Positions 1 to 64,000 of a DNA stretch of 64,000 bases are shown piece by piece. Positions within the stretch are counted from its first letter, which is position 1, and each line of letters starts with the position of its first letter. Source of the stretch: Pedobacter glucosidilyticus DSM 23534. Its GTDB lineage: Bacteria; Bacteroidota; Bacteroidia; Sphingobacteriales; Sphingobacteriaceae. The DNA lies in contig NZ_AULF01000024.1 of assembly GCF_000425145.1 (NCBI RefSeq), positions 1 to 64,000 on the forward strand. The letters are read 5' to 3'. Under the pieces are notes generated by a model. The model was given only the letters and a program-made list of their open reading frames with translations. It had not been told where the DNA came from and did no database searches. A program made the position numbers and the translations under genes.

Positions 1-146
1 TAAGCACTCTGGGCTTTTGTGTCATGCTATGCGGAGTCGAAGCATTTTGCTTATCATACACCTCCTTCCACTCCACTCAGGGTGACAATCCCTTCGATTA
101 GCTAATAACATTAGCTATAAATGATATGCACAAAACCGAAAATTAA
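1..146. repeat. Intergenic AGTCGAAG-type repeat
   Basis: No gene is visible here. The stretch has two arms, GCGGAGTCGAAG near position 31 and a CCACTCAGGGTGACAAT-type arm near 75-91. Together they resemble the inverted 'GTCAGGCTGAGCGGAGTCGAAG / CTTCGACT...TCAGGGTGACA' repeat found between genes in many Bacteroidetes. Related copies occur near 3919-3953 and 52580-52640 in this window. The arms here are diverged, so this is probably an old copy. Confidence 0.5.
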
Positions 147-205
147 ACTTTAAATTTACATGATATATTAAAGTTTCACTTTAAATTTACATGATATATT
201 AAAGT
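147..205 (+). promoter_or_regulatory. Tandem 28-bp operator-like repeat abutting a start codon
   Basis: Two identical 28-bp copies occupy 147-174 and 178-205, separated by TTC. Each copy is an imperfect palindrome with 7-bp outer arms (ACTTTAA/TTAAAGT) and an AT-rich centre. The second copy ends directly before the ATG at 206, so there is no room for a ribosome binding site outside it. The placement suggests binding by a repressor, possibly the downstream ATPase itself, but this is inference. Confidence 0.6.
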
Positions 206-1342
206 ATGTTTTTAAGAAAGCAAATTTTGGAAGGTTCAGGAGAAGAAAGCCTTTTTCTTTGGGGAGCAAGGCAAACAGGTAAAAGCACCTTATTAAGGTA
301 TTTATTTCCAGATGCCGTGTGGTTTGATCTCCTGCTTTCGGATGTATTTAGAAGATATCAAAGTTATCCGGAACAATTTAGGGAAGTTGTTTTAGCCAAT
401 CCTAATAAAGTAGTTATTGTAGACGAAATTCAAAAGATACCCAGATTGTTGGATGAAATTCATTGGCTTATAGTGAATCATCAAGTAAAATTTATACTTA
501 GCGGTTCTAGCCCAAGGCAAATCATTAGATCAGGCTCGAATTTATTAGGAGGAAGAGCACTAAGATATGAATTGTACTCTCTAATTTATTCTGAAATTCC
601 GGATTTTAATTTATTAAAAGCATTGAATAATGGATTATTGCCTAGGCATTATTTGGCAGATAATCCTAAGAAGTTATTAGAGGCTTATATCGGCAATTAT
701 CTTAAAGACGAAATTATTGCGGAAGCTAAGATTAGAAATATCCAAGCATTTAATCAGTTTTTGGAGTCAGCAGCATTCTCTAATGGCGAAATGGTTAACT
801 ATACTAATATTGCTGCAGACTGTGGTGTAAGTTCTGTAACCGTAAAAGAATATTTTCAAATTTTAGAAGACACCTTAATAGGTCGTTTTGTTCCCAGCTT
901 TCAGAAAAAGCCTAAACGTAGAGTAGTGCAAGCCTCTAAATTTTACTATTTTGATGTAGGTATTGCTAACGTTTTACTTAAACGTCATAAAATAGAAGAT
1001 GGAAGCGAGGCTTTCGGTCATGCTTTTGAACATTTTATCTATCAGGAACTTTATGCACATAGTAAATATTCGGATTTAAACTATTTAATTTCTTTCTGGA
1101 GAACATCATCACAAATTGAAGTTGATTTTATACTGGGAGACCATGAAGTAGCTGTAGAAATAAAAGCTACCAATAATGTACAAGAACGTCATTTAAAAGG
1201 TTTGAAAAGCTTTTCTGAGGAGTACCCTGTAAAAAAACTTATGGTGGTAAGTAATGATCCTTTGGAAAGAAAAATTGGCAATATTACAATTAAACCTTGG
1301 AAAGCCTTTTTAGAGCAATTATGGGCCGGGGGAATTATCTAA
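206..1342 (+). CDS. AAA+ ATPase with DUF4143 C-terminal domain
   Basis: This protein (378 aa) belongs to the bacterial AAA ATPases that end in a DUF4143 domain. The Walker A motif is GARQTGKST (residues 20-28) and the Walker B motif is VVIVDEIQK (69-77). A sensor-like SGSSPRQ lies at 99-105. A helix-turn-helix-like segment follows at about 195-225 (NIAADCGVSSVTVKEYFQIL). The C-terminal third (IEVDFILGDHEVAVEIKA) is the nuclease-fold-like DUF4143 part with a conserved D and E-x-K. The biochemical role of the family is unknown. The gene is intact and stands alone on the edge of the repeat island. The HTH segment and the palindromes upstream make autoregulation plausible. Family assignment is secure, function is not. 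Confidence 0.88.
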   Translation: MFLRKQILEGSGEESLFLWGARQTGKSTLLRYLFPDAVWFDLLLSDVFRRYQSYPEQFREVVLANPNKVVIVDEIQKIPRLLDEIHWLIVNHQVKFILSGSSPRQIIRSGSNLLGGRALRYELYSLIYSEIPDFNLLKALNNGLLPRHYLADNPKKLLEAYIGNYLKDEIIAEAKIRNIQAFNQFLESAAFSNGEMVNYTNIAADCGVSSVTVKEYFQILEDTLIGRFVPSFQKKPKRRVVQASKFYYFDVGIANVLLKRHKIEDGSEAFGHAFEHFIYQELYAHSKYSDLNYLISFWRTSSQIEVDFILGDHEVAVEIKATNNVQERHLKGLKSFSEEYPVKKLMVVSNDPLERKIGNITIKPWKAFLEQLWAGGII

Positions 1343-1502
1343 TCTTATACTTTTCAATGGCATACTTAGCTGTTAGGATAGCTTTATTTTAATTGTTATG
1401 ATAAGCATGTCAATAGTCTATTGTTGTAATGGTGAGTAGCGAAACTATTTAACTTATTCAATTTCATTATGGGAGAGCTAATATCTTATACAGAGTCTTT
1501 TG

Positions 1503-1960
1503 TCACTGCGAAGCATGAAGCAGTCTTTTTTATATTCTTCATATAGTGATAATCACTACGTTTACGATAACAAAATCATATATTAAACAATATCCAGCTA
1601 GGTAATAAAACCAAGAAAATCTCTGTGCACACTGCGCCCTCTGCGGTAAAAAAAATCTGCGTTTAATAAACAGAGCGATACAATCGCCACCCCATAGTAA
1701 GAACTCGTTACAAACGAGCTCAAGAAGAACTCTGCTCATGGTTTTTGTCACTGCGAAGCATGAAGCAGTCTTTTTTATATTCTTCATGTAGTGATAATCA
1801 CTACGTTCATGATGATAAATCATGCATTAAACAACATCCAGCTAGGTAACAAAACCAGAAAAATCTTTGTATACACTGCGCCCTCTGCGGTAAAAAAAAT
1901 CTGCGTTTAATAATCAAGGCGATACCATCGTCACCCCATAGTAAGAACTTGTTTGCAAAC
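1503..1960 (+). repeat. ~243-bp repeat, block 1 (two units)
   Basis: The stretch 1343-2150 has no credible gene. From 1503 it holds two direct copies of a ~243-bp unit. Two marker modules recur in each unit: TCACTGCGAAGCATGAAGCA (starts 1503 and 1748) and CACTGCGCCCTCTGCGG (starts 1630 and 1874). Between them lie small hairpins such as CTCGTT-ACA-AACGAG and an ATCATGCAT-type arm. Open frames inside it exist only because the repeat is open. I see nothing recognisable in 1343-1502. Confidence 0.8.
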
Positions 1961-2150
1961 GAGCTTAAAAAACAATTGGAATACAAGGTAGAATTTGGTG
2001 TTGAGCCAAACGGACTTGTTTAAATGAGAAATTTCTCTACATAACATAGCAATTTATTATAGAGCCTCAAATTTACACTTGAATAGTGGTACTTCTCCAT
2101 AGCTTTTATATAATATTTTATTACTTTTATTTAAATAATTAAAGATACAA

Positions 2151-2351
2151 ATGAGTACGACTGAAATTTTGGAAAAAATTAGGCTTATACCCGAAAAATA
2201 CCAACAAGAAGTTGTTGATTTTATTTTAGAAAAAAAAGTAAAAAAAACAGTCATTTCATCCAAAAAAAGACCTTTAGGTTTATTAGAAGGTAAGATGAAG
2301 ATGAGTGACTCATTTGACGATCCCTTTGAGGATTTTAAAAGTTATATGTAG
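2151..2351 (+). CDS. DUF2281-like antitoxin
   Basis: A 66-aa acidic/basic protein that starts with a short helix-rich segment (EILEKIRLIPEKYQQEVVDFIL) typical of DUF2281 proteins. These are the usual antitoxin partners of PIN-domain toxins in Bacteroidetes and Cyanobacteria. The C-terminal part (GLLEGKMKMSDSFDDPFEDF) is the expected toxin-neutralising tail, rich in Asp and Glu. The stop codon overlaps the toxin GTG start by one base, which supports translational coupling. The antitoxin looks intact, whereas its partner has an internal stop. Confidence 0.78.
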   Translation: MSTTEILEKIRLIPEKYQQEVVDFILEKKVKKTVISSKKRPLGLLEGKMKMSDSFDDPFEDFKSYM

Positions 2352-2737
2352 TGAAAGGATTTTTATTAGATACGCATACCTTGCTTTGGATGCAAGATAA
2401 TCATCCTACTTTGTCTAGCAACTCGATAAAGATTCTTACGGACGCTAATCAGAGTCTTTATGTTAGTATAGCCAGTTTTTGGGAAATTACCATTAAACAA
2501 TCGCTAGGTAAACTTAATTTATCTTATAGTTTACAAGAACTCTATGAAGCCTGTGTAAAAAGCGATATCGAAATTTTACCTATCCTTATGAGCGAATTGA
2601 ATATACTTAAAGATTTATCATTCATTCACAGGGACCCATTTGATTGATTAATCATTTCAACAGCTCTAAGTTATAATTTTATTTTAATCTCTAAGGATGA
2701 ACATATAAAAAAATATCCTTTAGATGTGATATGGTAA
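2351..2737 (+). pseudogene. PIN-domain toxin with an in-frame TGA
   Basis: The reading frame starts at GTG 2351 and encodes a VapC-like PIN protein (FLLDTHTLLWM with the first acidic residue, then SFWEITIK). At 2645-2647 the frame meets TGA inside the conserved RDPFD-R-LI motif. Reading on without interruption gives LIISTALSYNFILISKDEHI and ends at TAA 2735-2737, the normal end of a ~128-aa PIN toxin. The TGA sits where the family has Arg, so a single CGA-to-TGA change explains it. The truncated 98-aa product lacks the last conserved acidic residues and should be inactive. Readthrough or a sequencing error cannot be excluded. Confidence 0.8.
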
Positions 2738-2740
2738 CTC

Positions 2741-3260
2741 CGTGAACACTGCGCCCTCTGCGGTAAAAAAAAAATACTTTAGATAATAAAGGTGATAAAT
2801 CGCCACCCCAAAGTAAGAACTCGTTACAAACGAGCTCAAGAAGAACTCTGCTCAGGTTTTTGTCACTGCGAAGCATGAAGCAGTCTTTTATAACCTTCAT
2901 ACAAAGACAAATCACTGCGTTCATGATAACAAAATGATGTATTAAACAACATCCAGCTAGGTAATAAAACCAGAAAAATCTCTGTGTACACTGCGCCCTC
3001 TGCGGTTAAAAAAATCTGCGTTTAATAATCAAGGCGATACAATCGCCACCCCAAAGTAAGAACTCGTTACAAACAAGCTCAAGAAGAACTCTGCTCAGGT
3101 TTTTGTCACTGCGAAGCATGAAGCAGTCTTTTATAACCTTCATATAAAGATAAATCACTGCGTTTGTGATGACAAAATCATGCATTTAACAACATCCAGC
3201 TAGGTAACAAAACCAGAAAAATCTTTATGAATATTGCGGTCTTTGCTTTAAAAGAGTTAC
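2741..3260 (+). repeat. ~243-bp repeat, block 2 (two units plus decayed end)
   Basis: Two direct copies of the same unit as block 1. The CTCTGCGG module starts at 2747 and 2989, and the GAAGCATGAAGCAG module at about 2863 and 3106. A third, decayed start of a unit follows near 3228-3250. The block begins 4 bases after the end of the PIN pseudogene and ends just before the ATPase remnant. No gene is supported within it. Confidence 0.8.
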
Positions 3261-3313
3261 TGCAGTGAGCAAAACTCTTAATATTGTTTATTACGCTAAG
3301 CAATATTTTAAAT

Positions 3314-3337
3314 TTTTGTTTATTCTAATAAACAAAA
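3314..3337 (+). promoter_or_regulatory. 11-bp-arm palindrome touching a start codon
   Basis: The arms TTTTGTTTATT (3314-3324) and AATAAACAAAA (3327-3337) are perfect inverted repeats with a 2-base spacer. The last A of the right arm is the first base of the ATG of the ATPase remnant. The layout matches the palindromes before the ATPase at 206 and the Fic gene at 23916. Confidence 0.6.
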
Positions 3338-3462
3338 TGGAATTTTTATTTGAGAAATATCAGCAAAAGTTAAGGTATACGAGTCTTTCATACATACGCT
3401 CTATGATGGATGATATTGATTGGAATGTATTTTGTAAAAAACGCTCTATTTCAATATCTTAG
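3337..3462 (+). pseudogene. N-terminal remnant of an AAA/DUF4143 ATPase
   Basis: The first ~30 residues (FEKYQQKLRYTSLSYIRSMM then DDIDW) match the typical N-terminus of the second common type of Bacteroidetes DUF4143 ATPases, which normally continues into 'NSRLIGIKGARGVGKTT'. Here the frame diverges straight after the DIDW and stops after 41 codons, before any Walker A motif. It is therefore a deletion remnant. The retained palindrome before its ATG supports this. A longer frame from 3265 exists, but its extra N-terminus covers the palindrome and is unlikely to be used. Confidence 0.65.
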
Positions 3463-3480
3463 AGTTTAAATAAGTTACCT

Positions 3481-3789
3481 ATGGCAAGAGTAAAAAATAA
3501 CATCATTTTACAAGGACTAAGCGGTGCGCTTAATAAGCAAATAGTTTTTAAAACCCGAAATGAAAAAGTATTTGTATGTAGTTACCCAGATATGTCTAAT
3601 GTAGTTCCTAGTGAAAAGCAAATAAAAGAGAAAAGTAGATTTTCTAAAGCTGTACGATATGCTCAATCAGTTTTAGCAGATCCAAAAAAGAAACAAGAAG
3701 TCGCCGCTCATACCCCACCGGGTAAATCGGTATATCACCAAGCTATTACAGACTACATGGCATCAACTAAAGAACAAGTATCATCTTAA
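3481..3789 (+). CDS. Small conserved hypothetical protein
   Basis: A 102-aa basic soluble protein that starts MARVKNNIILQGLSGALNKQ and carries a central YPDMSNVVPSEKQ segment. I recall this pattern from small uncharacterised Bacteroidetes proteins (KQIVFK...PDMS...S.QLKEKSRF), but no function is known to me. There is no signal peptide and no membrane segment. It lies between repeat blocks 2 and 3 and is not in an operon. The stop codon overlaps a short tandem repeat. Confidence 0.65.
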   Translation: MARVKNNIILQGLSGALNKQIVFKTRNEKVFVCSYPDMSNVVPSEKQIKEKSRFSKAVRYAQSVLADPKKKQEVAAHTPPGKSVYHQAITDYMASTKEQVSS

Positions 3790-3831
3790 CGTAAGACTAA
3801 CGTAAGATGAACGTAGGATAAACGCAGGATA
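3788..3831. repeat. 11-nt tandem repeat, four copies
   Basis: AACGTAAGACT, AACGTAAGATG, AACGTAGGATA and AACGCAGGATA follow each other directly from 3788. The first copy overlaps the stop codon of the preceding small gene. It looks like a microsatellite-type expansion. Confidence 0.7.
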
Positions 3832-3914
3832 AGACTGTTCAATAGCAACTTGAAGATAAATGTTACGCTAACTTTTGAACCTGAAAGGGTCTGTTAAAAG
3901 CATTTTAGCAGTCG

Positions 3915-4690
3915 TAACCCCCCCCTTCGACTCCACTCAGGGTGAGAATCCTCTCTATTCTCTACATAACCGGACAGGCAGGCACTCGTGGTTTTTTTCA
4001 CTGCGAAGCATGAAGCAGTCTTTTATGTCCTTCATATAGAGATAGTTCACTGCGTTCATGATAACAAAATGACGCATTAAACAACATCCAGCTAGGAAAT
4101 AAAACCAGAAAAATCTCTGTGCACACTGCGCCCTCTGCGGTTAAAAAACTGCTTTTAATAATCAAGGCGATACCATCGCCACCCCAAAGTAAGAACTCGT
4201 TACAAACGAGCTCAAGAAGAACTCTGCTCAGGTTTTTGTCACTGCGAAGCATGAAGCAGTCTTTTACAACCTTCATATAGAGATAAATCACTGCGTTCAT
4301 GATAACAAAATCATGCATTAAACAACATCCAGCTAGGTAACAAAACTAGAAAGACCTCTGTGCACACTGCGCCCTCTGCGGTTAAAAAAAATCTGCTTTT
4401 AATAAACAGAGCGATACAATCGCTACCCCATAGTAAGAACTCGTTTGCAAACGAGCTCAAGAAGAACTCTGCTCAGGTTTTTGTCACTGCGAAGCATGAA
4501 GCAGTCTTTTATAACCTTCATATAAAGATAAATCACTGCGTTCATGATAACAAAATGACGCATTAAACAACATCCAGCTAGGAAATAAAACCAGGAAAAT
4601 CTCTGTGTACACTGCGACCTCTGCAGTTAAAAAAATCTGCACTTAATCAAAAAGCGATACGATTACCAGTGTTAAGTACTCGTTATAAAC
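3915..4690 (+). repeat. AGTCGAAG-type remnant and ~243-bp repeat, block 3 (three units)
   Basis: The gene-free stretch 3790-4722 starts with a single arm of the CTTCGACTCCACTCAGGGTGA repeat (about 3926-3946). From 3990 it holds three direct units of the ~243-bp repeat. The GAAGCATGAAGCAG module starts near 3998, 4239 and 4484, and the CTCTGCGG module near 4124, 4365 and 4610. The last copy is degenerate. The block ends 30 bases from the 3' end of the Cry-DASH gene. Confidence 0.8.
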
Positions 4691-4722
4691 GCCAGAAGAA
4701 ATCACTAAAGCCCCGTACCCCC

Positions 4723-6066
4723 TTAAATATAATTTTCATGTACAGTTTCTACACTACGGTCAGAAAGTTCTGGTAGCCATAGTTTTACATATTCACCTTT
4801 AGGGTCATACTCTTTAGCTTGTTTTGGGATGTTAAAATACCTGTCTTCTCGAGGGTCATTACCTACACCAGCAACATAAGCCCAATTCCCCCAATTGCTA
4901 GAGGGGGCGTAATCAATAAGCTTTTCTTCAAAATAAGCTGCTCCTAAAGTCCAGTTTACTTTTAAATCTTTCACTAAATAAGAAGCCACATTTTGTCTGC
5001 CACGATTGCTCATAAAACCTGTTAGATTAAGCTCTCTCATATTGGCATCTACAAAAGGTACTCCCGTTTTGCCAGCTTTCCATTTCTCAAAAAGCTCTTC
5101 TTGGTTAGGTGCTAAATCCTGAGCTTTCCCTTTTACCCCCTCTTGTATAAAGTATTGTGTGCCATATTTTTTAAACATGAAACGGAAATAATCTCTCCAA
5201 ATCAATTCAAAAATCAGCCAATAAGTAGAGTCGTTTGCACCACGCTCTTTCTCATATTTTTTAACTTCCCAATAAACTTCTCTTGGCGAAACGCATCCGG
5301 CAGATAGCCAAGGCGAGAGTTTAGAACTATAATCAGCACCTATTAAACCATTTCTGGTGATTTTATACTGCTTTAGAAAATCTGTCTCCCACAAATAATA
5401 ATTTAACCTTTTTAAGCCCTCTGTTTCGCCGCCTATAAAATTTATAGCCCTACGTTGGTCGGGCTGAAATGCTTCAAAACCTAAATCTTGAAGTGTTGGA
5501 ATTTCTGTTTGTTCTAAGTTATTAGGAACTACAATTTTTTCTGGCGTGGTAAATACCGAGCGTATTTGACCCTCTTTTTCTGCTTTTTTCCTGAATTTTG
5601 TAAATACATCGGGAATGTCTTTTATAGGGAAAGGCAAATCTTCCTTATGATATAAAGTATGACCTATAAAATGCTTTAAGTTGATTTGACTTTTCCAGAG
5701 GGCATCCTCTACCAGAGAAGAAATTTTAGTTTCCTCAGAAGCTACCTCTCTATGGTGATAAACCTCATCAACCTGATATTTTTTAACTATTTCGGGAAGT
5801 ATTTCTTCTGGAATACCGGTATATACCAATAAATCTCCACCTAGTTTTTGTAATGAAAGTCTTAGATCAGTAACACTTTCTATAGTAAACTGCGCCCTAA
5901 AAACGCCTGTTTTTTGAGTTTGATAAACAGACTGTGTGTAATAACGAGTATCAAAAATATAGACTGGAACAATTTTAGCACCTTTTAAAGTAGCTTCAAG
6001 CAATATTTCATTGTCATGAATACGTAAATCATTCCTGAACCATACTAATATCGTTTTACTACTCAT
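4723..6066 (-). CDS. Cryptochrome DASH
   Basis: A 447-aa member of the photolyase/cryptochrome superfamily. The N-terminal photolyase alpha/beta domain starts ILVWFRNDLRIHDNE. The FAD-binding domain contains WRDYFRFMFKKYG, GFMSNRGRQNVASYLVKDL and SNWGNWAYVAGVGNDPRED. The last segment and the FNIPKQAKEYDP stretch are diagnostic of the DASH subclass. These proteins bind FAD and usually methenyl-tetrahydrofolate and repair CPDs in single-stranded DNA; a signalling role has also been proposed. The DUF2256 gene lies 37 bases upstream on the same strand and is probably co-transcribed. A pterin operon lies divergently beyond it. Confidence 0.93.
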   Translation of the reverse strand: MSSKTILVWFRNDLRIHDNEILLEATLKGAKIVPVYIFDTRYYTQSVYQTQKTGVFRAQFTIESVTDLRLSLQKLGGDLLVYTGIPEEILPEIVKKYQVDEVYHHREVASEETKISSLVEDALWKSQINLKHFIGHTLYHKEDLPFPIKDIPDVFTKFRKKAEKEGQIRSVFTTPEKIVVPNNLEQTEIPTLQDLGFEAFQPDQRRAINFIGGETEGLKRLNYYLWETDFLKQYKITRNGLIGADYSSKLSPWLSAGCVSPREVYWEVKKYEKERGANDSTYWLIFELIWRDYFRFMFKKYGTQYFIQEGVKGKAQDLAPNQEELFEKWKAGKTGVPFVDANMRELNLTGFMSNRGRQNVASYLVKDLKVNWTLGAAYFEEKLIDYAPSSNWGNWAYVAGVGNDPREDRYFNIPKQAKEYDPKGEYVKLWLPELSDRSVETVHENYI

Positions 6067-6103
6067 ACCAAGGTTTATAATTAAAATGCCTGCAATTTGG
6101 TTA

Positions 6104-6256
6104 TTATTTCATATTTCGACAACGTTCTGAGCAATATTTTACTTCCTCCCAACATTTTTCCCACTTTTTACGCCAAGAAAAAGGCCGATGACATGATGCA
6201 CAAAGTTTTGAGGGTAAATAAGCTTTGCTAACAACCTTACCGCTTTTGTTCTTCAT
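6104..6256 (-). CDS. DUF2256 zinc-ribbon-like small protein
   Basis: A short gene of 50 codons that a length filter would miss. The product has [19 protein letters not shown] and then YCSERCR. It carries Cys at 19, 22, 35, 42 and 46, with CxxC and CxxxC pairs expected to bind a metal. This is the DUF2256 signature (CPxCxRPFxWRKKWxxxWxxVxYCSxRCR). The family is uncharacterised but often sits beside photolyase or cryptochrome genes and TIGR03643 genes, as here. It reads towards Cry-DASH with 37 bases between them. Its ATG lies 40 bases from the divergent TIGR03643 start, so both promoters share a very small region. Confidence 0.88.
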
Positions 6257-6261
6257 GTTAC

Positions 6262-6290
6262 TTAAACAATAAAATACTTCGGATGTTTAA
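6262..6290. promoter_or_regulatory. Inverted TTAAACA / TGTTTAA boxes in a divergent promoter
   Basis: TTAAACA (6262-6268) and TGTTTAA (6284-6290) are inverted and 15 bases apart. They fill most of the 40-base gap between the divergent DUF2256 and TIGR03643 starts. Similar boxes occur before the pterin operon (6596-6629) and before the CarH-like gene (29059-29074). A shared regulator is inferred. The motif is AT-rich, so chance occurrence is possible. Confidence 0.4.
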
Positions 6291-6296
6291 AGAGGA

Positions 6297-6584
6297 ATGA
6301 AACAAGATTTTAAACACTTAAGCCCGGCTGAAATTGATAGGATTATAGAGATGGCTTGGGAAGACCGTACGCCATTTGAGGCTATAGCTTATCAATTTAA
6401 ATTATCAGAACAAGAGGTGATTAGGCTGATGAGAAGAGAGCTTAAACCATCAAGTTGGAGGCTATGGAGAGAGCGGGCTCACCAAGTTTCTATCAAACAT
6501 CAAAAGAAAAGAGCCCAAGATGTAAACCGCTTTAAATGTTCATTACAACGTCAAATTACATTAAACAAAATCTCTAAACGATAA
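6297..6584 (+). CDS. TIGR03643 family protein
   Basis: A 95-aa very basic protein. The first half (LSPAEIDRIIEMAWEDRTPF...AIAYQFKLSEQEVIRLMRRE) reads as a helix-turn-helix fold. The second half (LKPSSWRLWRERAHQVSIKH) is the TIGR03643 signature. The family has no established function. It repeatedly neighbours DUF2256, photolyase and FolE-type genes, and this is what is seen here. The HTH-like half suggests nucleic-acid binding. An AGAGG sequence immediately precedes the ATG. The 3' end contains a TTAAACAAAA box at 6561-6570. Confidence 0.82.
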   Translation: MKQDFKHLSPAEIDRIIEMAWEDRTPFEAIAYQFKLSEQEVIRLMRRELKPSSWRLWRERAHQVSIKHQKKRAQDVNRFKCSLQRQITLNKISKR

Positions 6585-6591
6585 TCCATCG

Positions 6592-6629
6592 TACATTTGT
6601 TTAAGAATTATCTATAAAAGTTAAACAAA
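6592..6629 (+). promoter_or_regulatory. Promoter with -7 box and inverted TTTGTTTAA boxes
   Basis: TACATTTG (6592-6599) fits the Bacteroidetes -7 consensus TAnnTTTG exactly. It overlaps TTTGTTTAA (6596-6604), which is inverted with respect to TTAAACAAA (6621-6629) 16 bases further on. No TTG is visible at the -33 distance, which is usual for promoters that need an activator or antirepression. It would drive the pterin operon that starts at 6656. Confidence 0.5.
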
Positions 6630-6655
6630 ACTATATCCTTGATGTTACACTTACA

Positions 6656-7069
6656 ATGAAACAGAAAATAGCCGTTTACAGAAAAGAACATTTTAATGCC
6701 GCTCATAGGCTTCATAACCCCTTATGGAGTGATGAAGAAAATAAGAAAGTTTTTGGTAAGTGTAATAACCCTAGCTTCCATGGACATAATTATGAACTTG
6801 TTGTAAAAGTTGTTGGCTACACCGATGAGCAAACAGGTTACCTGGTAGATATGAAAATTTTATCTGATATCATCCAAGAGCATGTTGTAGAAAAATTTGA
6901 CCATAAGAACCTTAATTTGGATGTGGCAGAGTTTAAAGACTTAAACCCTACTGCAGAAAACATTGCTATGGTAATTTGGAATATACTAAGAGCGCATTTA
7001 GATCATGCGCTAGATCTTTATGTTACACTTTTTGAAACTGAAAGAAACTATGTTGAGTACCCAGCTTAA
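6656..7069 (+). CDS. 6-pyruvoyl-tetrahydropterin synthase family (PTPS/QueD)
   Basis: A 137-aa zinc enzyme that acts on 7,8-dihydroneopterin triphosphate. Zinc ligands are H17 (AAHRL) and H42/H44 (HGHNY). The active-site Cys is C36 in GKCNNPSFHGHNY, the Asp-His pair is D82-H83 in FDHKNLNLDV, and the substrate-binding Glu is in LFETERN. The GKCNN...HGHNY and DHKNL stretches look more like animal-type PTPS than the short bacterial QueD pattern. The 3' end overlaps folE, and an SDR follows, so a biopterin-like product is more attractive than queuosine here. QueD activity is still possible and would need a test. First gene of the operon 6656-9782. Confidence 0.9.
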   Translation: MKQKIAVYRKEHFNAAHRLHNPLWSDEENKKVFGKCNNPSFHGHNYELVVKVVGYTDEQTGYLVDMKILSDIIQEHVVEKFDHKNLNLDVAEFKDLNPTAENIAMVIWNILRAHLDHALDLYVTLFETERNYVEYPA

Positions 7070-7733
7070 ACCACTAAAAAAAGACTTATTAACTCATTTT
7101 GATGAGTTAGGCGACGAACATATTGGCACATCTTACGATACACCTTTAAGACCAGACGCATTCGATTTAGAAGACGATGTTAAAATAGACCAAATTGCTC
7201 ATCATTTTAAGCATATCATGGATATTTTAGGGCTTGATCTTACTGACGATAGCCTAAGAGGTACTCCGCAAAGAGTAGCTAAAATGTATGTAAAAGAAAT
7301 TTTCAAAGGGTTAAATCCGGCAAATAAGCCAGATATGAAGCTTTTTGACAACAAGTACCAGTACAATCAAATGCTGGTAGAAAAAAATATTACTTTGTAT
7401 AGCAACTGCGAGCATCATTTTGTTCCTATTATCGGAAAAGCACATGTAGCTTATATCAGCAATGGTAAAGTAATTGGTTTATCAAAATTAAACCGTATAG
7501 TACAATACTTTGCACAAAGGCCGCAAGTGCAAGAGCGCTTAACCATGCAAATTGCTAACGAATTAAAGCAAGCCTTAGATACAGAAGATGTTGCTGTTGT
7601 CATTGATGCTACGCACTTATGTGTATCATCAAGAGGAATCAAAGATGTGCAAAGCTCTACAGTAACGGCAGAATATGGTGGCAAATTCTTAGATATTGAT
7701 ACCCGTAACGAATTTTTAAAACATATAGGATAA
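7050..7733 (+). CDS. folE: GTP cyclohydrolase I
   Basis: FolE converts GTP to 7,8-dihydroneopterin triphosphate, the substrate of the preceding enzyme. The zinc ligands are C120 and H123 in SNCEHHFVP and C191 in HLCVSSRG. The core motifs GLSKLNRIVQYFAQRPQVQE and the SSRGIKD loop are complete. I choose ATG 7050 (227 aa) because the frame from 7020 would lie deeper in the PTPS gene. With this start the overlap is 20 bases, still indicating coupling. The N-terminal ~45 residues (DELGDEHIGTSYDTPLR) are a family extension of unknown role. Confidence 0.95.
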   Translation: MLSTQLKPLKKDLLTHFDELGDEHIGTSYDTPLRPDAFDLEDDVKIDQIAHHFKHIMDILGLDLTDDSLRGTPQRVAKMYVKEIFKGLNPANKPDMKLFDNKYQYNQMLVEKNITLYSNCEHHFVPIIGKAHVAYISNGKVIGLSKLNRIVQYFAQRPQVQERLTMQIANELKQALDTEDVAVVIDATHLCVSSRGIKDVQSSTVTAEYGGKFLDIDTRNEFLKHIG

Positions 7734-7734
7734 C

Positions 7735-8433
7735 ATGAATTATTTGGTAATTGGTGGTAGTACAGGTATAGGTTTGGCATTAGTTAAAAAGCTGCTTGCT
7801 GATGGGCATGAGGTCATTGCTGTTTCTAGGCATAAAGGAGAATTACCTCTGGAAGCAAAATTTGTAGCCTTGGATATTTTGGAAGATATTTCTGTCTTAA
7901 AGGATCATTTACCAGAAAATTTACATGGTCTAGCTTATTGTCCAGGTACTATCAATTTGAAACCTTTCCCCCGTTTAACGGCAGACGATTTTAGAAAAGA
8001 TTATGAAGTAAATGTTATTGGTGCGGTTAAAGTTATTCAGCAAGTTTTACCACAATTAAAAGCAGCTAAACAAGCTAGTATTTTGTTGTTTAGCACTGTA
8101 GCTGCAAAAGCAGGTATGGGTTTTCATGCTTCTATATCGGCAGCAAAAAGTGCTATAGAAGGTTTAACAGTTTCTCTGGCAGCAGAATTTGCAGCATCAA
8201 AAATAAGAGTAAATGCACTAGCACCTTCTTTAACAGATACGCCTTTGGCAGCTAGCTTATTAGCTACACCAGAAAGAAGAGAAGCCTCAGAAAAAAGACA
8301 CCCACTGGGTAGGGTGGGTACCGCAAAAGAACTTGCAGAAGCAGCCTATTTTCTTTTATCTGATAAAAGTTCTTGGGTAACCGGACAAGTTATAGGTATA
8401 GATGGTGGAATGTCTACATTAAAATCATTTTAA
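7735..8433 (+). CDS. Short-chain dehydrogenase/reductase lacking the catalytic Tyr
   Basis: A 232-aa classical SDR. The NAD(P)-binding GGSTGIG is at residues 7-13, a probable NADP-type SRH follows the second strand, and the end GQVIGIDGGMSTL is complete. Catalytic Ser is S120 and Lys is K138. The residue four before the Lys is I134 (HASISAAK), where the classical YxxxK motif has Tyr. I recall related cluster-linked SDRs with the same HASxxAAK pattern, so this may be a family property rather than damage. It starts one base after the folE stop. Position suggests a reductase step on a pterin (sepiapterin reductases are SDRs), but without the Tyr the chemistry is uncertain. Confidence 0.88.
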   Translation: MNYLVIGGSTGIGLALVKKLLADGHEVIAVSRHKGELPLEAKFVALDILEDISVLKDHLPENLHGLAYCPGTINLKPFPRLTADDFRKDYEVNVIGAVKVIQQVLPQLKAAKQASILLFSTVAAKAGMGFHASISAAKSAIEGLTVSLAAEFAASKIRVNALAPSLTDTPLAASLLATPERREASEKRHPLGRVGTAKELAEAAYFLLSDKSSWVTGQVIGIDGGMSTLKSF

Positions 8434-8434
8434 G

Positions 8435-9076
8435 ATGAAGCATCTTACACTAGCGCAAATTACTGAGCTGCCATCCAGGTACCGTACCACTTTTATGAAC
8501 AGTATATCAGGCTTTAAAAGCCTACAGATGGTGGCTACAAAAAGTAATAATACCGGAGTAACCAATATTGCATTATTTAACTCCATTTTTCATATTGGGG
8601 CAAATCCGCCTTATATCGGCATGGTGCTAAGGCCAGACGGACCAGAGCATGAAACCCTAAAAAATATCAGCGAAAGCGGGTTTTATACACTTAATAACGT
8701 TAAAGAAGAATTTTACAAAGCGGCACATCAAACCAGTGCTAGGTATAAAGCCGGTGAATCTGAGTTTGCTGCATGTGGTTTTCAGGAGGAATATTTAGAA
8801 GGCTTTGATGCTCCTTTTGTGAAAGAATCATCAGTTAAACTGGGCTTAAAATTAAAAGAAATCATACCGGTTGCGTTAAATGGTACTCGCATAGTTATTG
8901 GCGAAGTGCAACATGTTTTGGTTGATGAGAATTTAATTTTAGCAGATGGTTACGTAAATCTTGCTGCAACAAATACGGTAACTGTGGCTGGTTTAGATGC
9001 TTACCATAGCACCCAATTGCTAGCCAGATTAAGCTATGCACAACCAGAAAAACATCCGGAAGAAATAAACGTTTAA
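8435..9076 (+). CDS. Flavin reductase-like (FMN-binding split barrel) protein
   Basis: A 213-aa protein of the flavin reductase-like / DIM6-NTAB fold. The pattern ALFNSIFHIGANPPYIGMVL followed by HETLKNISESGFYTLNNV is the typical FMN-binding core. Such proteins bind FMN and reduce flavin or a substrate with NAD(P)H; substrate cannot be told from sequence. It starts one base after the SDR stop, so it is firmly within the pterin operon. A role in supplying reduced flavin to cryptochrome or in pterin redox chemistry is only an inference. Confidence 0.85.
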   Translation: MKHLTLAQITELPSRYRTTFMNSISGFKSLQMVATKSNNTGVTNIALFNSIFHIGANPPYIGMVLRPDGPEHETLKNISESGFYTLNNVKEEFYKAAHQTSARYKAGESEFAACGFQEEYLEGFDAPFVKESSVKLGLKLKEIIPVALNGTRIVIGEVQHVLVDENLILADGYVNLAATNTVTVAGLDAYHSTQLLARLSYAQPEKHPEEINV

Positions 9077-9095
9077 GAAGTAATTAATCTTGAAG

Positions 9096-9782
9096 ATGAT
9101 GGAAAATAAAGTCTCAGAAAAAAAGCCAAAAGCAATGGGTACTAAAGAAAAAATTCAGAACGCTTATATAGAACATCTATTAACGGAGGGCAAACAGCCT
9201 GCATCGGTTTTTATTTTTGCTAAAAAGAATAAAATGGCAGAAGAAGAATTTTATAAGTTTTATGCCTCTTTTAGCGCTATAGAAGCTGATATCTGGAATG
9301 ATTTATTTTCTAAAACCATCGCCGAGATTAAAAGTCAGGAAGTTTGGGAACAATATTCGGCAAGAGAAAAAGCCCTTTCTTTCTTCTACAGTTTTTTTGA
9401 GCTCTTAAAAAGCAAAAGAAGTTATGCCTTACACAGCGTAAGAAGTTTTAAGAAAGGACTTAAAACTCCAACGGCATTAAGTTCAGCGAAAGAAACTTTT
9501 ACAGAGTTTAGCACCCAAATAATACAAGATGGTTTAGAAAGCGGCGAGCTTTCAGAAAGAAAGTTTATTAGCGATAAATATGTGGATGCACTTTGGTTAC
9601 AAGTAGCCTTCTTACTAAACTTCTGGGTCAAAGATCAATCCGCAGGTTTTGAAAAAACCGATGAAGCCATAGAAAAAGGTATCAACGTAACTTTTGATTT
9701 ATTCCAGCGCTCTCCTATCGATAATTTATTTGAATATGGAAAGTTTTTAGCACAGCATGCAGGTATAAAAATGGCTTTTTAA
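9096..9782 (+). CDS. TetR-like regulator (COQ9/TetR C-terminal type)
   Basis: A 228-aa all-helical protein. The N-terminus (TKEKIQNAYIEHLLTEGKQP...FAKKNKMAEEEFYKFYASF) follows the TetR HTH pattern with weak conservation. The C-terminal part (FFYSFFELLKSKRSYA ... VDALWLQVAFLLNFWVKDQS) resembles the ligand domain shared by TetR and COQ9. I use ATG 9096 rather than the TTG at 9090. It lies 19 bases after the flavin-reductase gene and precedes a UbiB-type kinase; COQ9-like and UbiB-like proteins also cooperate in quinone synthesis. Whether it binds DNA or lipid is unclear. Confidence 0.72.
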   Translation: MMENKVSEKKPKAMGTKEKIQNAYIEHLLTEGKQPASVFIFAKKNKMAEEEFYKFYASFSAIEADIWNDLFSKTIAEIKSQEVWEQYSAREKALSFFYSFFELLKSKRSYALHSVRSFKKGLKTPTALSSAKETFTEFSTQIIQDGLESGELSERKFISDKYVDALWLQVAFLLNFWVKDQSAGFEKTDEAIEKGINVTFDLFQRSPIDNLFEYGKFLAQHAGIKMAF

Positions 9783-9786
9783 CTTT

Positions 9787-9898
9787 ATAGGAGTAAGGAG
9801 TAAAGAGCAAGGAGTAAAGAGCAAGGAATAAAGATAAAGGAGCAAGGAATAAAGATAAAGGAATAAAGGGGCAAGGAATAAGGACTGAAAAATAAGGA
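9787..9898. repeat. Purine-rich imperfect tandem repeat
   Basis: The sequence is built from GGAGTAAAGAGCAA, GGAATAAAGATAAA and similar units, almost without pyrimidines on the + strand. It separates the TetR-like gene and the UbiB-like gene. It may arise by slippage; no regulatory role is visible. Confidence 0.7.
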
Positions 9899-9959
9899 TG
9901 GATTTGAGCATCTAAACCAATAGATCACGTATCATTCCATCTATTACTCACATATAAAA

Positions 9960-11270
9960 ATGAAAGAGCAAAACAGTATTCCATCTAGTAAAGTAGCTCG
10001 TTCTGCAAAATTTGTAGGCACAGGTATAAAAATAGGCGGTAATTATATCAAGCATTACTCTAAAAAACTTTTCAATCCAGATTTAAGTAGAGATGAACTG
10101 AATGAAGATAATGCCAGCGACATTTATAACTCTTTAAGCCAACTTAAGGGCAGTGCTTTAAAAGTAGCACAAATGCTTAGTATGGATAAAAATATCCTGC
10201 CAAAGGCTTATGTAGATAAGTTTTCTTTATCACAATACAATGCGCCACCTTTAAGCGGACCATTGATTGTGCAATCTTTTAAAAAGCATTTTGGTAAGTC
10301 TCCTGATAAGATTTACGATACTTTCAACTTAAAATCAACCAATGCAGCATCAATTGGACAGGTCCATCAAGCTACTTTAAAGGGGAAAAAATTAGCAGTA
10401 AAAATCCAATATCCAGGTGTTGGCAGTTCTATTTCATCAGATCTTAAATTGGTAAAACCCTTTGCTTTTAGATTGCTAGGTATGAGCGAAAAAGAGCTGG
10501 ATATTTACATGAAAGAAGTTGAAGAGCGCTTGATAGAAGAAACAGATTATGAATTAGAAGTAAAGCGCTCTCTAGAATTTTCTAAAGCTTGCGCTAATAT
10601 TCCCAATCTAGTTTTTCCGGCGTATTATCCAGAATTGTCTGGTCCACGAATAATTACGATGGATTGGATTGAAGGTCTGCATCTGAAAGAGTTTTTACAA
10701 ACCAACCCTAGTCAGGAATTAAGAAATCAAATTGGCCAGGCACTTTGGGATTTTTATAATTTTCAACAGCATGAATTAAGAGCAGTACATGCTGATCCGC
10801 ACCCGGGTAATTTCTTAATTACTCCTGAAGGCAAGCTAGGTATTATAGATTTTGGATGTATCAAAGAAATCCCAGATGATTTCTATTATCCTTTTTTCTC
10901 TACTACATCAACAGAATTATTGAACAATAAAGAAGAAACCATCAAAGCTTTTAGGCTTTTAGAGATGATTTTGCCAAAAGATAATGCTCAACAAATAGAG
11001 TTCTATTACCAAACCTATAAAGAAATGATTACCCTCTTTGCAGAACCTTATATGACAGGTGAATTTGATTTCGGGCAAACCCATTTCTTTGATGAATTAT
11101 ACACCTTTGGCGAGAAAATAGCTAAAATGCCCGAATTTAAACAGGCTCGTGGTGTGAAGCATTTTATTTATGTAAATCGTACCAACTTTGGTTTATACAA
11201 TATTTTGCATGAGCTAAAAGCAAATATCAGAACAGATACCTATAAGCCACACGTACAATTGGCTTATTAA
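9960..11270 (+). CDS. AarF/UbiB (ABC1) family atypical kinase
   Basis: A 436-aa protein of the ABC1/UbiB family, which supports isoprenoid lipid metabolism. The segment SIGQVHQATLKGKKLAVKIQ holds the ATP-binding Lys. The catalytic loop is HADPHPGNF and the metal-binding motif is IIDFG. The family N-terminal KxGQ motif reads LKVAQMLSMD here, with Ala in place of Gly. There is no C-terminal membrane helix as in UbiB of proteobacteria. The preceding TetR/COQ9-like gene and the pterin genes suggest a shared transcript, though a 177-base purine-rich gap intervenes. Confidence 0.88.
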   Translation: MKEQNSIPSSKVARSAKFVGTGIKIGGNYIKHYSKKLFNPDLSRDELNEDNASDIYNSLSQLKGSALKVAQMLSMDKNILPKAYVDKFSLSQYNAPPLSGPLIVQSFKKHFGKSPDKIYDTFNLKSTNAASIGQVHQATLKGKKLAVKIQYPGVGSSISSDLKLVKPFAFRLLGMSEKELDIYMKEVEERLIEETDYELEVKRSLEFSKACANIPNLVFPAYYPELSGPRIITMDWIEGLHLKEFLQTNPSQELRNQIGQALWDFYNFQQHELRAVHADPHPGNFLITPEGKLGIIDFGCIKEIPDDFYYPFFSTTSTELLNNKEETIKAFRLLEMILPKDNAQQIEFYYQTYKEMITLFAEPYMTGEFDFGQTHFFDELYTFGEKIAKMPEFKQARGVKHFIYVNRTNFGLYNILHELKANIRTDTYKPHVQLAY

Positions 11271-11369
11271 TGTTTGTGGAGGAATTTTAAAGTTTTTTTT
11301 AGCTTATTTATAACCTCATTTAGTTTCCTAATGCTCTATTTTCCTAAATCTCATTGGAATTTTTGCTGC

Positions 11370-11543
11370 TTATTTTTCAGAAGCAAGTGCACCAAAGGAT
11401 TTAAAGAATACTTTTTCTTTAATCTTTGTATCTTTTCTTATTGATTTTGCGAGTTTTTCTAACAACTCAAGTTTGCTAATTGAGCTCAAACTTTCAAAAA
11501 GTCCTGAATAAGTTTTAATTATATATTTTTCTGCATGTGTCAT
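11370..11543 (-). CDS. Truncated antitoxin-like small protein
   Basis: A 57-codon frame on the minus strand encoding MTHAEKYIIKTYSGLF...SISKLELLEKLAKSIRKD and ending KSFGALASEK. The order of elements (helix, LLEKLAKSI, F-x-KSFGA) resembles the antitoxins that precede PIN toxins in Bacteroidetes. Those continue for another 15-20 residues after ASEK, so this copy seems cut by a premature stop. No toxin follows: 11271-11369 contains nothing recognisable. It may be expressed as an orphan or be a remnant. Confidence 0.45.
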   Translation of the reverse strand: MTHAEKYIIKTYSGLFESLSSISKLELLEKLAKSIRKDTKIKEKVFFKSFGALASEK

Positions 11544-11637
11544 AGTTTGATGCTTTTAAAACAAATTTACAAAATTGTTTTCAAGTTTCTAATGTTGTGC
11601 GGACGCAGGTTGTTTCACCAATTAGCAGGTATTTTTT

Positions 11638-11853
11638 CTAATCGTCTTGCGTTTTAAATCTGCCATTTTGAAAATCTTGTTCTGATTTTGAGATTCTATC
11701 CTCCAATTCTCCTACAGTAAACGGCTTAAAGCTATTCTCTTTTTCAACTTTCTGACTTTTTTTCAAAAGCTTCTCCAATTGAATAATTGCTTCTTCACTC
11801 TGTAACTTTAGGAAGTCTTGAATGAATTCTAATTTTCTGCTTTGAATATCCAT
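11638..11853 (-). CDS. Antitoxin-like protein (orphan)
   Basis: A 71-aa protein, MDIQSRKLEFIQDFLKLQSE then a LEKLLKKSQK helix and TVGELEDRISKSEQDFQNGR. This layout is that of antitoxins encoded before RelE/ParE toxins in Bacteroidetes (the SEDDFKNGRF end is typical). The RelE/ParE gene that should follow on the minus strand is absent. Instead a different antitoxin-like fragment lies 94 bases further on. I consider it an orphan antitoxin. Confidence 0.6.
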   Translation of the reverse strand: MDIQSRKLEFIQDFLKLQSEEAIIQLEKLLKKSQKVEKENSFKPFTVGELEDRISKSEQDFQNGRFKTQDD

Positions 11854-11889
11854 CCTGCAAAATTTAATCCTTAATCAAAAGTATAAAAA

Positions 11890-12060
11890 CTAATCCCATT
11901 TTACTTTATCAAAAAACTCTTTAGTAATAAGGTGCTTTTTGCCTGTTAACCTACATTGTAATTGCATATTTCCATCCTCATACAATTTTATCCAAGATTT
12001 TCTTATATTCTCAGAAGTAGACAGTATATCATCTAGAATGCAATGAAGTAGACATACCAT
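11890..12060 (-). CDS. Small unknown protein or coding remnant
   Basis: A 56-codon frame on the minus strand that reads LHCILDDILSTSENIRKSWI and then KLYEDGNMQLQCRLTGKKHL. The residue pattern looks like coding sequence (mixed charges, no low complexity), but I do not recognise the family. It overlaps the end of the neighbouring 34-codon fragment in another frame, which suggests that one or both are pieces of broken genes. Confidence 0.3.
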   Translation of the reverse strand: MVCLLHCILDDILSTSENIRKSWIKLYEDGNMQLQCRLTGKKHLITKEFFDKVKWD

Positions 12061-12137
12061 TTGTCTGTAATCTTACGTCCTGAAACTGCTGCTGGTTTAC
12101 AATCTGGATGGAGTGGGTACTCGAAGTTTGGTTTCAT
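12033..12137 (-). pseudogene. Possible N-terminal fragment of a tyrosine recombinase
   Basis: A 34-codon minus-strand frame: MKPNFEYPLHPDCKPAAVSG then RKITDKWYVYFI. The order 'YPL.P...PA....I..KWYVYF' is reminiscent of the first residues of Bacteroidetes phage-type integrases. Nothing integrase-like follows, so it can only be a remnant. The assignment rests on memory of the pattern and is weak. I see nothing in 12138-12300 on either strand. Confidence 0.25.
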
Positions 12138-12305
12138 TTTAAGTTGTATTAAAATGAGTCGTTCAAAGTAGTAGAAGTAAGTAAAAATGCCCTTAGATGT
12201 ATAAATCTTGTTTTAGAACCGAAAAACGCTTGTATTACGCGTTAGAGCCGATGCTTTAAAAATGAAAGAAACTTAAATGCTCGTAACCAAACCCCTATAA
12301 AACAG

Positions 12306-12336
12306 TTAAGCTCAGAACGGGGAGAACTGAGCTTAA
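12306..12336 (-). terminator. Hairpin downstream of the tRNA-like gene
   Basis: TTAAGCTCAG (12306-12315) and CTGAGCTTAA (12327-12336) form a perfect 10-bp stem with an 11-base loop. On the minus strand it lies about 36 bases after the tRNA-like gene and is followed by CTGTTTTATA. It is a plausible intrinsic terminator with a modest U-run. Confidence 0.55.
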
Positions 12337-12371
12337 ACTAACCAATTATAAACCTAAATTAAACGAAAGGG

Positions 12372-12484
12372 CTGTAGGGGTAGGAGTCGAACCTACACGA
12401 AGTAGTTATTTCACATTGCTGCTATTTCCCAAACCTTCGCCACCGAGACAAGGAGGTGTGTCTGCCAATTTCACCACCCTACAG
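12372..12484 (-). ncRNA. Non-canonical tRNA-like gene (Leu-like body, very long variable arm)
   Basis: The minus strand folds as a class II-like tRNA. The acceptor stem is CTGTAGGG/CCCTACAG (8 bp, or 7 plus a -1:73 pair). The T-arm is GTAGG-TTCGACT-CCTAC. The D-arm GTGAAATTGGCAGACAC is that of leucine tRNAs. The anticodon arm is CCTCC-TTGTCTC-GGTGG with one U-U mismatch and would place GUC at positions 34-36, not a leucine anticodon. The variable region is 43 bases, about twice the usual maximum, closed by CGAAG/CTTCG. No CCA is encoded. A good promoter precedes it and a hairpin follows. It could be a tRNA-like regulator, a pseudo-tRNA or an odd tRNA. Confidence 0.6.
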
Positions 12485-12541
12485 TATATTTATTTTTCAA
12501 TTTTTGAAGAAGATCGCCTTCTTTCTCGTGATTGAACAATA

Positions 12542-12573
12542 CAAATGTAATAGCAAAACTTATATTTTACAAA
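12542..12573 (-). promoter_or_regulatory. Promoter of the tRNA-like gene
   Basis: On the minus strand, TTTG (12573-12570) is followed after 20 bases by TACATTTG (12549-12542). This is an exact match to the Bacteroidetes -33/-7 promoter pattern. Transcription would start about 45-50 bases before the tRNA-like body. Confidence 0.6.
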
Positions 12574-12646
12574 TATTTCAACAATATATTTTAATTTTTA
12601 GTAATTTTTTATTTAATATTGTCTACGATTAAAAAATAGCAAAAAC

Positions 12647-13123
12647 ATGATTGATAAAGCCCGCCAAAATTTAGAAATTGATAATCTGGATATTGAAATT
12701 TTGTCTATCCTGATGAATGATGCAACTACAGCTTATACAGAAATTGCCAAAGAACTCATTGTTTCAGGTGGTACTATACACGTAAGGATGAAGAAGATGC
12801 AGGATATGGGTATCATCAAAGGTTCAAATTTAATTGTGGATGCACAAAAAGTTGGCTATGATATTTGTGCGTTTTTAGGTATCTATCTAGAAAAAGGCTC
12901 TATATACCATGATGCTGTAGAGAAACTAAAGCAAGTAAAAGAAATTGTAGAGCTGCATTATTGTACGGGTGCTTATTCTATGTTTGCTAAGATTATTTGT
13001 AGAGATACCACGCATCTTCGTCACGTTTTAAACGATCAAGTACAGGCTGTACCAGGTATACAACGTACCGAAACTTTTATCTCTTTAGAGGAAAGTATTA
13101 AAAGGCAAATCACACTTAAGTAA
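12647..13123 (+). CDS. Lrp/AsnC family transcriptional regulator
   Basis: A 158-aa Lrp/AsnC regulator. The N-terminal HTH runs from LDNLDIEILSILMNDATTAY to GGTIHVRMKKMQDMGIIKGS. The C-terminal RAM ligand domain includes CAFLGIYLEKG and VVELHYCTGAYSMFAKIIC-like strands. It carries Cys residues in the RAM core (HYCTGAYS and AKIICRD). The gene is monocistronic; a terminator follows at 13195. It starts divergently from the promoter of the tRNA-like gene, about 75 bases away. The target genes cannot be read from sequence. Confidence 0.93.
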   Translation: MIDKARQNLEIDNLDIEILSILMNDATTAYTEIAKELIVSGGTIHVRMKKMQDMGIIKGSNLIVDAQKVGYDICAFLGIYLEKGSIYHDAVEKLKQVKEIVELHYCTGAYSMFAKIICRDTTHLRHVLNDQVQAVPGIQRTETFISLEESIKRQITLK

Positions 13124-13146
13124 TAAAACAATAAGGCTTGTAGTTT

Positions 13147-13164
13147 ACACCTCTTTAAAGGTGT
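13147..13164 (+). terminator. Small hairpin after the lrp gene
   Basis: ACACCT (13147-13152) and AGGTGT (13159-13164) form a 6-bp stem, 23 bases after the stop codon. The U-run after it is weak (TGATGTTTGC), so it may be only a secondary terminator. Confidence 0.35.
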
Positions 13165-13194
13165 TGATGTTTGCATACAATAGCAGAAAAACAA

Positions 13195-13222
13195 AAAAAG
13201 CGTACCATATAGTACGCTTTTT
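13195..13222. terminator. Bidirectional terminator
   Basis: AAAAAGCGTAC (13195-13205) and GTACGCTTTTT (13212-13222) are perfect inverted repeats with a 6-base loop. A- and T-runs on both sides fit termination of the convergent lrp and outer-membrane genes. Confidence 0.85.
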
Positions 13223-13244
13223 AGCTATCCAACCAGCTATATGC

Positions 13245-13862
13245 TTAGAAATGGAACTGAATTCCAATTCTAGGTGCAAAGAAGTTTGTGCCAATTGCAA
13301 AAGAATCGCTGCCAGCACCTTTTAATTCGTTACCATTAGTATCTTCTACACGGTAATTGTTGTAAGATATTCCGTTAAGGGCAAACTCAATACCAATTTT
13401 CTTAGTTGGGAAATAAGCAAAACCTGGAGATAATGCTACACCAATTGAAGTTGAAGTACCAGTTTTTGAGCCCGCATCGCCACTAGCGTCGGTAGCTTTT
13501 ACAGTACCAAAAGCCAAAGGTACTTGTAACTGACCAAAGAATTTGAATTTTTCGCCTAAAGCAGTGTAATATCTACCAAAAGGACTAACTAAAAACTCTT
13601 CTCTTTGTCCGGTAGCACTTGCAACTCCTACATTGCTGTAGTTGTAACCTATACCTGTACCAATGGCAATGTTTTCTGCTACAAAGTATCCAACACTAGG
13701 AAGTACGTTAAAACTTTCACCAGCATTAGCACCGTTAGCATCAGATTTTTCTGATTGATAAGCTACTGAACCACCAAGAATAATTTTTCCTTTTTCTGTT
13801 TGTGCTTGTGCAGAAACACCTAGTCCTGCTAATACTGCAATTGATAAAATTAATTTTTTCAT
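13245..13862 (-). CDS. Outer-membrane beta-barrel protein
   Basis: A 205-aa protein with a clean signal peptide (MKKLILSIAVLAGLGVSAQA, cut before QTEKG). The mature part alternates polar and hydrophobic residues in short strands separated by Gly/Asp turns and ends in GIQFHF, an aromatic C-terminal residue as in barrel proteins. It matches the small OmpW/OprF-like 'outer membrane beta-barrel' group of Bacteroidetes. A possible porin or structural role is all that can be said. Its -7 box (rc CAAAAATA) is at 13933-13940. Confidence 0.85.
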   Translation of the reverse strand: MKKLILSIAVLAGLGVSAQAQTEKGKIILGGSVAYQSEKSDANGANAGESFNVLPSVGYFVAENIAIGTGIGYNYSNVGVASATGQREEFLVSPFGRYYTALGEKFKFFGQLQVPLAFGTVKATDASGDAGSKTGTSTSIGVALSPGFAYFPTKKIGIEFALNGISYNNYRVEDTNGNELKGAGSDSFAIGTNFFAPRIGIQFHF

Positions 13863-13932
13863 GTCTTTTTTATATTTATATTTTACTTTGTCTTTCGACT
13901 GTTAGTCAAAATTAGTCTAAAAATCTATAATG

Positions 13933-13940
13933 CAAAAATA
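13933..13940 (-). promoter_or_regulatory. -7 box of the beta-barrel gene
   Basis: TATTTTTG on the minus strand is an exact TAnnTTTG match. It lies 70 bases before the ATG, leaving a long leader. No TTG is seen at -33. Confidence 0.4.
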
Positions 13941-14074
13941 TTTTTAAGGCCTGTACGTTTAATCTAAGTTAACTTGTTGATTCATGGGCTATATGAATCT
14001 AATCTGACTTAAGTTTTACTTATGCCTGACTTTTACAGAGGTAATAGGAGAAGCATTTTAAGATAATGATATAC

Positions 14075-14104
14075 TTGATACGTAAGAAAAATGTTGTATA
14101 TTTA
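14075..14104 (+). promoter_or_regulatory. Promoter of the tetR-type gene
   Basis: TTG (14075-14077) and TATATTTA (14097-14104) are 19 bases apart and fit the Bacteroidetes pattern with one mismatch in the -7 box. The region between is AT-rich and could hold the TetR operator, but no clear dyad is seen. Confidence 0.4.
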
Positions 14105-14131
14105 GAATAATTATTCAAAGAAGTCTAAACA

Positions 14132-14731
14132 ATGGTGGCAACTCCTGTAAATGATGATGGTCTTAACAAAGAAATTTTAGATGCTGCTAAGCAACTATTT
14201 TCTAAGTATGGTTTAAAAAAAACCACGATGGAAGATGTTGCCAAAGCTGTTGGTAAAGGAAAAAGTACGCTTTATTACTATTATCCAGGTAAATCAGAAT
14301 TGTTTGAAGCCGTTGTAAATCATGAAATGCAAAATGCTGTAAAACATATTAGACTTGCGGTTAATGCAGAAAGTACAGCTTTAGCCAAATTTCAGGCTTA
14401 TTTAATGTCTAGGCTAAAACTTAAAGAAGAATATGATAATTTAAGCAAAGTGGTTTTTGAAGATGTTTTCGACCATTTTAGAGAAATATTCGGTTTAAAG
14501 CAAGAGTTTGAGCAAATACATATCGATTTTATCAAAGAAATCATCAAAAGTGGTGTGCAGTGTGGCGAGTTTAAAAGTATGAACGATGAAGAAATCACTT
14601 TCTTTGCCAGCTGGACAAATGCAGCCTTTAATGGTTTAGAACTTCCTAATCAATCCTCCGCCTGTTTAACAAGTTCTTCAGAATCTTGTTGTAGGCTCAT
14701 CAACATGATTTTGGGTGGCATCACAAAATAA
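14132..14731 (+). CDS. TetR/AcrR family regulator
   Basis: A 199-aa TetR-type repressor. The N-terminal DNA-binding domain is textbook: ILDAAKQLFSKYGLKKTTME, then DVAKAVGKGKSTLYYYYPGKSELFEAV. The C-terminal effector domain is unassigned. The gene is transcribed away from the beta-barrel gene at 13245-13862, which it could regulate. dnaG follows 66 bases downstream. Effector and targets are not known. Confidence 0.93.
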   Translation: MVATPVNDDGLNKEILDAAKQLFSKYGLKKTTMEDVAKAVGKGKSTLYYYYPGKSELFEAVVNHEMQNAVKHIRLAVNAESTALAKFQAYLMSRLKLKEEYDNLSKVVFEDVFDHFREIFGLKQEFEQIHIDFIKEIIKSGVQCGEFKSMNDEEITFFASWTNAAFNGLELPNQSSACLTSSSESCCRLINMILGGITK

Positions 14732-14797
14732 GCTTTTCCTAATCTTTAAGATTATGATACGCTGCTTCGCAAATTCTCTTAAATTTGTTTTTATCGC

Positions 14798-16732
14798 ATG
14801 ATAAAAAAAGAATCCATTGACCGTGTTTTAGAAACAGCTCGTGTAGAGGAAGTTGTAGGAGATTTTGTGTACCTCAAAAAAAGAGGCACAAGTATGATAG
14901 GGCTTTGTCCGTTCCATGGCGAAAAAACACCTTCTTTTCATGTTTCCCCAGCAAAAGGTATTTATAAGTGTTTTGGATGTGGCGAGGGTGGCGACTCTCT
15001 TCAATTTATCATGAGTCATGAGAAATACTCCTACCCAGAAGCTATAAAATATCTGGCTCGTAAGTATAACATAGAAATTGAAGAAACCGAGGTTACACCA
15101 GAATACCAAGCCGAGGTTGATAGAAAAGAAAGCCTTTACGTTATATCAACTTTTGCAGCTCAGTTTTTTGCAAACAACCTTTGGAATACGGATGAAGGCA
15201 AATCTATCGGCTTAAGCTATTTTAAAGAACGTGGTTTTAGAGAAGAAACGCTCAAAAAATTCGAAATAGGTTACTCTCCCGAGGAATGGTCTGCCTTAAA
15301 TGATAAAGCGCTTTCTGAAGGTTATAAACAAGAATTTTTAGAAGAAACCGGCTTAGTTATTAAAAATGATAAGGGCCGTATTTACGATAGATTCAGAGCT
15401 CGTGTCATTTTCCCTATCCACAACTTTACGGGCCGTATTATAGGTTTCGGCGGCAGAACCTTAAAAACAGACAAGAGCGTTCCTAAATATGTAAACTCGC
15501 CAGAGAGCGATATCTACCATAAATCTAATGTGCTTTATGGGCTTTTTCAAGCTAAAAAAGCTATCCGAGATATGGACAACTGCTTTTTGGTAGAAGGTTA
15601 TGCCGATGTGATGGCCGTTCATCAAGCTGGAGTAGAAAACGTAGTTGCTTCATCAGGAACTTCCCTAACTACCGAGCAGATTAAGCTCATCAGCAGGTTT
15701 ACCAATAGCGTTTGTATTCTTTATGATGGTGATGCGGCAGGTATAAAAGCTTCTTTAAGAGGTTTAGATATGATTTTGGAAGAAGGCCTAGATGTAAAAG
15801 TTGTACTTTTCCCTGATGGCCACGATCCAGATTCTTACATTCAGGCTTATGGTGCTTCGGCTTTTAAAACCCATGTAGAGAAAAATAAGAAAGACTTTAT
15901 TTTCTACAAAACCGAGATTCTTTTACAGGATGCTGCAAATGACCCCATCAAAAAGGCGGGTGTTATTAGAGATGTGGTAGAAAGTATTGCAAAAATTCCT
16001 GATGCTATAAAGGCTTCTGTTTTTTTAAGAGAGTGTAGCAGCCTTTTAAATATGGAAGAGCGTATTTTAATTACCGAGCTTAATAAAATACGTTTAACAA
16101 AAGCTAAGAAAGATAAAAATAATCCGCAAAACCAGCCTTCACCAGAGTTTTCTGATTCAGAGGATGGTCCGCCAGCAGATTTATTTGAAGATAAACCAAG
16201 CCAAACAGATGAACACCAGGAAAAGGAAATCCTAAGGGTGTTGCTTACCTATGGTCATCAATTGGTAAATTGGGATGATATGACAGATACTTACATTGGG
16301 CCATACATCATCACCAATTTAAGCGATGTTAGTTTCCTAAATCCGGTTTACACCCGCATCATTTCTTATTATCATGATGAATTAGAGAAAGGTAAACTCC
16401 CAACAGAGAAAGATTTTATCCAACATCCTGATAAAGAAATATCTAAAACAGCTATTGCTATCATTTCTTCTCCTTATCATTTAAGCGAGAATTGGTACAC
16501 CATGCACAACATCAATGTAAATGATGAAACACAAAACTTAAAATCTACAGTTATGGGAGCTATTTTTCATCTGAAAAAGAAAAAAGTTTCTGCCATGCTT
16601 ATCACCAAGCAAAAGGAATTGCAACAAGAGAAAAACGAAGCTAATGAGATGATTTTAATGAAGGAGTACCTAGATTTAAAAGAAGTAGAAAGGTATATCT
16701 CTCATTATCTGGGTTCTGTAATTATAAAATAG
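14798..16732 (+). CDS. dnaG: DNA primase
   Basis: A 644-aa primase that makes RNA primers at the replication fork. The N-terminal zinc-binding domain carries CPFHGEKTPSFHV and YKCFGCGEGGD (the CHC2 ligands). The catalytic core starts with YFKERGFREETLKKF. The Toprim motifs are NCFLVEGYADVMAVHQAG and ILYDGDAAGIKAS with FPDGHDPDSYI. The C-terminal part after ~420 is charged and binds the helicase. The stop codon overlaps the GTG of yraN by one base. All core residues look intact. Confidence 0.97.
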   Translation: MIKKESIDRVLETARVEEVVGDFVYLKKRGTSMIGLCPFHGEKTPSFHVSPAKGIYKCFGCGEGGDSLQFIMSHEKYSYPEAIKYLARKYNIEIEETEVTPEYQAEVDRKESLYVISTFAAQFFANNLWNTDEGKSIGLSYFKERGFREETLKKFEIGYSPEEWSALNDKALSEGYKQEFLEETGLVIKNDKGRIYDRFRARVIFPIHNFTGRIIGFGGRTLKTDKSVPKYVNSPESDIYHKSNVLYGLFQAKKAIRDMDNCFLVEGYADVMAVHQAGVENVVASSGTSLTTEQIKLISRFTNSVCILYDGDAAGIKASLRGLDMILEEGLDVKVVLFPDGHDPDSYIQAYGASAFKTHVEKNKKDFIFYKTEILLQDAANDPIKKAGVIRDVVESIAKIPDAIKASVFLRECSSLLNMEERILITELNKIRLTKAKKDKNNPQNQPSPEFSDSEDGPPADLFEDKPSQTDEHQEKEILRVLLTYGHQLVNWDDMTDTYIGPYIITNLSDVSFLNPVYTRIISYYHDELEKGKLPTEKDFIQHPDKEISKTAIAIISSPYHLSENWYTMHNINVNDETQNLKSTVMGAIFHLKKKKVSAMLITKQKELQQEKNEANEMILMKEYLDLKEVERYISHYLGSVIIK

Positions 16733-17100
16733 TGGCACAACACAATACCTTAGGAAAAAATGGCGAACAAATAGCCAAAGATTTTCTAGAACAGCAGGGC
16801 TTTGAAATATTAGACGAGAATTGGTGTTTTGGCAAAGCCGAGGTTGATTTGATAGCTTTTAAGCACAAAACCATCATTTTTATAGAAGTTAAAACACGCT
16901 CAGGAAGTGCTTTTGGCCAGCCAGAGGATTTTGTGGATGTAAAAAAGCAGCGACTTTTAACAGATGCTGCCGAAGAATACGTTTATTTGATGAATCATCA
17001 AGGAGAAATAAGGTTTGATATTATCTCCATTTTATTTGATAAAAAATTAGAAAAATACACTTTAAAACATATTGAAGATGCTTTTTGGAATTATGAATAA
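16732..17100 (+). CDS. yraN: UPF0102/YraN family endonuclease-like protein
   Basis: A 122-aa protein of the YraN family with a restriction-endonuclease-like fold. The nuclease motif is seen as NWCFGKAEVDLIAFKHKTIIFIEVKTRSG (E, D, E-x-K). It starts at GTG 16732, which overlaps the dnaG stop, so it is translationally coupled. The molecular role is not settled; homologues are often close to DNA replication or repair genes. Confidence 0.92.
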   Translation: MAQHNTLGKNGEQIAKDFLEQQGFEILDENWCFGKAEVDLIAFKHKTIIFIEVKTRSGSAFGQPEDFVDVKKQRLLTDAAEEYVYLMNHQGEIRFDIISILFDKKLEKYTLKHIEDAFWNYE

Positions 17101-18139
17101 ATATTTGGTTACTGTTTTTAGTTTCCTGATGTTGATTTTATCTTGTAATCAAGGTAAAAAAACTGGTCAGGAAGAAATAGCTTTACTATTTCCAGAAAGC
17201 GGCAGCTTAATTAAAGCTGGCGAACCTCTTAAATTAAGTTTGATGTTAAGCAGCAAGCTTCCAGATTCTGTACAATATTTTATTGATGATAAACTGGTAG
17301 CATCAGCAAAAGATACCGCTACCCAAATGATAGACACCAAAGAAATGCCTTTGGGTATCAGGCTCATCCAAGCTAAATTGTATATTGGTGCCGATGTGCA
17401 GGAGCTGAGTACCAATGTAGTTTTGGTATCGTCCAAAACTCCGGAACAATATGGCTTTAAAATCATCAACACCTATAAACACGATGTTTCTTCTTACACC
17501 CAAGGCTTAGAATATCATGATGGTTTCTTTTATGAAAGTGATGGCGAGTATGGCGCTTCTAGTCTTAGAAAAACCACCGTTGAAGGTAAAGTGCTACAAC
17601 AACAAGATATAGCTCAGCAATATTTTGCCGAAGGGATGACGGTTATTGGTGATAAAATTATTCAGCTTACTTATAAAGAGCGAGTTATTTTAGAATATGA
17701 TAAAAATACTTTCAACTTATTAAGAACTTTACCTTACAACCACGCTGCTGAAGGTTGGGGCTTAGCTTATGATGGCGCAACCATTTACAATACCGATGGA
17801 AGTAATAAAATTTATAAGCTAAACAAAGAAAGCTATCAGCCAGAAGGTTATATAGAAGTTTATGATGATAAAGGCCCAGTTACCCAACTGAACGAGTTAG
17901 AATGGATAGATGGTAAACTGTTTGCCAATATTTATACATCAGATTTAATAGCCATCATCAACCCACAAACCGGAGAGGTAGAAGCTTATATCAATTTGAT
18001 AGGTTTAAATAAAGAGCAAGTAGAAGATCAAGACCAAGATGTTTTAAACGGTATTGCTTGGGATGCTAAAGGCAAAAGGTTATTTGTAACCGGTAAAAAA
18101 TGGCCTAAATTGTATCAGATAGAAATGGTAAAGAGATAA
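17093..18139 (+). CDS. Glutaminyl-peptide cyclotransferase-like lipoprotein
   Basis: The enzyme forms N-terminal pyroglutamate from glutamine. I choose ATG 17093, which gives a lipoprotein signal (MNKYLVTVFSFLMLILSCNQ, lipobox LILSC). The upstream frame from 17072 would spoil the signal. The C-terminal 250 residues form the plant/bacterial type five-bladed propeller with SYTQGLEY, AEGWGLAYDG, QLNELEWIDG and VLNGIAWDAKGKRLFVTGK. An N-terminal Ig-like segment of ~110 residues precedes it. It overlaps the yraN end by 8 bases. Expected location is the outer membrane or periplasm. Confidence 0.9.
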   Translation: MNKYLVTVFSFLMLILSCNQGKKTGQEEIALLFPESGSLIKAGEPLKLSLMLSSKLPDSVQYFIDDKLVASAKDTATQMIDTKEMPLGIRLIQAKLYIGADVQELSTNVVLVSSKTPEQYGFKIINTYKHDVSSYTQGLEYHDGFFYESDGEYGASSLRKTTVEGKVLQQQDIAQQYFAEGMTVIGDKIIQLTYKERVILEYDKNTFNLLRTLPYNHAAEGWGLAYDGATIYNTDGSNKIYKLNKESYQPEGYIEVYDDKGPVTQLNELEWIDGKLFANIYTSDLIAIINPQTGEVEAYINLIGLNKEQVEDQDQDVLNGIAWDAKGKRLFVTGKKWPKLYQIEMVKR

Positions 18140-18186
18140 TTACAAAACCGCTTTACCCAACATATTGTTGAACCATAAAATTTTAA

Positions 18187-19380
18187 ATGATGTATGAAAC
18201 TTTAAAACCTGTTTTAACGCAAGAATTACAGGATATAAAAGATGCGGGTTTATATAAAAACGAACGTGTTATTGTTACCCCACAATCGGCAGATATTACT
18301 GTAACAGGCGGCCAAGAAGTAATTAATTTTTGTGCTAATAACTATTTAGGCTTATCTAACCATCCGGTGGTTTTAGAAGCAGCAAAAAAGGCTATTGATA
18401 CCCATGGTTTTGGTTTATCATCGGTACGTTTTATTTGCGGTACCCAAGACATCCATAAAGAATTGGAGCAAAAAATATCTGAGTTTTTAGGTACAGAAGA
18501 TACTATTTTGTATGCTGCCGCTTTTGATGCTAATGGGGGTGTTTTTGAACCTTTATTTGATGAAAGAGATGCTATCATTTCTGATGAGTTAAACCATGCT
18601 TCTATTATTGATGGTATTAGGTTGTGTAAAGCACAACGTCATCGTTACAAGCATGATGACATGGCCGATTTGGAAGCTCAATTACAAGCTACACAACATT
18701 TAAGACATCGTATTATTGTTACTGATGGTGTTTTCTCTATGGATGGAACCATCGCCCAGTTAGATAAAATTTGTGATTTAGCTGATCAATACAAGGCTTT
18801 AGTGATGATAGATGAATGTCATAGCTCTGGTTTTATGGGTAAAACCGGAAGAGGTACTCATGAGCATCATGGTGTTATGGGTAGGGTAGATATCATAACA
18901 GGTACTTTAGGAAAAGCTTTAGGTGGCGCTTCTGGCGGATTTACCTCTGGTCCTAAAGAAGTTATAGCATTGCTAAGACAAAGATCAAGACCATATTTAT
19001 TCTCCAATACCTTAGCTCCCGCTATTGTGGGCGCTTCTATCGCAGTATTAGATATGTTAAAAGAAAGTACCGCTTTAAAAGATAAATTGGCAGAAAATAC
19101 CGCTTATTTTAGAGCAGAAATGACCAAAGCAGGTTTCGATATTAAGCAAGGTACACACCCCATTGTTCCGGTGATGTTGTATGATGCGCCTTTGGCTCAG
19201 CAATTTGCTTCCAGAATGTTAGAAGAAGGTATTTATGTTATTGGTTTTTACTATCCTGTAGTAGCAAAAGGTAGGGCAAGAATAAGAGTGCAAATGTCTG
19301 CCGCACATGACCGCTATCACATAGATAAATGTATTGCAGCTTTCAAAAAAGTAGGTAAAGAATTGGGTGTGATTGAGTAG
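18187..19380 (+). CDS. kbl: Glycine C-acetyltransferase (2-amino-3-ketobutyrate CoA ligase)
   Basis: A 397-aa PLP enzyme of the alpha-oxoamine synthase family. The motifs are [14 protein letters not shown] at the start, [20 protein letters not shown] and the PLP-lysine motif [14 protein letters not shown]. Length and sequence fit Kbl, which cleaves 2-amino-3-ketobutyrate in threonine degradation. No threonine dehydrogenase gene is adjacent, so the partner must be elsewhere. 8-amino-7-oxononanoate synthase is the main alternative but is less like it. Confidence 0.93.
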
Positions 19381-19670
19381 TTAGGTGTTGACTTTCCATG
19401 TGTAATGTTTTAATAGTTAACTATAAATGAGTTCTCTAGGTAATACGGTAATCGAGCCTGAGCATTAACAACCGTTTACGCTTAATTCCGCCTTGGCGGT
19501 TGCGGTATATACAAAACTAACCTTAGCAGAATCTTTAGAAGCAAGCGGCGCAGCGGAGAGTTTTTGGGCACTTTTTGCGGAAAAAAGTGACTTGACATGG
19601 CCGGTCAAGAGGCCAGAAAGCCTGTGCGTGAACGCCTAGTTTTTAATATATTATAAATGGCAATATAATA
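19381..19670. other. Gene-free region with decayed repeat fragments
   Basis: No coding sequence is supported. Around 19555-19590 the sequence TTTTTGGGCACTTTTTGCGG and the following AAAAAAGTGAC resemble a dispersed repeat seen in many Bacteroidetes intergenic regions. CTTGACATGGCCGGTCAAG (19592-19610) is a near-perfect dyad. The GC content is higher than in flanking DNA between about 19480 and 19640. Confidence 0.4.
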
Positions 19671-19704
19671 GCAGAGTCGAATGATAATAGGAATTCGACT
19701 CTGC
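19671..19704. terminator. 12-bp-stem hairpin between convergent genes
   Basis: GCAGAGTCGAAT (19671-19682) and ATTCGACTCTGC (19693-19704) are perfect inverted repeats around a 10-base loop. The location between kbl and the convergent AraC gene suits a terminator, though the T-runs are short. The arm also contains the AGTCGAA core of the intergenic repeat family. Confidence 0.6.
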
Positions 19705-19723
19705 TTATCCAGATAAAAAACAT

Positions 19724-20608
19724 TTAATCCCCCACTTTAAACTTATAAACCTTCACATAAGTAGTTGGCGACATCCCCGTAACTTTTTTAAAAACCCTAT
19801 TAAAAGTAATGGTACTATTAAAACCTGTGGCATAAGCTATGGCTGATATAGATTCAGAATCGCCATGTAAAATTCTTCTACAAGCCTCATTAATTCTTAT
19901 CTCGTTTAAAAAATTGAGGTATGTTTTCCGAGTATGTTTCTTAAAATATTTACAGAAGGCATAAGTACTTAAATGTACCACGGCAGCAATTTTTTTGAGG
20001 GTGATATCTTCAGCATAATTCTCTAAAGTGTATTGATAAATATCGTTCATGCGCATCCCCTCAGATTCTGAGAAAGACTTCTTAGAAAATCCGGTAGATA
20101 AAGAACGCCAATCTTTAACCTCTTTAGAAAAATAATCAAGCAATTGCAAGAAGCTGATGAGCCTATTAAAACCACTAGCTTTGCTAATTTTGATAATCTC
20201 CTTTGCCGTTTTTTGATAATAATTTGAAGGCAATTGCAAGCTACTATCTGTAAGTTTTAAAAATTGATGAATAGCTACAAACTCAGGCATAGCATTTAAG
20301 GGAGCTAATAGCTGCTGTGCATCAAAAAAAATATGGATAGCATGGATATTATTCTTATTAGGCAGTTTTAGATACTTAGCGTCTCCCTTTAATAAATGCG
20401 GTTGATTGGCGCCTAAAATGTAAATATCACCAGCTTTAAAAGGCTGAGTAAAATTACCAGCAATCAATGTCCCTTCACCTTTTAAAATTAAGCTTATTTG
20501 CACTTCTTTATGTCTGTGCAAATAATGATAAAAATTAGGGAGTATATCTTCTTGAATAACAACAGAATCGCTCTTGTCTACAGGTACGGTAAATTGTATA
20601 ACTTTCAT
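19724..20608 (-). CDS. AraC family transcriptional regulator
   Basis: A 294-aa protein with an N-terminal cupin sensor (HYLHRHKEVQISLILKGEGT, FKAGDIYILGANQPHLL) and a C-terminal double HTH (ITLKKIAAVVHLSTYAFCKY and ISAIAYATGFNSTITFNRVF, then KKVTGMSPTTYVK). All AraC hallmarks are present. It follows the proline dehydrogenase gene on the same strand after 55 bases, so it may be co-transcribed and could regulate proline use. The ligand is unknown. Confidence 0.93.
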   Translation of the reverse strand: MKVIQFTVPVDKSDSVVIQEDILPNFYHYLHRHKEVQISLILKGEGTLIAGNFTQPFKAGDIYILGANQPHLLKGDAKYLKLPNKNNIHAIHIFFDAQQLLAPLNAMPEFVAIHQFLKLTDSSLQLPSNYYQKTAKEIIKISKASGFNRLISFLQLLDYFSKEVKDWRSLSTGFSKKSFSESEGMRMNDIYQYTLENYAEDITLKKIAAVVHLSTYAFCKYFKKHTRKTYLNFLNEIRINEACRRILHGDSESISAIAYATGFNSTITFNRVFKKVTGMSPTTYVKVYKFKVGD

Positions 20609-20663
20609 CTAAAATTGCTAAATGCAATTTAAAATTAGCTAAAAAAAGAGCAATATCTGATAG

Positions 20664-21872
20664 TTAAGCTTTTCTTCTTTTAATTTCTTGTTCTATAAGT
20701 TGTAGTTCTCTACTGGTTTGCCCTGCTACAGAGGTATTTTCTTCTGCCCTTCTCATCAAATAAGGCACAACATCATCAATAGGGCCATAAGGTAAATATT
20801 TACTGGTTGCGTATCCGGCTTTAGCCAAATTAAAAGTAATATGGTCGCTCATGCCATAAAGCTGCGAGAAATGAATATGCGGATGTTGCTGAGGGAAACC
20901 GTATTGAGCTAAAAGTTCGGTAGCGTAACTGTTGCTTTCTTCGTTATGGCTAGCAACAATCAGGTGTACTTTCTCCAAATTAGCAATTGCATAAGCTAAA
21001 CCTTTATTAAAAGCATCGTCGGTAGATTGTTTTGTTGGGTGAATAGGGGAGAGATAATCGTATTCCTGAGCTCTTAAACGTTCTTTTTCCATATAAGCAC
21101 CACGCACCATTTTTATACCTACTGTAAAAGAGTGTTCTTGTGCTAAGCGGATACTTTCTTGTAATAAATCAAAGGCTGCTGTACGGTAAAACTGTATCGT
21201 ATTAAAAATAACAGCTTGCTCTTGGTTATAAAGTTTTGCAAAATGGAAAGTTAAGGCATCAATGGTATCTTGAATCCAAGTTTCTTCAGCGTCAACTAAA
21301 ACTCCAATATGTTGTTGTTTAGCGGCTTCTACAATAGTAGTAATTTTAGCTAAAAGTAGTTGAAGTTCTTTTTGCTCTGCTGATGTTAGAGCCTTCGGGT
21401 TAGGTAATGTAAATGGATGCTGTTTAATGATGATGTTTAACTTCTCTAAAAAGCTAAAACGAGCTAAGCCTGTTACTTTGATACTGATAAAAGGAGCAGA
21501 TGATTGTGCACCAGCATAATGAATAAGAGAGATAAACTCCGCACAAGTTTTGGTGAAGCTTTCTTCATTTTCTTTCCCTTCGGCACCATAATCTAAAATT
21601 GCCTTTACCTGATATTGATCTAGCGTTTTTAATACCTTTTTAGTTTCTTCCAAACTCTCGCCACCTATAAATATTTTAAAAATAGTATTGCGTAAAAGAC
21701 TTTTTATAGGAAACTTCCACTTAAGAGCTAAAGGCGTTAATTTGGTTCCAATTCTTACTAACCATTGGAATTTCATTAAAGAGAAAACAAAATGCGCTTG
21801 GGCCAATTCTTTGTCTGTTTTGTGCGAAAAGGCAATGGCTGTATCGTTAAAAGAAACCTTCTTATTCATCAT
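20664..21872 (-). CDS. Proline dehydrogenase
   Basis: A 402-aa FAD enzyme that oxidises proline to pyrroline-5-carboxylate. The TIM-barrel signatures are SIKVTGLARFS, GVLVDAEETWIQ, VGIKMVRGAYMEKER and the end YLPYGPIDDVVPYLMRRAEE. It is the single-function type, not the PutA fusion. It is divergent from pruA, the next enzyme of the pathway, with 215 bases between them. The first 15 residues are variable; the second Met could also start. Confidence 0.93.
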   Translation of the reverse strand: MMNKKVSFNDTAIAFSHKTDKELAQAHFVFSLMKFQWLVRIGTKLTPLALKWKFPIKSLLRNTIFKIFIGGESLEETKKVLKTLDQYQVKAILDYGAEGKENEESFTKTCAEFISLIHYAGAQSSAPFISIKVTGLARFSFLEKLNIIIKQHPFTLPNPKALTSAEQKELQLLLAKITTIVEAAKQQHIGVLVDAEETWIQDTIDALTFHFAKLYNQEQAVIFNTIQFYRTAAFDLLQESIRLAQEHSFTVGIKMVRGAYMEKERLRAQEYDYLSPIHPTKQSTDDAFNKGLAYAIANLEKVHLIVASHNEESNSYATELLAQYGFPQQHPHIHFSQLYGMSDHITFNLAKAGYATSKYLPYGPIDDVVPYLMRRAEENTSVAGQTSRELQLIEQEIKRRKA

Positions 21873-22087
21873 CTATTTTATAATATATCAAAAATAATAA
21901 GCAAACATTTATTTGCCTTGTTTTGGCAATTTTAGACTATTAATGGACAATTTTTGTTATATCTAAATCCTGTATTAGCACTTACTTTGTTAAACAAAAA
22001 CTAGGCTATTTGTTTTAAAAGGCTTGTTTTATTTAGAGATAAAAACGTTAGGTATACATTTTGCGTGTTACTTATAAATATCAAGAA

Positions 22088-23716
22088 ATGTTGAAAGGAT
22101 TTTTTAATATACCAGTTTCCATTAATGAACCTGTTTTGCAATACGCAAAGGGAAGTAAAGAGCGTAATTTACTTAAAGACGCTTTAGAAAAGGTATATGC
22201 CACAACGCTTGATATACCGATGTTTGTTGGTGCCGAGGAAGTTAGAACTGGCGATACAGGAAGTATTCGTCCGCCTCATGCGCACCAGAAAGTAATCGCA
22301 AATTTCCATAAAGGAGATAAAAGCCATGTAGAGAAAGCAATTTCTGAAGCTTTAAAAGCTAAAGAAAATTGGGAAAACATGTCTTGGGAACATCGGGCAG
22401 CTATATTTTTAAAAGCAGCTGATTTAATTGCTGGAAAATATAGATATGATTTAAATGCAGCAACCATGGCGGGGCAATCTAAAAATGCTTATCAAGCAGA
22501 AATAGATTCGGCTTGCGAGTTGATAGATTTTTTACGTTTCAATGTAAAATACATGACGGAGATTTATCAGCAGCAGCCACCAGTATCTCCGGCAGGCAGC
22601 TGGAACCGGGTAGAGCAACGCCCTTTAGAAGGATTTGTATTTGCCTTAACGCCATTTAATTTTACCGCCATTGCTGGAAATTTACCAGCTTCGGTAGCTT
22701 TAATGGGTAATGTAGTGGTTTGGAAACCAGCCGATACACAAATTTATGCAGCACAATTAATCATGCGTATTTTCTTAGAAGCAGGTTTACCCGCTGGTGT
22801 TATCAATTTAATTTATGGCGATGGCCCAAATATAGGAGAGGTTATTTTTAAACATCCAGATTTTGCTGGGATACATTTTACAGGCTCAACCAAAGTTTTT
22901 CAAGAAATATGGAAAACCATTGGAGAAAACATTCATCTCTACAAAACTTACCCGCGTATTGTTGGCGAAACAGGAGGTAAAGATTTTATTCTGGTACATG
23001 CTAGTGCTGATGTTAAAGCAGCATCAACAGCTATTGCCAGAGGAGCGTTTGAATATCAGGGGCAAAAATGTTCAGCGGCTTCAAGAGTTTATGTCTCTAA
23101 ATCAGTTTGGCCAGCGTTAAAAGAGTTCTTATTGAAAGATGTAGTTAGTTTTAAGATGGGCCCAGTAGAAGATTTTAGCAATTTCATAAATGCAGTTATT
23201 GATGAAAAATCTTTTGATAAACTAGCCAAAGCTATAGACGATGCTAAGCAAGCCGATGGTGTAGAAATTATTGCTGGCGGTCATTACGATAAATCTGTTG
23301 GGTATTTTATTGAACCTACGATTCTAGTAACAAAGGACCCTCATTATAGCAGCATGAGCGAGGAATTATTTGGCCCTGTTTTAACCATTTATGTTTTTGA
23401 CGATGAGCAATTTGATGAAACTTTAGATTTGATAGATCAAACATCAGCTTACGCTTTAACAGGTGCTATTTTAGCTAATGATAGATATGTAATAGAAAAG
23501 GCAGCCTATAAATTGAGAAATGCAGCAGGTAATTTTTATATCAATGATAAGTGTACAGGTGCAGTAGTAGGGCAGCAGCCTTTTGGCGGAGCCAGAGCTT
23601 CTGGTACCAATGATAAAGCCGGCTCTATGATTAATTTATTAAGATGGGTTTCCCCAAGAACAATAAAAGAGACTTTTAATCCGCCTACGGATTATAGATA
23701 TCCATTTATGGAGTAA
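22088..23716 (+). CDS. pruA: L-glutamate gamma-semialdehyde dehydrogenase
   Basis: The enzyme oxidises glutamate semialdehyde to glutamate, the second step of proline degradation. It is an ALDH4-type protein. The catalytic Glu is in VGETGGKDF and the catalytic Cys in YQGQKCSAASRV; the NAD-binding HFTGSTKVF is present. I choose ATG 22088 (542 aa) rather than TTG 22061 because the family starts just before KGFFNIPVSINEPV. It is divergent from proline dehydrogenase. TTAAACAAA (21990) and TTTGTTTTAA (22009) lie upstream and resemble the boxes described for the light genes, perhaps by chance. Confidence 0.95.
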   Translation: MLKGFFNIPVSINEPVLQYAKGSKERNLLKDALEKVYATTLDIPMFVGAEEVRTGDTGSIRPPHAHQKVIANFHKGDKSHVEKAISEALKAKENWENMSWEHRAAIFLKAADLIAGKYRYDLNAATMAGQSKNAYQAEIDSACELIDFLRFNVKYMTEIYQQQPPVSPAGSWNRVEQRPLEGFVFALTPFNFTAIAGNLPASVALMGNVVVWKPADTQIYAAQLIMRIFLEAGLPAGVINLIYGDGPNIGEVIFKHPDFAGIHFTGSTKVFQEIWKTIGENIHLYKTYPRIVGETGGKDFILVHASADVKAASTAIARGAFEYQGQKCSAASRVYVSKSVWPALKEFLLKDVVSFKMGPVEDFSNFINAVIDEKSFDKLAKAIDDAKQADGVEIIAGGHYDKSVGYFIEPTILVTKDPHYSSMSEELFGPVLTIYVFDDEQFDETLDLIDQTSAYALTGAILANDRYVIEKAAYKLRNAAGNFYINDKCTGAVVGQQPFGGARASGTNDKAGSMINLLRWVSPRTIKETFNPPTDYRYPFME

Positions 23717-23756
23717 AGAATTCATTGTTTAAGTGAATATGTTTAGGTTTAAGTTT

Positions 23757-23788
23757 AGCTGTCCCCATCATGGAGACAGCTTTTTTTA
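23757..23788 (+). terminator. Terminator of pruA
   Basis: AGCTGTC (23757-23763) pairs with GACAGCT (23775-23781), with an inner CCAT/ATGG stem and then a run of seven T. A strong rho-independent terminator 40 bases after the pruA stop. Confidence 0.88.
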
Positions 23789-23862
23789 TGTTCTTTTATA
23801 TAAGTTTTGAGTCTATCGTTAATCATAGCAATATCTACCATAATAACTTGCACTAAATTAAT

Positions 23863-23915
23863 TTTGTCTAATGGTAGAATGATTTTATTTTTGATACTAT
23901 CAAATGATACTATCA
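23863..23915 (+). promoter_or_regulatory. Promoter and tandem TGATACTATCAA operators of the fic gene
   Basis: TTTG (23863-23866) and TATTTTTG (23886-23893) are 19 bases apart, an exact match to the Bacteroidetes promoter. The palindrome TTGATACTATCAA (23891-23903) and a second copy TGATACTATCA (23905-23915) run from the -7 box into the start codon. A repressor bound here would block both transcription start and translation start. Confidence 0.7.
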
Positions 23916-24869
23916 ATGAAGCCTCCTTACGATATAACTCCAAAAATTTTAAAACAGATAAGCGTTATTTCTGAGAAGATAGGTGAAATTAATGCTAATT
24001 ATCTCCATAAGCCATCACCGCAGCTTCGCAAGCAAAATAGAATAAAAACTATTCATTCTTCATTACAGATTGAGGGAAATACCTTAACCGAAGAACAAAT
24101 AACCGCATTGATAGAGCATAAAAGAGTTATAGGTCCAGAAAAAGATGTTTTGGAAGTTTTAAATGCGATTAGAGTTTATGACGATTTAAAAAAACACAAA
24201 TTTGATGTAGAAAAAAGCTTTTTAAAAGCTCATCAAGCATTAATGGGTGGTTTAATAAAATCTCCTGGAGCGTATAGAAAGCAAGGTGTGGGTATAGTTA
24301 AAGGAACACAGGTAACACATGTAGCACCTCCATTTGGGCAAGTACCACACCTCATGAAAGACTTATTTGAGTATCTAAAAAAAGATGATGAGTTAACTTT
24401 AATCAAGAGTTGTGTATTTCATTATGAAGTAGAGTTTATTCATCCTTTTCTTGATGGAAATGGTAGAATGGGAAGATTATGGCAAACATTAATCTTAATG
24501 AGTGAATATCCGGTTTTTGAGTTTTTACCATTTGAAACATTAATTAGCCAAACTCAAGATGCCTATTATCAATCATTAGCTTTAAGTGATAAGTCTGGCA
24601 AGTCAACTCCCTTTATAGAATATATGCTAAGTGTTATTCAGCAATCTCTGGAAAATCTATTAAATTATAACAACCGCATTTTAAAAGATATAGACCGTTT
24701 AGAATATTTCTCGAGCTTAGGGATAAAAGAGTTTAGTAGAAAAGATTACATGAATGTTTTTAAAGATTTATCATCAGCAACCGCAAGTAGAGATTTAAAA
24801 AAGGGAGTTGAATTAAATATGTTTGAAAATATAGGTAATCTAAATAAAACCATATATAGATTAAAATAG
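23916..24869 (+). CDS. Fic family protein (class II, self-inhibited)
   Basis: A 317-aa protein. The Fic active site is HPFLDGNGRMGR (residues 176-187), complete for AMP transfer. An inhibitory helix motif S-x-x-x-E-G/N is seen as SLQIEGN near residue 50, before the Fic core, which defines class II. The C-terminal 60 residues (EFSRKDYMNVFKDLSSATAS then RDLKKGVELNMF) form a winged-helix-like DNA-binding segment. I start at ATG 23916, since the frame from 23904 would run through the operator. With the tandem palindromes upstream, autoregulation by the winged helix is likely. The AMPylation target is unknown. Confidence 0.9.
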   Translation: MKPPYDITPKILKQISVISEKIGEINANYLHKPSPQLRKQNRIKTIHSSLQIEGNTLTEEQITALIEHKRVIGPEKDVLEVLNAIRVYDDLKKHKFDVEKSFLKAHQALMGGLIKSPGAYRKQGVGIVKGTQVTHVAPPFGQVPHLMKDLFEYLKKDDELTLIKSCVFHYEVEFIHPFLDGNGRMGRLWQTLILMSEYPVFEFLPFETLISQTQDAYYQSLALSDKSGKSTPFIEYMLSVIQQSLENLLNYNNRILKDIDRLEYFSSLGIKEFSRKDYMNVFKDLSSATASRDLKKGVELNMFENIGNLNKTIYRLK

Positions 24870-24983
24870 ATTTTAATTTATCACAAGCTTTTACCAATCT
24901 TCTTATCATGATAATTGATTAGCTTTTCATACCCTTTTAGTTAAAAAATAAAATTTTATTTGACGAGTTATTAATTAATCGTA

Positions 24984-24995
24984 ATATTGCAATAT
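24984..24995 (+). promoter_or_regulatory. Putative ArsR operator
   Basis: ATATTGCAATAT is a perfect 12-bp palindrome ending 6 bases before the arsR start codon. ArsR-type repressors bind such AT-rich dyads over their own promoter. The assignment rests on position only. Confidence 0.5.
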
Positions 24996-25001
24996 ATAGA
25001 T

Positions 25002-25331
25002 ATGGGAGTTACAAAGACAGAAATATTTACAGAAGAGCAAAACCAATTGGCTACATTATTAAAAGCCTTGGCACATCCGGCTCGTATTGCCATTTTACAG
25101 CGTATGATGGTGGCTAATACTTGTATCTGCGGAGATTTGGTAGGAGAATTAGGCTTAGCGCAAGCTACCATATCTCAACATTTAAAGGAGTTAAAAAATG
25201 CAGGATTAATACAAGGCACTATAGAAGGTGTAAGCGTTTGTTATTGTATTCATCCAGAAAACTGGAAAAAATTAGAACAACACTTAAGCGGTTTTTTAAA
25301 AGAATTTAAAGGTCCTGTAAGCTGTTGCTAA
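25002..25331 (+). CDS. arsR: ArsR-type arsenic-responsive repressor
   Basis: A 109-aa winged-helix repressor of the ArsR/SmtB family. The recognition helix is in [20 protein letters not shown]. The metalloid-binding Cys pair C41-x-C43 lies at the start of that region (NTCICGDLV), as in the classical ArsR. The C-terminus ends in SCC, a possible extra thiol site. I choose ATG 25002 instead of the TTG at 24987, which lies within the palindrome. First gene of the arsenic operon 25002-27444. Confidence 0.95.
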
Positions 25332-25359
25332 AATGAATTAATCATTAAATCATACTATT

Positions 25360-25926
25360 ATGAATGTTTCAGAAATGATGACTTGGAAAGAATTTAGGGC
25401 TGCTTTGGTTGCGAATCCCTTATTAGATTTACAATTTCAATATGCCGAGGATAAATGGGTTTCGCCCTCTTATCATATCACAGAATTAAAATACGCACCT
25501 ATCACTTCTGTTGATTGTGGTGGTGTGGTAAACAAATGGACAGAAGTTATCATCCAGCTTTGGGAGCCAGAAAATCAGCAACAGCTTAAATCTATGAAAG
25601 TTAGAAAAGCTATCTCTATTATTGAATTGGTAGAAAAATCTTTAACTATTGAGGCTGATGCGGTTGTAAAAGTAGAATTTGGTAATCAAGAATATGATAC
25701 CAGACAGTTATTGCCAAAAGCTTTTGTCAAAGATGAGGAGAATTGCATTATCGATTTAAGACCCGATGTTACCCAATGTAAGGCCATAGAAAGAGGTGGA
25801 AGTTGTGGTACCACTCCAGCAGGAGAAGAATGTTGTGCACCATCGGCTGTAAAGCCAAAAATTCAATTAAAAAACTTAGTTACGCAAGAAGGAAACAGTT
25901 GCGAGCCTGGTTCTGGATGTTGTTAA
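25360..25926 (+). CDS. DUF6428 family protein, Cys-rich tail
   Basis: A 188-aa cytosolic protein. The N-terminal two thirds (MMTWKEFRAALVANPLLDLQ ... YHITELKYAPITSVDCGGVV) match the DUF6428 proteins often found in Bacteroidetes arsenic operons. This copy has a longer C-terminus with Cys clusters: GGSCGTT, EECCAPS and the end SCEPGSGCC. That gives eight Cys in about 50 residues, and suggests binding of arsenite or another soft metal. No enzymatic motif is visible. It is 28 bases after arsR and 24 before arsC. Confidence 0.85.
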   Translation: MNVSEMMTWKEFRAALVANPLLDLQFQYAEDKWVSPSYHITELKYAPITSVDCGGVVNKWTEVIIQLWEPENQQQLKSMKVRKAISIIELVEKSLTIEADAVVKVEFGNQEYDTRQLLPKAFVKDEENCIIDLRPDVTQCKAIERGGSCGTTPAGEECCAPSAVKPKIQLKNLVTQEGNSCEPGSGCC

Positions 25927-25950
25927 TTTTTAATTATTTAAATAGAATAG

Positions 25951-26370
25951 ATGAATATTTTAGTTTTATGTACAGGCAATAGTTGCAGAAGCCAAATTGC
26001 TGAAGGTTATTTAAAGCATTTTGCACAAGAGCATGCAAATATTTATAGTGCCGGAATAGAAACACATGGTGTAAACCCAAGAGCAATTGCTACCATGAAA
26101 GAAGATGGTATAGACATTTCTAAGCATACTTCTAACCATGTTGATGAATACACTAACATAGATTTTGATTATATGATAACCGTTTGTGATCATGCAAAAG
26201 AAAATTGTCCGTATTTTCCAACTCAGGCTCAGAAATTTCATTACAACTTTCCAGATCCAGCCAAAGCACAAGGTACAGAAGAGGAAATTATGGCCCAGTT
26301 TAGAGAAGTAAGAGAGATGATTAAAAACTACGCACAAAATTTTGTAGCTACCTACGTTAAAAAAGATTAA
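25951..26370 (+). CDS. arsC: Arsenate reductase, thioredoxin-linked type
   Basis: A 139-aa enzyme of the low-molecular-weight phosphatase fold that reduces arsenate to arsenite. The P-loop is C7-TGNSC-R13-S. The two further redox Cys are C79 and C86 (TVCDHAKENCP), which shuttle the disulfide to thioredoxin. It is followed after 3 bases by the ACR3 exporter, which removes the arsenite produced. Confidence 0.95.
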   Translation: MNILVLCTGNSCRSQIAEGYLKHFAQEHANIYSAGIETHGVNPRAIATMKEDGIDISKHTSNHVDEYTNIDFDYMITVCDHAKENCPYFPTQAQKFHYNFPDPAKAQGTEEEIMAQFREVREMIKNYAQNFVATYVKKD

Positions 26371-26373
26371 GAT

Positions 26374-27444
26374 ATGTCGGCAAATAACTGCGCTCCGGCG
26401 GTAGAGCGGAAAAAATTAGGATTTTTAGATCGTAATTTAACCTTATGGATTTTTATAGCTATGATATTGGGCGTGGCTCTGGGTTATTTTATACCATCAT
26501 CCTCTGCTTATATCAACTCCTTTTCTAGTGGAACAACTAATATCCCATTAGCTATAGGTTTAATTTTGATGATGTATCCGCCGCTAGCAAAAGTAAAATA
26601 TGAAAACATGGGCGAGGTATTTAAAAATACCAAAGTGTTAAGCGCTTCGCTCATTCTAAATTGGGTTATTGGTCCTATTTTGATGTTTATTTTGGCTATT
26701 ACTTTTTTAGCTAATTACCCCGAGTATATGGTGGGCCTAATTTTAATTGGCTTAGCCCGATGTATTGCTATGGTAGTGGTTTGGAATGAACTTGCCGAAG
26801 GAAACCGAGAGTATGCTGCAGGTTTAATTGCCTTAAACAGTATTTTTCAAGTGCTTTTGTACAGTGTGTATGCCTATATTTTTATAACCGTTTTGCCTCC
26901 CTATTTTGGCTTAAGCAGTTTAGCTGTTGATATTACCATGAGCCAAATTGCCGAGAGTGTTTTTATCTATTTAGGGATTCCTTTTTTGATGGGTATTATC
27001 AGTAGATATAGCCTAATTAAACTCAAAGGCGAAACGTGGTTTCAAGAAAAATTTGTTCCTTTTATATCGCCTATTACTTTAATTGCCTTACTTTTTACCA
27101 TTGTGGTAATGTTTAGCCTAAAAGGCAAATTAATGATACAAATACCTTTGGATGTAGTAAGAATTGCCATCCCCTTACTCATTTACTTTGTGGTGATGTT
27201 TATCCTGAGTTTTTATGTAGGAAAATATTTTGGTGCCGATTATTCAAAATCAACATCTATAGCTTTTACAGCTACCGGGAATAATTTTGAACTGGCTATA
27301 GCCGTTGCCATTGGTGTTTTTGGTATTAACTCTGGGCAGGCTTTCGCCGGGGTTATTGGTCCTTTAGTAGAAGTACCTGCTTTAATAGCTTTGGTAAATT
27401 TAGCTTTTTGGTTTAGGAGAAAGTATTATCCGAATACGGATTGA
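26374..27444 (+). CDS. acr3: ACR3 family arsenite efflux transporter
   Basis: A 356-aa inner-membrane protein with about ten transmembrane helices. The ACR3 signature is seen around [19 protein letters not shown] (with the conserved Cys) and in [24 protein letters not shown]. It exports arsenite using the membrane potential. It is the last gene of the arsenic operon. A photolyase gene follows 72 bases later on the same strand. Confidence 0.96.
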
Positions 27445-27478
27445 AAAAAAATCCACAGGTTGTCAAAACCCATAAAAT

Positions 27479-27499
27479 AATGCAAAACCAAATTGCATT
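27479..27499 (+). promoter_or_regulatory. Inverted repeat upstream of the FeS photolyase
   Basis: AATGCAA (27479-27485) and TTGCATT (27493-27499) flank a 7-base spacer, 17 bases before the ATG. It may be an operator of the photolyase gene. It does not match the TTTGTTTAA boxes. Confidence 0.35.
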
Positions 27500-27516
27500 T
27501 TACATGTTGACTCTAA

Positions 27517-29052
27517 ATGTCCAAAACCTTGAGGTTAATTTTAGGAGATCAACTCAACTGGCAACATCCTTGGTTTGCTGATAAGCAAAAGGATGTTACC
27601 TATGTGATGATGGAAATTATGCCAGAACAATTATATGTGAAGCATCATATCCAAAAAATTGTCGGTTTCTTCCTTAATATGAGGCATTTTGCCCTGAGTC
27701 TTAAACAACAAGGGCATCATGTGATTTACTTTTATCTGGATAGCGCAGAAAATCAACAAGATTTTAGAGCAAACTTAATCTGGCTCAAACAAAAGCTCAA
27801 CATCAAGAAATTTGAGTATCAATTACCAGATGAATTAAGGCTAGATGAAACTTTAAAAGAAATCCAAAAGGAATTTAAAGAGAGTAAAGTTTATGATACG
27901 CATCACTTCCTAACTTCAAGAAATGAAGTAAAAGACTTTTTCAAGGGGAAAAAGCAATACCTCATGGAAAACTTCTACAGGTATATGCGTAAAAAGCATC
28001 ATCTATTGGTTGATAGCCAACTTAACCCAATAGGTGGTCAATGGAATTTTGATGCTGATAATAGAAAAAAATATGATGGAAAAACGCCTTTGAAAGAACC
28101 TTTACTTTTTAAAAGGGATGTTACCGAGTTGGTAAACTTACTAGAAAAAATGCAGGTTCCTTATATAGGCGAAATCAATAAAAAAGAATTTGATTACCCG
28201 GTTGGTAGGCAAGAGGCTTTTGCGCTGTTAGACCACTTTTGTCAAGAACTTTTACCCGCTTTCGGTACTTATGAAGACGCCATGCTGAAAGAGCATGTAA
28301 CTCTATTTCATTCCAGATTATCTTTCGTACTCAACCTAAAAATCATCAGCCCTAATGAAGTTGTACAGCAAGTTATAAAATACTGGGAGCAGCATCAAAA
28401 CAGCATTACCATTGCTCAGGTAGAAGGATTTACAAGGCAAGTGATAGGTTGGCGAGAGTATATGCGTGGAATCTATTGGGCAGAAATGCCTAGTTTCAAA
28501 GAAAAAAATTTCTTTAACTACACTACTTCCTTACCAAATTGGTTTTGGGATGGAAAAGTGAAAATGCACTGCCTAAAGCACTGTTTAGCTAATTCTTTAG
28601 AAAATGCTTATGCACATCATATTCAGCGCTTAATGGTGATTGGAAACTTTACCTTGTTGGCGGGGATCCATCCTACAGAAGTTGATAATTGGTTTTTAGG
28701 CGTTTACACAGATGCTATAGAATGGGTACAAATTACCAATACCAGAGGAATGAGCCAATTTGCAGATGGAGGCATTGTAGGAAGTAAACCTTATGTTTCA
28801 TCTGCCAACTATATTGATAAAATGAGTAATTATTGTAAAAACTGTTTTTACGATAAGACCAAAAGATACGGAAATAAGGCATGCCCATTCAATAGCTTGT
28901 ATTGGAATTTTTATATACAACAAGAAGAAAAACTTAAAAATAACCAAAGGGTATCTATGATGTATAAACTCTTGGAAAAAATGGAACCTACAGAGAAAGA
29001 AAAAATTTCAGAACAAGCAAAAAAATATTTGGAAAATCTAAACAGCTTGTAA
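27517..29052 (+). CDS. Iron-sulfur bacterial cryptochrome/photolyase (FeS-BCP)
   Basis: A 511-aa protein of the PhrB-like FeS-BCP group, which repair (6-4) photoproducts. The N-terminal photolyase domain starts LRLILGDQLNWQHPWF. The FAD domain contains VIGWREYMRGIYWAEMP and RLMVIGNFTLLAGIHPTEVD. Cys residues for a 4Fe-4S cluster are seen in MHCLKHCLANS and in NYCKNCF...KACPFN. Known members bind FAD and a lumazine (DMRL) antenna. It precedes the CarH-like regulator by 81 bases on the same strand. Confidence 0.94.
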   Translation: MSKTLRLILGDQLNWQHPWFADKQKDVTYVMMEIMPEQLYVKHHIQKIVGFFLNMRHFALSLKQQGHHVIYFYLDSAENQQDFRANLIWLKQKLNIKKFEYQLPDELRLDETLKEIQKEFKESKVYDTHHFLTSRNEVKDFFKGKKQYLMENFYRYMRKKHHLLVDSQLNPIGGQWNFDADNRKKYDGKTPLKEPLLFKRDVTELVNLLEKMQVPYIGEINKKEFDYPVGRQEAFALLDHFCQELLPAFGTYEDAMLKEHVTLFHSRLSFVLNLKIISPNEVVQQVIKYWEQHQNSITIAQVEGFTRQVIGWREYMRGIYWAEMPSFKEKNFFNYTTSLPNWFWDGKVKMHCLKHCLANSLENAYAHHIQRLMVIGNFTLLAGIHPTEVDNWFLGVYTDAIEWVQITNTRGMSQFADGGIVGSKPYVSSANYIDKMSNYCKNCFYDKTKRYGNKACPFNSLYWNFYIQQEEKLKNNQRVSMMYKLLEKMEPTEKEKISEQAKKYLENLNSL

Positions 29053-29058
29053 ATTTGT

Positions 29059-29074
29059 ATTTGTTTAAACAAAT
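29059..29074 (+). promoter_or_regulatory. 16-bp palindrome over the promoter of the CarH-like gene
   Basis: ATTTGTTTAAACAAAT is a perfect palindrome that joins the two half-boxes TTTGTTTAA and TTAAACAAA. It overlaps a TATTTG -7-like element. MerR-type CarH/LitR repressors bind such dyads in their own promoters, so autoregulation is likely. Confidence 0.55.
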
Positions 29075-29133
29075 TTAACATTAGCTTGTTACTGCAATAA
29101 CTCTAAAGCAGAAGTAGCTATAAAACAGGTAAG

Positions 29134-30033
29134 GTGAAAAGATTTTCTATTAGTGATATTGAGAACTTAACTGGTATAAAAGCCCATACCATTAGGGTTT
29201 GGGAACAACGTTATAATTTCTTCACGCCAAAACGTACAGAAACCAATATCCGTTATTATGATGATCAAGATTTGTGCATGTTCCTCAACATCGCAACATT
29301 AAATGAAAACGGATATAAAATCAGTAAGATTTCTCAAATGAATAGTGAAGAAATCAATCAACTGGTTGCCTCACTCAAGGAAAATCATTACAATACCAAT
29401 ATACAGGTTCAAATGCTTTCAAATGCCATGTTAAAAATGGATGATGAAGAGTTTGACGAAATTTTAAGTACTTGTATCAGAGAAATGGGAATGGAAACGG
29501 CTGTAGCCGAAATCGTTTTCCCCTTTTTAAGAAAAGTAGGCTTTATGTGGCAGGTTGGTACCATTAACCCAGCACACGAGCACTTTGCTACGCATAAAAT
29601 AGAGCAAAAAATTATTTATTGTACCACACAATTCAATAAAAAAATTAATAAACAAGGTAAAAGATATTTACTCTTTTTACCACCTAATGAACATCACCAA
29701 GTAGGCTTGTTGTTTGCACAATATATGCTAAGAAGCAATGGTCACCATGTTTTATATTTAGGTCAAAATCTCCCTTACGAAAGCTTAGCCGAGGTTGTAA
29801 ATTATTATGAGCCTGATTATGTATTATCCGTATTAACAGTTTTAAATACAGATACGGATGTTGATGATGCAGTCTCTAAAATTAAAAATGCCATTGGCCA
29901 AACCCCCTTAATTCTTACAGGGAGTTTAATTACCAGTCAAGAGACTAATAAAGAAGAGAAAATCATCATCGTGAAAAATATAGGAGAGTTTGCAAGTATC
30001 ATAGAAAAGTTAAATATGAGCATAGCTTCTTAA
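29134..30033 (+). CDS. MerR family B12-binding regulator, CarH/LitR-like
   Basis: A 299-aa protein starting at GTG. The MerR HTH is FSISDIENLTGIKAHTIRVW (4-23). A helical bundle follows, with the W-x9-E-H motif of CarH photoreceptors (W139...E149-H150). The cobalamin-binding domain has E-x-H-x-x-G at 186-191, so H188 is the expected lower cobalt ligand. The residue after the Trp is Gln; as I recall, Thermus CarH has His there, the light-state ligand. CarH proteins use adenosylcobalamin to sense light and release DNA. The FeS photolyase is just upstream. It is a strong candidate for a light-sensing regulator. Confidence 0.88.
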   Translation: MKRFSISDIENLTGIKAHTIRVWEQRYNFFTPKRTETNIRYYDDQDLCMFLNIATLNENGYKISKISQMNSEEINQLVASLKENHYNTNIQVQMLSNAMLKMDDEEFDEILSTCIREMGMETAVAEIVFPFLRKVGFMWQVGTINPAHEHFATHKIEQKIIYCTTQFNKKINKQGKRYLLFLPPNEHHQVGLLFAQYMLRSNGHHVLYLGQNLPYESLAEVVNYYEPDYVLSVLTVLNTDTDVDDAVSKIKNAIGQTPLILTGSLITSQETNKEEKIIIVKNIGEFASIIEKLNMSIAS

Positions 30034-30034
30034 T

Positions 30035-30052
30035 TTCAAATAATTATTTGAA
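30035..30052. other. 18-bp perfect palindrome
   Basis: TTCAAATAATTATTTGAA follows the CarH-like stop codon by one base. It has no loop or T-run, so it is not a typical terminator. It could be an operator for the sucA promoter 40 bases downstream. Confidence 0.4.
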
Positions 30053-30093
30053 TATTTAAGCCTTTTAAATTAGTGGTTTACAAACCTATTTTT

Positions 30094-30101
30094 TACTTTT
30101 G
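30094..30101 (+). promoter_or_regulatory. -7 box of the sucAB operon
   Basis: TACTTTTG is an exact TAnnTTTG match, 24 bases before the sucA ATG. No TTG is visible at -33. Confidence 0.5.
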
Positions 30102-30125
30102 CCCCTTATAAAGAATTAGTTTTTG

Positions 30126-32930
30126 ATGGATAGTTTTTCATACCTAAGTAACGCAGATTCTGCCTATATAGATTCCCTTTATCAATCATATAAAGAAGAT
30201 CCGCAATCAGTAGATTTTGGCTGGCAGAAATTTTTCGAAGGATTTGATTTTGGCCAACAGGCAGCAGACGGAAACAGCGCCGAAAATGTATCTGTAAATT
30301 CAACTCCAGATCATGTATTAAAAGAAATTAATGTTTTAAACATGATTAATGGCTATCGTACTAGAGGCCATTTGTTTACCAAAACCAACCCTGTAAGAGA
30401 AAGAAGAAAATATTATCCTGGAAAGGGTATAGAAACTTTTGGTTTTACCGATGCTGATTTAGATACCGTATTTAACGCCGGTGTTGAAGTTGGTTTAGGC
30501 CCTGCTAAGCTGAGAGACATTTATCAACTATTAGAAGATACTTATTGTCAATCTATCGGTGTGGAGTATAGATACATGCGTAATCCTATCAAATTTAAAT
30601 GGTTTGAGGAGCGTATGGAATCTAGTCGTAACCTGCCAAATTTTGATACCGACAAGAAAAAGAGAATTTTACAAAAGCTTAACCAAGCTGTAGTTTTTGA
30701 GAGTTTCTTAGGAACAAAATTCTTAGGTCAGAAACGTTTTTCTTTAGAAGGAGCAGAATCTTTAATACCTGCTTTAGACTCGGTTATAGAAAAAGGAGCG
30801 GAGTTAGGTATCCAAGAATTTGTGATAGGTATGGCCCACCGTGGTCGTTTAAATGTTTTAGCCAATATCATGGGTAAAACATACAAAGATATTTTCTCTG
30901 AGTTTGATGGTAAATACAATAAAGATTTACCTTTTGGTGGTGATGTTAAATACCACATGGGTTTTTCTACCGATGTAGAAACCTCTAACAACAATAAAGT
31001 TCATTTAAGTCTTTGTCCTAACCCTTCTCACCTAGAAACTGTGGGTGCCATTGTAGAAGGTTTATCAAGATCTAAAATGGATATGAAATACGGTAGCGAT
31101 TATAAAAAAATCGCCCCTATTTTGATACATGGTGATGCTTCAGTAGCCGGTCAAGGCTTGGTTTACGAGGTTTTACAAATGGCCAAGTTAGATGCTTATA
31201 AAACAGGTGGTACCATCCATTTGGTTATCAATAACCAGGTAGGTTTTACTACTAACTTTAAAGATGCTCGTTCATCAACTTACTGTACAGATATTGCAAA
31301 AGTTACTTTATCGCCAGTATTCCACGTAAATGGTGATGATCCTGAAGCGGTAGTTTATGCTATCAATATGGCGATGGAATATCGTCAGCGTTTCCATAAT
31401 GATGTATTTATAGATATTTTATGTTACAGAAGATATGGACATAACGAGTCTGATGAGCCTAGATTCACGCAGCCACTTCTTTATAAAACCATAGAAAAAC
31501 ATCCAAACCCAAGAGAAATTTATGTTGAAAAACTTAAAGCTGCTGGGGCTGTTGATGCCAATTTGGCTAAACAAATGGATAAAGAGTTCAGAGATCTTTT
31601 ACAAGAAAGGTTAAATGAATCAAAAGAAGATGAAGGTGCACCAATAAACCCAGTTTTCTCTGGCGCATGGACAGAAGTAAGGTTCTCTAAAGAAGAAGAT
31701 TTTGTGTCATCTCCTGATACCAGCGTAGATAAAGATACTTTCTTAAAAATAGCTTCTAAAATTACCGATTTGCCAACCGATAAGAAATTCTTATCTAAAG
31801 TAGACCGTTTGTTTAAAGATCGTAAGAAAATGGTTAACGAAACCCATGTTTTTGATTGGGCAATGGGCGAGTTGATGGCTTACGGTACTTTAGTTAACGA
31901 AGGTAACCGAGTAAGAATAAGTGGTCAAGATGTTGAAAGAGGTACATTCTCTCACCGTCATGCGGTTGTTAAAGTAGAAGATTCTGAAGAAGAATACACG
32001 CCTTTAACACAAGTATCAGAAAAGCAAGCTCCTTTTGAGATTTATAACTCTCACCTTTCAGAATACGGTGTACTAGGTTTTGAGTATGGTTACGCCATGG
32101 CAAACCCTTATGCTTTAACCATTTGGGAAGCACAGTTTGGAGATTTCTTTAACGGAGCTCAAATTGTTGTAGACCAATACATATCATCAGCAGAAACCAA
32201 ATGGCAAAGAGCTAATGGTTTGGTGATGTTATTGCCTCACGGTTATGAAGGTCAAGGTCCGGAGCACTCTTCTGCAAGGGTAGAGCGTTTCCTAGAACTT
32301 TGTGCCGAGTATAACATGAGCGTTGTAAATTGTACTACGCCAGCTCAATTTTTCCATGTATTACGTCGCCAGCTAAAAAGAGAAATTCGCAAGCCTTTAG
32401 TTGTATTTACACCTAAGAGTTTGTTAAGATTCCCTAAATGCGTTTCTCCTTTAGAAGATTTTACCAATAGTAAATTCCAAGAAGTTATTGATGATGCATC
32501 AGCGAAAGCTAAAGATGTAAAACGTGTATTAATCTGTACTGGTAAAATTTTCTACGACTTACAAGAGGAGAAAGAAAAGTTAAACAGAAAAGATATTGCT
32601 ATTGTGAGATTAGAGCAAATGTATCCTACTCCTTTTGCACAGTTAGATAAAATTAGAGAGAAATATATCAATGCTGAGTTTATTTGGGTACAAGAAGAAC
32701 CAGAAAACATGGGCGCTTGGCCATTCATTAGCAGAGTGTTTAGAAAATCTAAATTTGATTTTGATGTAATTTCTAGAAAGCCTAGCAGCAGCCCTGCAAC
32801 AGGTTTTGCAAAATTACACTTAGCAGAGCAAGCTGCCATAGTAGCTAAAGCTTTCGAGATAAAAAATACAGAGCAAGTTAAAGAAGTAGTAAAAAAAGCG
32901 TCGACCGCTAAAACTGCTAAAGTAGATTAA
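30126..32930 (+). CDS. sucA: 2-oxoglutarate dehydrogenase E1 component
   Basis: The thiamine-diphosphate decarboxylase of the TCA cycle, 934 aa from ATG 30126. The N-terminus [21 protein letters not shown]-like segment ([14 protein letters not shown]) is the E2-contact region. Core motifs are [32 protein letters not shown] (diphosphate binding), NNQVGFTTN and [16 protein letters not shown]; the C-terminal domain has [17 protein letters not shown]. It is followed after 29 bases by sucB in one operon. Confidence 0.97.
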
Positions 32931-32959
32931 TCATATATCAAATATATAATAGCGTATTT

Positions 32960-34495
32960 ATGAGCTTAGAAATTAAAGTGCCTGCAGTAGGCGAGTCTAT
33001 AACTGAAGTGATCCTTTCCAGATGGATCAAATCTGATGGAGATCATGTAGAAATGGATGAAGTTATTGCAGAACTGGAATCAGATAAAGCTACATTTGAG
33101 CTTACTGCAGAGGGTGCAGGAGTATTAAAAACTATCGCAAAGGAAGGCGATACCCTAGAAATTGGTGCTTTAGTATGTAAAATAGAAGGTTCAGATTCTG
33201 CTCCGGCTAAAGAAGAGGCTTCTGTTGAAGTTGCTAAAGAAGAAGCGGCTCCTGCAGCAGCACCAGCTTCCACAGGTGGTGGTGTTGTAGAAGTAAAAGT
33301 TCCGGCAGTTGGAGAATCAATTGCAGAAGTTACTTTAACCAAATGGTTAAAAGCAGATGGTGATGAAGTTGCTATGGATGAGGTAATTGCAGAATTAGAA
33401 TCTGATAAAGCAACATTTGAGTTACCAGCAGAAAGTGCAGGTGTTTTAAAAACTATAGCTAAAGAAGGCGATGTATTAGAGATTGGTGCTTTAGTAGCTT
33501 CAATTAGTGGTTCAGCAGGTGTTTCTGCAAAAACTGTTTCTTCTACACCGGCAGCAGCACCAGCAGCAAGTTCAGCAAAAGCTGAAGGAGCTTCTTCTTA
33601 TGCAGATAAAACACCTTCTCCAGCAGCAGCCAAAATTTTAGCAGAAAAAGGCATCAGCCCTAGCGCAGTAAGCGGAACTGGAGTAGGTGGCAGAATCACA
33701 AAAGAGGATGCTAATAACGCTCAAGCAGCTAAGCCAGCAAGTGCTCCGGCAAAAGCAGCAGCTACTAGTCAGCCAAGTACAACAACATCTGGCGATAGAG
33801 TAGAACGTCGTGAGAAAATGAGTTCGCTAAGAAAAACCATTGCTAAGCGTTTAGTTTCTGTTAAAAATGAAACGGCTATGTTAACTACTTTCAATGAAGT
33901 TAATATGGCGCCCGTAATGGAGCTTAGAAAAAAATATAAAGATCAGTTTAAAGAAAAACATGGAGTAGGTTTAGGCTTCATGTCATTCTTTACTAAAGCA
34001 GTTACAGAAGCATTAAAAGATTTCCCTGCGGTAGGTGCTAAAATAGATGGCGATGAAATTGTTTATAGTGATTTTGCTGACGTTTCTATAGCGGTTTCTG
34101 CGCCTAAAGGTTTGGTTGTACCTATCATTAGAAATGCAGATAAAATGTCTTTAGCTCAGATAGAGAAAGAAGTTATCAGCTTAGCTACAAAAGCAAGAGA
34201 AAACAAACTTACTATTGAGGAAATGACAGGTGGTAACTTTACCATCACCAATGGTGGTATTTTTGGTTCTATGTTATCTACCCCTATTATTAATGCGCCA
34301 CAATCAGCTATATTAGGTATGCATAATATTGTTGAAAGACCAGTTGCAGAAAACGGACAAGTAGTTATCAGACCAATTATGTATGTAGCTTTGTCTTATG
34401 ACCATCGTATTATTGATGGACGTGAGTCTGTAGGTTTCTTAGTTAGAGTTAAGCAACTTTTAGAAGACCCAGCAAGATTATTACTAGGCGTTTAA
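32960..34495 (+). CDS. sucB: Dihydrolipoyl succinyltransferase (E2) with two lipoyl domains
   Basis: The E2 core of the 2-oxoglutarate dehydrogenase complex, 511 aa. Two tandem lipoyl domains occupy about residues 2-77 and 112-187, each with the lipoylated Lys in ESDKATFEL. They share [14 protein letters not shown] exactly. An Ala/Pro-rich linker and a peripheral-subunit-binding domain ([20 protein letters not shown]) follow. The catalytic domain ends with HRIIDGRE. E2o proteins generally have one lipoyl domain, so the duplication is unusual. A terminator follows. Confidence 0.95.
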
Positions 34496-34515
34496 GCCTT
34501 TTCGATAAACTAAAG

Positions 34516-34550
34516 AAACCTCTGGAATTTTCTCCAGAGGTTTTCTTTTT
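34516..34550 (+). terminator. Terminator of sucAB
   Basis: AAACCTCTGGA (34516-34526) pairs perfectly with TCCAGAGGTTT (34533-34543), loop of 6, then TCTTTTT. A clear intrinsic terminator. Confidence 0.92.
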
Positions 34551-34564
34551 TAGTGAGCAAATTT

Positions 34565-35572
34565 ATGAGCATCAAAAAGTATTTAATCGTTTCTGTTCTA
34601 ATCTTAAGCTCTTTAAGTGGCTTTACACAGCAATTAGAAACGAATGTTAATTTCCACGGTTTTGCAGATAATAGAGAATATGCAAAATCAGGACGTTTAT
34701 CTCAAACCATATTCGGTGCTCGTTTCTCGCCTGAAATTGGTGTTTTATTAGATAGCGTACATCGTCTAAGAGTTGGTGTTAATTTACTTCACGAATTTGG
34801 TTCTTCAGAATTTATAAAAAAAGCTAATCCGGTTATCTATTATCAATACCAAAACAAAGCTTGGGATTTTTATTTAGGAGCCTTCCCGAGAGTAAATTTA
34901 TTGGATGATTATCCCCGTATTCTTTTAAACGATACCTTAAATTATTTCAGACCCAATATAGAGGGGATGTTGGTTAAATATGAAACGGCGAAGTTTAAAC
35001 AAAATATCTGGATAGATTGGACAAGCAAGCAAACTAACCAAAACAGAGAGGCATTTTTATTTGGTTTTTCTGGAAAATACCAGCCGGGTAAATTCTTCTT
35101 ATCACATTATGCTTACATGTTCCATAATGCTTTTTCTAAAATGCCGCCTGCCGACCAATATTTACAAGACAATGGAGCTGTTTTGGTGCAATTGGGTTTA
35201 GATTTAGGCAAACCCCTGTTTCTTGATTCTTTAACAATTTCGGTAGGAGCAATGGCTTCTATAGAAAGAACCAGAGGTTTAACAGGTATAGAAACTCCTA
35301 CAGGTTTTATCAGTAATTTATATGCAGCTTACAAAAAGTTTGATATACAAAATACCTTTTATGCAGGTCAAGGTCATTTCTTAATTAATGGGGATAAGTT
35401 TTATACATCTGATGTTTATGACCGTTTAGATATTGGTTTTACACCTATTATGTTTAAGAATATACAAGGTAAATTTATTTGTTCTTTACATTTTGTAGAT
35501 GGTGTAATTGATAGTCAGCAAGCTTTTTCTTTAAGGTATAACCTGTTTAATTCTAAAGGTCTAAAAAAGTAA
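34565..35572 (+). CDS. Outer-membrane protein of unknown function
   Basis: A 335-aa secreted protein with a signal peptide (MSIKKYLIVSVLILSSLSGF, cut near FTQ). I choose ATG 34565 since the GTG at 34553 overlaps the terminator tail and adds charged residues before the signal. The mature protein is rich in aromatic alternating segments (NPVIYYQYQNKAWDFYLGAF; IWIDWTSKQT; FDIQNTFYAGQGHF) that suggest a beta-barrel. I do not recognise a named family. It lies between sucAB and ndk without operon partners. Confidence 0.7.
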   Translation: MSIKKYLIVSVLILSSLSGFTQQLETNVNFHGFADNREYAKSGRLSQTIFGARFSPEIGVLLDSVHRLRVGVNLLHEFGSSEFIKKANPVIYYQYQNKAWDFYLGAFPRVNLLDDYPRILLNDTLNYFRPNIEGMLVKYETAKFKQNIWIDWTSKQTNQNREAFLFGFSGKYQPGKFFLSHYAYMFHNAFSKMPPADQYLQDNGAVLVQLGLDLGKPLFLDSLTISVGAMASIERTRGLTGIETPTGFISNLYAAYKKFDIQNTFYAGQGHFLINGDKFYTSDVYDRLDIGFTPIMFKNIQGKFICSLHFVDGVIDSQQAFSLRYNLFNSKGLKK

Positions 35573-35578
35573 GTTCAT

Positions 35579-35617
35579 AAAAAAAGAGCTTCAGAATGAT
35601 ACCAAAGCTCTTTTTTT
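35579..35617. terminator. Bidirectional terminator
   Basis: AAAAAGAGCTT (35581-35591) and AAGCTCTTTTT (35605-35615) form a stem with A and T runs on the two sides, between the convergent outer-membrane gene and ndk. Confidence 0.88.
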
Positions 35618-35633
35618 ATGAGTTTTATGTTAG

Positions 35634-36053
35634 TTAAAACCTCTCAGAAGCATTAAAGAAGAAATTACCTTCAATTAAAGCGTTATCATCAGAATCAGAT
35701 CCGTGTACTGCGTTTGCATCAATAGATTTTGCGTATTTGTTACGGATAGTTCCTGGCTCTGCTTTAGTTGGGTCTGTAGCGCCAATTAATTTTCTGAAAT
35801 CTTCTACAGCATTATCTTTTTCAAGAATAGCAGCTACAATAGGTCCAGAAGACATAAAATCAACTAAATCTTTGTAAAAAGGACGCTCTTTATGGATTTC
35901 ATAAAATTTACCAGCAAGCTCTTCACTTAAACGGGTATATTTCATGGCAATAATTTTAAATCCGGCAGATGTAATATCATTCAAAATAGCACCAATATGT
36001 CCGTTTGCAACGGCATCGGGCTTAATCATTGTAAAAGTTCTGTTAGTAGCCAT
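35634..36053 (-). CDS. ndk: Nucleoside diphosphate kinase
   Basis: A 139-aa enzyme that balances nucleoside triphosphates. Start is ATG at 36053: family members begin [18 protein letters not shown], and the longer frame from 36146 adds a non-conserved segment over the promoter. The active-site His is in NAVHGSDS, and the phosphate-binding segments [10 protein letters not shown]-like ([10 protein letters not shown]) and [15 protein letters not shown] are intact. The divergent gene nrnA starts 108 bases away. Confidence 0.97.
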
Positions 36054-36074
36054 ATTTGTTTTTGAATTTGACCG

Positions 36075-36082
36075 CAAAAATA
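36075..36082 (-). promoter_or_regulatory. -7 box of ndk
   Basis: TATTTTTG on the minus strand, exact TAnnTTTG, 21 bases before the ndk start codon. Confidence 0.5.
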
Positions 36083-36161
36083 CGTTTAAAATCTTAATGT
36101 AAAAGCTATAGCTCTTTAATTTGTTGGTAATTATGTAACTTCGCAATTATTAGATTTTTGG

Positions 36162-37172
36162 ATGATTGATATAACCGCTATTAAAGCGCTGCTTGCTGAG
36201 CCTAGACGTATTGTAATTACTACTCACCATAAACCAGACGGAGATGCCATGGGCTCTTCATTAGGTTTATACAACTATTTAATCCAAAAAGGACACTTTG
36301 TTAAAGTAGTTTCCCCAACAGATTATCCGTACTTTTTACAATGGCTGCCTAATAATCCGGAAGTTATCATTTTTACAGAAAAGCAAGAAGAAAGTAAGAA
36401 ATTAGTGGCCGATGCCGAGCTTATTTTTTGCCTTGATTTTAATGCTTTATCTCGTATTAATGAGTTAGGAGATGAGGTAAGAAAATCATCAGCCATAAAA
36501 ATTATGATAGATCATCACTTAGAGCCAGAGGGTTTTGATGATTATCGTTATTGGAATATTGGCGCCTGTGCTACCGCCCAGTTGGTTTATGATTTTATTG
36601 TAAATGAGTTAGAAGAGAAACAATACATCAATAAGGATGTAGCTACATGTTTATATACTGGTATCATGACAGACTCTGGATCATTTAGATTTCCAACTGT
36701 AACTGCTGGTTTACACCGTATCGTAGCAGATTTAATAGATGCAGGTGCAGAAAACTGGAGAATTCATCAACAAGTATATGATAACGCTACAGAAGGGCGT
36801 TTAAAATTCTTAGGATATTGCTTAAGTAATAAATTAGAAGTTTTTAGAGAATACAATACAGCTTTAATTAGTGTTTCTAAAAGTGATATCGCAAAGTTTG
36901 ATATTCAAACAGGCGAAACTGAAGGGATAGTTAATTATGCTTTATCAATAAACGGAATAAAATTAGCGGCATTTATTGTAGAAAGATCAGATAGGGTAAA
37001 GCTATCTTTACGTTCTACCGGAGATTTCCCGGCAAATGAAATTTGTAAAAAATATTTTGATGGCGGAGGGCATAGAAATGCTGCTGGTGGCCATTCTGAA
37101 GAAAGCTTAGAGCAGGTAGTACAAAAATTTAAAAGTATATTACCCGAATATCAAAAGCTATTGCTACTATAA
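36162..37172 (+). CDS. nrnA: DHH-family phosphoesterase, NrnA-like
   Basis: A 336-aa protein of DHH subfamily 1. Motifs are ITTHHKPDGDAMGSS (motif I), FCLDFN (II), MIDHHLEP (the DHH motif) and TDSGSFRFP (IV). The DHHA1 domain ends with FDGGGHRNAAGG. Such proteins degrade short oligoribonucleotides and 3'-phosphoadenosine 5'-phosphate. Domain order and length fit NrnA. An FKBP gene follows on the same strand after 117 bases. Confidence 0.92.
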   Translation: MIDITAIKALLAEPRRIVITTHHKPDGDAMGSSLGLYNYLIQKGHFVKVVSPTDYPYFLQWLPNNPEVIIFTEKQEESKKLVADAELIFCLDFNALSRINELGDEVRKSSAIKIMIDHHLEPEGFDDYRYWNIGACATAQLVYDFIVNELEEKQYINKDVATCLYTGIMTDSGSFRFPTVTAGLHRIVADLIDAGAENWRIHQQVYDNATEGRLKFLGYCLSNKLEVFREYNTALISVSKSDIAKFDIQTGETEGIVNYALSINGIKLAAFIVERSDRVKLSLRSTGDFPANEICKKYFDGGGHRNAAGGHSEESLEQVVQKFKSILPEYQKLLLL

Positions 37173-37289
37173 GAAACATAAGTTTATATTTGGCAGCAAT
37201 TTTTGATATATTGAATCATTAAAAAAACAGATAAACGATTATAAAATAGTAAAGGGCAAAAAAATGCCTCATTAAACAAAATTAAATTA

Positions 37290-38249
37290 ATGAAAAAAGG
37301 ATTATTGATTTTAAGTATAGCAGCGTTAGGATTCGCAGCTTGTAACGGTGGATTTAAGAAAGGTGCATCAGGCTTACTTTATAAAGTTCATGAAGATGTT
37401 GAAGGAGATTCAATCAAAGAAGGAGATTTTATCAGCTTAAATATTATTGCAAAAACCGATGGCGACTCTGTTTTATACAATTCTTATGAAATGGATAGAG
37501 CATCTCAAACTTTTGTACCAAAACCTATGTATGATGGTGATTTATTTACCGCTATCATGCAATTAACTAAAGGCGATAGCGCTACCATTAAAGTAGATAT
37601 TGATTCAGCCGAGAAAAAAGGTCAGCCAAGACCACAAGGTATTAAAGGAAAATACATCATCTACACCGTAAAAATTGAAGATGTAATTAAAAAGGATACT
37701 ACGAAAGAGCAAGAGTTCCAATCTAAAATTGAGGCTTTCTTTAAAGCAGAAGGTGATAGAGCTAAAAAAGCAGAAGCACCTAAATTAGAGAAATACATTA
37801 AAGATAACAGCTTAAAAGCCCAAAAATACCCTTCAGGTTTACAAGTAGCTACCTTAACAGAAGGTACAGGTGTGCAACCAAAACCGGGTGACAGCGTAAT
37901 GGTAAACTATACGGGTAAGCTAGTTTCAGGTAAAGTGTTTGATACTAGCTTGCCAGAAGTTGCTAAAAAGAACAACATTTACAACCCAGCAAGAGAACCT
38001 TACACTACTTTAAACTTAGTTATTGGTCAAGGTAATGTGATACCGGGTTTTGATGAAGGTGTCTTAAAAATGAAAAAAGGCGGTAAATCAGTTTTATTGA
38101 TTCCTTCTGCATTAGCTTATGGAGAGCAAGGCATGCAAGGTGGCATGATTGGTCCATTTACTCCTTTAGTATTTGAAATAGAATTGGTAAACGTTGTACC
38201 GGGTAAAGGTGTAGCAACGCCAATTTCGCCGGAAGCTCCGAAAAAATAA
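37290..38249 (+). CDS. FKBP-type peptidyl-prolyl isomerase lipoprotein
   Basis: A 319-aa lipoprotein (MKKGLLILSIAALGFAACNG, lipobox GFAAC). The C-terminal half is a complete FKBP domain (PGDSVMVNYTGKLVSGKVFD ... VIGQGNVIPGFDEGVLKMKK ... LAYGEQG). The N-terminal half (residues ~30-130) is a weaker second FKBP-like copy (GDFISLNIIAKTDGDSVLYN ... GIKGKYIIYTVKIEDV). It is expected in the periplasm or outer membrane as a folding helper. A terminator follows. Confidence 0.92.
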   Translation: MKKGLLILSIAALGFAACNGGFKKGASGLLYKVHEDVEGDSIKEGDFISLNIIAKTDGDSVLYNSYEMDRASQTFVPKPMYDGDLFTAIMQLTKGDSATIKVDIDSAEKKGQPRPQGIKGKYIIYTVKIEDVIKKDTTKEQEFQSKIEAFFKAEGDRAKKAEAPKLEKYIKDNSLKAQKYPSGLQVATLTEGTGVQPKPGDSVMVNYTGKLVSGKVFDTSLPEVAKKNNIYNPAREPYTTLNLVIGQGNVIPGFDEGVLKMKKGGKSVLLIPSALAYGEQGMQGGMIGPFTPLVFEIELVNVVPGKGVATPISPEAPKK

Positions 38250-38254
38250 AAATA

Positions 38255-38286
38255 AAAACCCTTTCTAATTTTAGAAAGGGTTTTTT
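38255..38286 (+). terminator. Terminator after the FKBP gene
   Basis: AAAACCCTTTCTAA and TTAGAAAGGGTTTT form a long stem around a short loop, followed by TTTTTT. Strong intrinsic terminator. Confidence 0.92.
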
Positions 38287-38328
38287 GTTATGTTCCTTTT
38301 TAAGAGATAAAGAAAGTACTTTTTAGAA

Positions 38329-39096
38329 ATGATATTGACAGATACCCACACTCATATTTATTATGAGCAGGATATAGATAAAAGAAAGCAGTTGATGGAT
38401 AACTGTTTTCTTAACTATGTAAGTAGATTGTTTTTACCCAATGTGGATCATGAATCTGTTCCCATGGTTTTTGATTTATGTAAGCAATATCCAGCAAATT
38501 GTTTTCCTATGCTAGGTTTGCATCCTTGTGATGTTAAAATTGGATTTGAGGACGAATTAAGTAAAATAAAATCTTATCTGCATGATGCAAAAATTTATGC
38601 TATTGGTGAAATAGGAATAGATTTATATTGGGATAAAACCACGCTTAGCTTACAACAAGAAGCATTTAAACAGCAAATTCAATGGGCTAAAGATTTAAAT
38701 TTACCTATCGTTATTCACTGTCGTGAAGCGTTTGATGAGGTGTTAGCCATACTTCACGAAATGAAAGATGATAAACTAAGAGGAATATTCCATTGTTTTA
38801 GCGGAAATTTAGAACAAGCCAGAGAAGTCATCTCCTTAGGGTTTTTCTTAGGGATAGGCGGGGTTGTAACCTATAAAAAGTCTGGTTTAGATGCAGTAGT
38901 AAAACAAATAAATCTAAAGCATATTGTTTTAGAAACCGATGCGCCTTATCTGGCTCCGGTACCCTTCAGGGGAAAGCCTAATGAGAGTGCTTACCTTATT
39001 CATGTTGCCCAAAAAGTGGCAGATTTACATCAAATTCCTTTAAAAGAGCTTGCAGAAATTACAACGGCTAATTCCATAGAAATCTTTGGTGTATAA
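38329..39096 (+). CDS. tatD: TatD family metal-dependent hydrolase
   Basis: A 255-aa TIM-barrel hydrolase. Metal ligands are in TDTHTHIYY, the EIGIDLYWD motif, LPIVIHCREAF, FHCFSGN and LETDAPYLAPVPFRGKPNE. The family members are 3'-5' exonucleases or deoxyribonucleases. It lies 53 bases before ansA on the same strand. Confidence 0.94.
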   Translation: MILTDTHTHIYYEQDIDKRKQLMDNCFLNYVSRLFLPNVDHESVPMVFDLCKQYPANCFPMLGLHPCDVKIGFEDELSKIKSYLHDAKIYAIGEIGIDLYWDKTTLSLQQEAFKQQIQWAKDLNLPIVIHCREAFDEVLAILHEMKDDKLRGIFHCFSGNLEQAREVISLGFFLGIGGVVTYKKSGLDAVVKQINLKHIVLETDAPYLAPVPFRGKPNESAYLIHVAQKVADLHQIPLKELAEITTANSIEIFGV

Positions 39097-39149
39097 GAAC
39101 TATTTCTTTTTCTTTGTAACTCATAAAGTTCAAAATTAAAATTAACCTG

Positions 39150-40172
39150 ATGACCAAAATTTTTGTCATATATACCGGCGGTACCATTGGTATGATAACC
39201 GATCCGGCAACAGGCGCTCTTAAGCCATTTACTTTTGAACAAATTATAGAGAATGTTCCCGAGTTAAAAAGAATGGATTATCAATTAACCGTCCACTCTT
39301 TTAATCCTATCATAGACTCTTCTGATATGACGCCCGAAATTTGGGCATTTCTAGCCAAATTAATTGAAGATAATTATGATGATCATGATGGTTTCTTAAT
39401 TCTTCATGGTTCTGATACGATGGCGTTTTCGGCATCAGCTTTAAGCTTTATGCTAGAAGGTCTAACCAAGCCAGTTATTTTTACGGGCTCGCAACTTCCT
39501 ATATCTGAAGTAAGAACAGATGCTAAGGAGAACTTTATCACCGCCTTAGAAATTGCATCAGCAAAACTACCTGATGGGAAAGCTCGGGTTCCAGAAGTGT
39601 GTATCTATTTCGAGAATAAACTTTTTAGAGGTAATAGAACCTTCAAATATAACTCTGCCAAATTTGAAGCTTTTAGATCACCCAATTATCCTGTTTTAGT
39701 AGAAGCTGGCGTACATATTAAATATAATGATGCAGCCATAGGGAAATGCGAAAACTGTATCTTAAAAGTACATTCTAATGTAAACAATAATATAGGGGTG
39801 TTAAAATTATATCCAGGCATAAGTCCTCAGATTGTAGATGCCGTTCTAAACTCTGATGCAGAAGCTATCATTATGGAGAGTTTTGGGGCAGGTAACACCA
39901 CAACAGCAAAATGGTTTTTAGATAGGTTAGACCATGCTATTAAAAACGGAAAAATTATCTTAGATATTTCGCAATGTAAAGTAGGCTCAGTAGAAATGGG
40001 GCGCTATGAAACAAGTAGCGAGTTATTGAAAATGGGTGTTGTTAATGGTTATGACATGACTTTTGAAGCTGCCGTAACAAAACTCATGTATTTATTAGGT
40101 AGAAACTATCCTAAAGATCGTTTATTGCGTAGACTTCGTACGTCTATAAGAGGCGAATTAACGCAATATTAA
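39150..40172 (+). CDS. ansA: L-asparaginase type I
   Basis: A 340-aa enzyme that hydrolyses asparagine to aspartate and ammonia. The first active-site motif is IYTGGTIGM, the second is LILHGSDTMAFSASAL. GSQLPISEVRTDAKEN follows and the C-terminal domain ends with LRRLRTSIRGELTQY. There is no signal peptide, so it is cytosolic. Confidence 0.95.
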   Translation: MTKIFVIYTGGTIGMITDPATGALKPFTFEQIIENVPELKRMDYQLTVHSFNPIIDSSDMTPEIWAFLAKLIEDNYDDHDGFLILHGSDTMAFSASALSFMLEGLTKPVIFTGSQLPISEVRTDAKENFITALEIASAKLPDGKARVPEVCIYFENKLFRGNRTFKYNSAKFEAFRSPNYPVLVEAGVHIKYNDAAIGKCENCILKVHSNVNNNIGVLKLYPGISPQIVDAVLNSDAEAIIMESFGAGNTTTAKWFLDRLDHAIKNGKIILDISQCKVGSVEMGRYETSSELLKMGVVNGYDMTFEAAVTKLMYLLGRNYPKDRLLRRLRTSIRGELTQY

Positions 40173-40541
40173 CATGCGATCGTATTTTTAATCAACCTTC
40201 TTGACTACCACCATCATGTGGTTTCTTACACTATCTTATTAAAATGATCTCCAAATAACATGGTATTATATGTTAATTGGAGATATTCTTTTGCCAATCT
40301 GCCATACATATCTGGATTTTATTTATTCGATATTTGAATAAAGGGGGTTTAATAGAAGTTAACCTAAATAGCTTGTTAACACTATCCCCAAATAATAAAC
40401 CAAAAACCATTACTTTTTTTACTATGCAAGTTAAATCATGGAAGATTAGACACAACCGTTTTTCTATGCTATAAAGCTTAATCGGTACACAATTAAAGAA
40501 TCATCAGAAAAAACCAATTAACCAATCTATAAATCAATAAA
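40173..40541. other. 369-base intergenic region before the SusC/SusD locus
   Basis: No gene is supported; the two short overlapping frames here are shadows of an imperfect dyad. The most striking element is the hairpin at 40247-40284. Downstream of it the region is AT-rich and should hold the promoter of the SusC gene. I see no full TTTG/TAnnTTTG pair. Confidence 0.5.
40247..40284. terminator. Long imperfect hairpin
   Basis: ATCTCCAAATAACAT (40247-40261) pairs with ATGTTAATTGGAGAT (40270-40284), 14 of 15 positions, around an 8-base loop. It may terminate ansA or act as a leader element for the SusC operon. The following T-run is short (ATTCTTTTG). Confidence 0.45.
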
Positions 40542-43500
40542 ATGAAAAAAAGAGTACTACTAGACTTTTTCCAAAAGTTAATTTTTAAAAAAAGGTTAGT
40601 GCTATGCTTGTTGGTAATACCTTTAATGGTAGCCAGTGCTTACGCACAAACGATTAGTGTATCTGGGGTTATCAAAGATGAAGGTGGATTACCTTTACCC
40701 GGCGTAGCAGTGACTATTAAAGGAACTACCTCAGGCACCATGACGAATGAAAATGGACAGTTTAAATTAAATGCGCCAGGAAATGGAGTTTTGCAATTAA
40801 AATATCTGGGTTTTCTTTCTCAAGAGGTTGCTGTAAATAACCGAACAAGTATTAATGTAACTTTAAAAGAAGACATTAGCAGGTTAGATGAAGTAATAGT
40901 AATTGGTTATGGAACGGCTCCAAAAAGAGATAATGCTGGGGCAATAAGTTCTGTAAGCCAAAAGACTATTGAAGAACGTGTTCCTGTAAATATTTTCGAT
41001 GCTTTACAAGGTGCTGCTGCAGGTGTGCGTGTAGCTGCTGATTCTGGTGCTCCTGGAGATGAAGCTCAAATATCAATTAGAGGGGTTTCTACTATTTCAG
41101 CAGATGGAGGAAGACCACTTTATGTTGTTGATGGTGTTCAGGTAGATAATATTAATGGTATAAGTCCTAACGATATTAAATCTATTGAGATTTTAAAGGA
41201 TGCTGCTTCAACTTCTATTTATGGTGCTAGAGCTGCCAATGGGGTTATCTTAATTACAACAAAAAGAGGAGAAGAGGGTAAACCAAGAGTTCAATTAAAT
41301 TATATTCAGAGCTACAGTAACTTAGCGCATAAATTACCTCAAGCAAATCGTTTAGAAAGAGAAGGCTTTGAGCAAAGTAACTTACCAACTCGTTTTGGGT
41401 TATATCCTATTTTTGATGATTCTACAGCTTACAGAAGAAACAATGATTGGGATTATCAAGATTTAATAACCCAAACAGGTGTAAGACGTCAGGTAGATTT
41501 TAGTGTTAGTGGTGGGCAAAAAGGGCTAACATATTACACGGGTGTTCAGTATCTTGATGATGAAGGAATTATTCTTTCTTCTTACAATAAGAGATTTAAT
41601 TTGAGAACCAATGTAGATTACAATATCTCTCCAAAAGCAACACTTGCTACCAGAATAACATTTGGATACCAAAACATAAATAGAGTTAATGACGGTAGAG
41701 TTTTATCTCAAGCTGCTCAAAGACCAGCTTCTCAAGCACTTTATCTGCCAGACGGAACGCCTATTTATGATAATGGGGGGCGTAAAAATCCTATCGAAGA
41801 GGCAAGATTAAGAAAAGATTTAGATGGTTTATATACAGGTATAATTTATCAATCTTTTGAGTATAAATTAAGCAAACCATTAATGTTCCACCTCGATGGT
41901 TCGGCTTCTTTAAACTTAGATCGAAATAGAAACTCCGTTTCTGGATTATTAGAAACCACAGGTATAGGTATAGCGTCTGAATCTAATGAAACTATAAGAA
42001 GACTTCAAGCAAATGCTTATTTTTCTTATAATAAAACAATAAATAATGATCATACCATCACAGGTACTTTAGGTGCAAACTTAGATGAGTCTCGACTAAA
42101 CTCTATCCGTATAAATGGTAGTGGATTTATTACCGAAAGTATTGAAACATTAAATGCTTTAGAAAACTTAAGTCCTGCTGGTACCAATACCGGAGCAACG
42201 CAAAATGCGTTATTAGGTTTTTTCGCAAGAGCCGGATATAACTATAAAGGTAAATATATTTTAAATGCAACTATAAGAAGAGACGGATCATCAAGATTTG
42301 GTGCCGATAATAGATGGGCTTATTTTCCATCAACTTCTTTTGCTTGGAGGGTAAGTGATGAAAAGTTCATGTCATGGTCTAAGAAGTTTTTAACAGATGC
42401 GAAATTCAGGGCAACTTGGGGTATAACAGGTAATGAAAACATAGGTAATTTTGCTTCCAGAAATCAATATGTATTTGGTGAATACTTTTATAATGGCGTA
42501 AGTGGTGTTGTTGTAAGTGAGAGATTAGGTAATAGCGGTTTGAGATGGGAACAACAGGAACAAGCTGATGTTGGTTTAGACTTAACCTTGTTTGGAGGTA
42601 GATTAGCTGTATCAACTTCTTACTATACAAAAACAACAAAAGACCTTTTATCAGATCAACCTCTTCCAAGAGAAATAGGTTTTCCAGACAATGCAACTAT
42701 AAACAGCGGTTCAATTAGAAATAGAGGGGTGGAAGTTGAAATTTCTGGCTATCCTATTAGAAATACAAATAAAAATTTTATTTGGCAATCTAATGTTAAT
42801 TTAGGGTTCAACAGGAATGATATAACTGACTTACCTGGTGATGAATATATACTTAATAATATCTTTTTAGTAAGAGAAGGTGAAGAGGCAGGAAGATTCT
42901 TTGGATATAAAGCTTTAGGTGTTTATGCTTATGATGAATCTAATGCTTATACCCCAGATTACGCTACAAGATTAATCCCACAATTTCAAAGAGATGCTGA
43001 CGGGAATATATTTACAGATAAAAATTTAAGACCAGTATTAACTGGCTATGTTCTTCCTGATGGCACTCCGTATACTGGACCGGTTAGCCAATTGAGTGTA
43101 GATGGTACTATTTCAAAAGGAGGCGATGTAATATGGGAGAATCTTCCAGATGCTAATGGAAATTATAATAATACCATAAGTATTGAAGATAGACAAGTGC
43201 TTGGCTCAGGTATACCTAAATTAACTGTAGGATTTCAAAATAGCTTAAGCTACAAAAAGTTTACGTTCTCTTTCTTTTTATTTGGAAGCTTTGGAAACCA
43301 GATTTATAATGAGTTAAATAGAGGAAATGCTCAGTTTAGTTCAACAAATGTAACTCCTTTCCCATATATCATCAGAAACTTATGGAAATATCCTGGGCAA
43401 ATAACGGATGTTTATAGTAGAGATAGAACAGCCAATAATTCTCGTCCTGGCAATAGCTACTTCTTAGAAGATGGATCTTTTATCCGTTTGCAAACTGTAA

Positions 43501-43712
43501 GACTTTCTTATCAGATGCCGGATAAAATTGCTAAAAGAGCCTTTATGAAAAACCTAAGCTTATATGCTTATAGCAATAATTTAGCTACATGGACAAGTTA
43601 CTCAGGATTTGATCCAGAGGTTAATCAAAGAAATGTTTTAGAACCGGGAAGAGATGTTGGAAGATATCCAAGAAGACGTGAATTTGGTCTTGGTCTGAAT
43701 GCTAGTTTTTAA
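40542..43712 (+). CDS. susC: SusC/RagA family TonB-dependent outer-membrane transporter
   Basis: A 1056-aa receptor that imports oligomers with its SusD partner. A signal region ends at ASAYAQ, then a carboxypeptidase-like regulatory domain (SVSGVIKDEGGLPLPGVAVT). The SusC signature segments RLDEVIVIGYGTAPKRDNAG, PLYVVDGVQVDNI and SIEILKDAASTSIYGARAAN mark the plug. The barrel ends with RREFGLGLNASF. There is an extra basic N-terminal segment before the hydrophobic part of the signal. Substrate cannot be told, as no glycoside hydrolase or sulfatase is nearby. Confidence 0.95.
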   Translation: MKKRVLLDFFQKLIFKKRLVLCLLVIPLMVASAYAQTISVSGVIKDEGGLPLPGVAVTIKGTTSGTMTNENGQFKLNAPGNGVLQLKYLGFLSQEVAVNNRTSINVTLKEDISRLDEVIVIGYGTAPKRDNAGAISSVSQKTIEERVPVNIFDALQGAAAGVRVAADSGAPGDEAQISIRGVSTISADGGRPLYVVDGVQVDNINGISPNDIKSIEILKDAASTSIYGARAANGVILITTKRGEEGKPRVQLNYIQSYSNLAHKLPQANRLEREGFEQSNLPTRFGLYPIFDDSTAYRRNNDWDYQDLITQTGVRRQVDFSVSGGQKGLTYYTGVQYLDDEGIILSSYNKRFNLRTNVDYNISPKATLATRITFGYQNINRVNDGRVLSQAAQRPASQALYLPDGTPIYDNGGRKNPIEEARLRKDLDGLYTGIIYQSFEYKLSKPLMFHLDGSASLNLDRNRNSVSGLLETTGIGIASESNETIRRLQANAYFSYNKTINNDHTITGTLGANLDESRLNSIRINGSGFITESIETLNALENLSPAGTNTGATQNALLGFFARAGYNYKGKYILNATIRRDGSSRFGADNRWAYFPSTSFAWRVSDEKFMSWSKKFLTDAKFRATWGITGNENIGNFASRNQYVFGEYFYNGVSGVVVSERLGNSGLRWEQQEQADVGLDLTLFGGRLAVSTSYYTKTTKDLLSDQPLPREIGFPDNATINSGSIRNRGVEVEISGYPIRNTNKNFIWQSNVNLGFNRNDITDLPGDEYILNNIFLVREGEEAGRFFGYKALGVYAYDESNAYTPDYATRLIPQFQRDADGNIFTDKNLRPVLTGYVLPDGTPYTGPVSQLSVDGTISKGGDVIWENLPDANGNYNNTISIEDRQVLGSGIPKLTVGFQNSLSYKKFTFSFFLFGSFGNQIYNELNRGNAQFSSTNVTPFPYIIRNLWKYPGQITDVYSRDRTANNSRPGNSYFLEDGSFIRLQTVRLSYQMPDKIAKRAFMKNLSLYAYSNNLATWTSYSGFDPEVNQRNVLEPGRDVGRYPRRREFGLGLNASF

Positions 43713-43723
43713 ATATTAATAAT

Positions 43724-45283
43724 ATGAAAAAGATAAAAAATATATTCTTTACAATAAGTGCTACCATATTCTTATTGGTAAGTGGTTCAGGTTGTAGCTT
43801 TCTTGAAAGAGACCCTCTTGAAACAGTAGCACCTGATAATTTCTGGAGGAATCAAAAGGATGTTGAGGCCTTCATGGCAGGAGTTTATAACTCTCTTCAG
43901 ACAACTCTACGTACCAATTGGTTTGATTGGGGAGAAGTGAGATCTGATAACGTTACAAGAGCTGGTACTGGTACCGCACAAACTAAATTATTGAATAATG
44001 TTTTAGCAGGTAATGATAATGATTTAAATAGCATTACAGATTGGACAAATTTATATAGAACAATCTCTCTTTGTAATACAGCCATTAATAGATTACCTCC
44101 AATGATTGAAAGCAATGTGGCAGCAGGTGAAGTTTTATATCGTGATAAGCTAGGTCAAGCTTATGCGATAAGAGCAATGTTGTACTTTTATGCTTTAAGA
44201 GTTTGGGGAGGTGTTCCAATTGTGGATACTCCAATTGAATCAGTAACGGAGCAAATAAACTTCCCTAGAGCAACAGTGGCGGAAGTGAAGGCTCAAATTC
44301 TTTCTGATTTAGACGGCGCAATTGCAAATATTGGAGGAAATACTGCTATTAAATTTTATATTCAAAGACCTGCGGTATATGCACTTAAGACTGATGTCCA
44401 CATGTGGTTTCAAGAATACAATGAAGCAATTAGCGCATCGAATAACATTTCAGGATATTCTTGGGTTACAAACGGAGCTGGTTGGAAGAATATTTTTCTA
44501 AATCCAGAAGCATCTACAGAGACTATCTTCAATTTATATTGGGACGCTGTAGAATTTGGTAATGAAGGTATAGGTGTATGCCAGAAGTTTGGCTCAGGTT
44601 CTAACACCAGTCAATATACATTTGGAGGCAACGTAATAGGTAAATATTATAACAGAGTGGATCCAGTTACAAATAGAAAGTTAGATTCTAGATTATGGAA
44701 CTCGGTTGATACTGTTTTATACCCAACTTTAGCAATTTACGAAACAACTGTTGAGAAATTTGGGAAGTTCATGGCTGTAGATCCAGTTACTAATAGGTTT
44801 ACATATATAGGTAATGACCAATGTAATGTTAAATTACCAATTTATAGATATGCAGATGTTATGCTTCTTAGAGCAGAAGCTTTGGCTCGTACAGGTAGCC
44901 ATCAACAAGCTCTAGACATTGTTAACGCAGTAAGAAATCGTGTAGGTTACACTATTCAGGCGAGATTATCCGATTATTCTGGTACTTCTGACCAAATAGG
45001 TATTGCAATTCAGAGAACAGTTCTGGAAGAAAGACAGCTTGAATTATTAGGAGAAGGCAAGAGATGGTTTGATCTCTGTAGAATAGGTAATATTTATGAT
45101 TACTCACTAAATGGATATGAATATCTAAGAGAAATCATGAATCCTGTATTATCAAGTAGAGCCGGATCTGTAGTTTATAATTCAAATGAAGCAATGGGAC
45201 GTATATTATATCCTATTAATTCAGCTGTTATCAACGCTAATCCTTTGTTGAGAGGTAAACAAAATCCTCCTTATTCAGAATAA
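43724..45283 (+). CDS. susD: SusD/RagB family nutrient-binding lipoprotein
   Basis: A 519-aa lipoprotein (lipobox GSGCS near residue 25) that caps the SusC transporter. N-terminal SusD segment FLERDPLETVAPDNFWRNQK, TPR-type helices (LGQAYAIRAMLYFYALRVWG) and the C-terminal RYADVMLLRAEALARTGSHQ and EERQLELLGEGKRWFDLCRI are all typical. It starts 11 bases after susC. A sugar or peptide ligand is possible. Confidence 0.95.
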   Translation: MKKIKNIFFTISATIFLLVSGSGCSFLERDPLETVAPDNFWRNQKDVEAFMAGVYNSLQTTLRTNWFDWGEVRSDNVTRAGTGTAQTKLLNNVLAGNDNDLNSITDWTNLYRTISLCNTAINRLPPMIESNVAAGEVLYRDKLGQAYAIRAMLYFYALRVWGGVPIVDTPIESVTEQINFPRATVAEVKAQILSDLDGAIANIGGNTAIKFYIQRPAVYALKTDVHMWFQEYNEAISASNNISGYSWVTNGAGWKNIFLNPEASTETIFNLYWDAVEFGNEGIGVCQKFGSGSNTSQYTFGGNVIGKYYNRVDPVTNRKLDSRLWNSVDTVLYPTLAIYETTVEKFGKFMAVDPVTNRFTYIGNDQCNVKLPIYRYADVMLLRAEALARTGSHQQALDIVNAVRNRVGYTIQARLSDYSGTSDQIGIAIQRTVLEERQLELLGEGKRWFDLCRIGNIYDYSLNGYEYLREIMNPVLSSRAGSVVYNSNEAMGRILYPINSAVINANPLLRGKQNPPYSE

Positions 45284-45302
45284 TAATTTTAATTTAATTA
45301 AG

Positions 45303-46004
45303 ATGAATTTAAAAAGAATATTTGTTATTGGAGTAGCTTGTTTAGTTACTGTTTTGACAGCTTGTGAAAAACTCCCTTTACAGAAGTCTAAAAAGTATAC
45401 AACATCATTTTATAATGATAAATTGAATATGACAACTATGGAATTTATCCAATCCAGACCAGATTTGTTTTCTGGATTGATAGAAGCTTTAGCTTATGTA
45501 GATCAAGATCCAGCTTTTAGTGATGTTAAGCAGCTTTATATGTCTGAGGGTAATACATTTTTCTTATTGCATAATAATGCTACCATAAATATAGAGGATG
45601 GTAATAGCTATTTTAGCATTAATAGAGTTATAGATACAGACCCCAGCAGTCCTACATTTAATTTATTAGTTAGAGGGTCATCCTGGGCTGATTATAGTAG
45701 AGAAGAAATTGCTAGGCTTTTAAGATATCATGTAATTAAAGGTAGAGTAGATTACCCAGTATTGGGATCAACACCACGCTGGTTTGAGTCTTTTGCCTTC
45801 AATGCTACGAATGATTCAGCTAAAGTAAGGATGTATATGACAAACGACAGAGATGGTAATTTAAGAATCAATGATTATTTAAACAGTCCTGTTTCTGGTT
45901 TAACACCACGAACTCCAAATCTTTATGCAACAAATGGTGTAGTTCACGTAATGAACAGGTTTTTAACTCAACCTACAAGGCAGGCTATTATTAACAATCC
46001 ATAA
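45303..46004 (+). CDS. Fasciclin-like domain lipoprotein
   Basis: A 233-aa lipoprotein (lipobox VLTAC). The central and C-terminal parts show fasciclin-like features: FFLLHNNATINIED, then ARLLRYHVIKGRVDY and the end NLYATNGVVHVMNRFL, where fasciclin domains have the conserved H-VI-x-G and N-G-xxHxI. Fasciclin domains mediate adhesion or carbohydrate binding. It follows susD by 19 bases, so it is probably a surface accessory of this transport system. Confidence 0.72.
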   Translation: MNLKRIFVIGVACLVTVLTACEKLPLQKSKKYTTSFYNDKLNMTTMEFIQSRPDLFSGLIEALAYVDQDPAFSDVKQLYMSEGNTFFLLHNNATINIEDGNSYFSINRVIDTDPSSPTFNLLVRGSSWADYSREEIARLLRYHVIKGRVDYPVLGSTPRWFESFAFNATNDSAKVRMYMTNDRDGNLRINDYLNSPVSGLTPRTPNLYATNGVVHVMNRFLTQPTRQAIINNP

Positions 46005-46014
46005 TTTTAAAACA

Positions 46015-47133
46015 ATGAGAGTAGCAAAAAATATATTTTATGTTCTTGTACTAGGTTTAATAATTACCTCCTGCAAGAAAGATGATGAGGTAGAAATGGT
46101 CTCACTAAATAAAGCCGGAGACGAATACTATTTTGGTGAGAAGGTATTAATGTGGGCTAGTACTGAGGGCGAGAAAGAAGGAATGTCTTACGAATGGTCA
46201 GCAAACGGCGGTAGATTCGAAGGGTTTAGAACTCAGAATTTATTCGAAAATGTTTGGGTTGCCCCTACTCAAGTAGGACAGTATCAGGTTACAGCCACTG
46301 CTAAAAAAGGGAAGAACACTTCTACCAGAACAACTACAATGAATGTTACCAGATATTTCTTTGATCATTTTCAAAGCCCATATACATTTATAGGAAATGG
46401 ATGGTCACAGTCTAATGTTAGAGGAGGGACTACTCCTGTCTTATTTAATTCTAATAATCGTCAAAATAGTTCTATTGAGCTAGCATCAAATAGAAATAAC
46501 AATAGTAATACAGATGCTAATATTCGTAGGTTATTAAATCTGGCAGAGCTAAAAATTCCTTTTTCAGTTAGAACAAAGATAGGATACAAAACATTTTTTA
46601 AAACAGGTGCTCCTTTCACTGTTAGGTTACTTTTTAATCAACCTTCAAGGAATCCAGAAAGAGCTTATATCAGAGAAATTAGATGGGAGATTTGGCCTAG
46701 AAACAATCCAGCTACCCAAAATAATTATCAAATAAGATTTGAAACATATACACCAGCAACTGGTACAGGTACTTTTACAGTTGGTACATTTCCAGCACCT
46801 TATGCACTAACAGGACCTGGTCTAACTGCCCAATCAGGAAGAGATCCAAGATTTCTATTTACTGATGGTGTAGCAAAAAATATAACCTTCTCCATAAATG
46901 CTGAAAATGTGTTTATTGCACACGTTGAGGGTGTAGAATGGTTTAGAAGTGATGGTATAAAGAACTGGTTAGCAGAGGCAAAAACAAGATTTCCTGATTT
47001 TGAAGATCCTGTGGTAAGAGAATTTCAAATTCAATTCCCTGGTAAAGTGGCTGCTGATACTAATCCTTCAATTTTATTTTTAAACAGCGTTTACATCAAT
47101 AACGATGGCACTATTTTAAGTGATCCTATATAA
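46015..47133 (+). CDS. Surface lipoprotein with Ig/PKD-like N-terminal domain
   Basis: A 372-aa lipoprotein (lipobox ITSCK at about residue 20). Residues ~35-110 form a PKD/Ig-like domain (SYEWSANGGRFEG ... VWVAPTQVGQYQVTATAKKG). The rest has a beta-rich composition with WEIWPRNNPATQ and looks like a jelly-roll or concanavalin-like binding module, but I do not recognise a named family. It is 10 bases after the fasciclin-like gene and closes the operon before a terminator. Likely a ligand-binding surface protein of the SusCD system. Confidence 0.65.
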   Translation: MRVAKNIFYVLVLGLIITSCKKDDEVEMVSLNKAGDEYYFGEKVLMWASTEGEKEGMSYEWSANGGRFEGFRTQNLFENVWVAPTQVGQYQVTATAKKGKNTSTRTTTMNVTRYFFDHFQSPYTFIGNGWSQSNVRGGTTPVLFNSNNRQNSSIELASNRNNNSNTDANIRRLLNLAELKIPFSVRTKIGYKTFFKTGAPFTVRLLFNQPSRNPERAYIREIRWEIWPRNNPATQNNYQIRFETYTPATGTGTFTVGTFPAPYALTGPGLTAQSGRDPRFLFTDGVAKNITFSINAENVFIAHVEGVEWFRSDGIKNWLAEAKTRFPDFEDPVVREFQIQFPGKVAADTNPSILFLNSVYINNDGTILSDPI

Positions 47134-47158
47134 GGAGAAATATTATTAAACCAATTTT

Positions 47159-47195
47159 AAAACGGGTAAGCTTATAAACTTGCCCGTTTTTATTT
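47159..47195 (+). terminator. Terminator of the SusCD operon
   Basis: AAAACGGGTAAG (47159-47170) pairs with CTTGCCCGTTTT (47179-47190) with one mismatch, then a T-rich tail. Confidence 0.88.
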
Positions 47196-47258
47196 AAACA
47201 TGCAGTAGCCATTGCTACATTTCTTAACTTATTCTTATCTTGGTAAAAGAGAAGTTAT

Positions 47259-48263
47259 ATGAGTAAAGTTAACCTGAAGCAACTAGCTAAAGAATTAAAC
47301 CTTTCTGTTTCCACGGTTTCTAGGGCTTTAAGTAATAGTCATGAAATTAGTGAGGAAACCAAACAGAAGGTGAAGTACCTGGCCGAAAAGTTAAATTATC
47401 AGCCCAACCCCCATGCAATGAGTCTCCGTAGTCAAAAGACCAAGACTATTGCTGTTATCATACCCGAATTATCCAATAACTTCTTTGCATTAGCTATAGA
47501 TGGTATAGAGTCTATCATGCAAACAGCAGGTTATCAGTTGCTTATTTATCTAAGTCATGAAGATCAGCAAAAAGAAGTCAGTATTGTAAATAAGCTAGAA
47601 GGAAGGGTAGATGGCGTATTAATTTGTATGGCTACAGAAACCCATGATATTTCTCATTTAAGAGCATTAAAGGAGAAAAAAATTCCAATTGTATTTTTTG
47701 ATCGGGTTTCTAATAAACTGAATACAGTAAAAGTAATTACCAATGATATAGAAAGCGCCTATAAAGCAACAGAACATCTGATTGAGAGAGGAGCGCAGAG
47801 AATCGCCTACATATCCTTATCACTCAATATATCAGTAGACCAAAAAAGAATGCAAGGTTGTTTAAAAGCTTTAGAAGATTATAAATATACAGGTGAGCAA
47901 AAAAGAGTTTTAAGTTGTACCACCAATGATGATGAGAATTATAATCTTATTAAAAAGTTGTTGTCCTCTCCAAACAGGCCCGATGCTATATTTACTTGTG
48001 TAGAAAGATTAGCCATTACAACTTATACCGTTTGTAGAGATTTAGGTTTATCTATCCCTAGTGATGTTAAAGTGGTTACATTTTCTAATATGCCTGCGGC
48101 AGCATTGTTGAGCCCACCTTTAACTACAGTTTCGCAGCCGGCTTATGAAATTGGTAAAGCAGCAGCACAAGCCATATTGGATGCTCTGAATAGGAATATG
48201 GTTGAATTAAATGATGAAAAAATTATTTTACCATCTGTCCTAATTAAAAGAGCTTCAACCTAG
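47259..48263 (+). CDS. LacI family transcriptional regulator
   Basis: A 334-aa LacI/GalR repressor. The HTH is LKQLAKELNLSVSTVSRALS with hinge YQPNPHAMSLRSQKTKTIAV. The periplasmic-binding-type effector domain follows (VIIPELSNNFFALAIDGIE, RVDGVLICMA, PDAIFTCVERLAI). It sits directly after the SusCD operon and is the most likely regulator of it, though Sus loci are more often governed by sigma/anti-sigma or hybrid sensors. The effector is unknown. Confidence 0.93.
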   Translation: MSKVNLKQLAKELNLSVSTVSRALSNSHEISEETKQKVKYLAEKLNYQPNPHAMSLRSQKTKTIAVIIPELSNNFFALAIDGIESIMQTAGYQLLIYLSHEDQQKEVSIVNKLEGRVDGVLICMATETHDISHLRALKEKKIPIVFFDRVSNKLNTVKVITNDIESAYKATEHLIERGAQRIAYISLSLNISVDQKRMQGCLKALEDYKYTGEQKRVLSCTTNDDENYNLIKKLLSSPNRPDAIFTCVERLAITTYTVCRDLGLSIPSDVKVVTFSNMPAAALLSPPLTTVSQPAYEIGKAAAQAILDALNRNMVELNDEKIILPSVLIKRAST

Positions 48264-48266
48264 TAG

Positions 48267-49580
48267 CTAACGCTTAGCTAATCCTTCCTGATAAACCTTC
48301 AAGCATCTTTCTCTGGCAAATTTATGGTCAACAATAGCTTTAGGATATTTAAACGGATCTGAAAATTCAGGAACCCATTTTTTTACGTAAGCTAGTTCTT
48401 TATCAAACTTCTTTTGTTGCTCATAAGGGTTAAAAATTCTAAAATAAGGTGCTGCATCAACACCAGAACCTGCCGCCCATTGCCAACCTCCTACATTACT
48501 AGAAAGTTCAAAATCAAGAAGTTTTCTGGCAAAATAACGCTCTCCCAAGCGCCAGTCTAACAGTAAATGCTTGGTTAAAAAGCTAGCCACAACCATCCTG
48601 ATACGATTGTGCATAAAACCAGTCTCGTTAAGTTCTCGCATACCAGCATCTACAATGGGGTAACCTGTTTTTCCTTCGCACCATGCTTTAAAAGCTTCTT
48701 CATCTTTACGCCATGCTATTTGGTCATACTCAGGCCTAAAAGCTTGTGTTGCAGAATGTGGGAAATGCCATATAATAGCAAAATAAAAATCCCTCCAAAT
48801 CAATTCATTTAACCAAGCTTCACTTTTATAATCCAAAGCATTTTTTACCAATTCGCGTATACTGATAGTCCCGAATCTAAGATGTAAACTGATACGAGAA
48901 GTAGCATTTTTAGCAGGGTAGTCCCTATTTTCTCCATATCCTTTTAAAATACCTAAATAAGATATTTCAGAAAATTTTAATTTACTAGGTTCAAAACCCA
49001 TATCAGCCAAATCTACAGCCGCAAATGGTTTAGTTTGGTAGAAATGCTGGAAATATTTTTCTGTTGGATAAGGTTTGAAGTGATAGGGATTTAACTGAGC
49101 TAACCATTTCCTTTTGTAAGGCGTAAAAACTACATAAGGAGAGCCATCATCTTTAACAACTTCATCTTTTTCAAAGATAGCTTGGTCTTTAAAAGTTTTA
49201 AATACGACCTGCTTTTCTTGAAATAACTGATTTAAACTTTTATCCCTTTCTTTAGCATAAGGCTCATAATCATGATTGGTATATACCTCAGCAATATCAT
49301 ATTCCTTTAATAGGGATGACCAAATAGCTAAAGGTTTACCGTATTTAATGATGATTGAACTGCCTAAACCATGAAGTAGTTCACTTATTTTCATGATTTC
49401 CTGATGGATAAAAGTTACCCTGCCATCATCTTTATCTTCGAGTTTTGACAGTATCTCTTCATCAAAAATAAATAAGGGCAATACCGGATAATTACTTTTT
49501 AAAGCATGATACAAGGCAGCGTTATCATTTAGCCTAAGATCTCTTCTAAACCAAAAGATACTGATTTTAGAGTTACTCAT
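48267..49580 (-). CDS. phrB: Deoxyribodipyrimidine photolyase, class I type
   Basis: A 437-aa CPD photolyase. The N-terminal domain starts SIFWFRRDLRLNDNAAL. The FAD-binding domain contains LNELIWRDFYFAIIWHFP, GYPIVDAGMRELNETGFMHN and the WQWAAGSGVDAAPYFRIFNP segment that defines the class I/animal-like group. It should split cyclobutane pyrimidine dimers with blue light. Its start overlaps the TIGR01777 gene by 8 bases, so the two are translationally coupled. It is the third photolyase-superfamily gene in this window and belongs to a different subfamily from the other two. Confidence 0.95.
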   Translation of the reverse strand: MSNSKISIFWFRRDLRLNDNAALYHALKSNYPVLPLFIFDEEILSKLEDKDDGRVTFIHQEIMKISELLHGLGSSIIIKYGKPLAIWSSLLKEYDIAEVYTNHDYEPYAKERDKSLNQLFQEKQVVFKTFKDQAIFEKDEVVKDDGSPYVVFTPYKRKWLAQLNPYHFKPYPTEKYFQHFYQTKPFAAVDLADMGFEPSKLKFSEISYLGILKGYGENRDYPAKNATSRISLHLRFGTISIRELVKNALDYKSEAWLNELIWRDFYFAIIWHFPHSATQAFRPEYDQIAWRKDEEAFKAWCEGKTGYPIVDAGMRELNETGFMHNRIRMVVASFLTKHLLLDWRLGERYFARKLLDFELSSNVGGWQWAAGSGVDAAPYFRIFNPYEQQKKFDKELAYVKKWVPEFSDPFKYPKAIVDHKFARERCLKVYQEGLAKR

Positions 49581-50478
49581 AAATATTTTTTAATGCAGAT
49601 TTGATATCAGGGAATTTAAACTTAAAGCCAGCATCTTGTATTTTTTTTACATCCATGCGGGTACTTCCAAGCACTACTAAGCTCATTTCTCCAAATAAAA
49701 GTTTTAAAATAAAAGCTGGAACGTTAGGGAGCCAGATAGGTCTTTTAAATTGTTGAGCTACAGCTTGGGTTAGCTCTTTGTTGGTAACAGGTATAGGCGA
49801 TCCCATATTAAAAACACCTTCCAATTGCTCATTTTCAATAGCAAAATCATACATATTTACCACATCATGCAGATGTAACCAAGAAATCCATTGTTTGCCA
49901 TTACCAAGCGGAGAGCCCACGCCAAATTTTATAGGTTGTGCTAATTTTTCTAGCGCACCAGAGTCTTTATCTAGCACAACACCCGTTCTAAATTTCACGA
50001 TACGCAAATTGTATTTCTTTCCTAAATCTACAGCTTGCTCCCATAAAATACAGCAGGTACTTAAGAAATCATCTAAAGGTTTTGATGTTTCTGTTAAAAT
50101 TTCATCACCACGGTTACTATAATAGCCAGAAGCCGAAGCGGAAATAACTTCTTTAACTTGATGTGGTTTTTTATCTAATAACTGATAAATAAGCTTTATA
50201 GATTCTGTACGGCTTTTTATCAATAACTCTTTTCTTTTTGCTGTCCAGCGGCTATCTGCAATACCAGCACCAGCCAAGTGGATAATGGTGTCTACACCAT
50301 CAATGCAAGTTTCATCAATAACTTGATTTTCTACATCCCAGATAAAAGTTTTAACATCAGGGTTTTTGCCTTTGCTTCTGGAAAGGTGACAAACTTCATG
50401 TCCTTTGCTGAGTAATAGTTGTGTTAAGGTTTTACCAACAGAACCTGTGCCGCCAGTAATCAGAATCTTTTTTGCCAT
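49573..50478 (-). CDS. TIGR01777 family epimerase-like protein
   Basis: A 301-aa extended-SDR protein of the TIGR01777 (YfcH/SulA-like) family. Start is ATG at 50478, giving KKILITGGTGSVGKTLTQLL at the N-terminus. Motifs are IHLAGAGIADSRWTAKRKEL and SASGYYSNRGDEILTE, and the C-terminal DUF1731 domain has PAFILKLLFGEMSLVVLGST. The substrate is unknown. Coupling to the photolyase and the other operon members suggests a light or stress role. Confidence 0.9.
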   Translation of the reverse strand: MAKKILITGGTGSVGKTLTQLLLSKGHEVCHLSRSKGKNPDVKTFIWDVENQVIDETCIDGVDTIIHLAGAGIADSRWTAKRKELLIKSRTESIKLIYQLLDKKPHQVKEVISASASGYYSNRGDEILTETSKPLDDFLSTCCILWEQAVDLGKKYNLRIVKFRTGVVLDKDSGALEKLAQPIKFGVGSPLGNGKQWISWLHLHDVVNMYDFAIENEQLEGVFNMGSPIPVTNKELTQAVAQQFKRPIWLPNVPAFILKLLFGEMSLVVLGSTRMDVKKIQDAGFKFKFPDIKSALKNIYE

Positions 50479-50543
50479 AGCTGTTTTAATAACCAAAATA
50501 CCAGATTTTAGTTTTAGCAGTCTATGATTTTAAGTTGTAAATT

Positions 50544-50969
50544 TTAGCTTTTGATGTAGCTTTCTAAATCCTGAATGGTTTGTTTTTGGTCTTCTATAAC
50601 AAATTTTACAACATCACCTATAGAAACCATGCCCACCAAATTTCCAAATTCTAAAACGGGTAAATGGCGTATATGTCTGTCTGTCATCATTTGCATGCAG
50701 TACTCAACACTATCTTGCGGAGAAATGGTAACTAAATTTGCAGTCATCACTTCTTTAAGCTTAACTTCTTTTGATGATTTACCTTGTAGTACCACTTTAC
50801 GGGCATAATCTCTTTCAGTAAAAATTCCTTCAAGTTGGTCTTGGCCTATTAAAACAGCACTAATATTATGGTCCATCATCAGCTGGAGAGCTTCAAAAAC
50901 TGTAGCATCAGGACTGAGTTTAATAAGATGATTGGTTTTTTGTTTAAGGATTTTACTTACAGGTTTCAT
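50544..50969 (-). CDS. CBS-domain pair protein
   Basis: A 141-aa protein made of two CBS domains (residues ~8-62 with VFEALQLMMDHNISAVLI and FTERDYARKVVLQG; ~75-130 with VEYCMQMMTDRHIRHLPVLE and GMVSIGDVVK). Such stand-alone pairs bind adenosyl ligands and report energy state. It lies between two SDR-type genes in one operon with the photolyase. Confidence 0.93.
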   Translation of the reverse strand: MKPVSKILKQKTNHLIKLSPDATVFEALQLMMDHNISAVLIGQDQLEGIFTERDYARKVVLQGKSSKEVKLKEVMTANLVTISPQDSVEYCMQMMTDRHIRHLPVLEFGNLVGMVSIGDVVKFVIEDQKQTIQDLESYIKS

Positions 50970-51041
50970 AAATCTAGTTTTATGGGTTAACTAAATTTAG
51001 TAAAATTTTCCTTACAAAGAAATAGTAATATCAAAAAACGG

Positions 51042-52484
51042 TTAAACATTTTCTTTGTAATTCACCAGGTTAAGTGCCATCCCATTAAAGATAAAATAAT
51101 GAAAAGGCCATAACATCCACCAATAAATACGTCCCCATAGCCCTCTGGGTCTGAAGGTTGCCACTTGGCTTAAGATGCTTCCACTTGGTCTATCAATAAT
51201 TTTAAATTCCAACCATGCCTCGCCCGGTAAACGCATCTCCGCATATAGCAACAGCCTGCTATTTTTTTTATCAGCTAAAATTACCCTCCAAAAGTCTAAG
51301 GCATCACCTGCTTTTACGTTTATATTACTTCTTCTTCCTCTTCTGGTACCTACACCACCGGCTAGTTTGTCTATAATCCCTCTTAAATTCCAAAGCCAGT
51401 CTAAATAATACCAGCCCCTTTTACCACCAATAGCCCAAATATTTTGTAAAACCTCATGTTTATCTCTTTTAAAATCAATTTTAACTTTGTACGCTAGCGT
51501 TCCATTTTGTGGTACTTTAACTTGGTCCATAAAACTGGTTTCTAAAAAGCCACGGTTTAAAGCATCACGCCAGCTAGATACTATAGAGTTTTGCTCTATT
51601 TTTTCAAAGGCCAATTTTAAAGCTGTTTGGTAGCTTACACACTCATGCGGAACAATTTTTTTAATCTCTTCGTCTTTACAAATCACCTCATTACGCATAC
51701 TTTCTACCAAGCTACTGGCAATACTATAATTTACAGAGGTAACCAAATTTAACCAATAGGATGATAATCTTGGGGTAAGTACCGGGATAGTAAAAATCCA
51801 GCGTTTAATATGTCTTTCTTTGGCATAAAGCAATAGCATTTGTTTATAGGTAAGTATATCAGGACCTCCAATATCTAAAGTTTTGTTAAAAGCTTTGTTA
51901 TTGCCTAATACGCCATGTAAATAGGCTAAAACATCTCTGATAGCAATAGGCTGGCAACGTGTTTTTAACCATTTAGGGGCAATCATGATAGGAAGTTTCT
52001 CTGTTAAATCTCGTATGATTTCAAAAGATGCACTGCCAGAGCCAATAATTATGGCGGCTCTTAAACATGTATGTGCAATTTTTGAGGATTTAAGAATCTC
52101 TTCTACGCCTAACCTAGATTTTAAATGTACCGATAAATTATCATCATTAACAATCCCGGTAAGGTAAATAACCTGCTTACAATTGGTTTTTTCTAAAGCT
52201 TTGATGAAATGATGAGCAGATAGTTTTTCTAAATCACTGAAATCTGTACTGCTCATAGAATGAACCAGATAATAAGCAGCATCAATATCTTTAGGGATTT
52301 CTTGTAAAGACTCTTCCTGAAGTAAATCTCCAGTGATAATCTCTACTTGATTTTCCCAATTGTTATCCTGTTGGAAACGCCTTTTATCCCTTACCAGACA
52401 AACTATTTCATGTTTATGCTCTAGTAAGACAGGTAATAATCTGGTTCCGATATAGCCATTAGCACCTGTTAGTAGAATCTTCAT
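51042..52484 (-). CDS. SDR family protein with C-terminal DUF2867 domain
   Basis: A 480-aa fusion. Residues 1-300 form an NAD(P)-binding atypical SDR (MKILLTGANGYIGTRLLPVL, YYLVHSMSSTDF, TCLRAAIIIGSGSASFE). Residues ~320-475 are a DUF2867 domain (WRVILADKKNSRLLLYAEMR, GEAWLEFKI, ATFRPRGLWGRIYWWMLWPF). The C-terminal segment may associate with the membrane. First gene of the operon that ends with the photolyase. Substrate unknown. Confidence 0.9.
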   Translation of the reverse strand: MKILLTGANGYIGTRLLPVLLEHKHEIVCLVRDKRRFQQDNNWENQVEIITGDLLQEESLQEIPKDIDAAYYLVHSMSSTDFSDLEKLSAHHFIKALEKTNCKQVIYLTGIVNDDNLSVHLKSRLGVEEILKSSKIAHTCLRAAIIIGSGSASFEIIRDLTEKLPIMIAPKWLKTRCQPIAIRDVLAYLHGVLGNNKAFNKTLDIGGPDILTYKQMLLLYAKERHIKRWIFTIPVLTPRLSSYWLNLVTSVNYSIASSLVESMRNEVICKDEEIKKIVPHECVSYQTALKLAFEKIEQNSIVSSWRDALNRGFLETSFMDQVKVPQNGTLAYKVKIDFKRDKHEVLQNIWAIGGKRGWYYLDWLWNLRGIIDKLAGGVGTRRGRRSNINVKAGDALDFWRVILADKKNSRLLLYAEMRLPGEAWLEFKIIDRPSGSILSQVATFRPRGLWGRIYWWMLWPFHYFIFNGMALNLVNYKENV

Positions 52485-52489
52485 ACAAT

Positions 52490-52527
52490 ATCAACACCTA
52501 AAATCAAAAGCAGTTTTAGGTGTTGAT
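52490..52527. promoter_or_regulatory. Perfect 14-bp inverted repeat before the DUF2867 gene
   Basis: ATCAACACCTAAAA (52490-52503) and TTTTAGGTGTTGAT (52514-52527) pair perfectly around a 10-base loop. It lies 5 bases before the start codon of the minus-strand gene. In mRNA it would sequester the translation start region; as DNA it would be a strong dyad. Confidence 0.55.
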
Positions 52528-52555
52528 GAAGTTTTTAATATCAGTGTAAAACAGA

Positions 52556-52690
52556 AAAGCCTGTCTCAAGCTACAATTTTGTGTCAGGCTGAGCGGAGTC
52601 GAAGCCTTTTATTATCCTTCGACTTCGCTCAGGATGACAACAAAGGTCCGCTCAATGTGACAAATGCGATTTTGAGATAGCCTATTCTAT
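52556..52690. repeat. MITE-like composite intergenic repeat
   Basis: The outer arms GCCTGTCTCAA (52559-52569) and TTTTGAGATAGCC (52670-52682) are imperfect inverted repeats. Inside, GTCAGGCTGAGCGGAGTCGAAG pairs with CTTCGACTTCGCTCAGGATGAC around a short loop (together about 52582-52640). Such elements are widespread between genes in Bacteroidetes. It may act as a terminator for the minus-strand operon downstream or be a non-autonomous mobile repeat. Confidence 0.65.
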
Positions 52691-52706
52691 AGGATATTGT
52701 TAAATA

Positions 52707-53399
52707 TTAAAATCTAGTATACAAGGCTAATTGAAAAATATGGTTATTGGTATTTACAGCAGCACCTTTAATAGATTGATTGAGATAACCTGCTTCTAAA
52801 TCCATTTTCGGGTTTAACCTATAGCCTGCTGCCAAGTAAAGCCTATTTTGGTCAAATAAATAACCATTGGGTTGGTTTTGAATACTTAAGAAAACTTCGT
52901 TTTGTAAAGCTACGAAAGCACCTTTACTAAAAGCTGGCGTATTTTGTTTTTGTAATGGGATAACACTCCTGAAAAAATAGCGTAACCTTTGCGAAAAAGC
53001 ATCATCGCCATTAGCTTGGTTAATAAACCTTTGTTCTAACCTAAAACGATGGGTTAAGGGGATTTTACCCAATTTGTAGGTGACTATAAATTGCTCCCAT
53101 ATACGACTTTCTGTAAGGGCTTCTCTGTTAGGTTCATCGGTAATAATTAAAGCGTAACCAACCGTTGCATTTAGCTTATCATTAATAAAACAAGTAAAGC
53201 CAGGTCTTATCAGGATGTTTCTTACATATTCCAAATCATCTGCAGAGCGTACTTGAAAATCAAAATGTAGCCCCGTTTTTTTAGAAAATTTCTGACTATG
53301 GAACCAAGCCGCCCAGCCAGATTGTTGATTAACCGTTTGCGCTGTTGCTGTTAAGGCTAATGTAATACCTGCTAAAAAAAGTAGAATTTTTTTCTTCAT
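52707..53399 (-). CDS. DUF2490 family outer-membrane protein
   Basis: A 230-aa protein with signal peptide MKKKILLFLAGITLALTATA. The mature part has SGWAAWFHSQKFSKKTGLHF and RLEQRFINQANGDDAFSQRL and ends in IFQLALYTRF, with a C-terminal aromatic residue. This is the DUF2490 pattern, predicted to be a beta-barrel. Function is unknown. It is 21 bases downstream of lspA on the same strand. Confidence 0.85.
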   Translation of the reverse strand: MKKKILLFLAGITLALTATAQTVNQQSGWAAWFHSQKFSKKTGLHFDFQVRSADDLEYVRNILIRPGFTCFINDKLNATVGYALIITDEPNREALTESRIWEQFIVTYKLGKIPLTHRFRLEQRFINQANGDDAFSQRLRYFFRSVIPLQKQNTPAFSKGAFVALQNEVFLSIQNQPNGYLFDQNRLYLAAGYRLNPKMDLEAGYLNQSIKGAAVNTNNHIFQLALYTRF

Positions 53400-53420
53400 G
53401 AATGTAATTAATGAATTTTC

Positions 53421-54023
53421 TTAATCTTCAATTACTTCACTATTGGTACTTGGCTCTTCTTTAATTTCTTCTTTAAAGTAAACTTTCTGATAAATTAAAA
53501 TCAAAATAACACCTACGGATATAGCAGCATCAGCGATGTTGAATACTGGTCTAAAGAAGATAAAATCCTCGCCACCCCAAACAGGTAACCATTCTGGGAA
53601 AACCCCTGTAAAAATAGGGAAGTAAAACATATCAACCACACGGCCATGAAAAAGTTTTTCATAGCCATAAATTAGACCATAAAAAACAGAATCTATGATG
53701 TTTCCTAAGGCACCAGCAAAAATAAGAGATACATTAAGAATTAAACCTCTATGATATTTATGCTTAATAAGATGGTGTAAGCCGTAGCCTATCCCTATAA
53801 CAGCTACAATTCTAAATAAAGACAGCGCCAATTTCCCTAGTTCTCCGCCAAACTCCATTCCAAAGGCCATTCCGTTATTTTCTGTGAAATGGATAATAAA
53901 AAAGTCTTGAATAATCTGGAATTCCTGACCAATATACATATTGGTTTTAATCCAGGTTTTCAAAATCTGATCAGCAAGAAGTACCAGTACAATTAAAAAT
54001 ACAGGCTTGGTATAACCTTTCAT
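53421..54023 (-). CDS. lspA: Lipoprotein signal peptidase
   Basis: A 200-aa inner-membrane aspartyl protease that matures lipoproteins. Four membrane segments are visible. The catalytic Asp pair is in GALGNIIDSVFYG and VFNIADAAISVG, and TENNGMAFG is the conserved N-x-G-x-A-F motif. It overlaps the dksA-like stop by one base. There is an acidic C-terminal tail (EEIKEEPSTNSEVIED). The many lipoproteins in this window are its substrates. Confidence 0.96.
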   Translation of the reverse strand: MKGYTKPVFLIVLVLLADQILKTWIKTNMYIGQEFQIIQDFFIIHFTENNGMAFGMEFGGELGKLALSLFRIVAVIGIGYGLHHLIKHKYHRGLILNVSLIFAGALGNIIDSVFYGLIYGYEKLFHGRVVDMFYFPIFTGVFPEWLPVWGGEDFIFFRPVFNIADAAISVGVILILIYQKVYFKEEIKEEPSTNSEVIED

Positions 54024-54406
54024 TAATTCTGTTTTAATTTAGCTTCCATACTTAAAGTAGCATGCGGTACAGCCTTCAAGCGCTCTTTTTGTATCAATTT
54101 CCCTGTTTCTCTGCAAATACCGTAAGTTTTATTTTCTATTCTTACCAATGCAGCCTCTAGGTTTTCAATAAACTTTTTCTGACGGGCAGCAAGCTGGTTA
54201 ATTTGCTCTTTCTCTAAAGTTGCAGAGCCGTCTTCTAAGGTTTTATAAGTACCAGCAGTATCATCTGTACCATTAACATTTGGGTTACTTAAAGAGCCCG
54301 CAAGCATAGCTAACTCTTCTTTTGCGCTATTTAATTTTGCTGTTATCAGTTCTTTAAACTCTTGTAGCTCGGCATCAGAGTAGCGGGTTTTATTATTAGT
54401 CTCCAT
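54023..54406 (-). CDS. TraR/DksA-like protein with a degenerate zinc finger
   Basis: A 127-aa protein with a long N-terminal coiled coil (DAELQEFKELITAKLNSAKE) and a C-terminal DksA motif that reads TYGICRETGKLIQKERLKAV, then PHATLSMEAKLKQN. Canonical DksA has four Cys; only the first remains here. In my memory this is common in Bacteroidetes homologues. It may still bind RNA polymerase. It lies 2 bases after ileS and overlaps lspA, a common arrangement in this phylum. Confidence 0.9.
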   Translation of the reverse strand: METNNKTRYSDAELQEFKELITAKLNSAKEELAMLAGSLSNPNVNGTDDTAGTYKTLEDGSATLEKEQINQLAARQKKFIENLEAALVRIENKTYGICRETGKLIQKERLKAVPHATLSMEAKLKQN

Positions 54407-54408
54407 GT

Positions 54409-57400
54409 TTAGTTCTTTTTTAGTGAGATAAAAATTTGAGTGTCTTCTATTTCTATGGTGTCTCCACCGGTTAATTCATCGCTTAATATCAAAGATTCTG
54501 CCAGTGTTTCTTCGCAAATATAGGATAAATTGCTACTAACCGCATCCGCAATAACTGGAAGCCTTTGCAGCACAACACTTATCTTATCCGTAACTTCAAA
54601 ACCTTTGTCTTTTCTTAAATTTTGTATTCTGTTAATTACCTCTCTGGCAATACCTTCTTCTTTTAGGTTTTGGCTGATGGTAACATCTAAAGCAACAGTT
54701 AAACGCCCTAAATTGGTAACTTGCCAGCCCGGTACGTCCTCCGCAATAATCTCTACATCCTCAACAGCAATGCTGAATGTTTGTTCTTCTACTTCAAAGG
54801 TTATATTTCTATTGGTCTCCAAAGTTTGGATTTGCTCATCATTTAAAGCCGTTAAAAAATTTCCTACAGCTTTCATGCTCTTACCAACTTTTGGCCCAAG
54901 TGCTTTAAAGTTTGGTTTTATTTTCTTTTTAATGATACCCGCTGTATCTGTAATAAACTCTATTTCTTTGATATTGGTCTCAGAAAGAATGAGTTCTCTT
55001 ACTTTTTCTACTTTTTGCTGGAAACCTTGATCTAGTACTGGTAACAATATTTTACTCAGTGGCTGTCTTACATTAATGCCTACTTTTTTACGCAATGATA
55101 ATATCATGGAAGATATATCTTGTGCTAGTTGCATCCTTTCTTCTAAGTCTTTATCAACCAAGTTTGCTTGATAAACTGGGAAATCTGTTAAATGTACAGA
55201 TGCTACATCCTCCTTCTGTGTGATGCTATTTAAATCGTTAAACAACCTATCTGAGAAGAAAGGTGCTATAGGAGACATTAATTTGGCAACACCCACTAAA
55301 CAAGTGTATAAAGTTTGGTAAGCCGATATTTTATCTTCAGTATAATCTCCTTTCCAGAAACGGCGACGACTTAAACGTACAAACCAGTTACTTAAATGCT
55401 CATCAACAAAGTTTTGTATGGCTCTAGCCGCTTTTGTAGGCTCAAAATCTTCATAAAACTCGTCTACTTCTTTGGTTAAAGTATTTAATAAAGATATAAT
55501 CCAACGGTCTATCTCTGGGCGGTTAGCAACTTCTTCTTCTGCGTATTTAAAACCATCTATATTGGCATAAAGGGCAAAAAACGCATAAGTATTATAAAGA
55601 GTACCGAAGAATTTCCTACGAACCTCATCTAAACCATCTAAATTGAATTTTAAGTTATCCCAAGGCGATGCGTTGCTAATCATGTACCAACGTGTAGCAT
55701 CAGCGCCATAGGTGTCTATGGTGCTAAAAGGATCTACTGCATTTCCTAACCTTTTAGACATTTTATTGCCGTTTTTATCTAATACCAAACCATTAGAAAT
55801 TACATTTTTAAATGCAATGCCTTGGTTAGCATTTTTAATATTTACGGCTCTTATATCATCGCTGGTTTCGCTTAATAAAGTTGCAATAGTGTGTAAAGTA
55901 AAAAACCATCCACGGGTTTGGTCTACACCTTCAGCAATAAAATCTGCTGGGTAGGCTTTCTCAAATTCTTCTTTATTTTCAAAAGGATAATGCCATTGTG
56001 CATAAGGCATGGCTCCAGAATCAAACCAAACATCTATTAAATCTGGCTCGCGGAACATTTTTTTACCCGTTGAAGAAACTAGAATTACATCATCAACAAA
56101 AGGACGATGCATGTCTTGTAAAGTAAAACCTTCTGGCATAAAACCAGCTTTTATAGCTTTTGCTATTTCTGCGTTTAGCTCGGCAACAGCACCAATACAA
56201 ATTTCTTCAGTACCGTCTTCTGTTCTCCAAATTGGTAGAGGTGTTCCCCAATATCTAGAACGAGATAAATTCCAATCCACTAAATTCTCAAGCCAATTAC
56301 CAAACCTTCCGGTTCCGGTGCTTTCTGGTTTCCAATTAATGGTTTTATTAAGGGCAACAAGTTTTTCTTTAACGGCTGTGGTTTTAATAAACCAGCTATC
56401 TAAAGGGTAATAAAGTACAGGTTTGTCTGTTCGCCAGCAATGTGGGTAGCTGTGCTCGTACTTTTTAACATCAAAAGCTTTGTTTTCTTCTTTAAGTTTT
56501 ATGGCAATTAAAACATCAGTTGGCTTAAAATCGGCCGCTTTACGTTCTTCATCACTATAATACTCTTCTTTTACATATTTGCCAGCAAAATCTGTTACCT
56601 CATCCACAAACTTACCTTGTTTGTTTACCAATGGGAATTCGTTTCCTTTTTCATCGGTAACCATAACAGATGGTACACCATTTTCTTTGGCAACTCTAAA
56701 GTCATCAGCACCATAAACTGATGCAATATGAACGATACCCGTACCATCTTCTGTCGTCACAAAATCACCAGCTATCACACGGAAAGCTTTGGCTTCTAAA
56801 TCCTCGTTACTTACATAAGGAAGCAATTGGAAATAGCGTAAGCCTAAAAGCTCTTTACCTGTAAACTCGGCAGCAATTTCCCAAGGGATGAGTTTGTCGC
56901 CAGCTTTATAGTCCTGAAAAGATAAATTCTGAGCTTCTACTTTAAAGTGTTTAGCTATTAAATCTTTAGCCAAAACAACACTTACCGGAAGGTGCGTATA
57001 TTGGTTAAAGGTCTTGATTTTTACGTAGGTGATTTTCTCGCCAACAGCCAAAGCACAGTTGGAGGGTAAAGTCCAAGGCGTGGTTGTCCAAGCAATAATG
57101 GAGGTATCTTCTTCCTCGGTTTCAAAAAGTCTTGAAATCAGCGGATGAACTTGATCTTTCTTTAACCTAAACTGCGCAACAATAGAAGTATCCTTAACAT
57201 CACGATAAGTGCCAGGTTGGTTTAACTCATGCGAGCTTAGACCTGTACCGGCAGCAGGCGAGTAAGGCTGTACGGTATAACCTTTGTATAAGAAACCTTT
57301 GCTATGTAATTGCTTTAAAATCCACCAAAGGCTTTCAATATATTCATTTTCGTAAGTGATGTATGGGTTTTCTAAATCTACCCAATAACCCATTTTCTCA

Positions 57401-57801
57401 GTAAGGTCATTCCATACATCGGTATATTTCATTACCTCTTTACGGCAGGCATCGTTATATTCCTCTACACTAATTTTTTTACCGATATCTTCTTTGGTGA
57501 TACCTAAAGATTTTTCAACCGCTAGCTCAATAGGTAAACCATGTGTATCCCAACCGCCTTTTCTTTTAACCTGAAAACCTTTTAAAGTTTTATAACGGCA
57601 AAAAATATCTTTAATAGACCTAGCCATAACATGATGAATACCTGGCATTCCGTTAGCAGACGGCGGCCCCTCATAAAAGGTGTATGGTTTAGAAGCCGGA
57701 CGATTGTTGATACTCTTTTCGAAAATATGATTGCTTTTCCAGCTTTCTAATACTTCTTTGCCTATTTGTGATAAGTTAAGTTGCTTATATTCTTTGTACA
57801 T
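54409..57801 (-). CDS. ileS: Isoleucyl-tRNA synthetase
   Basis: A 1130-aa class I synthetase. The HIGH-type motif is PSANGMPGIHHVMAR, the KMSKS-type motif is NKMSKRLGNAVDP. The editing domain (TTPWTLPSNCALAVG) is present. A C-terminal extension after the anticodon-binding domain makes it longer than the ~940-aa E. coli type; it resembles the longer IleS type 2 / eukaryote-like form. Whether this confers tolerance to mupirocin is not something the sequence proves. First gene of the operon ileS-dksA-like-lspA-DUF2490. Confidence 0.97.
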   Translation of the reverse strand: MYKEYKQLNLSQIGKEVLESWKSNHIFEKSINNRPASKPYTFYEGPPSANGMPGIHHVMARSIKDIFCRYKTLKGFQVKRKGGWDTHGLPIELAVEKSLGITKEDIGKKISVEEYNDACRKEVMKYTDVWNDLTEKMGYWVDLENPYITYENEYIESLWWILKQLHSKGFLYKGYTVQPYSPAAGTGLSSHELNQPGTYRDVKDTSIVAQFRLKKDQVHPLISRLFETEEEDTSIIAWTTTPWTLPSNCALAVGEKITYVKIKTFNQYTHLPVSVVLAKDLIAKHFKVEAQNLSFQDYKAGDKLIPWEIAAEFTGKELLGLRYFQLLPYVSNEDLEAKAFRVIAGDFVTTEDGTGIVHIASVYGADDFRVAKENGVPSVMVTDEKGNEFPLVNKQGKFVDEVTDFAGKYVKEEYYSDEERKAADFKPTDVLIAIKLKEENKAFDVKKYEHSYPHCWRTDKPVLYYPLDSWFIKTTAVKEKLVALNKTINWKPESTGTGRFGNWLENLVDWNLSRSRYWGTPLPIWRTEDGTEEICIGAVAELNAEIAKAIKAGFMPEGFTLQDMHRPFVDDVILVSSTGKKMFREPDLIDVWFDSGAMPYAQWHYPFENKEEFEKAYPADFIAEGVDQTRGWFFTLHTIATLLSETSDDIRAVNIKNANQGIAFKNVISNGLVLDKNGNKMSKRLGNAVDPFSTIDTYGADATRWYMISNASPWDNLKFNLDGLDEVRRKFFGTLYNTYAFFALYANIDGFKYAEEEVANRPEIDRWIISLLNTLTKEVDEFYEDFEPTKAARAIQNFVDEHLSNWFVRLSRRRFWKGDYTEDKISAYQTLYTCLVGVAKLMSPIAPFFSDRLFNDLNSITQKEDVASVHLTDFPVYQANLVDKDLEERMQLAQDISSMILSLRKKVGINVRQPLSKILLPVLDQGFQQKVEKVRELILSETNIKEIEFITDTAGIIKKKIKPNFKALGPKVGKSMKAVGNFLTALNDEQIQTLETNRNITFEVEEQTFSIAVEDVEIIAEDVPGWQVTNLGRLTVALDVTISQNLKEEGIAREVINRIQNLRKDKGFEVTDKISVVLQRLPVIADAVSSNLSYICEETLAESLILSDELTGGDTIEIEDTQIFISLKKN

Positions 57802-57829
57802 CAGCGCTTTGTCTCCAAAATTAAGGTTG

Positions 57830-57837
57830 CAAATTTA
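57830..57837 (-). promoter_or_regulatory. -7 box of ileS
   Basis: TAAATTTG on the minus strand, exact TAnnTTTG, 28 bases before the ileS start. No clear -33 box. Confidence 0.45.
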
Positions 57838-57919
57838 GGCATTTAGATGTTTAAATAGTAATAGAAAGAGAAAAACAAAAACTGGTTTGAAAATTGTATT
57901 ACCATTACTAAAAAAGCTT

Positions 57920-58111
57920 ATGTTAAGAAGATCAGTTTACGCATTAAGATACTCGGCAATTATAGTAGCTGCCAGTATTTTATTATACTTATTTAATCCA
58001 GATTTTGGTAAGTATATTTTAGGTTTTGGTTTAATGAGTTTAGCCATAGCAACAGTTTTATACATCGTATTTATGTTTAAAAGATATGGCGAGAAAAAGC
58101 CTATACATTAA
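57920..58111 (+). CDS. Small two-helix membrane protein
   Basis: A 63-aa protein from ATG 57920 (a TTG start at 57887 is less likely). Two hydrophobic helices are seen: YSAIIVAASILLYLF and YILGFGLMSLAIATVLYIVF, followed by a basic tail (KRYGEKKPIH). It is placed between divergent ileS and porZ. I do not recognise a family. Confidence 0.6.
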   Translation: MLRRSVYALRYSAIIVAASILLYLFNPDFGKYILGFGLMSLAIATVLYIVFMFKRYGEKKPIH

Positions 58112-58135
58112 ATTTAGGCTATAATAAAGGCCCTA

Positions 58136-58143
58136 TATTTTTG
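58136..58143 (+). promoter_or_regulatory. -7 box of porZ
   Basis: TATTTTTG, an exact TAnnTTTG match 35 bases before the porZ start. Confidence 0.45.
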
Positions 58144-58178
58144 TGCTTTAAGTGATAAGCCTTAATTTGGGGCTGTAA

Positions 58179-60413
58179 ATGAAAATAAAGCTCCTTCTTA
58201 TATGGCTACTGGCTAGCAAAGTAGTATTTGGTCAGCAAGTTGGCATAGGCCAGTGGCAAGTTTATCTGCCCTTTTTTAATGCTTCTAGTACTGATATAAA
58301 TGAGGAAGAGGCTTTTTGTGCCACTAGCGGAGGGCTGTTTACTGTAGATAGAAATACGAAAGAAGTACAAAAATTTTCTGTTTTAGATGGTTTTGCAAGT
58401 AGTGATATCAAACTTGTAAAATGGAATACAAATACCAAGCAACTCTTCATCGTTTACCAAAACGCAAATATAGATGTTTTAGATAAGGGTAAACTTTATA
58501 ACCTGCCAGAGATTTTTAACCGTAATAATTTAGGTAGAAAAACCATTAATGCTGTATTTTTTAAGCAAGAAATGGCTTTTTTGAGCACCGCCTTTGGTAT
58601 AGTAGTTTATAACCTCGATAAAAAAGAAGTTACAGATACTTATTTTTTTACCGAAAATGGTGTACCTCTAGAAGTTTTTGAAACCGTTATTTTAGAAGAT
58701 AAAATATTTGCAGCAAGCTCTGCCGGTATTTACGAAGCCAATCTCAATGATTTATTAATAGATTTTAGCAGGTGGCGTAAACATGCTTCAAATCAGCTCT
58801 ATCCAGGTGGAGTTTGTAGGTCTGTAATAGATTTTAATGGGAAACTTTACGGCTTATTTAACAACCAGATTTATATTTTTGAGAATAACCAATGGAAATT
58901 ATCTTCCATTTTTGGTGTTGATGTTAAACGCTTAAAAGTAGCTGATAACAGGTTCATTACCATAGCACTATTTAGGGTTATTGTTTACGATAATGAGTTT
59001 AACGAGCTTAGAAACATCCAGAATACCAATGTTTTTAACAACGTAAATGATGTTACCTTAATAGGTCAAGAAGTTTTAATAGCTGATGATAAAATTGGCT
59101 TAGTAGGTTTTAAACCTGATGCTAGCTTTATAAATTATACACCATCAGGTCCTCAAACCAAAATTGTTAAAGATTTATCATCTCTAAACAAAAAGTTGGT
59201 TATAGCACCCGGCGGTTTTAGCGATACCTACTCACCTTTATTTCAAAATTTAGGTTTTACCGAGTTTAAAAATGGTGAATGGAAGAATTATAACGAGCAA
59301 TCAAACTCGGTATTAACACCTATTAGAGATCTTACAGTTATACATCAATCAGCAGCAAAAACTTACTTAGGCTCTTTTGTTAATGGCTTATTAATAAAAG
59401 ATGGAGATAGCTTTAACCTGTTTAACAATACGAATAGCAGTTTACAAACTACCGTTGGTGATGCTGCTACGATAAGAGTTTCCGGTATAGCAGAAGACCA
59501 AACAGGTCATATCTGGATAAGCCAGTTTGGTGTTACCAGTCCTTTATCTGTGTTAAAAATGGATGGCACATGGCAGGCTTTCTCTTTTCAGGATGCGCTA
59601 CCGGGTACTTTTATAGAGGCTAAAGGTTTACTGGTAGATGATGCATCTCAGAAATGGCTCATGATTAGAAACAGAGGTTTGTTAGTTTTTAATGGTTCGC
59701 AAGCTAGAGTTATAGGTTTTGGAACCAATTTATTATCCGGAACCGATATTTTAAGTATTAAAAAGGATATAAAAAGTGCCTTATGGATAGGTACAGATAA
59801 GGGAATAGCTGTAATTGAGAATCCAGAAGATGCCTTTAGTAATGTAGAGATAGAAATTCCAACAATTACGGAAAATGGCTTTATAAGACCAGTATTAAGT
59901 CAGGAGCGGATAAATTGTATAGCTATAGATGGCGCAAACCGCAAATGGATAGGTACAAATAATGGCGTTTGGCTTTTTGATGAGGATTTGCGTAAACAAA
60001 TTTTAAATTTTAATACCAGCAATAGCCCTTTAATCAGCAACCGTATTGTAGATATTGAGGTAGAAGCCGAAAGTGGAGAAGTGTTTTTTGCTACCGAAGG
60101 TGGTTTAATGTCTTATCGTGGCGATGCTACAGCAGCATCTGCAAAGCTTTCTGAAATTACGGTTTATCCAAATCCGGTAAGACCGGGATATACAGGTTTA
60201 ATCGCTATAAAAGGATTAACAGAGCAAGCTAGGGTTAAAATAACAGACATCAGCGGTAACTTGGTTTACCAAACCGTAGCAAAAGGAGGCTTAGCAACTT
60301 GGGACGGACGTACATTTAATGGGGATGCCGCCTCTTCGGGCGTATATCTGATTTTAATAGTTGCAGAAAATGGTACAGATACCGCTATTTCTAAATTGAT
60401 GATCGTAAGATAA
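58179..60413 (+). CDS. porZ: Type IX secretion protein PorZ-like
   Basis: A 744-aa secreted protein (signal MKIKLLLIWLLASKVVFGQ). Two beta-propeller domains of two-component-regulator type follow, with repeats like GHIWISQFG, SALWIGTDKGIAVIE and NRKWIGTNNGVWLFDED. The end is a T9SS C-terminal domain (ITVYPNPVRPGYTGLIAIKG ... SSGVYLILIV). Domain order and length match PorZ, which takes part in the T9SS attachment complex by delivering anionic LPS. It shows the host uses T9SS. recO follows after 1 base. Confidence 0.9.
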   Translation: MKIKLLLIWLLASKVVFGQQVGIGQWQVYLPFFNASSTDINEEEAFCATSGGLFTVDRNTKEVQKFSVLDGFASSDIKLVKWNTNTKQLFIVYQNANIDVLDKGKLYNLPEIFNRNNLGRKTINAVFFKQEMAFLSTAFGIVVYNLDKKEVTDTYFFTENGVPLEVFETVILEDKIFAASSAGIYEANLNDLLIDFSRWRKHASNQLYPGGVCRSVIDFNGKLYGLFNNQIYIFENNQWKLSSIFGVDVKRLKVADNRFITIALFRVIVYDNEFNELRNIQNTNVFNNVNDVTLIGQEVLIADDKIGLVGFKPDASFINYTPSGPQTKIVKDLSSLNKKLVIAPGGFSDTYSPLFQNLGFTEFKNGEWKNYNEQSNSVLTPIRDLTVIHQSAAKTYLGSFVNGLLIKDGDSFNLFNNTNSSLQTTVGDAATIRVSGIAEDQTGHIWISQFGVTSPLSVLKMDGTWQAFSFQDALPGTFIEAKGLLVDDASQKWLMIRNRGLLVFNGSQARVIGFGTNLLSGTDILSIKKDIKSALWIGTDKGIAVIENPEDAFSNVEIEIPTITENGFIRPVLSQERINCIAIDGANRKWIGTNNGVWLFDEDLRKQILNFNTSNSPLISNRIVDIEVEAESGEVFFATEGGLMSYRGDATAASAKLSEITVYPNPVRPGYTGLIAIKGLTEQARVKITDISGNLVYQTVAKGGLATWDGRTFNGDAASSGVYLILIVAENGTDTAISKLMIVR

Positions 60414-60414
60414 C

Positions 60415-61140
60415 ATGATTCATAAGACCAGAGGTATTGTTTTAAAAGTTACAGATTACTCTGAGAGTAGTGTAGTAGCCAGAATTTTTACAGAGAAGTT
60501 TGGCTTGCAATCTTACATGATTAATGGGGTAAAAAAAGCTAAGTCTAAGGTGAAGATGAATATGTTGCAGCCATTACACCTGTTGGATATGGTGGTTTAC
60601 CATAAACCAAATGGTGGTATTCAGAAAATTTCAGACATCAGGAATATGCCTATGCTACAGCATATCCCTTATGATATAGTGAAAAGTTCTATTGCTATTT
60701 TTATCAATGAGATTTTATATAAATCCTTAAGACAGCAAACAGATGATGAAGTACTTTTTGAGTTTATTTTTAAGTCTATTGAGTTATTAGATGCTGCAGA
60801 AGAACCAATAGCCAATTTTCATCTCGTCTTTTTAGTGAAATTAACTAGGTTTTTAGGGTTTTACCCTGATACCAGTTACGCCGATACAAGCAATTATTTC
60901 GATTTAAAAAATGGTATTTTTAGCAAGCAACAGCCTAATCACTTATTGTACATCACCAATGATGATTTACAAAATTTCATTTTATTATTAAGATGTTCTT
61001 TAGAAAACTATCAGCAACTTAAAATAGCACATCAAAGTCGTAAGTTTTTGATAGAGAAACTTATTGACTATTATAGTTTACATATAGATGACTTTGGGCA
61101 AGTAAAATCTCATACCATTTTAGAAGAAGTTTTAGGATAA
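60415..61140 (+). CDS. recO: DNA repair protein RecO
   Basis: A 241-aa protein with an N-terminal OB-fold (MIHKTRGIVLKVTDYSESSV ... IFTEKFGLQSYMINGVKKAK) and a helical C-terminal domain (FKSIELLDAAEEPIANFHLV, LTRFLGFYPD). RecO loads RecA with RecR in gap repair. The zinc-finger Cys residues of some RecO proteins are lacking. Gap to porZ is 1 base, so they share a transcript. Confidence 0.95.
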   Translation: MIHKTRGIVLKVTDYSESSVVARIFTEKFGLQSYMINGVKKAKSKVKMNMLQPLHLLDMVVYHKPNGGIQKISDIRNMPMLQHIPYDIVKSSIAIFINEILYKSLRQQTDDEVLFEFIFKSIELLDAAEEPIANFHLVFLVKLTRFLGFYPDTSYADTSNYFDLKNGIFSKQQPNHLLYITNDDLQNFILLLRCSLENYQQLKIAHQSRKFLIEKLIDYYSLHIDDFGQVKSHTILEEVLG

Positions 61141-61152
61141 TTTCAAATTTAT

Positions 61153-61183
61153 TTTGCTTTTCTCGAATAAGAGTTTACTTTTG
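61153..61183 (+). promoter_or_regulatory. Promoter of the tRNA-Val pair
   Basis: TTTG (61153-61156) and TACTTTTG (61176-61183) are separated by 19 bases, a textbook Bacteroidetes promoter 17 bases before the first tRNA. Confidence 0.75.
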
Positions 61184-61199
61184 CAGTCCCAAAAGATTT

Positions 61200-61277
61200 G
61201 GAGGATTAGCTCAGCTGGTTCAGAGCACCTGCCTTACAAGCAGGGGGTCACTGGTTCGAACCCAGTATCCTCCACCA
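61200..61277 (+). tRNA. tRNA-Val (anticodon TAC), CCA encoded
   Basis: Acceptor GGAGGAT/ATCCTCC, D-arm AGCTCAGCTGGTTCAGAGC, anticodon arm CTGCC-TTACAAG-type with TAC at 34-36, and T-arm CTGGTTCGAACCCAG. The 3' ACCA is in the DNA. Confidence 0.95.
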
Positions 61278-61290
61278 ACAAATCCAAGAT

Positions 61291-61365
61291 GGGAGATTAG
61301 CTCAGCTGGTTCAGAGCACCTGCCTTACAAGCAGGGGGTCACTGGTTCGAACCCAGTATCTCCCA
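61291..61365 (+). tRNA. tRNA-Val (anticodon TAC), second copy
   Basis: The body is identical to the first copy; only the acceptor stem differs, GGGAGAT/ATCTCCC, with matching changes on both sides. The 3' end is ACAG, so CCA must be added by the enzyme. Confidence 0.95.
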
Positions 61366-61368
61366 CAG

Positions 61369-61397
61369 AAAAAGCCCGATGAAAATTGGGCTTTTTT
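61369..61397 (+). terminator. Terminator of the tRNA operon
   Basis: AAAAAGCCC (61369-61377) pairs with GGGCTTTTT (61388-61396) around a 10-base loop. Directly after the second tRNA. Confidence 0.88.
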
Positions 61398-61424
61398 GGT
61401 TTTAGTTATCGGTTGTCGGTTTTT

Positions 61425-61553
61425 AGTTTCCAGTTCTGGGTGATGACTTTCCTGTTTTTTAATTTTTAATTTTCCCTTTTGAATTTGAAATCAGTTTCCA
61501 GTTCTGGGTGATGACTTTCCTGTTTTTTAATTTTTAATTTTCCCTTTTGAATT
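61425..61553. repeat. 61-bp direct repeat, period 68
   Basis: The segment 61425-61485 (AGTTTCCAGTTCTGGGTGAT...) is repeated exactly at 61493-61553. The 7-base spacer differs. It is gene-free and looks like a recent tandem duplication of repeat-derived DNA. Confidence 0.85.
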
Positions 61554-61559
61554 CAAAAT

Positions 61560-62062
61560 TTTGAATCAATCACGGATTACGCAGAGGGCACAAAGCTGGG
61601 TGTAGACTTATAAAAGCCCTCTGTGAACATTGTGTTCTCTGTGGTTAAAACCATTCAATTTTCTAGTATCAAGGATGAGTGAAATAAAAGAAGAAAAAAT
61701 AGGATCAAGCGTAAAAAATAATCTCTATATGATGATTCAAAGCCTTTCGCATTCCGCCTTTTGCCTTAGCTTTCCGCCTTCCTCCGTACCATGTTCGAGA
61801 CTTGTTCGGGAAATGGCCCTGTTTTTCCGAAGGTGTTACGAAGAAGTCTGGGAGAAGCAGCAAAGGAGAGGTGGATAAAACGCGGGTAAAAGGTGGGGTA
61901 TAGGTGGGCTATACGTGTGTTGTAAGCTTCCCCAAAAACAGTACGGTTTAAAAGTAGAATAGTTAACTTTTTGGAAAGCATACTTCCGCTTGCGTAACCG
62001 TGGTTAATACCCAAAACTTTACCACTGATACTTACCGACAAAATCGCTCGACAGAGCTTGAA
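61560..62062. repeat. CTCTGTG-type repeat and gene-free remainder
   Basis: Around 61570-61650 a repeat of the type GCAGAGGGCACAAAG ... CCCTCTGTGAACATTGTG and TTCTCTGTGGTTAAAA is seen. It is related to the CACTGCGCCCTCTGCGG module of the repeat island at 1503-4690. From 61651 to 62062 no gene is supported. The two short frames (61630-61878 and the opposite one to 62041) have low-complexity or non-protein-like composition. Confidence 0.5.
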
Positions 62063-62069
62063 AATTTAT

Positions 62070-62101
62070 TTTGTTTTTTAGTAACTTATAAGTTACCTTT
62101 G
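62070..62101 (+). promoter_or_regulatory. Promoter and operator of the higBA module
   Basis: TTTG (62070-62073) and TACCTTTG (62094-62101) are 20 bases apart. The perfect 16-bp palindrome GTAACTTATAAGTTAC (62081-62096) lies between and overlaps the -7 box. The start codon is at 62106, so the mRNA would be nearly leaderless. Autorepression by the antitoxin is the expected mechanism. Confidence 0.75.
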
Positions 62102-62105
62102 ATTA

Positions 62106-62459
62106 ATGAAAGTCAGGGAAGTTATAGCTTATAAAGATTACTTTGAAAGTTTCTTGAAATCTCAACCTCAAAATGTTCAAGACAAAATTTTCAAGATAAT
62201 CGAAGCTATTGAAACTCTGGAAAGAGTTCCTTCAAACTATCTTAAATTTTTGGTAGGAACTAATGGACTTTATGAAGCAAGAATTCAATTAGGTTCTAAT
62301 ATTTGGCGTGTGTTCTGTTTTTTCGACAATGACAAGCTTGTTATTTTGTTGAACGGCTTTCAGAAGAAAACGCAGAAGACTCCGAAGAATGAAATTGAAA
62401 AAGCTCTTAAATTAATGACTGAATATCACGACCAAAAAGGAAGAAGAAATGGAAACTAA
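62106..62459 (+). CDS. higB: RelE/HigB-type toxin
   Basis: A 117-aa protein of the phage Gp49-like/HigB family. Key parts are VQDKIFKIIEAIETLERVPS, FLVGTNGLYEARIQLGSNIW and RVFCFFDNDKLVILLNGFQKKTQKTP, the last with the conserved basic residues of the ribosome-dependent ribonuclease site. The toxin gene comes first, as in higBA systems. It overlaps the antitoxin gene by 11 bases. Confidence 0.9.
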   Translation: MKVREVIAYKDYFESFLKSQPQNVQDKIFKIIEAIETLERVPSNYLKFLVGTNGLYEARIQLGSNIWRVFCFFDNDKLVILLNGFQKKTQKTPKNEIEKALKLMTEYHDQKGRRNGN

Positions 62460-62739
62460 AAGCTGGAAAGAAATCAAGAACGACGTTTACGGAATTAAGG
62501 GAACCGACCGAAGAGACGAATTAGAAAGAGATTTTGAAAGTTTCAAAATTGGTTTGCTTTTGCGTAAAGCAAGGGAAGACAAACATTTGACTCAATCCGA
62601 ACTGGCTGAACTAGTAGACAGAAAACGTGAATATATTTCTAGAATTGAAAATAATGGAAGCAATCTGACCCTAAAAACGCTGTTTGACATTGTTGAAAAA
62701 GGCCTGGGCGGAAAAGTCCACATATCAATAGAACTCTAG
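62449..62739 (+). CDS. higA: XRE-type antitoxin (HigA-like)
   Basis: A 96-aa protein with a Cro/C1-type HTH (GLLLRKAREDKHLTQSELAE then VDRKREYISRIENN). The N-terminal ~30 residues are a charged arm that should contact the toxin. It most likely binds the 16-bp palindrome at 62081-62096. The module is intact, unlike the PIN module at the other end of the window. Confidence 0.92.
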   Translation: METKSWKEIKNDVYGIKGTDRRDELERDFESFKIGLLLRKAREDKHLTQSELAELVDRKREYISRIENNGSNLTLKTLFDIVEKGLGGKVHISIEL

Positions 62740-62966
62740 AAAAAAAATACTGGTGCTAACCACAAATTTGTATTATAATGGCAGAACTGCTTTACGTTAT
62801 TTCATCGCAATTAATTAAGTTTATGCAAGCTGAAATTGGTACTGCTTTAATGCCATTTCTGTACAAACTTGCCAAACGTCAAACTGTCAAAAACCTTCAC
62901 TAACTTTTCCACAGGCTCTTCATAATTAAAGTACTTTTTCTATGCTGTTTTTGGGTATCTTGTAAT
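62740..62966. other. Gene-free flank of the transposase remnant
   Basis: I see no coding sequence, tRNA or clear terminator here. It may contain the left end of the decayed IS1182-type element, but no terminal inverted repeat can be set without its partner. Confidence 0.3.
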
Positions 62967-63209
62967 ATGAAATTCATCACAGGAATAGATAGAAACCAAA
63001 CCGAGTTTTTTTGCTTAGAGCAAGCCATCTGAAGGGATCATGAAGTGCGTTTGATAGACTTGTTTGTAAACAGGATAAAGATGTCTGATTATGGATTTGC
63101 TATGGATTTTACAGATAACGGTCGTCCCGCGTACCATCCAACATATTTACTAAAGCTTTTTATTTATCATGGTTATCTTACATATTTTGTGTTATCTGTA
63201 CATACCTGA
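62967..63209 (+). pseudogene. Remnant of an IS1182-type transposase
   Basis: The frame from ATG 62967 reads MKFITGIDRNQTEFFCLEQA I-stop-RDHEVRLIDLFVNRI ... GRPAYHPTYLLKLFIYHGYL. This is the N-terminus of IS1182-family transposases (GRPAYHPSDLLKLFIYGY is the hallmark). A TGA interrupts it at 63030-63032, the end is altered after FIY, and the catalytic part is missing. It is a short decayed fragment. Confidence 0.8.
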
Positions 63210-63280
63210 TTATTAATCCACGAAGATTTAGTTCTGTGATTAATCATTTGTATACACGGCTTAATTCTGAATCAAAATTG

Positions 63281-63288
63281 TACTTTTG
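63281..63288 (+). promoter_or_regulatory. -7 box of the deoxyhypusine synthase-like gene
   Basis: TACTTTTG, exact TAnnTTTG, 17 bases before the ATG at 63306. No TTG at the usual -33 spacing. Confidence 0.5.
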
Positions 63289-63305
63289 CACAAAATTTTA
63301 ATATC

Positions 63306-64000
63306 ATGAGCGTACAAAGAGGACCTATTTCACAGTTTATAGAAAAAAATTACCTTCATTTTAACGCCGCAGCGTTGATGGATGCTGCAAAAGGTTACGA
63401 AACCCACCTAGACGAAGGAGGCAAGATGATGATTACGCTGGCCGGTGCCATGAGTACTGCAGAGCTAGGAATTTCATTAGCAGAGATGATACGTCAAGAT
63501 AAAGTTTCTATCATTTCTTGTACAGGAGCAAACTTGGAAGAAGATATCATGAATCTGGTGGCACACTCTCACTACAAAAGAGTTCCTCATTACCGTGACT
63601 TAAGTCCGCAAGACGAGTGGGACTTACTAGAAAACCACTACAATCGTGTTACAGATACTTGTATCCCTGAGGAAGAAGCTTTTAGAAGATTGCAAAAGCA
63701 TATACATAAAATTTGGAAGGATGCTGATGATGCTGGAGAGCGTTATTTTCCTCACGAATTTATGTATAGAATGTTATTGAGCGGAGATTTAGAGCAGTAT
63801 TATGAGATAGATCCGAAAAACTCTTGGATGTTGGCTGCGGCCGAGAAGAATTTACCTATCGTTGTGCCAGGATGGGAAGACTCTACCATGGGCAATATCT
63901 TCGCTTCTTATGTGATTAAGGGAGAAATGAAAGCAACAACCATGAAAAGCGGTATCGAGTATATGGCTTGGTTGGCAGATTGGTACGTGAAAAACTCAGA
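63306..64000 (+). CDS. Deoxyhypusine synthase-like protein (5' part)
   Basis: The gene runs off the window; 231 codons are visible with no stop. The start is MSVQRGPISQFIEKNYLHFN. The family NAD/spermidine-binding pattern is seen in MITLAGAMSTAELGISLAEM, IISCTGANLEEDIMNLVAHS and LPIVVPGWEDSTMGNIFASY. Eukaryotic and archaeal homologues modify eIF5A with spermidine. Bacteria have no eIF5A, so bacterial members are thought to be polyamine enzymes such as homospermidine synthases. The catalytic Lys region lies beyond the window. Confidence 0.9.
   Translation, partial: MSVQRGPISQFIEKNYLHFNAAALMDAAKGYETHLDEGGKMMITLAGAMSTAELGISLAEMIRQDKVSIISCTGANLEEDIMNLVAHSHYKRVPHYRDLSPQDEWDLLENHYNRVTDTCIPEEEAFRRLQKHIHKIWKDADDAGERYFPHEFMYRMLLSGDLEQYYEIDPKNSWMLAAAEKNLPIVVPGWEDSTMGNIFASYVIKGEMKATTMKSGIEYMAWLADWYVKNS

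Follow-up and report, generated by a model that had tools for sequence, protein, structure and literature searches.

Pterin-biosynthesis genes beside a DASH cryptochrome in Pedobacter glucosidilyticus and their linkage to photolyases in Bacteroidia

In Pseudomonas mendocina, one study found light responses both of the pterin genes folM-folE-folX of the LitR/LOV light regulon and of phrB, an SDR gene, ufaM and cryB (PMC9758184). The likeness to the Pedobacter glucosidilyticus cluster described here is that FolE and other pterin genes keep company with genes for a photolyase, an SDR and a cryptochrome-like protein. In contrast, the system as reported there uses a FolX/FolM branch without PTPS, has its pterin genes at another locus than phrB, and lies outside the Bacteroidota. 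The RpoE-ChrR singlet-oxygen regulon of Rhodobacter includes phrA, cfaS, the SDR RSP_1087 and the folE2 RSP_1852 (PMC7074977). It likewise unites in one regulon a GTP cyclohydrolase with a photolyase and an SDR, but no PTPS is named in the available part of that report. A Tyr-less SDR relative was found alongside photolyases in an rpoE-chrR stretch of Mesorhizobium.

In cyanobacteria (Synechocystis), a pterin was proposed as the chromophore of a light receptor or cryptochrome, with Cry-DASH (PMC3546692), and in Arthrospira gamma rays raise folE1, a PTPS gene and cry-DASH together (PMC4398503). The pairing of pterin genes with Cry-DASH is the point of likeness; these accounts differ in that, in their available parts, they describe no joint photolyase operon and concern glycosylated pterins and phototaxis in another phylum. 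The available text of a study of light-induced carotenoids in Chryseobacterium makes no mention of pterins (PMC7064467), and another light-operon enzyme has been described (PMC11417400). The first-pass annotation had held that no cofactor pathway was assigned to a cluster of this kind. A dedicated pterin-cofactor pathway for photolyases was indeed not found in the published literature searched, but light-linked pterin operons are already in print (PMC9758184, PMC7074977).

The Pedobacter cluster and its conservation in the genus

The window analysed is the whole 64,000-nucleotide stretch of P. glucosidilyticus DSM 23534 contig NZ_AULF01000024.1. The genes named in the first-pass annotation, from Cry-DASH to the flavin-reductase-like gene, were all recovered in place as open frames with family matches (Table 1). 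PTPS, FolE and SDR are adjacent, as had been claimed: within PTPS the FolE frame is open from 7020, with a probable start near 7050, while PTPS itself ends at 7069, and one base each separates FolE from SDR and SDR from the flavin-reductase-like gene. Cry-DASH and DUF2256 are divergent from the PTPS operon. The proposed extent, 4723-9782, holds the named genes, but the cluster runs on past 9782 into an ABC1 kinase gene. The closest solved structures to Cry-DASH are 6kii, 1np7 and 2j4d, and the flavin-reductase-like protein has a solved relative in 3fge (E 1e-57). Another, different PTPS-FolE pair lies elsewhere in the genome. The class I photolyase of the window belongs to the same family as the photolyase that neighbours PTPS and FolE in some other Bacteroidia.

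Table 1. Features of the cluster and the class I photolyase in the window
Feature	Position	Strand	Support
Cry-DASH (DASH cryptochrome)	4723..6066	-	TIGR02765 579.5 bits, cut-off 317
DUF2256 small protein, 50 aa	6104..6256	-	PF10013 76.7 bits
TIGR03643/DUF2805 protein	6297..6584	+	PF10985 114.8 bits; TIGR03643 112.7 bits, cut-off 66.55
PTPS, predicted PTPS-II (animal BH4) type, CX5HGH	6656..7069	+	PF01242
FolE, GTP cyclohydrolase I, second copy	7020..7733	+	TIGR00063 233 bits, cut-off 181.6
SDR, subfamily without catalytic Tyr	7735..8433	+	PF13561
Flavin-reductase-like split-barrel protein	8435..9076	+	Flavin_Reduct PF01613 56.9 bits
Regulator with TetR_C_23 domain	9090..9782	+	PF17931 149.9 bits
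ABC1/UbiB-type kinase	9960..11270	+	PF03109 171 bits
Class I photolyase	48267..49580	-	photolyase alignment A3 match, E 3.3e-215; 41 kb from cluster

The cluster PTPS type was present in all 17 genus mates examined, and PTPS-FolE-SDR was contiguous in 15, with FolE and SDR missing from that place in G001 and G002. Cry-DASH lay within the fetched stretch in 12/17 and was missing from it in G001, G003, G009, G011 and G017, the G009 contig stopping about 2 kb past PTPS on the Cry-DASH side. The TetR_C_23 regulator and the ABC1 kinase are retained alongside the cluster in most of the genus.

The DUF2805 gene was also considered as an anchor of the pterin association and was set aside as weak, since FolE and PTPS each occurred in 3 of 60 DUF2805 loci. 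In the available part of a study of marine metagenomes, DUF2805 clustered with domains of translation (PMC3597751), which leaves a light role for it unsupported. Plasmid copies of DUF2805 in Vibrio and Pseudoalteromonas (two stretches, L187 and L188) had no annotated pterin genes, the stretch around the nearest plasmid SDR (Spirosoma, H1) had no annotated photolyase or pterin gene, and plasmid PTPS relatives were only weak QueD-like matches.

PTPS and SDR types

Residues Cys36, His17/42/44, Asp82, His83 and Glu127 of the cluster PTPS, which we take to have catalytic roles, were invariant in 16/16 aligned rows. The protein matched rat PTPS 1b66 (E 8.2e-33) and human PTPS 3i2b (3.4e-32) far better than QueD-type entries (E 7e-7 to 7e-5). 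It carries GKCNNPSFHGHNY, which fits the CxxxxxHGH motif given for PTPS-II (PMC5041015). The animal-type motif noted in the first-pass annotation is thereby borne out, and on its sequence the cluster PTPS is classed as the BH4 (PTPS-II) type, not QueD.

That the PTPS is a queuosine (QueD) enzyme is hardly credible. Its family includes QueD, yet it scored 68.8 bits against TIGR03367, below the cut-off of 89.25. QueC above the curated cut-off was reported in 64/100 genomes, but the matches listed were mostly 21-36-bit stretches within longer frames; a full-length strong QueC was found among them in 1/100 (G092, E 1.6e-81), with a split one in G023. The best QueC match listed for P. glucosidilyticus among the 100 genomes searched spanned 60 positions and scored 21 bits, short of the cut-off. 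The case in which the PTPS serves queuosine synthesis with QueC elsewhere, named in the first-pass annotation as one part of what would refute its proposal, is disfavoured by this QueC result, the CX5HGH motif and the closeness to animal PTPS. FolB was present in 58/60 genomes searched, our strain included, and on this ground and the CX5HGH motif the PTPS was rejected as a FolB bypass (PTPS-III); with FolB present and QueC below the cut-off, neither role fits the PTPS.

The SDR differs from the third enzyme of the BH4 pathway known from animals and cyanobacteria (FolE/GCH1, PTPS-II, sepiapterin reductase), a pathway that the cluster resembles in its adjacent FolE and PTPS-II. Among 103 aligned family rows (matches above 170 bits, some loci fetched two ways and counted twice), the position of the catalytic Tyr was Ile, Val or Thr in all, and His131 and Lys138 were invariant in all. 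The Tyr-Lys pair of a sepiapterin reductase was therefore absent from the cluster SDR family, the family compared, which keeps the Lys and replaces the Tyr. Judged from this alignment, the SDR departs from an ordinary sepiapterin reductase, and the supposed complete BH4 enzyme set stands for FolE and PTPS-II but not for the SDR.

The Tyr-less subfamily occurred in 81/198 Bacteroidia genomes, and in many of its loci (our own and 73 others, out of 81 SDR matches) it adjoined photolyases while PTPS and FolE were missing; 17/73 had no light or pterin neighbour within 6 kb. An apparent restriction of PTPS to class I photolyases in these loci (10/19 class I versus 0/13 iron-sulphur-type/DPRP-type) was withdrawn, because a wider rescan found an iron-sulphur-type photolyase beside Cry-DASH in 5/17 genus mates (G007, G008, G012, G013, G014), all with PTPS nearby.

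Linkage to photolyases across Bacteroidia

The class I photolyase family was present in 121/198 Bacteroidia genomes. With expected counts that take every genome as 3.4 Mb, treat the rows as independent and ignore contig ends, and with profiles (A1-A4) that were partly built from linked loci and may favour linked members, a class I photolyase lay within 6 kb of 15/82 PTPS(a) genes (expected 0.25) and 17/109 FolE(a) genes (expected 0.32), and the SDR lay within 6 kb of 21/109 FolE(a) genes (expected 0.25) and 19/123 photolyases (expected 0.26). To count as cluster type, a PTPS had to score at or above about 200 bits; G144 (165.9 bits, with stops) was included because its motif in L225 fits. The other PTPS type was near the same photolyase in 1/68 among the matches listed, a set of at least 68 that reaches down to about 164 bits. 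Two half-length DUF2805 matches in G240 were excluded from the count, and some fetched contigs end less than 6 kb away on a side.

The grouping of PTPS and FolE with photolyases is far above random expectation and is not due to chance; it occurs in several Bacteroidia families. The co-occurrence anticipated for Bacteroidetes thus appeared for FolE and PTPS with class I photolyases, but most pairs had no photolyase within 6 kb: 67/82 cluster-type PTPS lacked a class I photolyase at that distance, and a photolyase-type gene of any queried kind was within it in 4/78 close-relative loci (L003, L004, L009, L046), 36 of the 78 loci being at least 20 kb long. Class I was the partner counted class-wide; Cry-DASH was counted among genus mates and SDR loci. 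In a quick tree of 39 photolyases the linked state was scattered, with at least 10 changes, and many open forks left gain and loss indistinguishable.

Locus L046 carries, on one strand, MerR, an ECF sigma factor, an amine-oxidase family protein (probably CrtI), SQS_PSY, NUDIX, PTPS, FolE, SDR, the flavin-reductase-like gene and a photolyase. L269 has a B12-binding MerR, ECF sigma, FolE and a photolyase, and in L255, L256 and L253 ECF sigma and NUDIX precede PTPS and a photolyase. Light-regulator, sigma or carotenoid genes were thus seen in the relatives L046, L255 and L269; the regulator of the Pedobacter cluster is of the TetR_C_23 type. On account of the MerR, ECF sigma and carotenoid genes in some relatives, the cluster is read as a light-response module.

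Possible uses of the pterin

On balance we favour, with somewhat better than even confidence, a light-response branch that makes a reduced unconjugated pterin for use within the light response. By family membership, the second, dedicated FolE would convert GTP to dihydroneopterin triphosphate, and the adjacent PTPS-II would convert this to 6-pyruvoyl-tetrahydropterin; that compound, or a reduction product of it, would be the reduced unconjugated pterin. It would be made together with photolyases and cryptochromes, in some relatives also with carotenoid genes, and in Pedobacter presumably under light control. The likeliest use would be as a pterin for photolyases or cryptochromes, directly or via a precursor pool shared with folate, and/or in the quenching of photo-oxidants. 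The recurrence of similar groupings in related bacteria points to a part for a reduced pterin in coping with light.

Supply of folate is an unlikely alternative, in which the extra FolE feeds tetrahydrofolate for loading of the MTHF antenna and replacement of light-damaged folate, with PTPS as a side branch. The presence of FolB leaves the folate route open, FolE without PTPS adjoins the SDR or a photolyase in L140, L180, L206, L243, L245, L251 and L269, and the MTHF site of Cry-DASH is reportedly highly conserved (PMC3546692). However, PTPS and FolB compete for one substrate, yet PTPS overlaps FolE in Pedobacter, and in L253 and L254 PTPS lies beside a photolyase without FolE. The form given in the first-pass annotation, in which PTPS-FolE-SDR makes tetrahydrobiopterin as an antenna or signalling cofactor of Cry-DASH, is improbable. 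Cry-DASH accompanies the cluster in most genus mates, its nine strong matches in SDR loci had PTPS in 3 and FolE in 5, and the cyanobacterial chromophore proposal and Arthrospira co-induction point the same way, but the SDR lacks the catalytic Tyr, Cry-DASH is transcribed divergently, class I photolyases were the partner counted class-wide, and a folate antenna is already known for Cry-DASH proteins (PMC3546692). The first-pass interpretation is in part supported, by the PTPS-II type, the photolyase linkage and the cyanobacterial co-induction, against which stand the Tyr-less SDR and a counted partner that in Pedobacter is 41 kb away. Still less probable is a cofactor for a pterin-dependent hydroxylase, as for animal BH4, with the light genes nearby by chance or through shared regulation: the PTPS-II type and one FA_hydroxylase match in the genome (41.6 bits, cut-off 31) would suit it, but photolyases lie near the pterin genes far more often than chance would give, and Biopterin_H, present in 32/100 genomes searched, was not matched in this one, which also makes BH4 for an aromatic amino-acid hydroxylase unlikely here.

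On a further-reaching reading, a reduced unconjugated pterin from the dedicated FolE-PTPS-II operon would serve the class I photolyases of Bacteroidia, and perhaps Cry-DASH as well, as an antenna or redox cofactor, with the Tyr-less SDR as an unusual reductase; we regard this as distinctly doubtful. To our knowledge, the antenna of many bacterial class I photolyases is unidentified. CofH, of 8-HDF synthesis, was above the cut-off in 0/198 class genomes, with weaker matches in 146/198. Since photolyases of this family nevertheless occur, some with PTPS-II and FolE adjoining, a pterin cofactor or photoprotectant is a testable prediction. The analysis also suggests what PTPS copies may do where a genome has no clear queuosine pathway, and draws attention to a widespread subfamily of SDRs that lack the catalytic Tyr.

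The pterin and light cluster of the window

Genes for Cry-DASH, DUF2256, DUF2805 (the TIGR03643 protein), a PTPS, a FolE, an SDR and a flavin-reductase-like protein (FLR) were grouped in the window, as the first-pass annotation had described. Because the genes from PTPS through FLR overlap or sit one base apart, they very likely form a single transcript. The window PTPS is 99% identical to that of isolate UBA7667.

Features of the cluster and its surroundings
Feature	Position (nt)	Strand	Basis or remark
Light/pterin cluster	4723-11270	both, divergent	ORF reading and family profile matches
Cry-DASH, DUF2256	within 4723-11270	minus	family profile matches
DUF2805/TIGR03643, PTPS, FolE, SDR, FLR, TetR_C_23 regulator, ABC1-type kinase	within 4723-11270	divergent from Cry-DASH/DUF2256	family profile matches
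TetR_C_23 regulator and ABC1 kinase	9090-11270		
Class I photolyase of the window genome	48267-49580		profile A3 match and ORF; 41 kb from PTPS
Small ORFs	1539-1823, 2691-2924, 3998-4318	minus	near-identical peptides
Small ORF	4360-4566	plus	near-identical peptide

A window-type PTPS was found at one locus in each of 17 genus mates; PTPS-FolE-SDR was contiguous in 15 of these, and Cry-DASH lay within the PTPS stretch in 12. Three genomes (G009, G011, G017) retained the genes from PTPS to ABC1 and were missing Cry-DASH and the DUFs, a fourth (G003) was without Cry-DASH, DUF2256 or an FLR match, and two (G001, G002) carried no FolE or SDR at the PTPS locus. An iron-sulphur (DPRP-type) photolyase adjoins Cry-DASH in 5 of the 17 (loci L093, L094, L098, L099, L100), and likewise at locus L004; none was found in the ORF list of the window's own stretch. 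The TetR_C_23 regulator and ABC1 kinase accompany the cluster in Pedobacter, and also occur with photolyase, DUF2805 or SDR in other families (loci L140, L142, L175, L219, L222). The small ORFs, whose peptides are almost the same (minus-strand copies, LLELVCNEFLLWGG...), are probably spurious; this likeness points to a repeated intergenic DNA element present in several copies upstream of Cry-DASH.

Type and natural role of the PTPS

PMC5041015 assigns the COG0720 motifs CxxxHGH to PTPS-I/QueD, CxxxxxHGH to PTPS-II and ExxHGH to PTPS-III. The window protein carries CX5HGH, and its closest solved structures are rat (E 8.2e-33) and human (E 3.4e-32) PTPS, with QueD-type entries at E 7e-7 to 7e-5. 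A QueC profile gave some match in 91 of 100 genomes searched, 97 of which have a PTPS, and exceeded its curated cut-off in 64. Among the matches listed, nearly all scored about 21 to 36 bits and were short and inside longer frames; one genome (G092) had a strong full-length match (E 1.6e-81) and another (G023) a split one. The best listed match in the window genome, at 21 bits, fell under the cut-off, and this genome was judged from its sequence to lack QueC. FolB turned up in 58 of the 60 genomes examined for it, including that of the window. A queuosine role is thus ruled against by the motif, the animal-PTPS similarity and the sub-cut-off QueC, and a folate bypass by the presence of FolB; the animal-type assignment of the first-pass annotation holds.

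Another PTPS-FolE pair lies at a distant site (C17) of the same genome; its motif differs (GRCANANWHGHNY) and its similarity to the window proteins is lower (124 and 137 bits). When 20 loci from the family's other genera were read, one (L110) carried a window-type PTPS. These observations mark the window pair as an extra, diverged set in Pedobacter. Among 78 close-relative loci, mostly from Cytophagales and other Bacteroidetes, 47 had a window-type FolE, and in 4 a gene of photolyase type lay no more than 6 kb from PTPS. Tandem PTPS genes, one per type, were seen beside FolE in Ferruginibacter (L009:3797-4964) and at G139:C3:63055-64341. A third, QueD-like type with CX3HGH was present in Pedobacter and other Sphingobacteriaceae (L085, L088, L106, L107, L111, L112, L113, L114, L115, L117), and hardly any of these genomes had a full-length QueC among the matches listed (split in G023).

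Association of pterin genes with photolyases

Profiles of PTPS (A2), FolE (A4), SDR (A1) and class I photolyase (A3), and the DUF2805 family, were searched in 198 class genomes, and genes within 6 kb were counted as neighbours. PTPS neighboured FolE in 55 of 82 cases, class I photolyase in 15/82 (0.25 expected; 7 families) and SDR in 14/82 (0.19 expected). For FolE the counts were 17/109 with class I photolyase (0.32 expected; 8 families) and 21/109 with SDR (0.25 expected; 11 families), and class I photolyase neighboured SDR in 19/123 (0.26 expected). The rows are related to one another and the expectation is simple; notwithstanding this, the observed co-location is more than fiftyfold above it. 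DUF2805 neighboured SDR in 15/81 and class I photolyase in only 1/123, and the other PTPS type lay near class I photolyase in 1/68 of the rows listed.

At three loci (L193, L200, L181) the order PTPS-FolE-SDR-FLR-photolyase-DUF2256-Cry-DASH occupied a single strand. Shorter arrays were PTPS-FolE-photolyase (L255, L256, L257, and L258 with a broken photolyase), PTPS-photolyase (L253, L254) and FolE-photolyase (L269). In a draft genome, the photolyase beside PTPS-FolE (G240:C132:73535-74794) contains many stops, which may be an assembly error.

The association of pterin genes with photolyases is real and recurrent. Strong Cry-DASH matches numbered nine among the SDR loci, accompanied by PTPS in three cases and by FolE in five. 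The enzyme families are ordinary and this kind of light-response cluster is partly known; the new element is a PTPS-II adjoining a photolyase, a link for which no paper on Bacteroidota was found in the accessible portions of the open-access literature. The core proposal of the first-pass annotation, a pterin linked to proteins that respond to light, gains strength, except in its specific forms of complete tetrahydrobiopterin synthesis and a cryptochrome antenna.

The SDR, the antenna and the light-response context

In 81 of the 198 class genomes the SDR profile had a single match at E 1e-50 or below. The catalytic Tyr is replaced in all 103 aligned rows (Ile 63, Val 39, Thr 1); His131 and Lys138 are invariant, and the nearest solved SDR has Tyr at this position. 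Within 6 kb, 73 SDR loci had photolyase in 38, FLR in 33, FolE in 19 and PTPS in 13, and no light or pterin neighbour in 17. Five had FolE and no photolyase (L202, L205, L206, L243, L245), which ties the SDR to pterin genes as well as to photolyases. It may reduce pterins by way of an unusual active site, or it may serve against light stress; to call the gene set complete for tetrahydrobiopterin is to go too far. The Tyr is likewise missing from a relative (43.5%) on a Mesorhizobium plasmid (L186:7989-8711), where the rpoE-chrR stretch also contains MsrPQ, fasciclin and two photolyases, one DPRP-type and one annotated as class I.

Class I photolyase was present in 121 of the 198 genomes. CofH is required for the antenna 8-HDF, and no genome of the 198 had CofH above cut-off, so the antenna is probably something other than home-made 8-HDF; weaker matches in 146 genomes are presumably menaquinone-pathway relatives. 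Candidates for the antenna are MTHF, a flavin and another pterin.

In Owenweeksia (L046), one strand carries MerR, ECF sigma, amine-oxidase-family (probably CrtI), phytoene-synthase-family, NUDIX, PTPS, FolE, SDR, FLR and photolyase genes. The NUDIX gene, probably for isopentenyl-diphosphate isomerase, is directly upstream of PTPS in all 14 loci having it. ECF sigma, carotenoid-type amine-oxidase and phytoene-synthase-family genes and NUDIX precede PTPS-FolE-photolyase at L255, ECF sigma and NUDIX are present at L256 and L253, and L269 runs from a MerR protein that has a domain for B12 binding through ECF sigma and FolE to photolyase. Such arrays resemble known CarH/LitR and ECF light responses. 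At L257, none of these genes was among the three neighbours scanned (DnaJ, an exonuclease and one matchless).

Three papers describe parallels. In Pseudomonas mendocina, folM-folE-folX lies in a LitR/LOV region and is light-responsive (folM 2.4-2.5, folE 1.6-3.3; PMC9758184). The Rhodobacter sphaeroides RpoE regulon includes phrA, the SDR RSP_1087 and folE2, and folE2 went up in both of the Rhodobacter species studied (PMC7074977). Gamma irradiation of Arthrospira increased folE1, the PTPS gene and cry-DASH, a response that its authors linked to pterin chromophores (PMC4398503).
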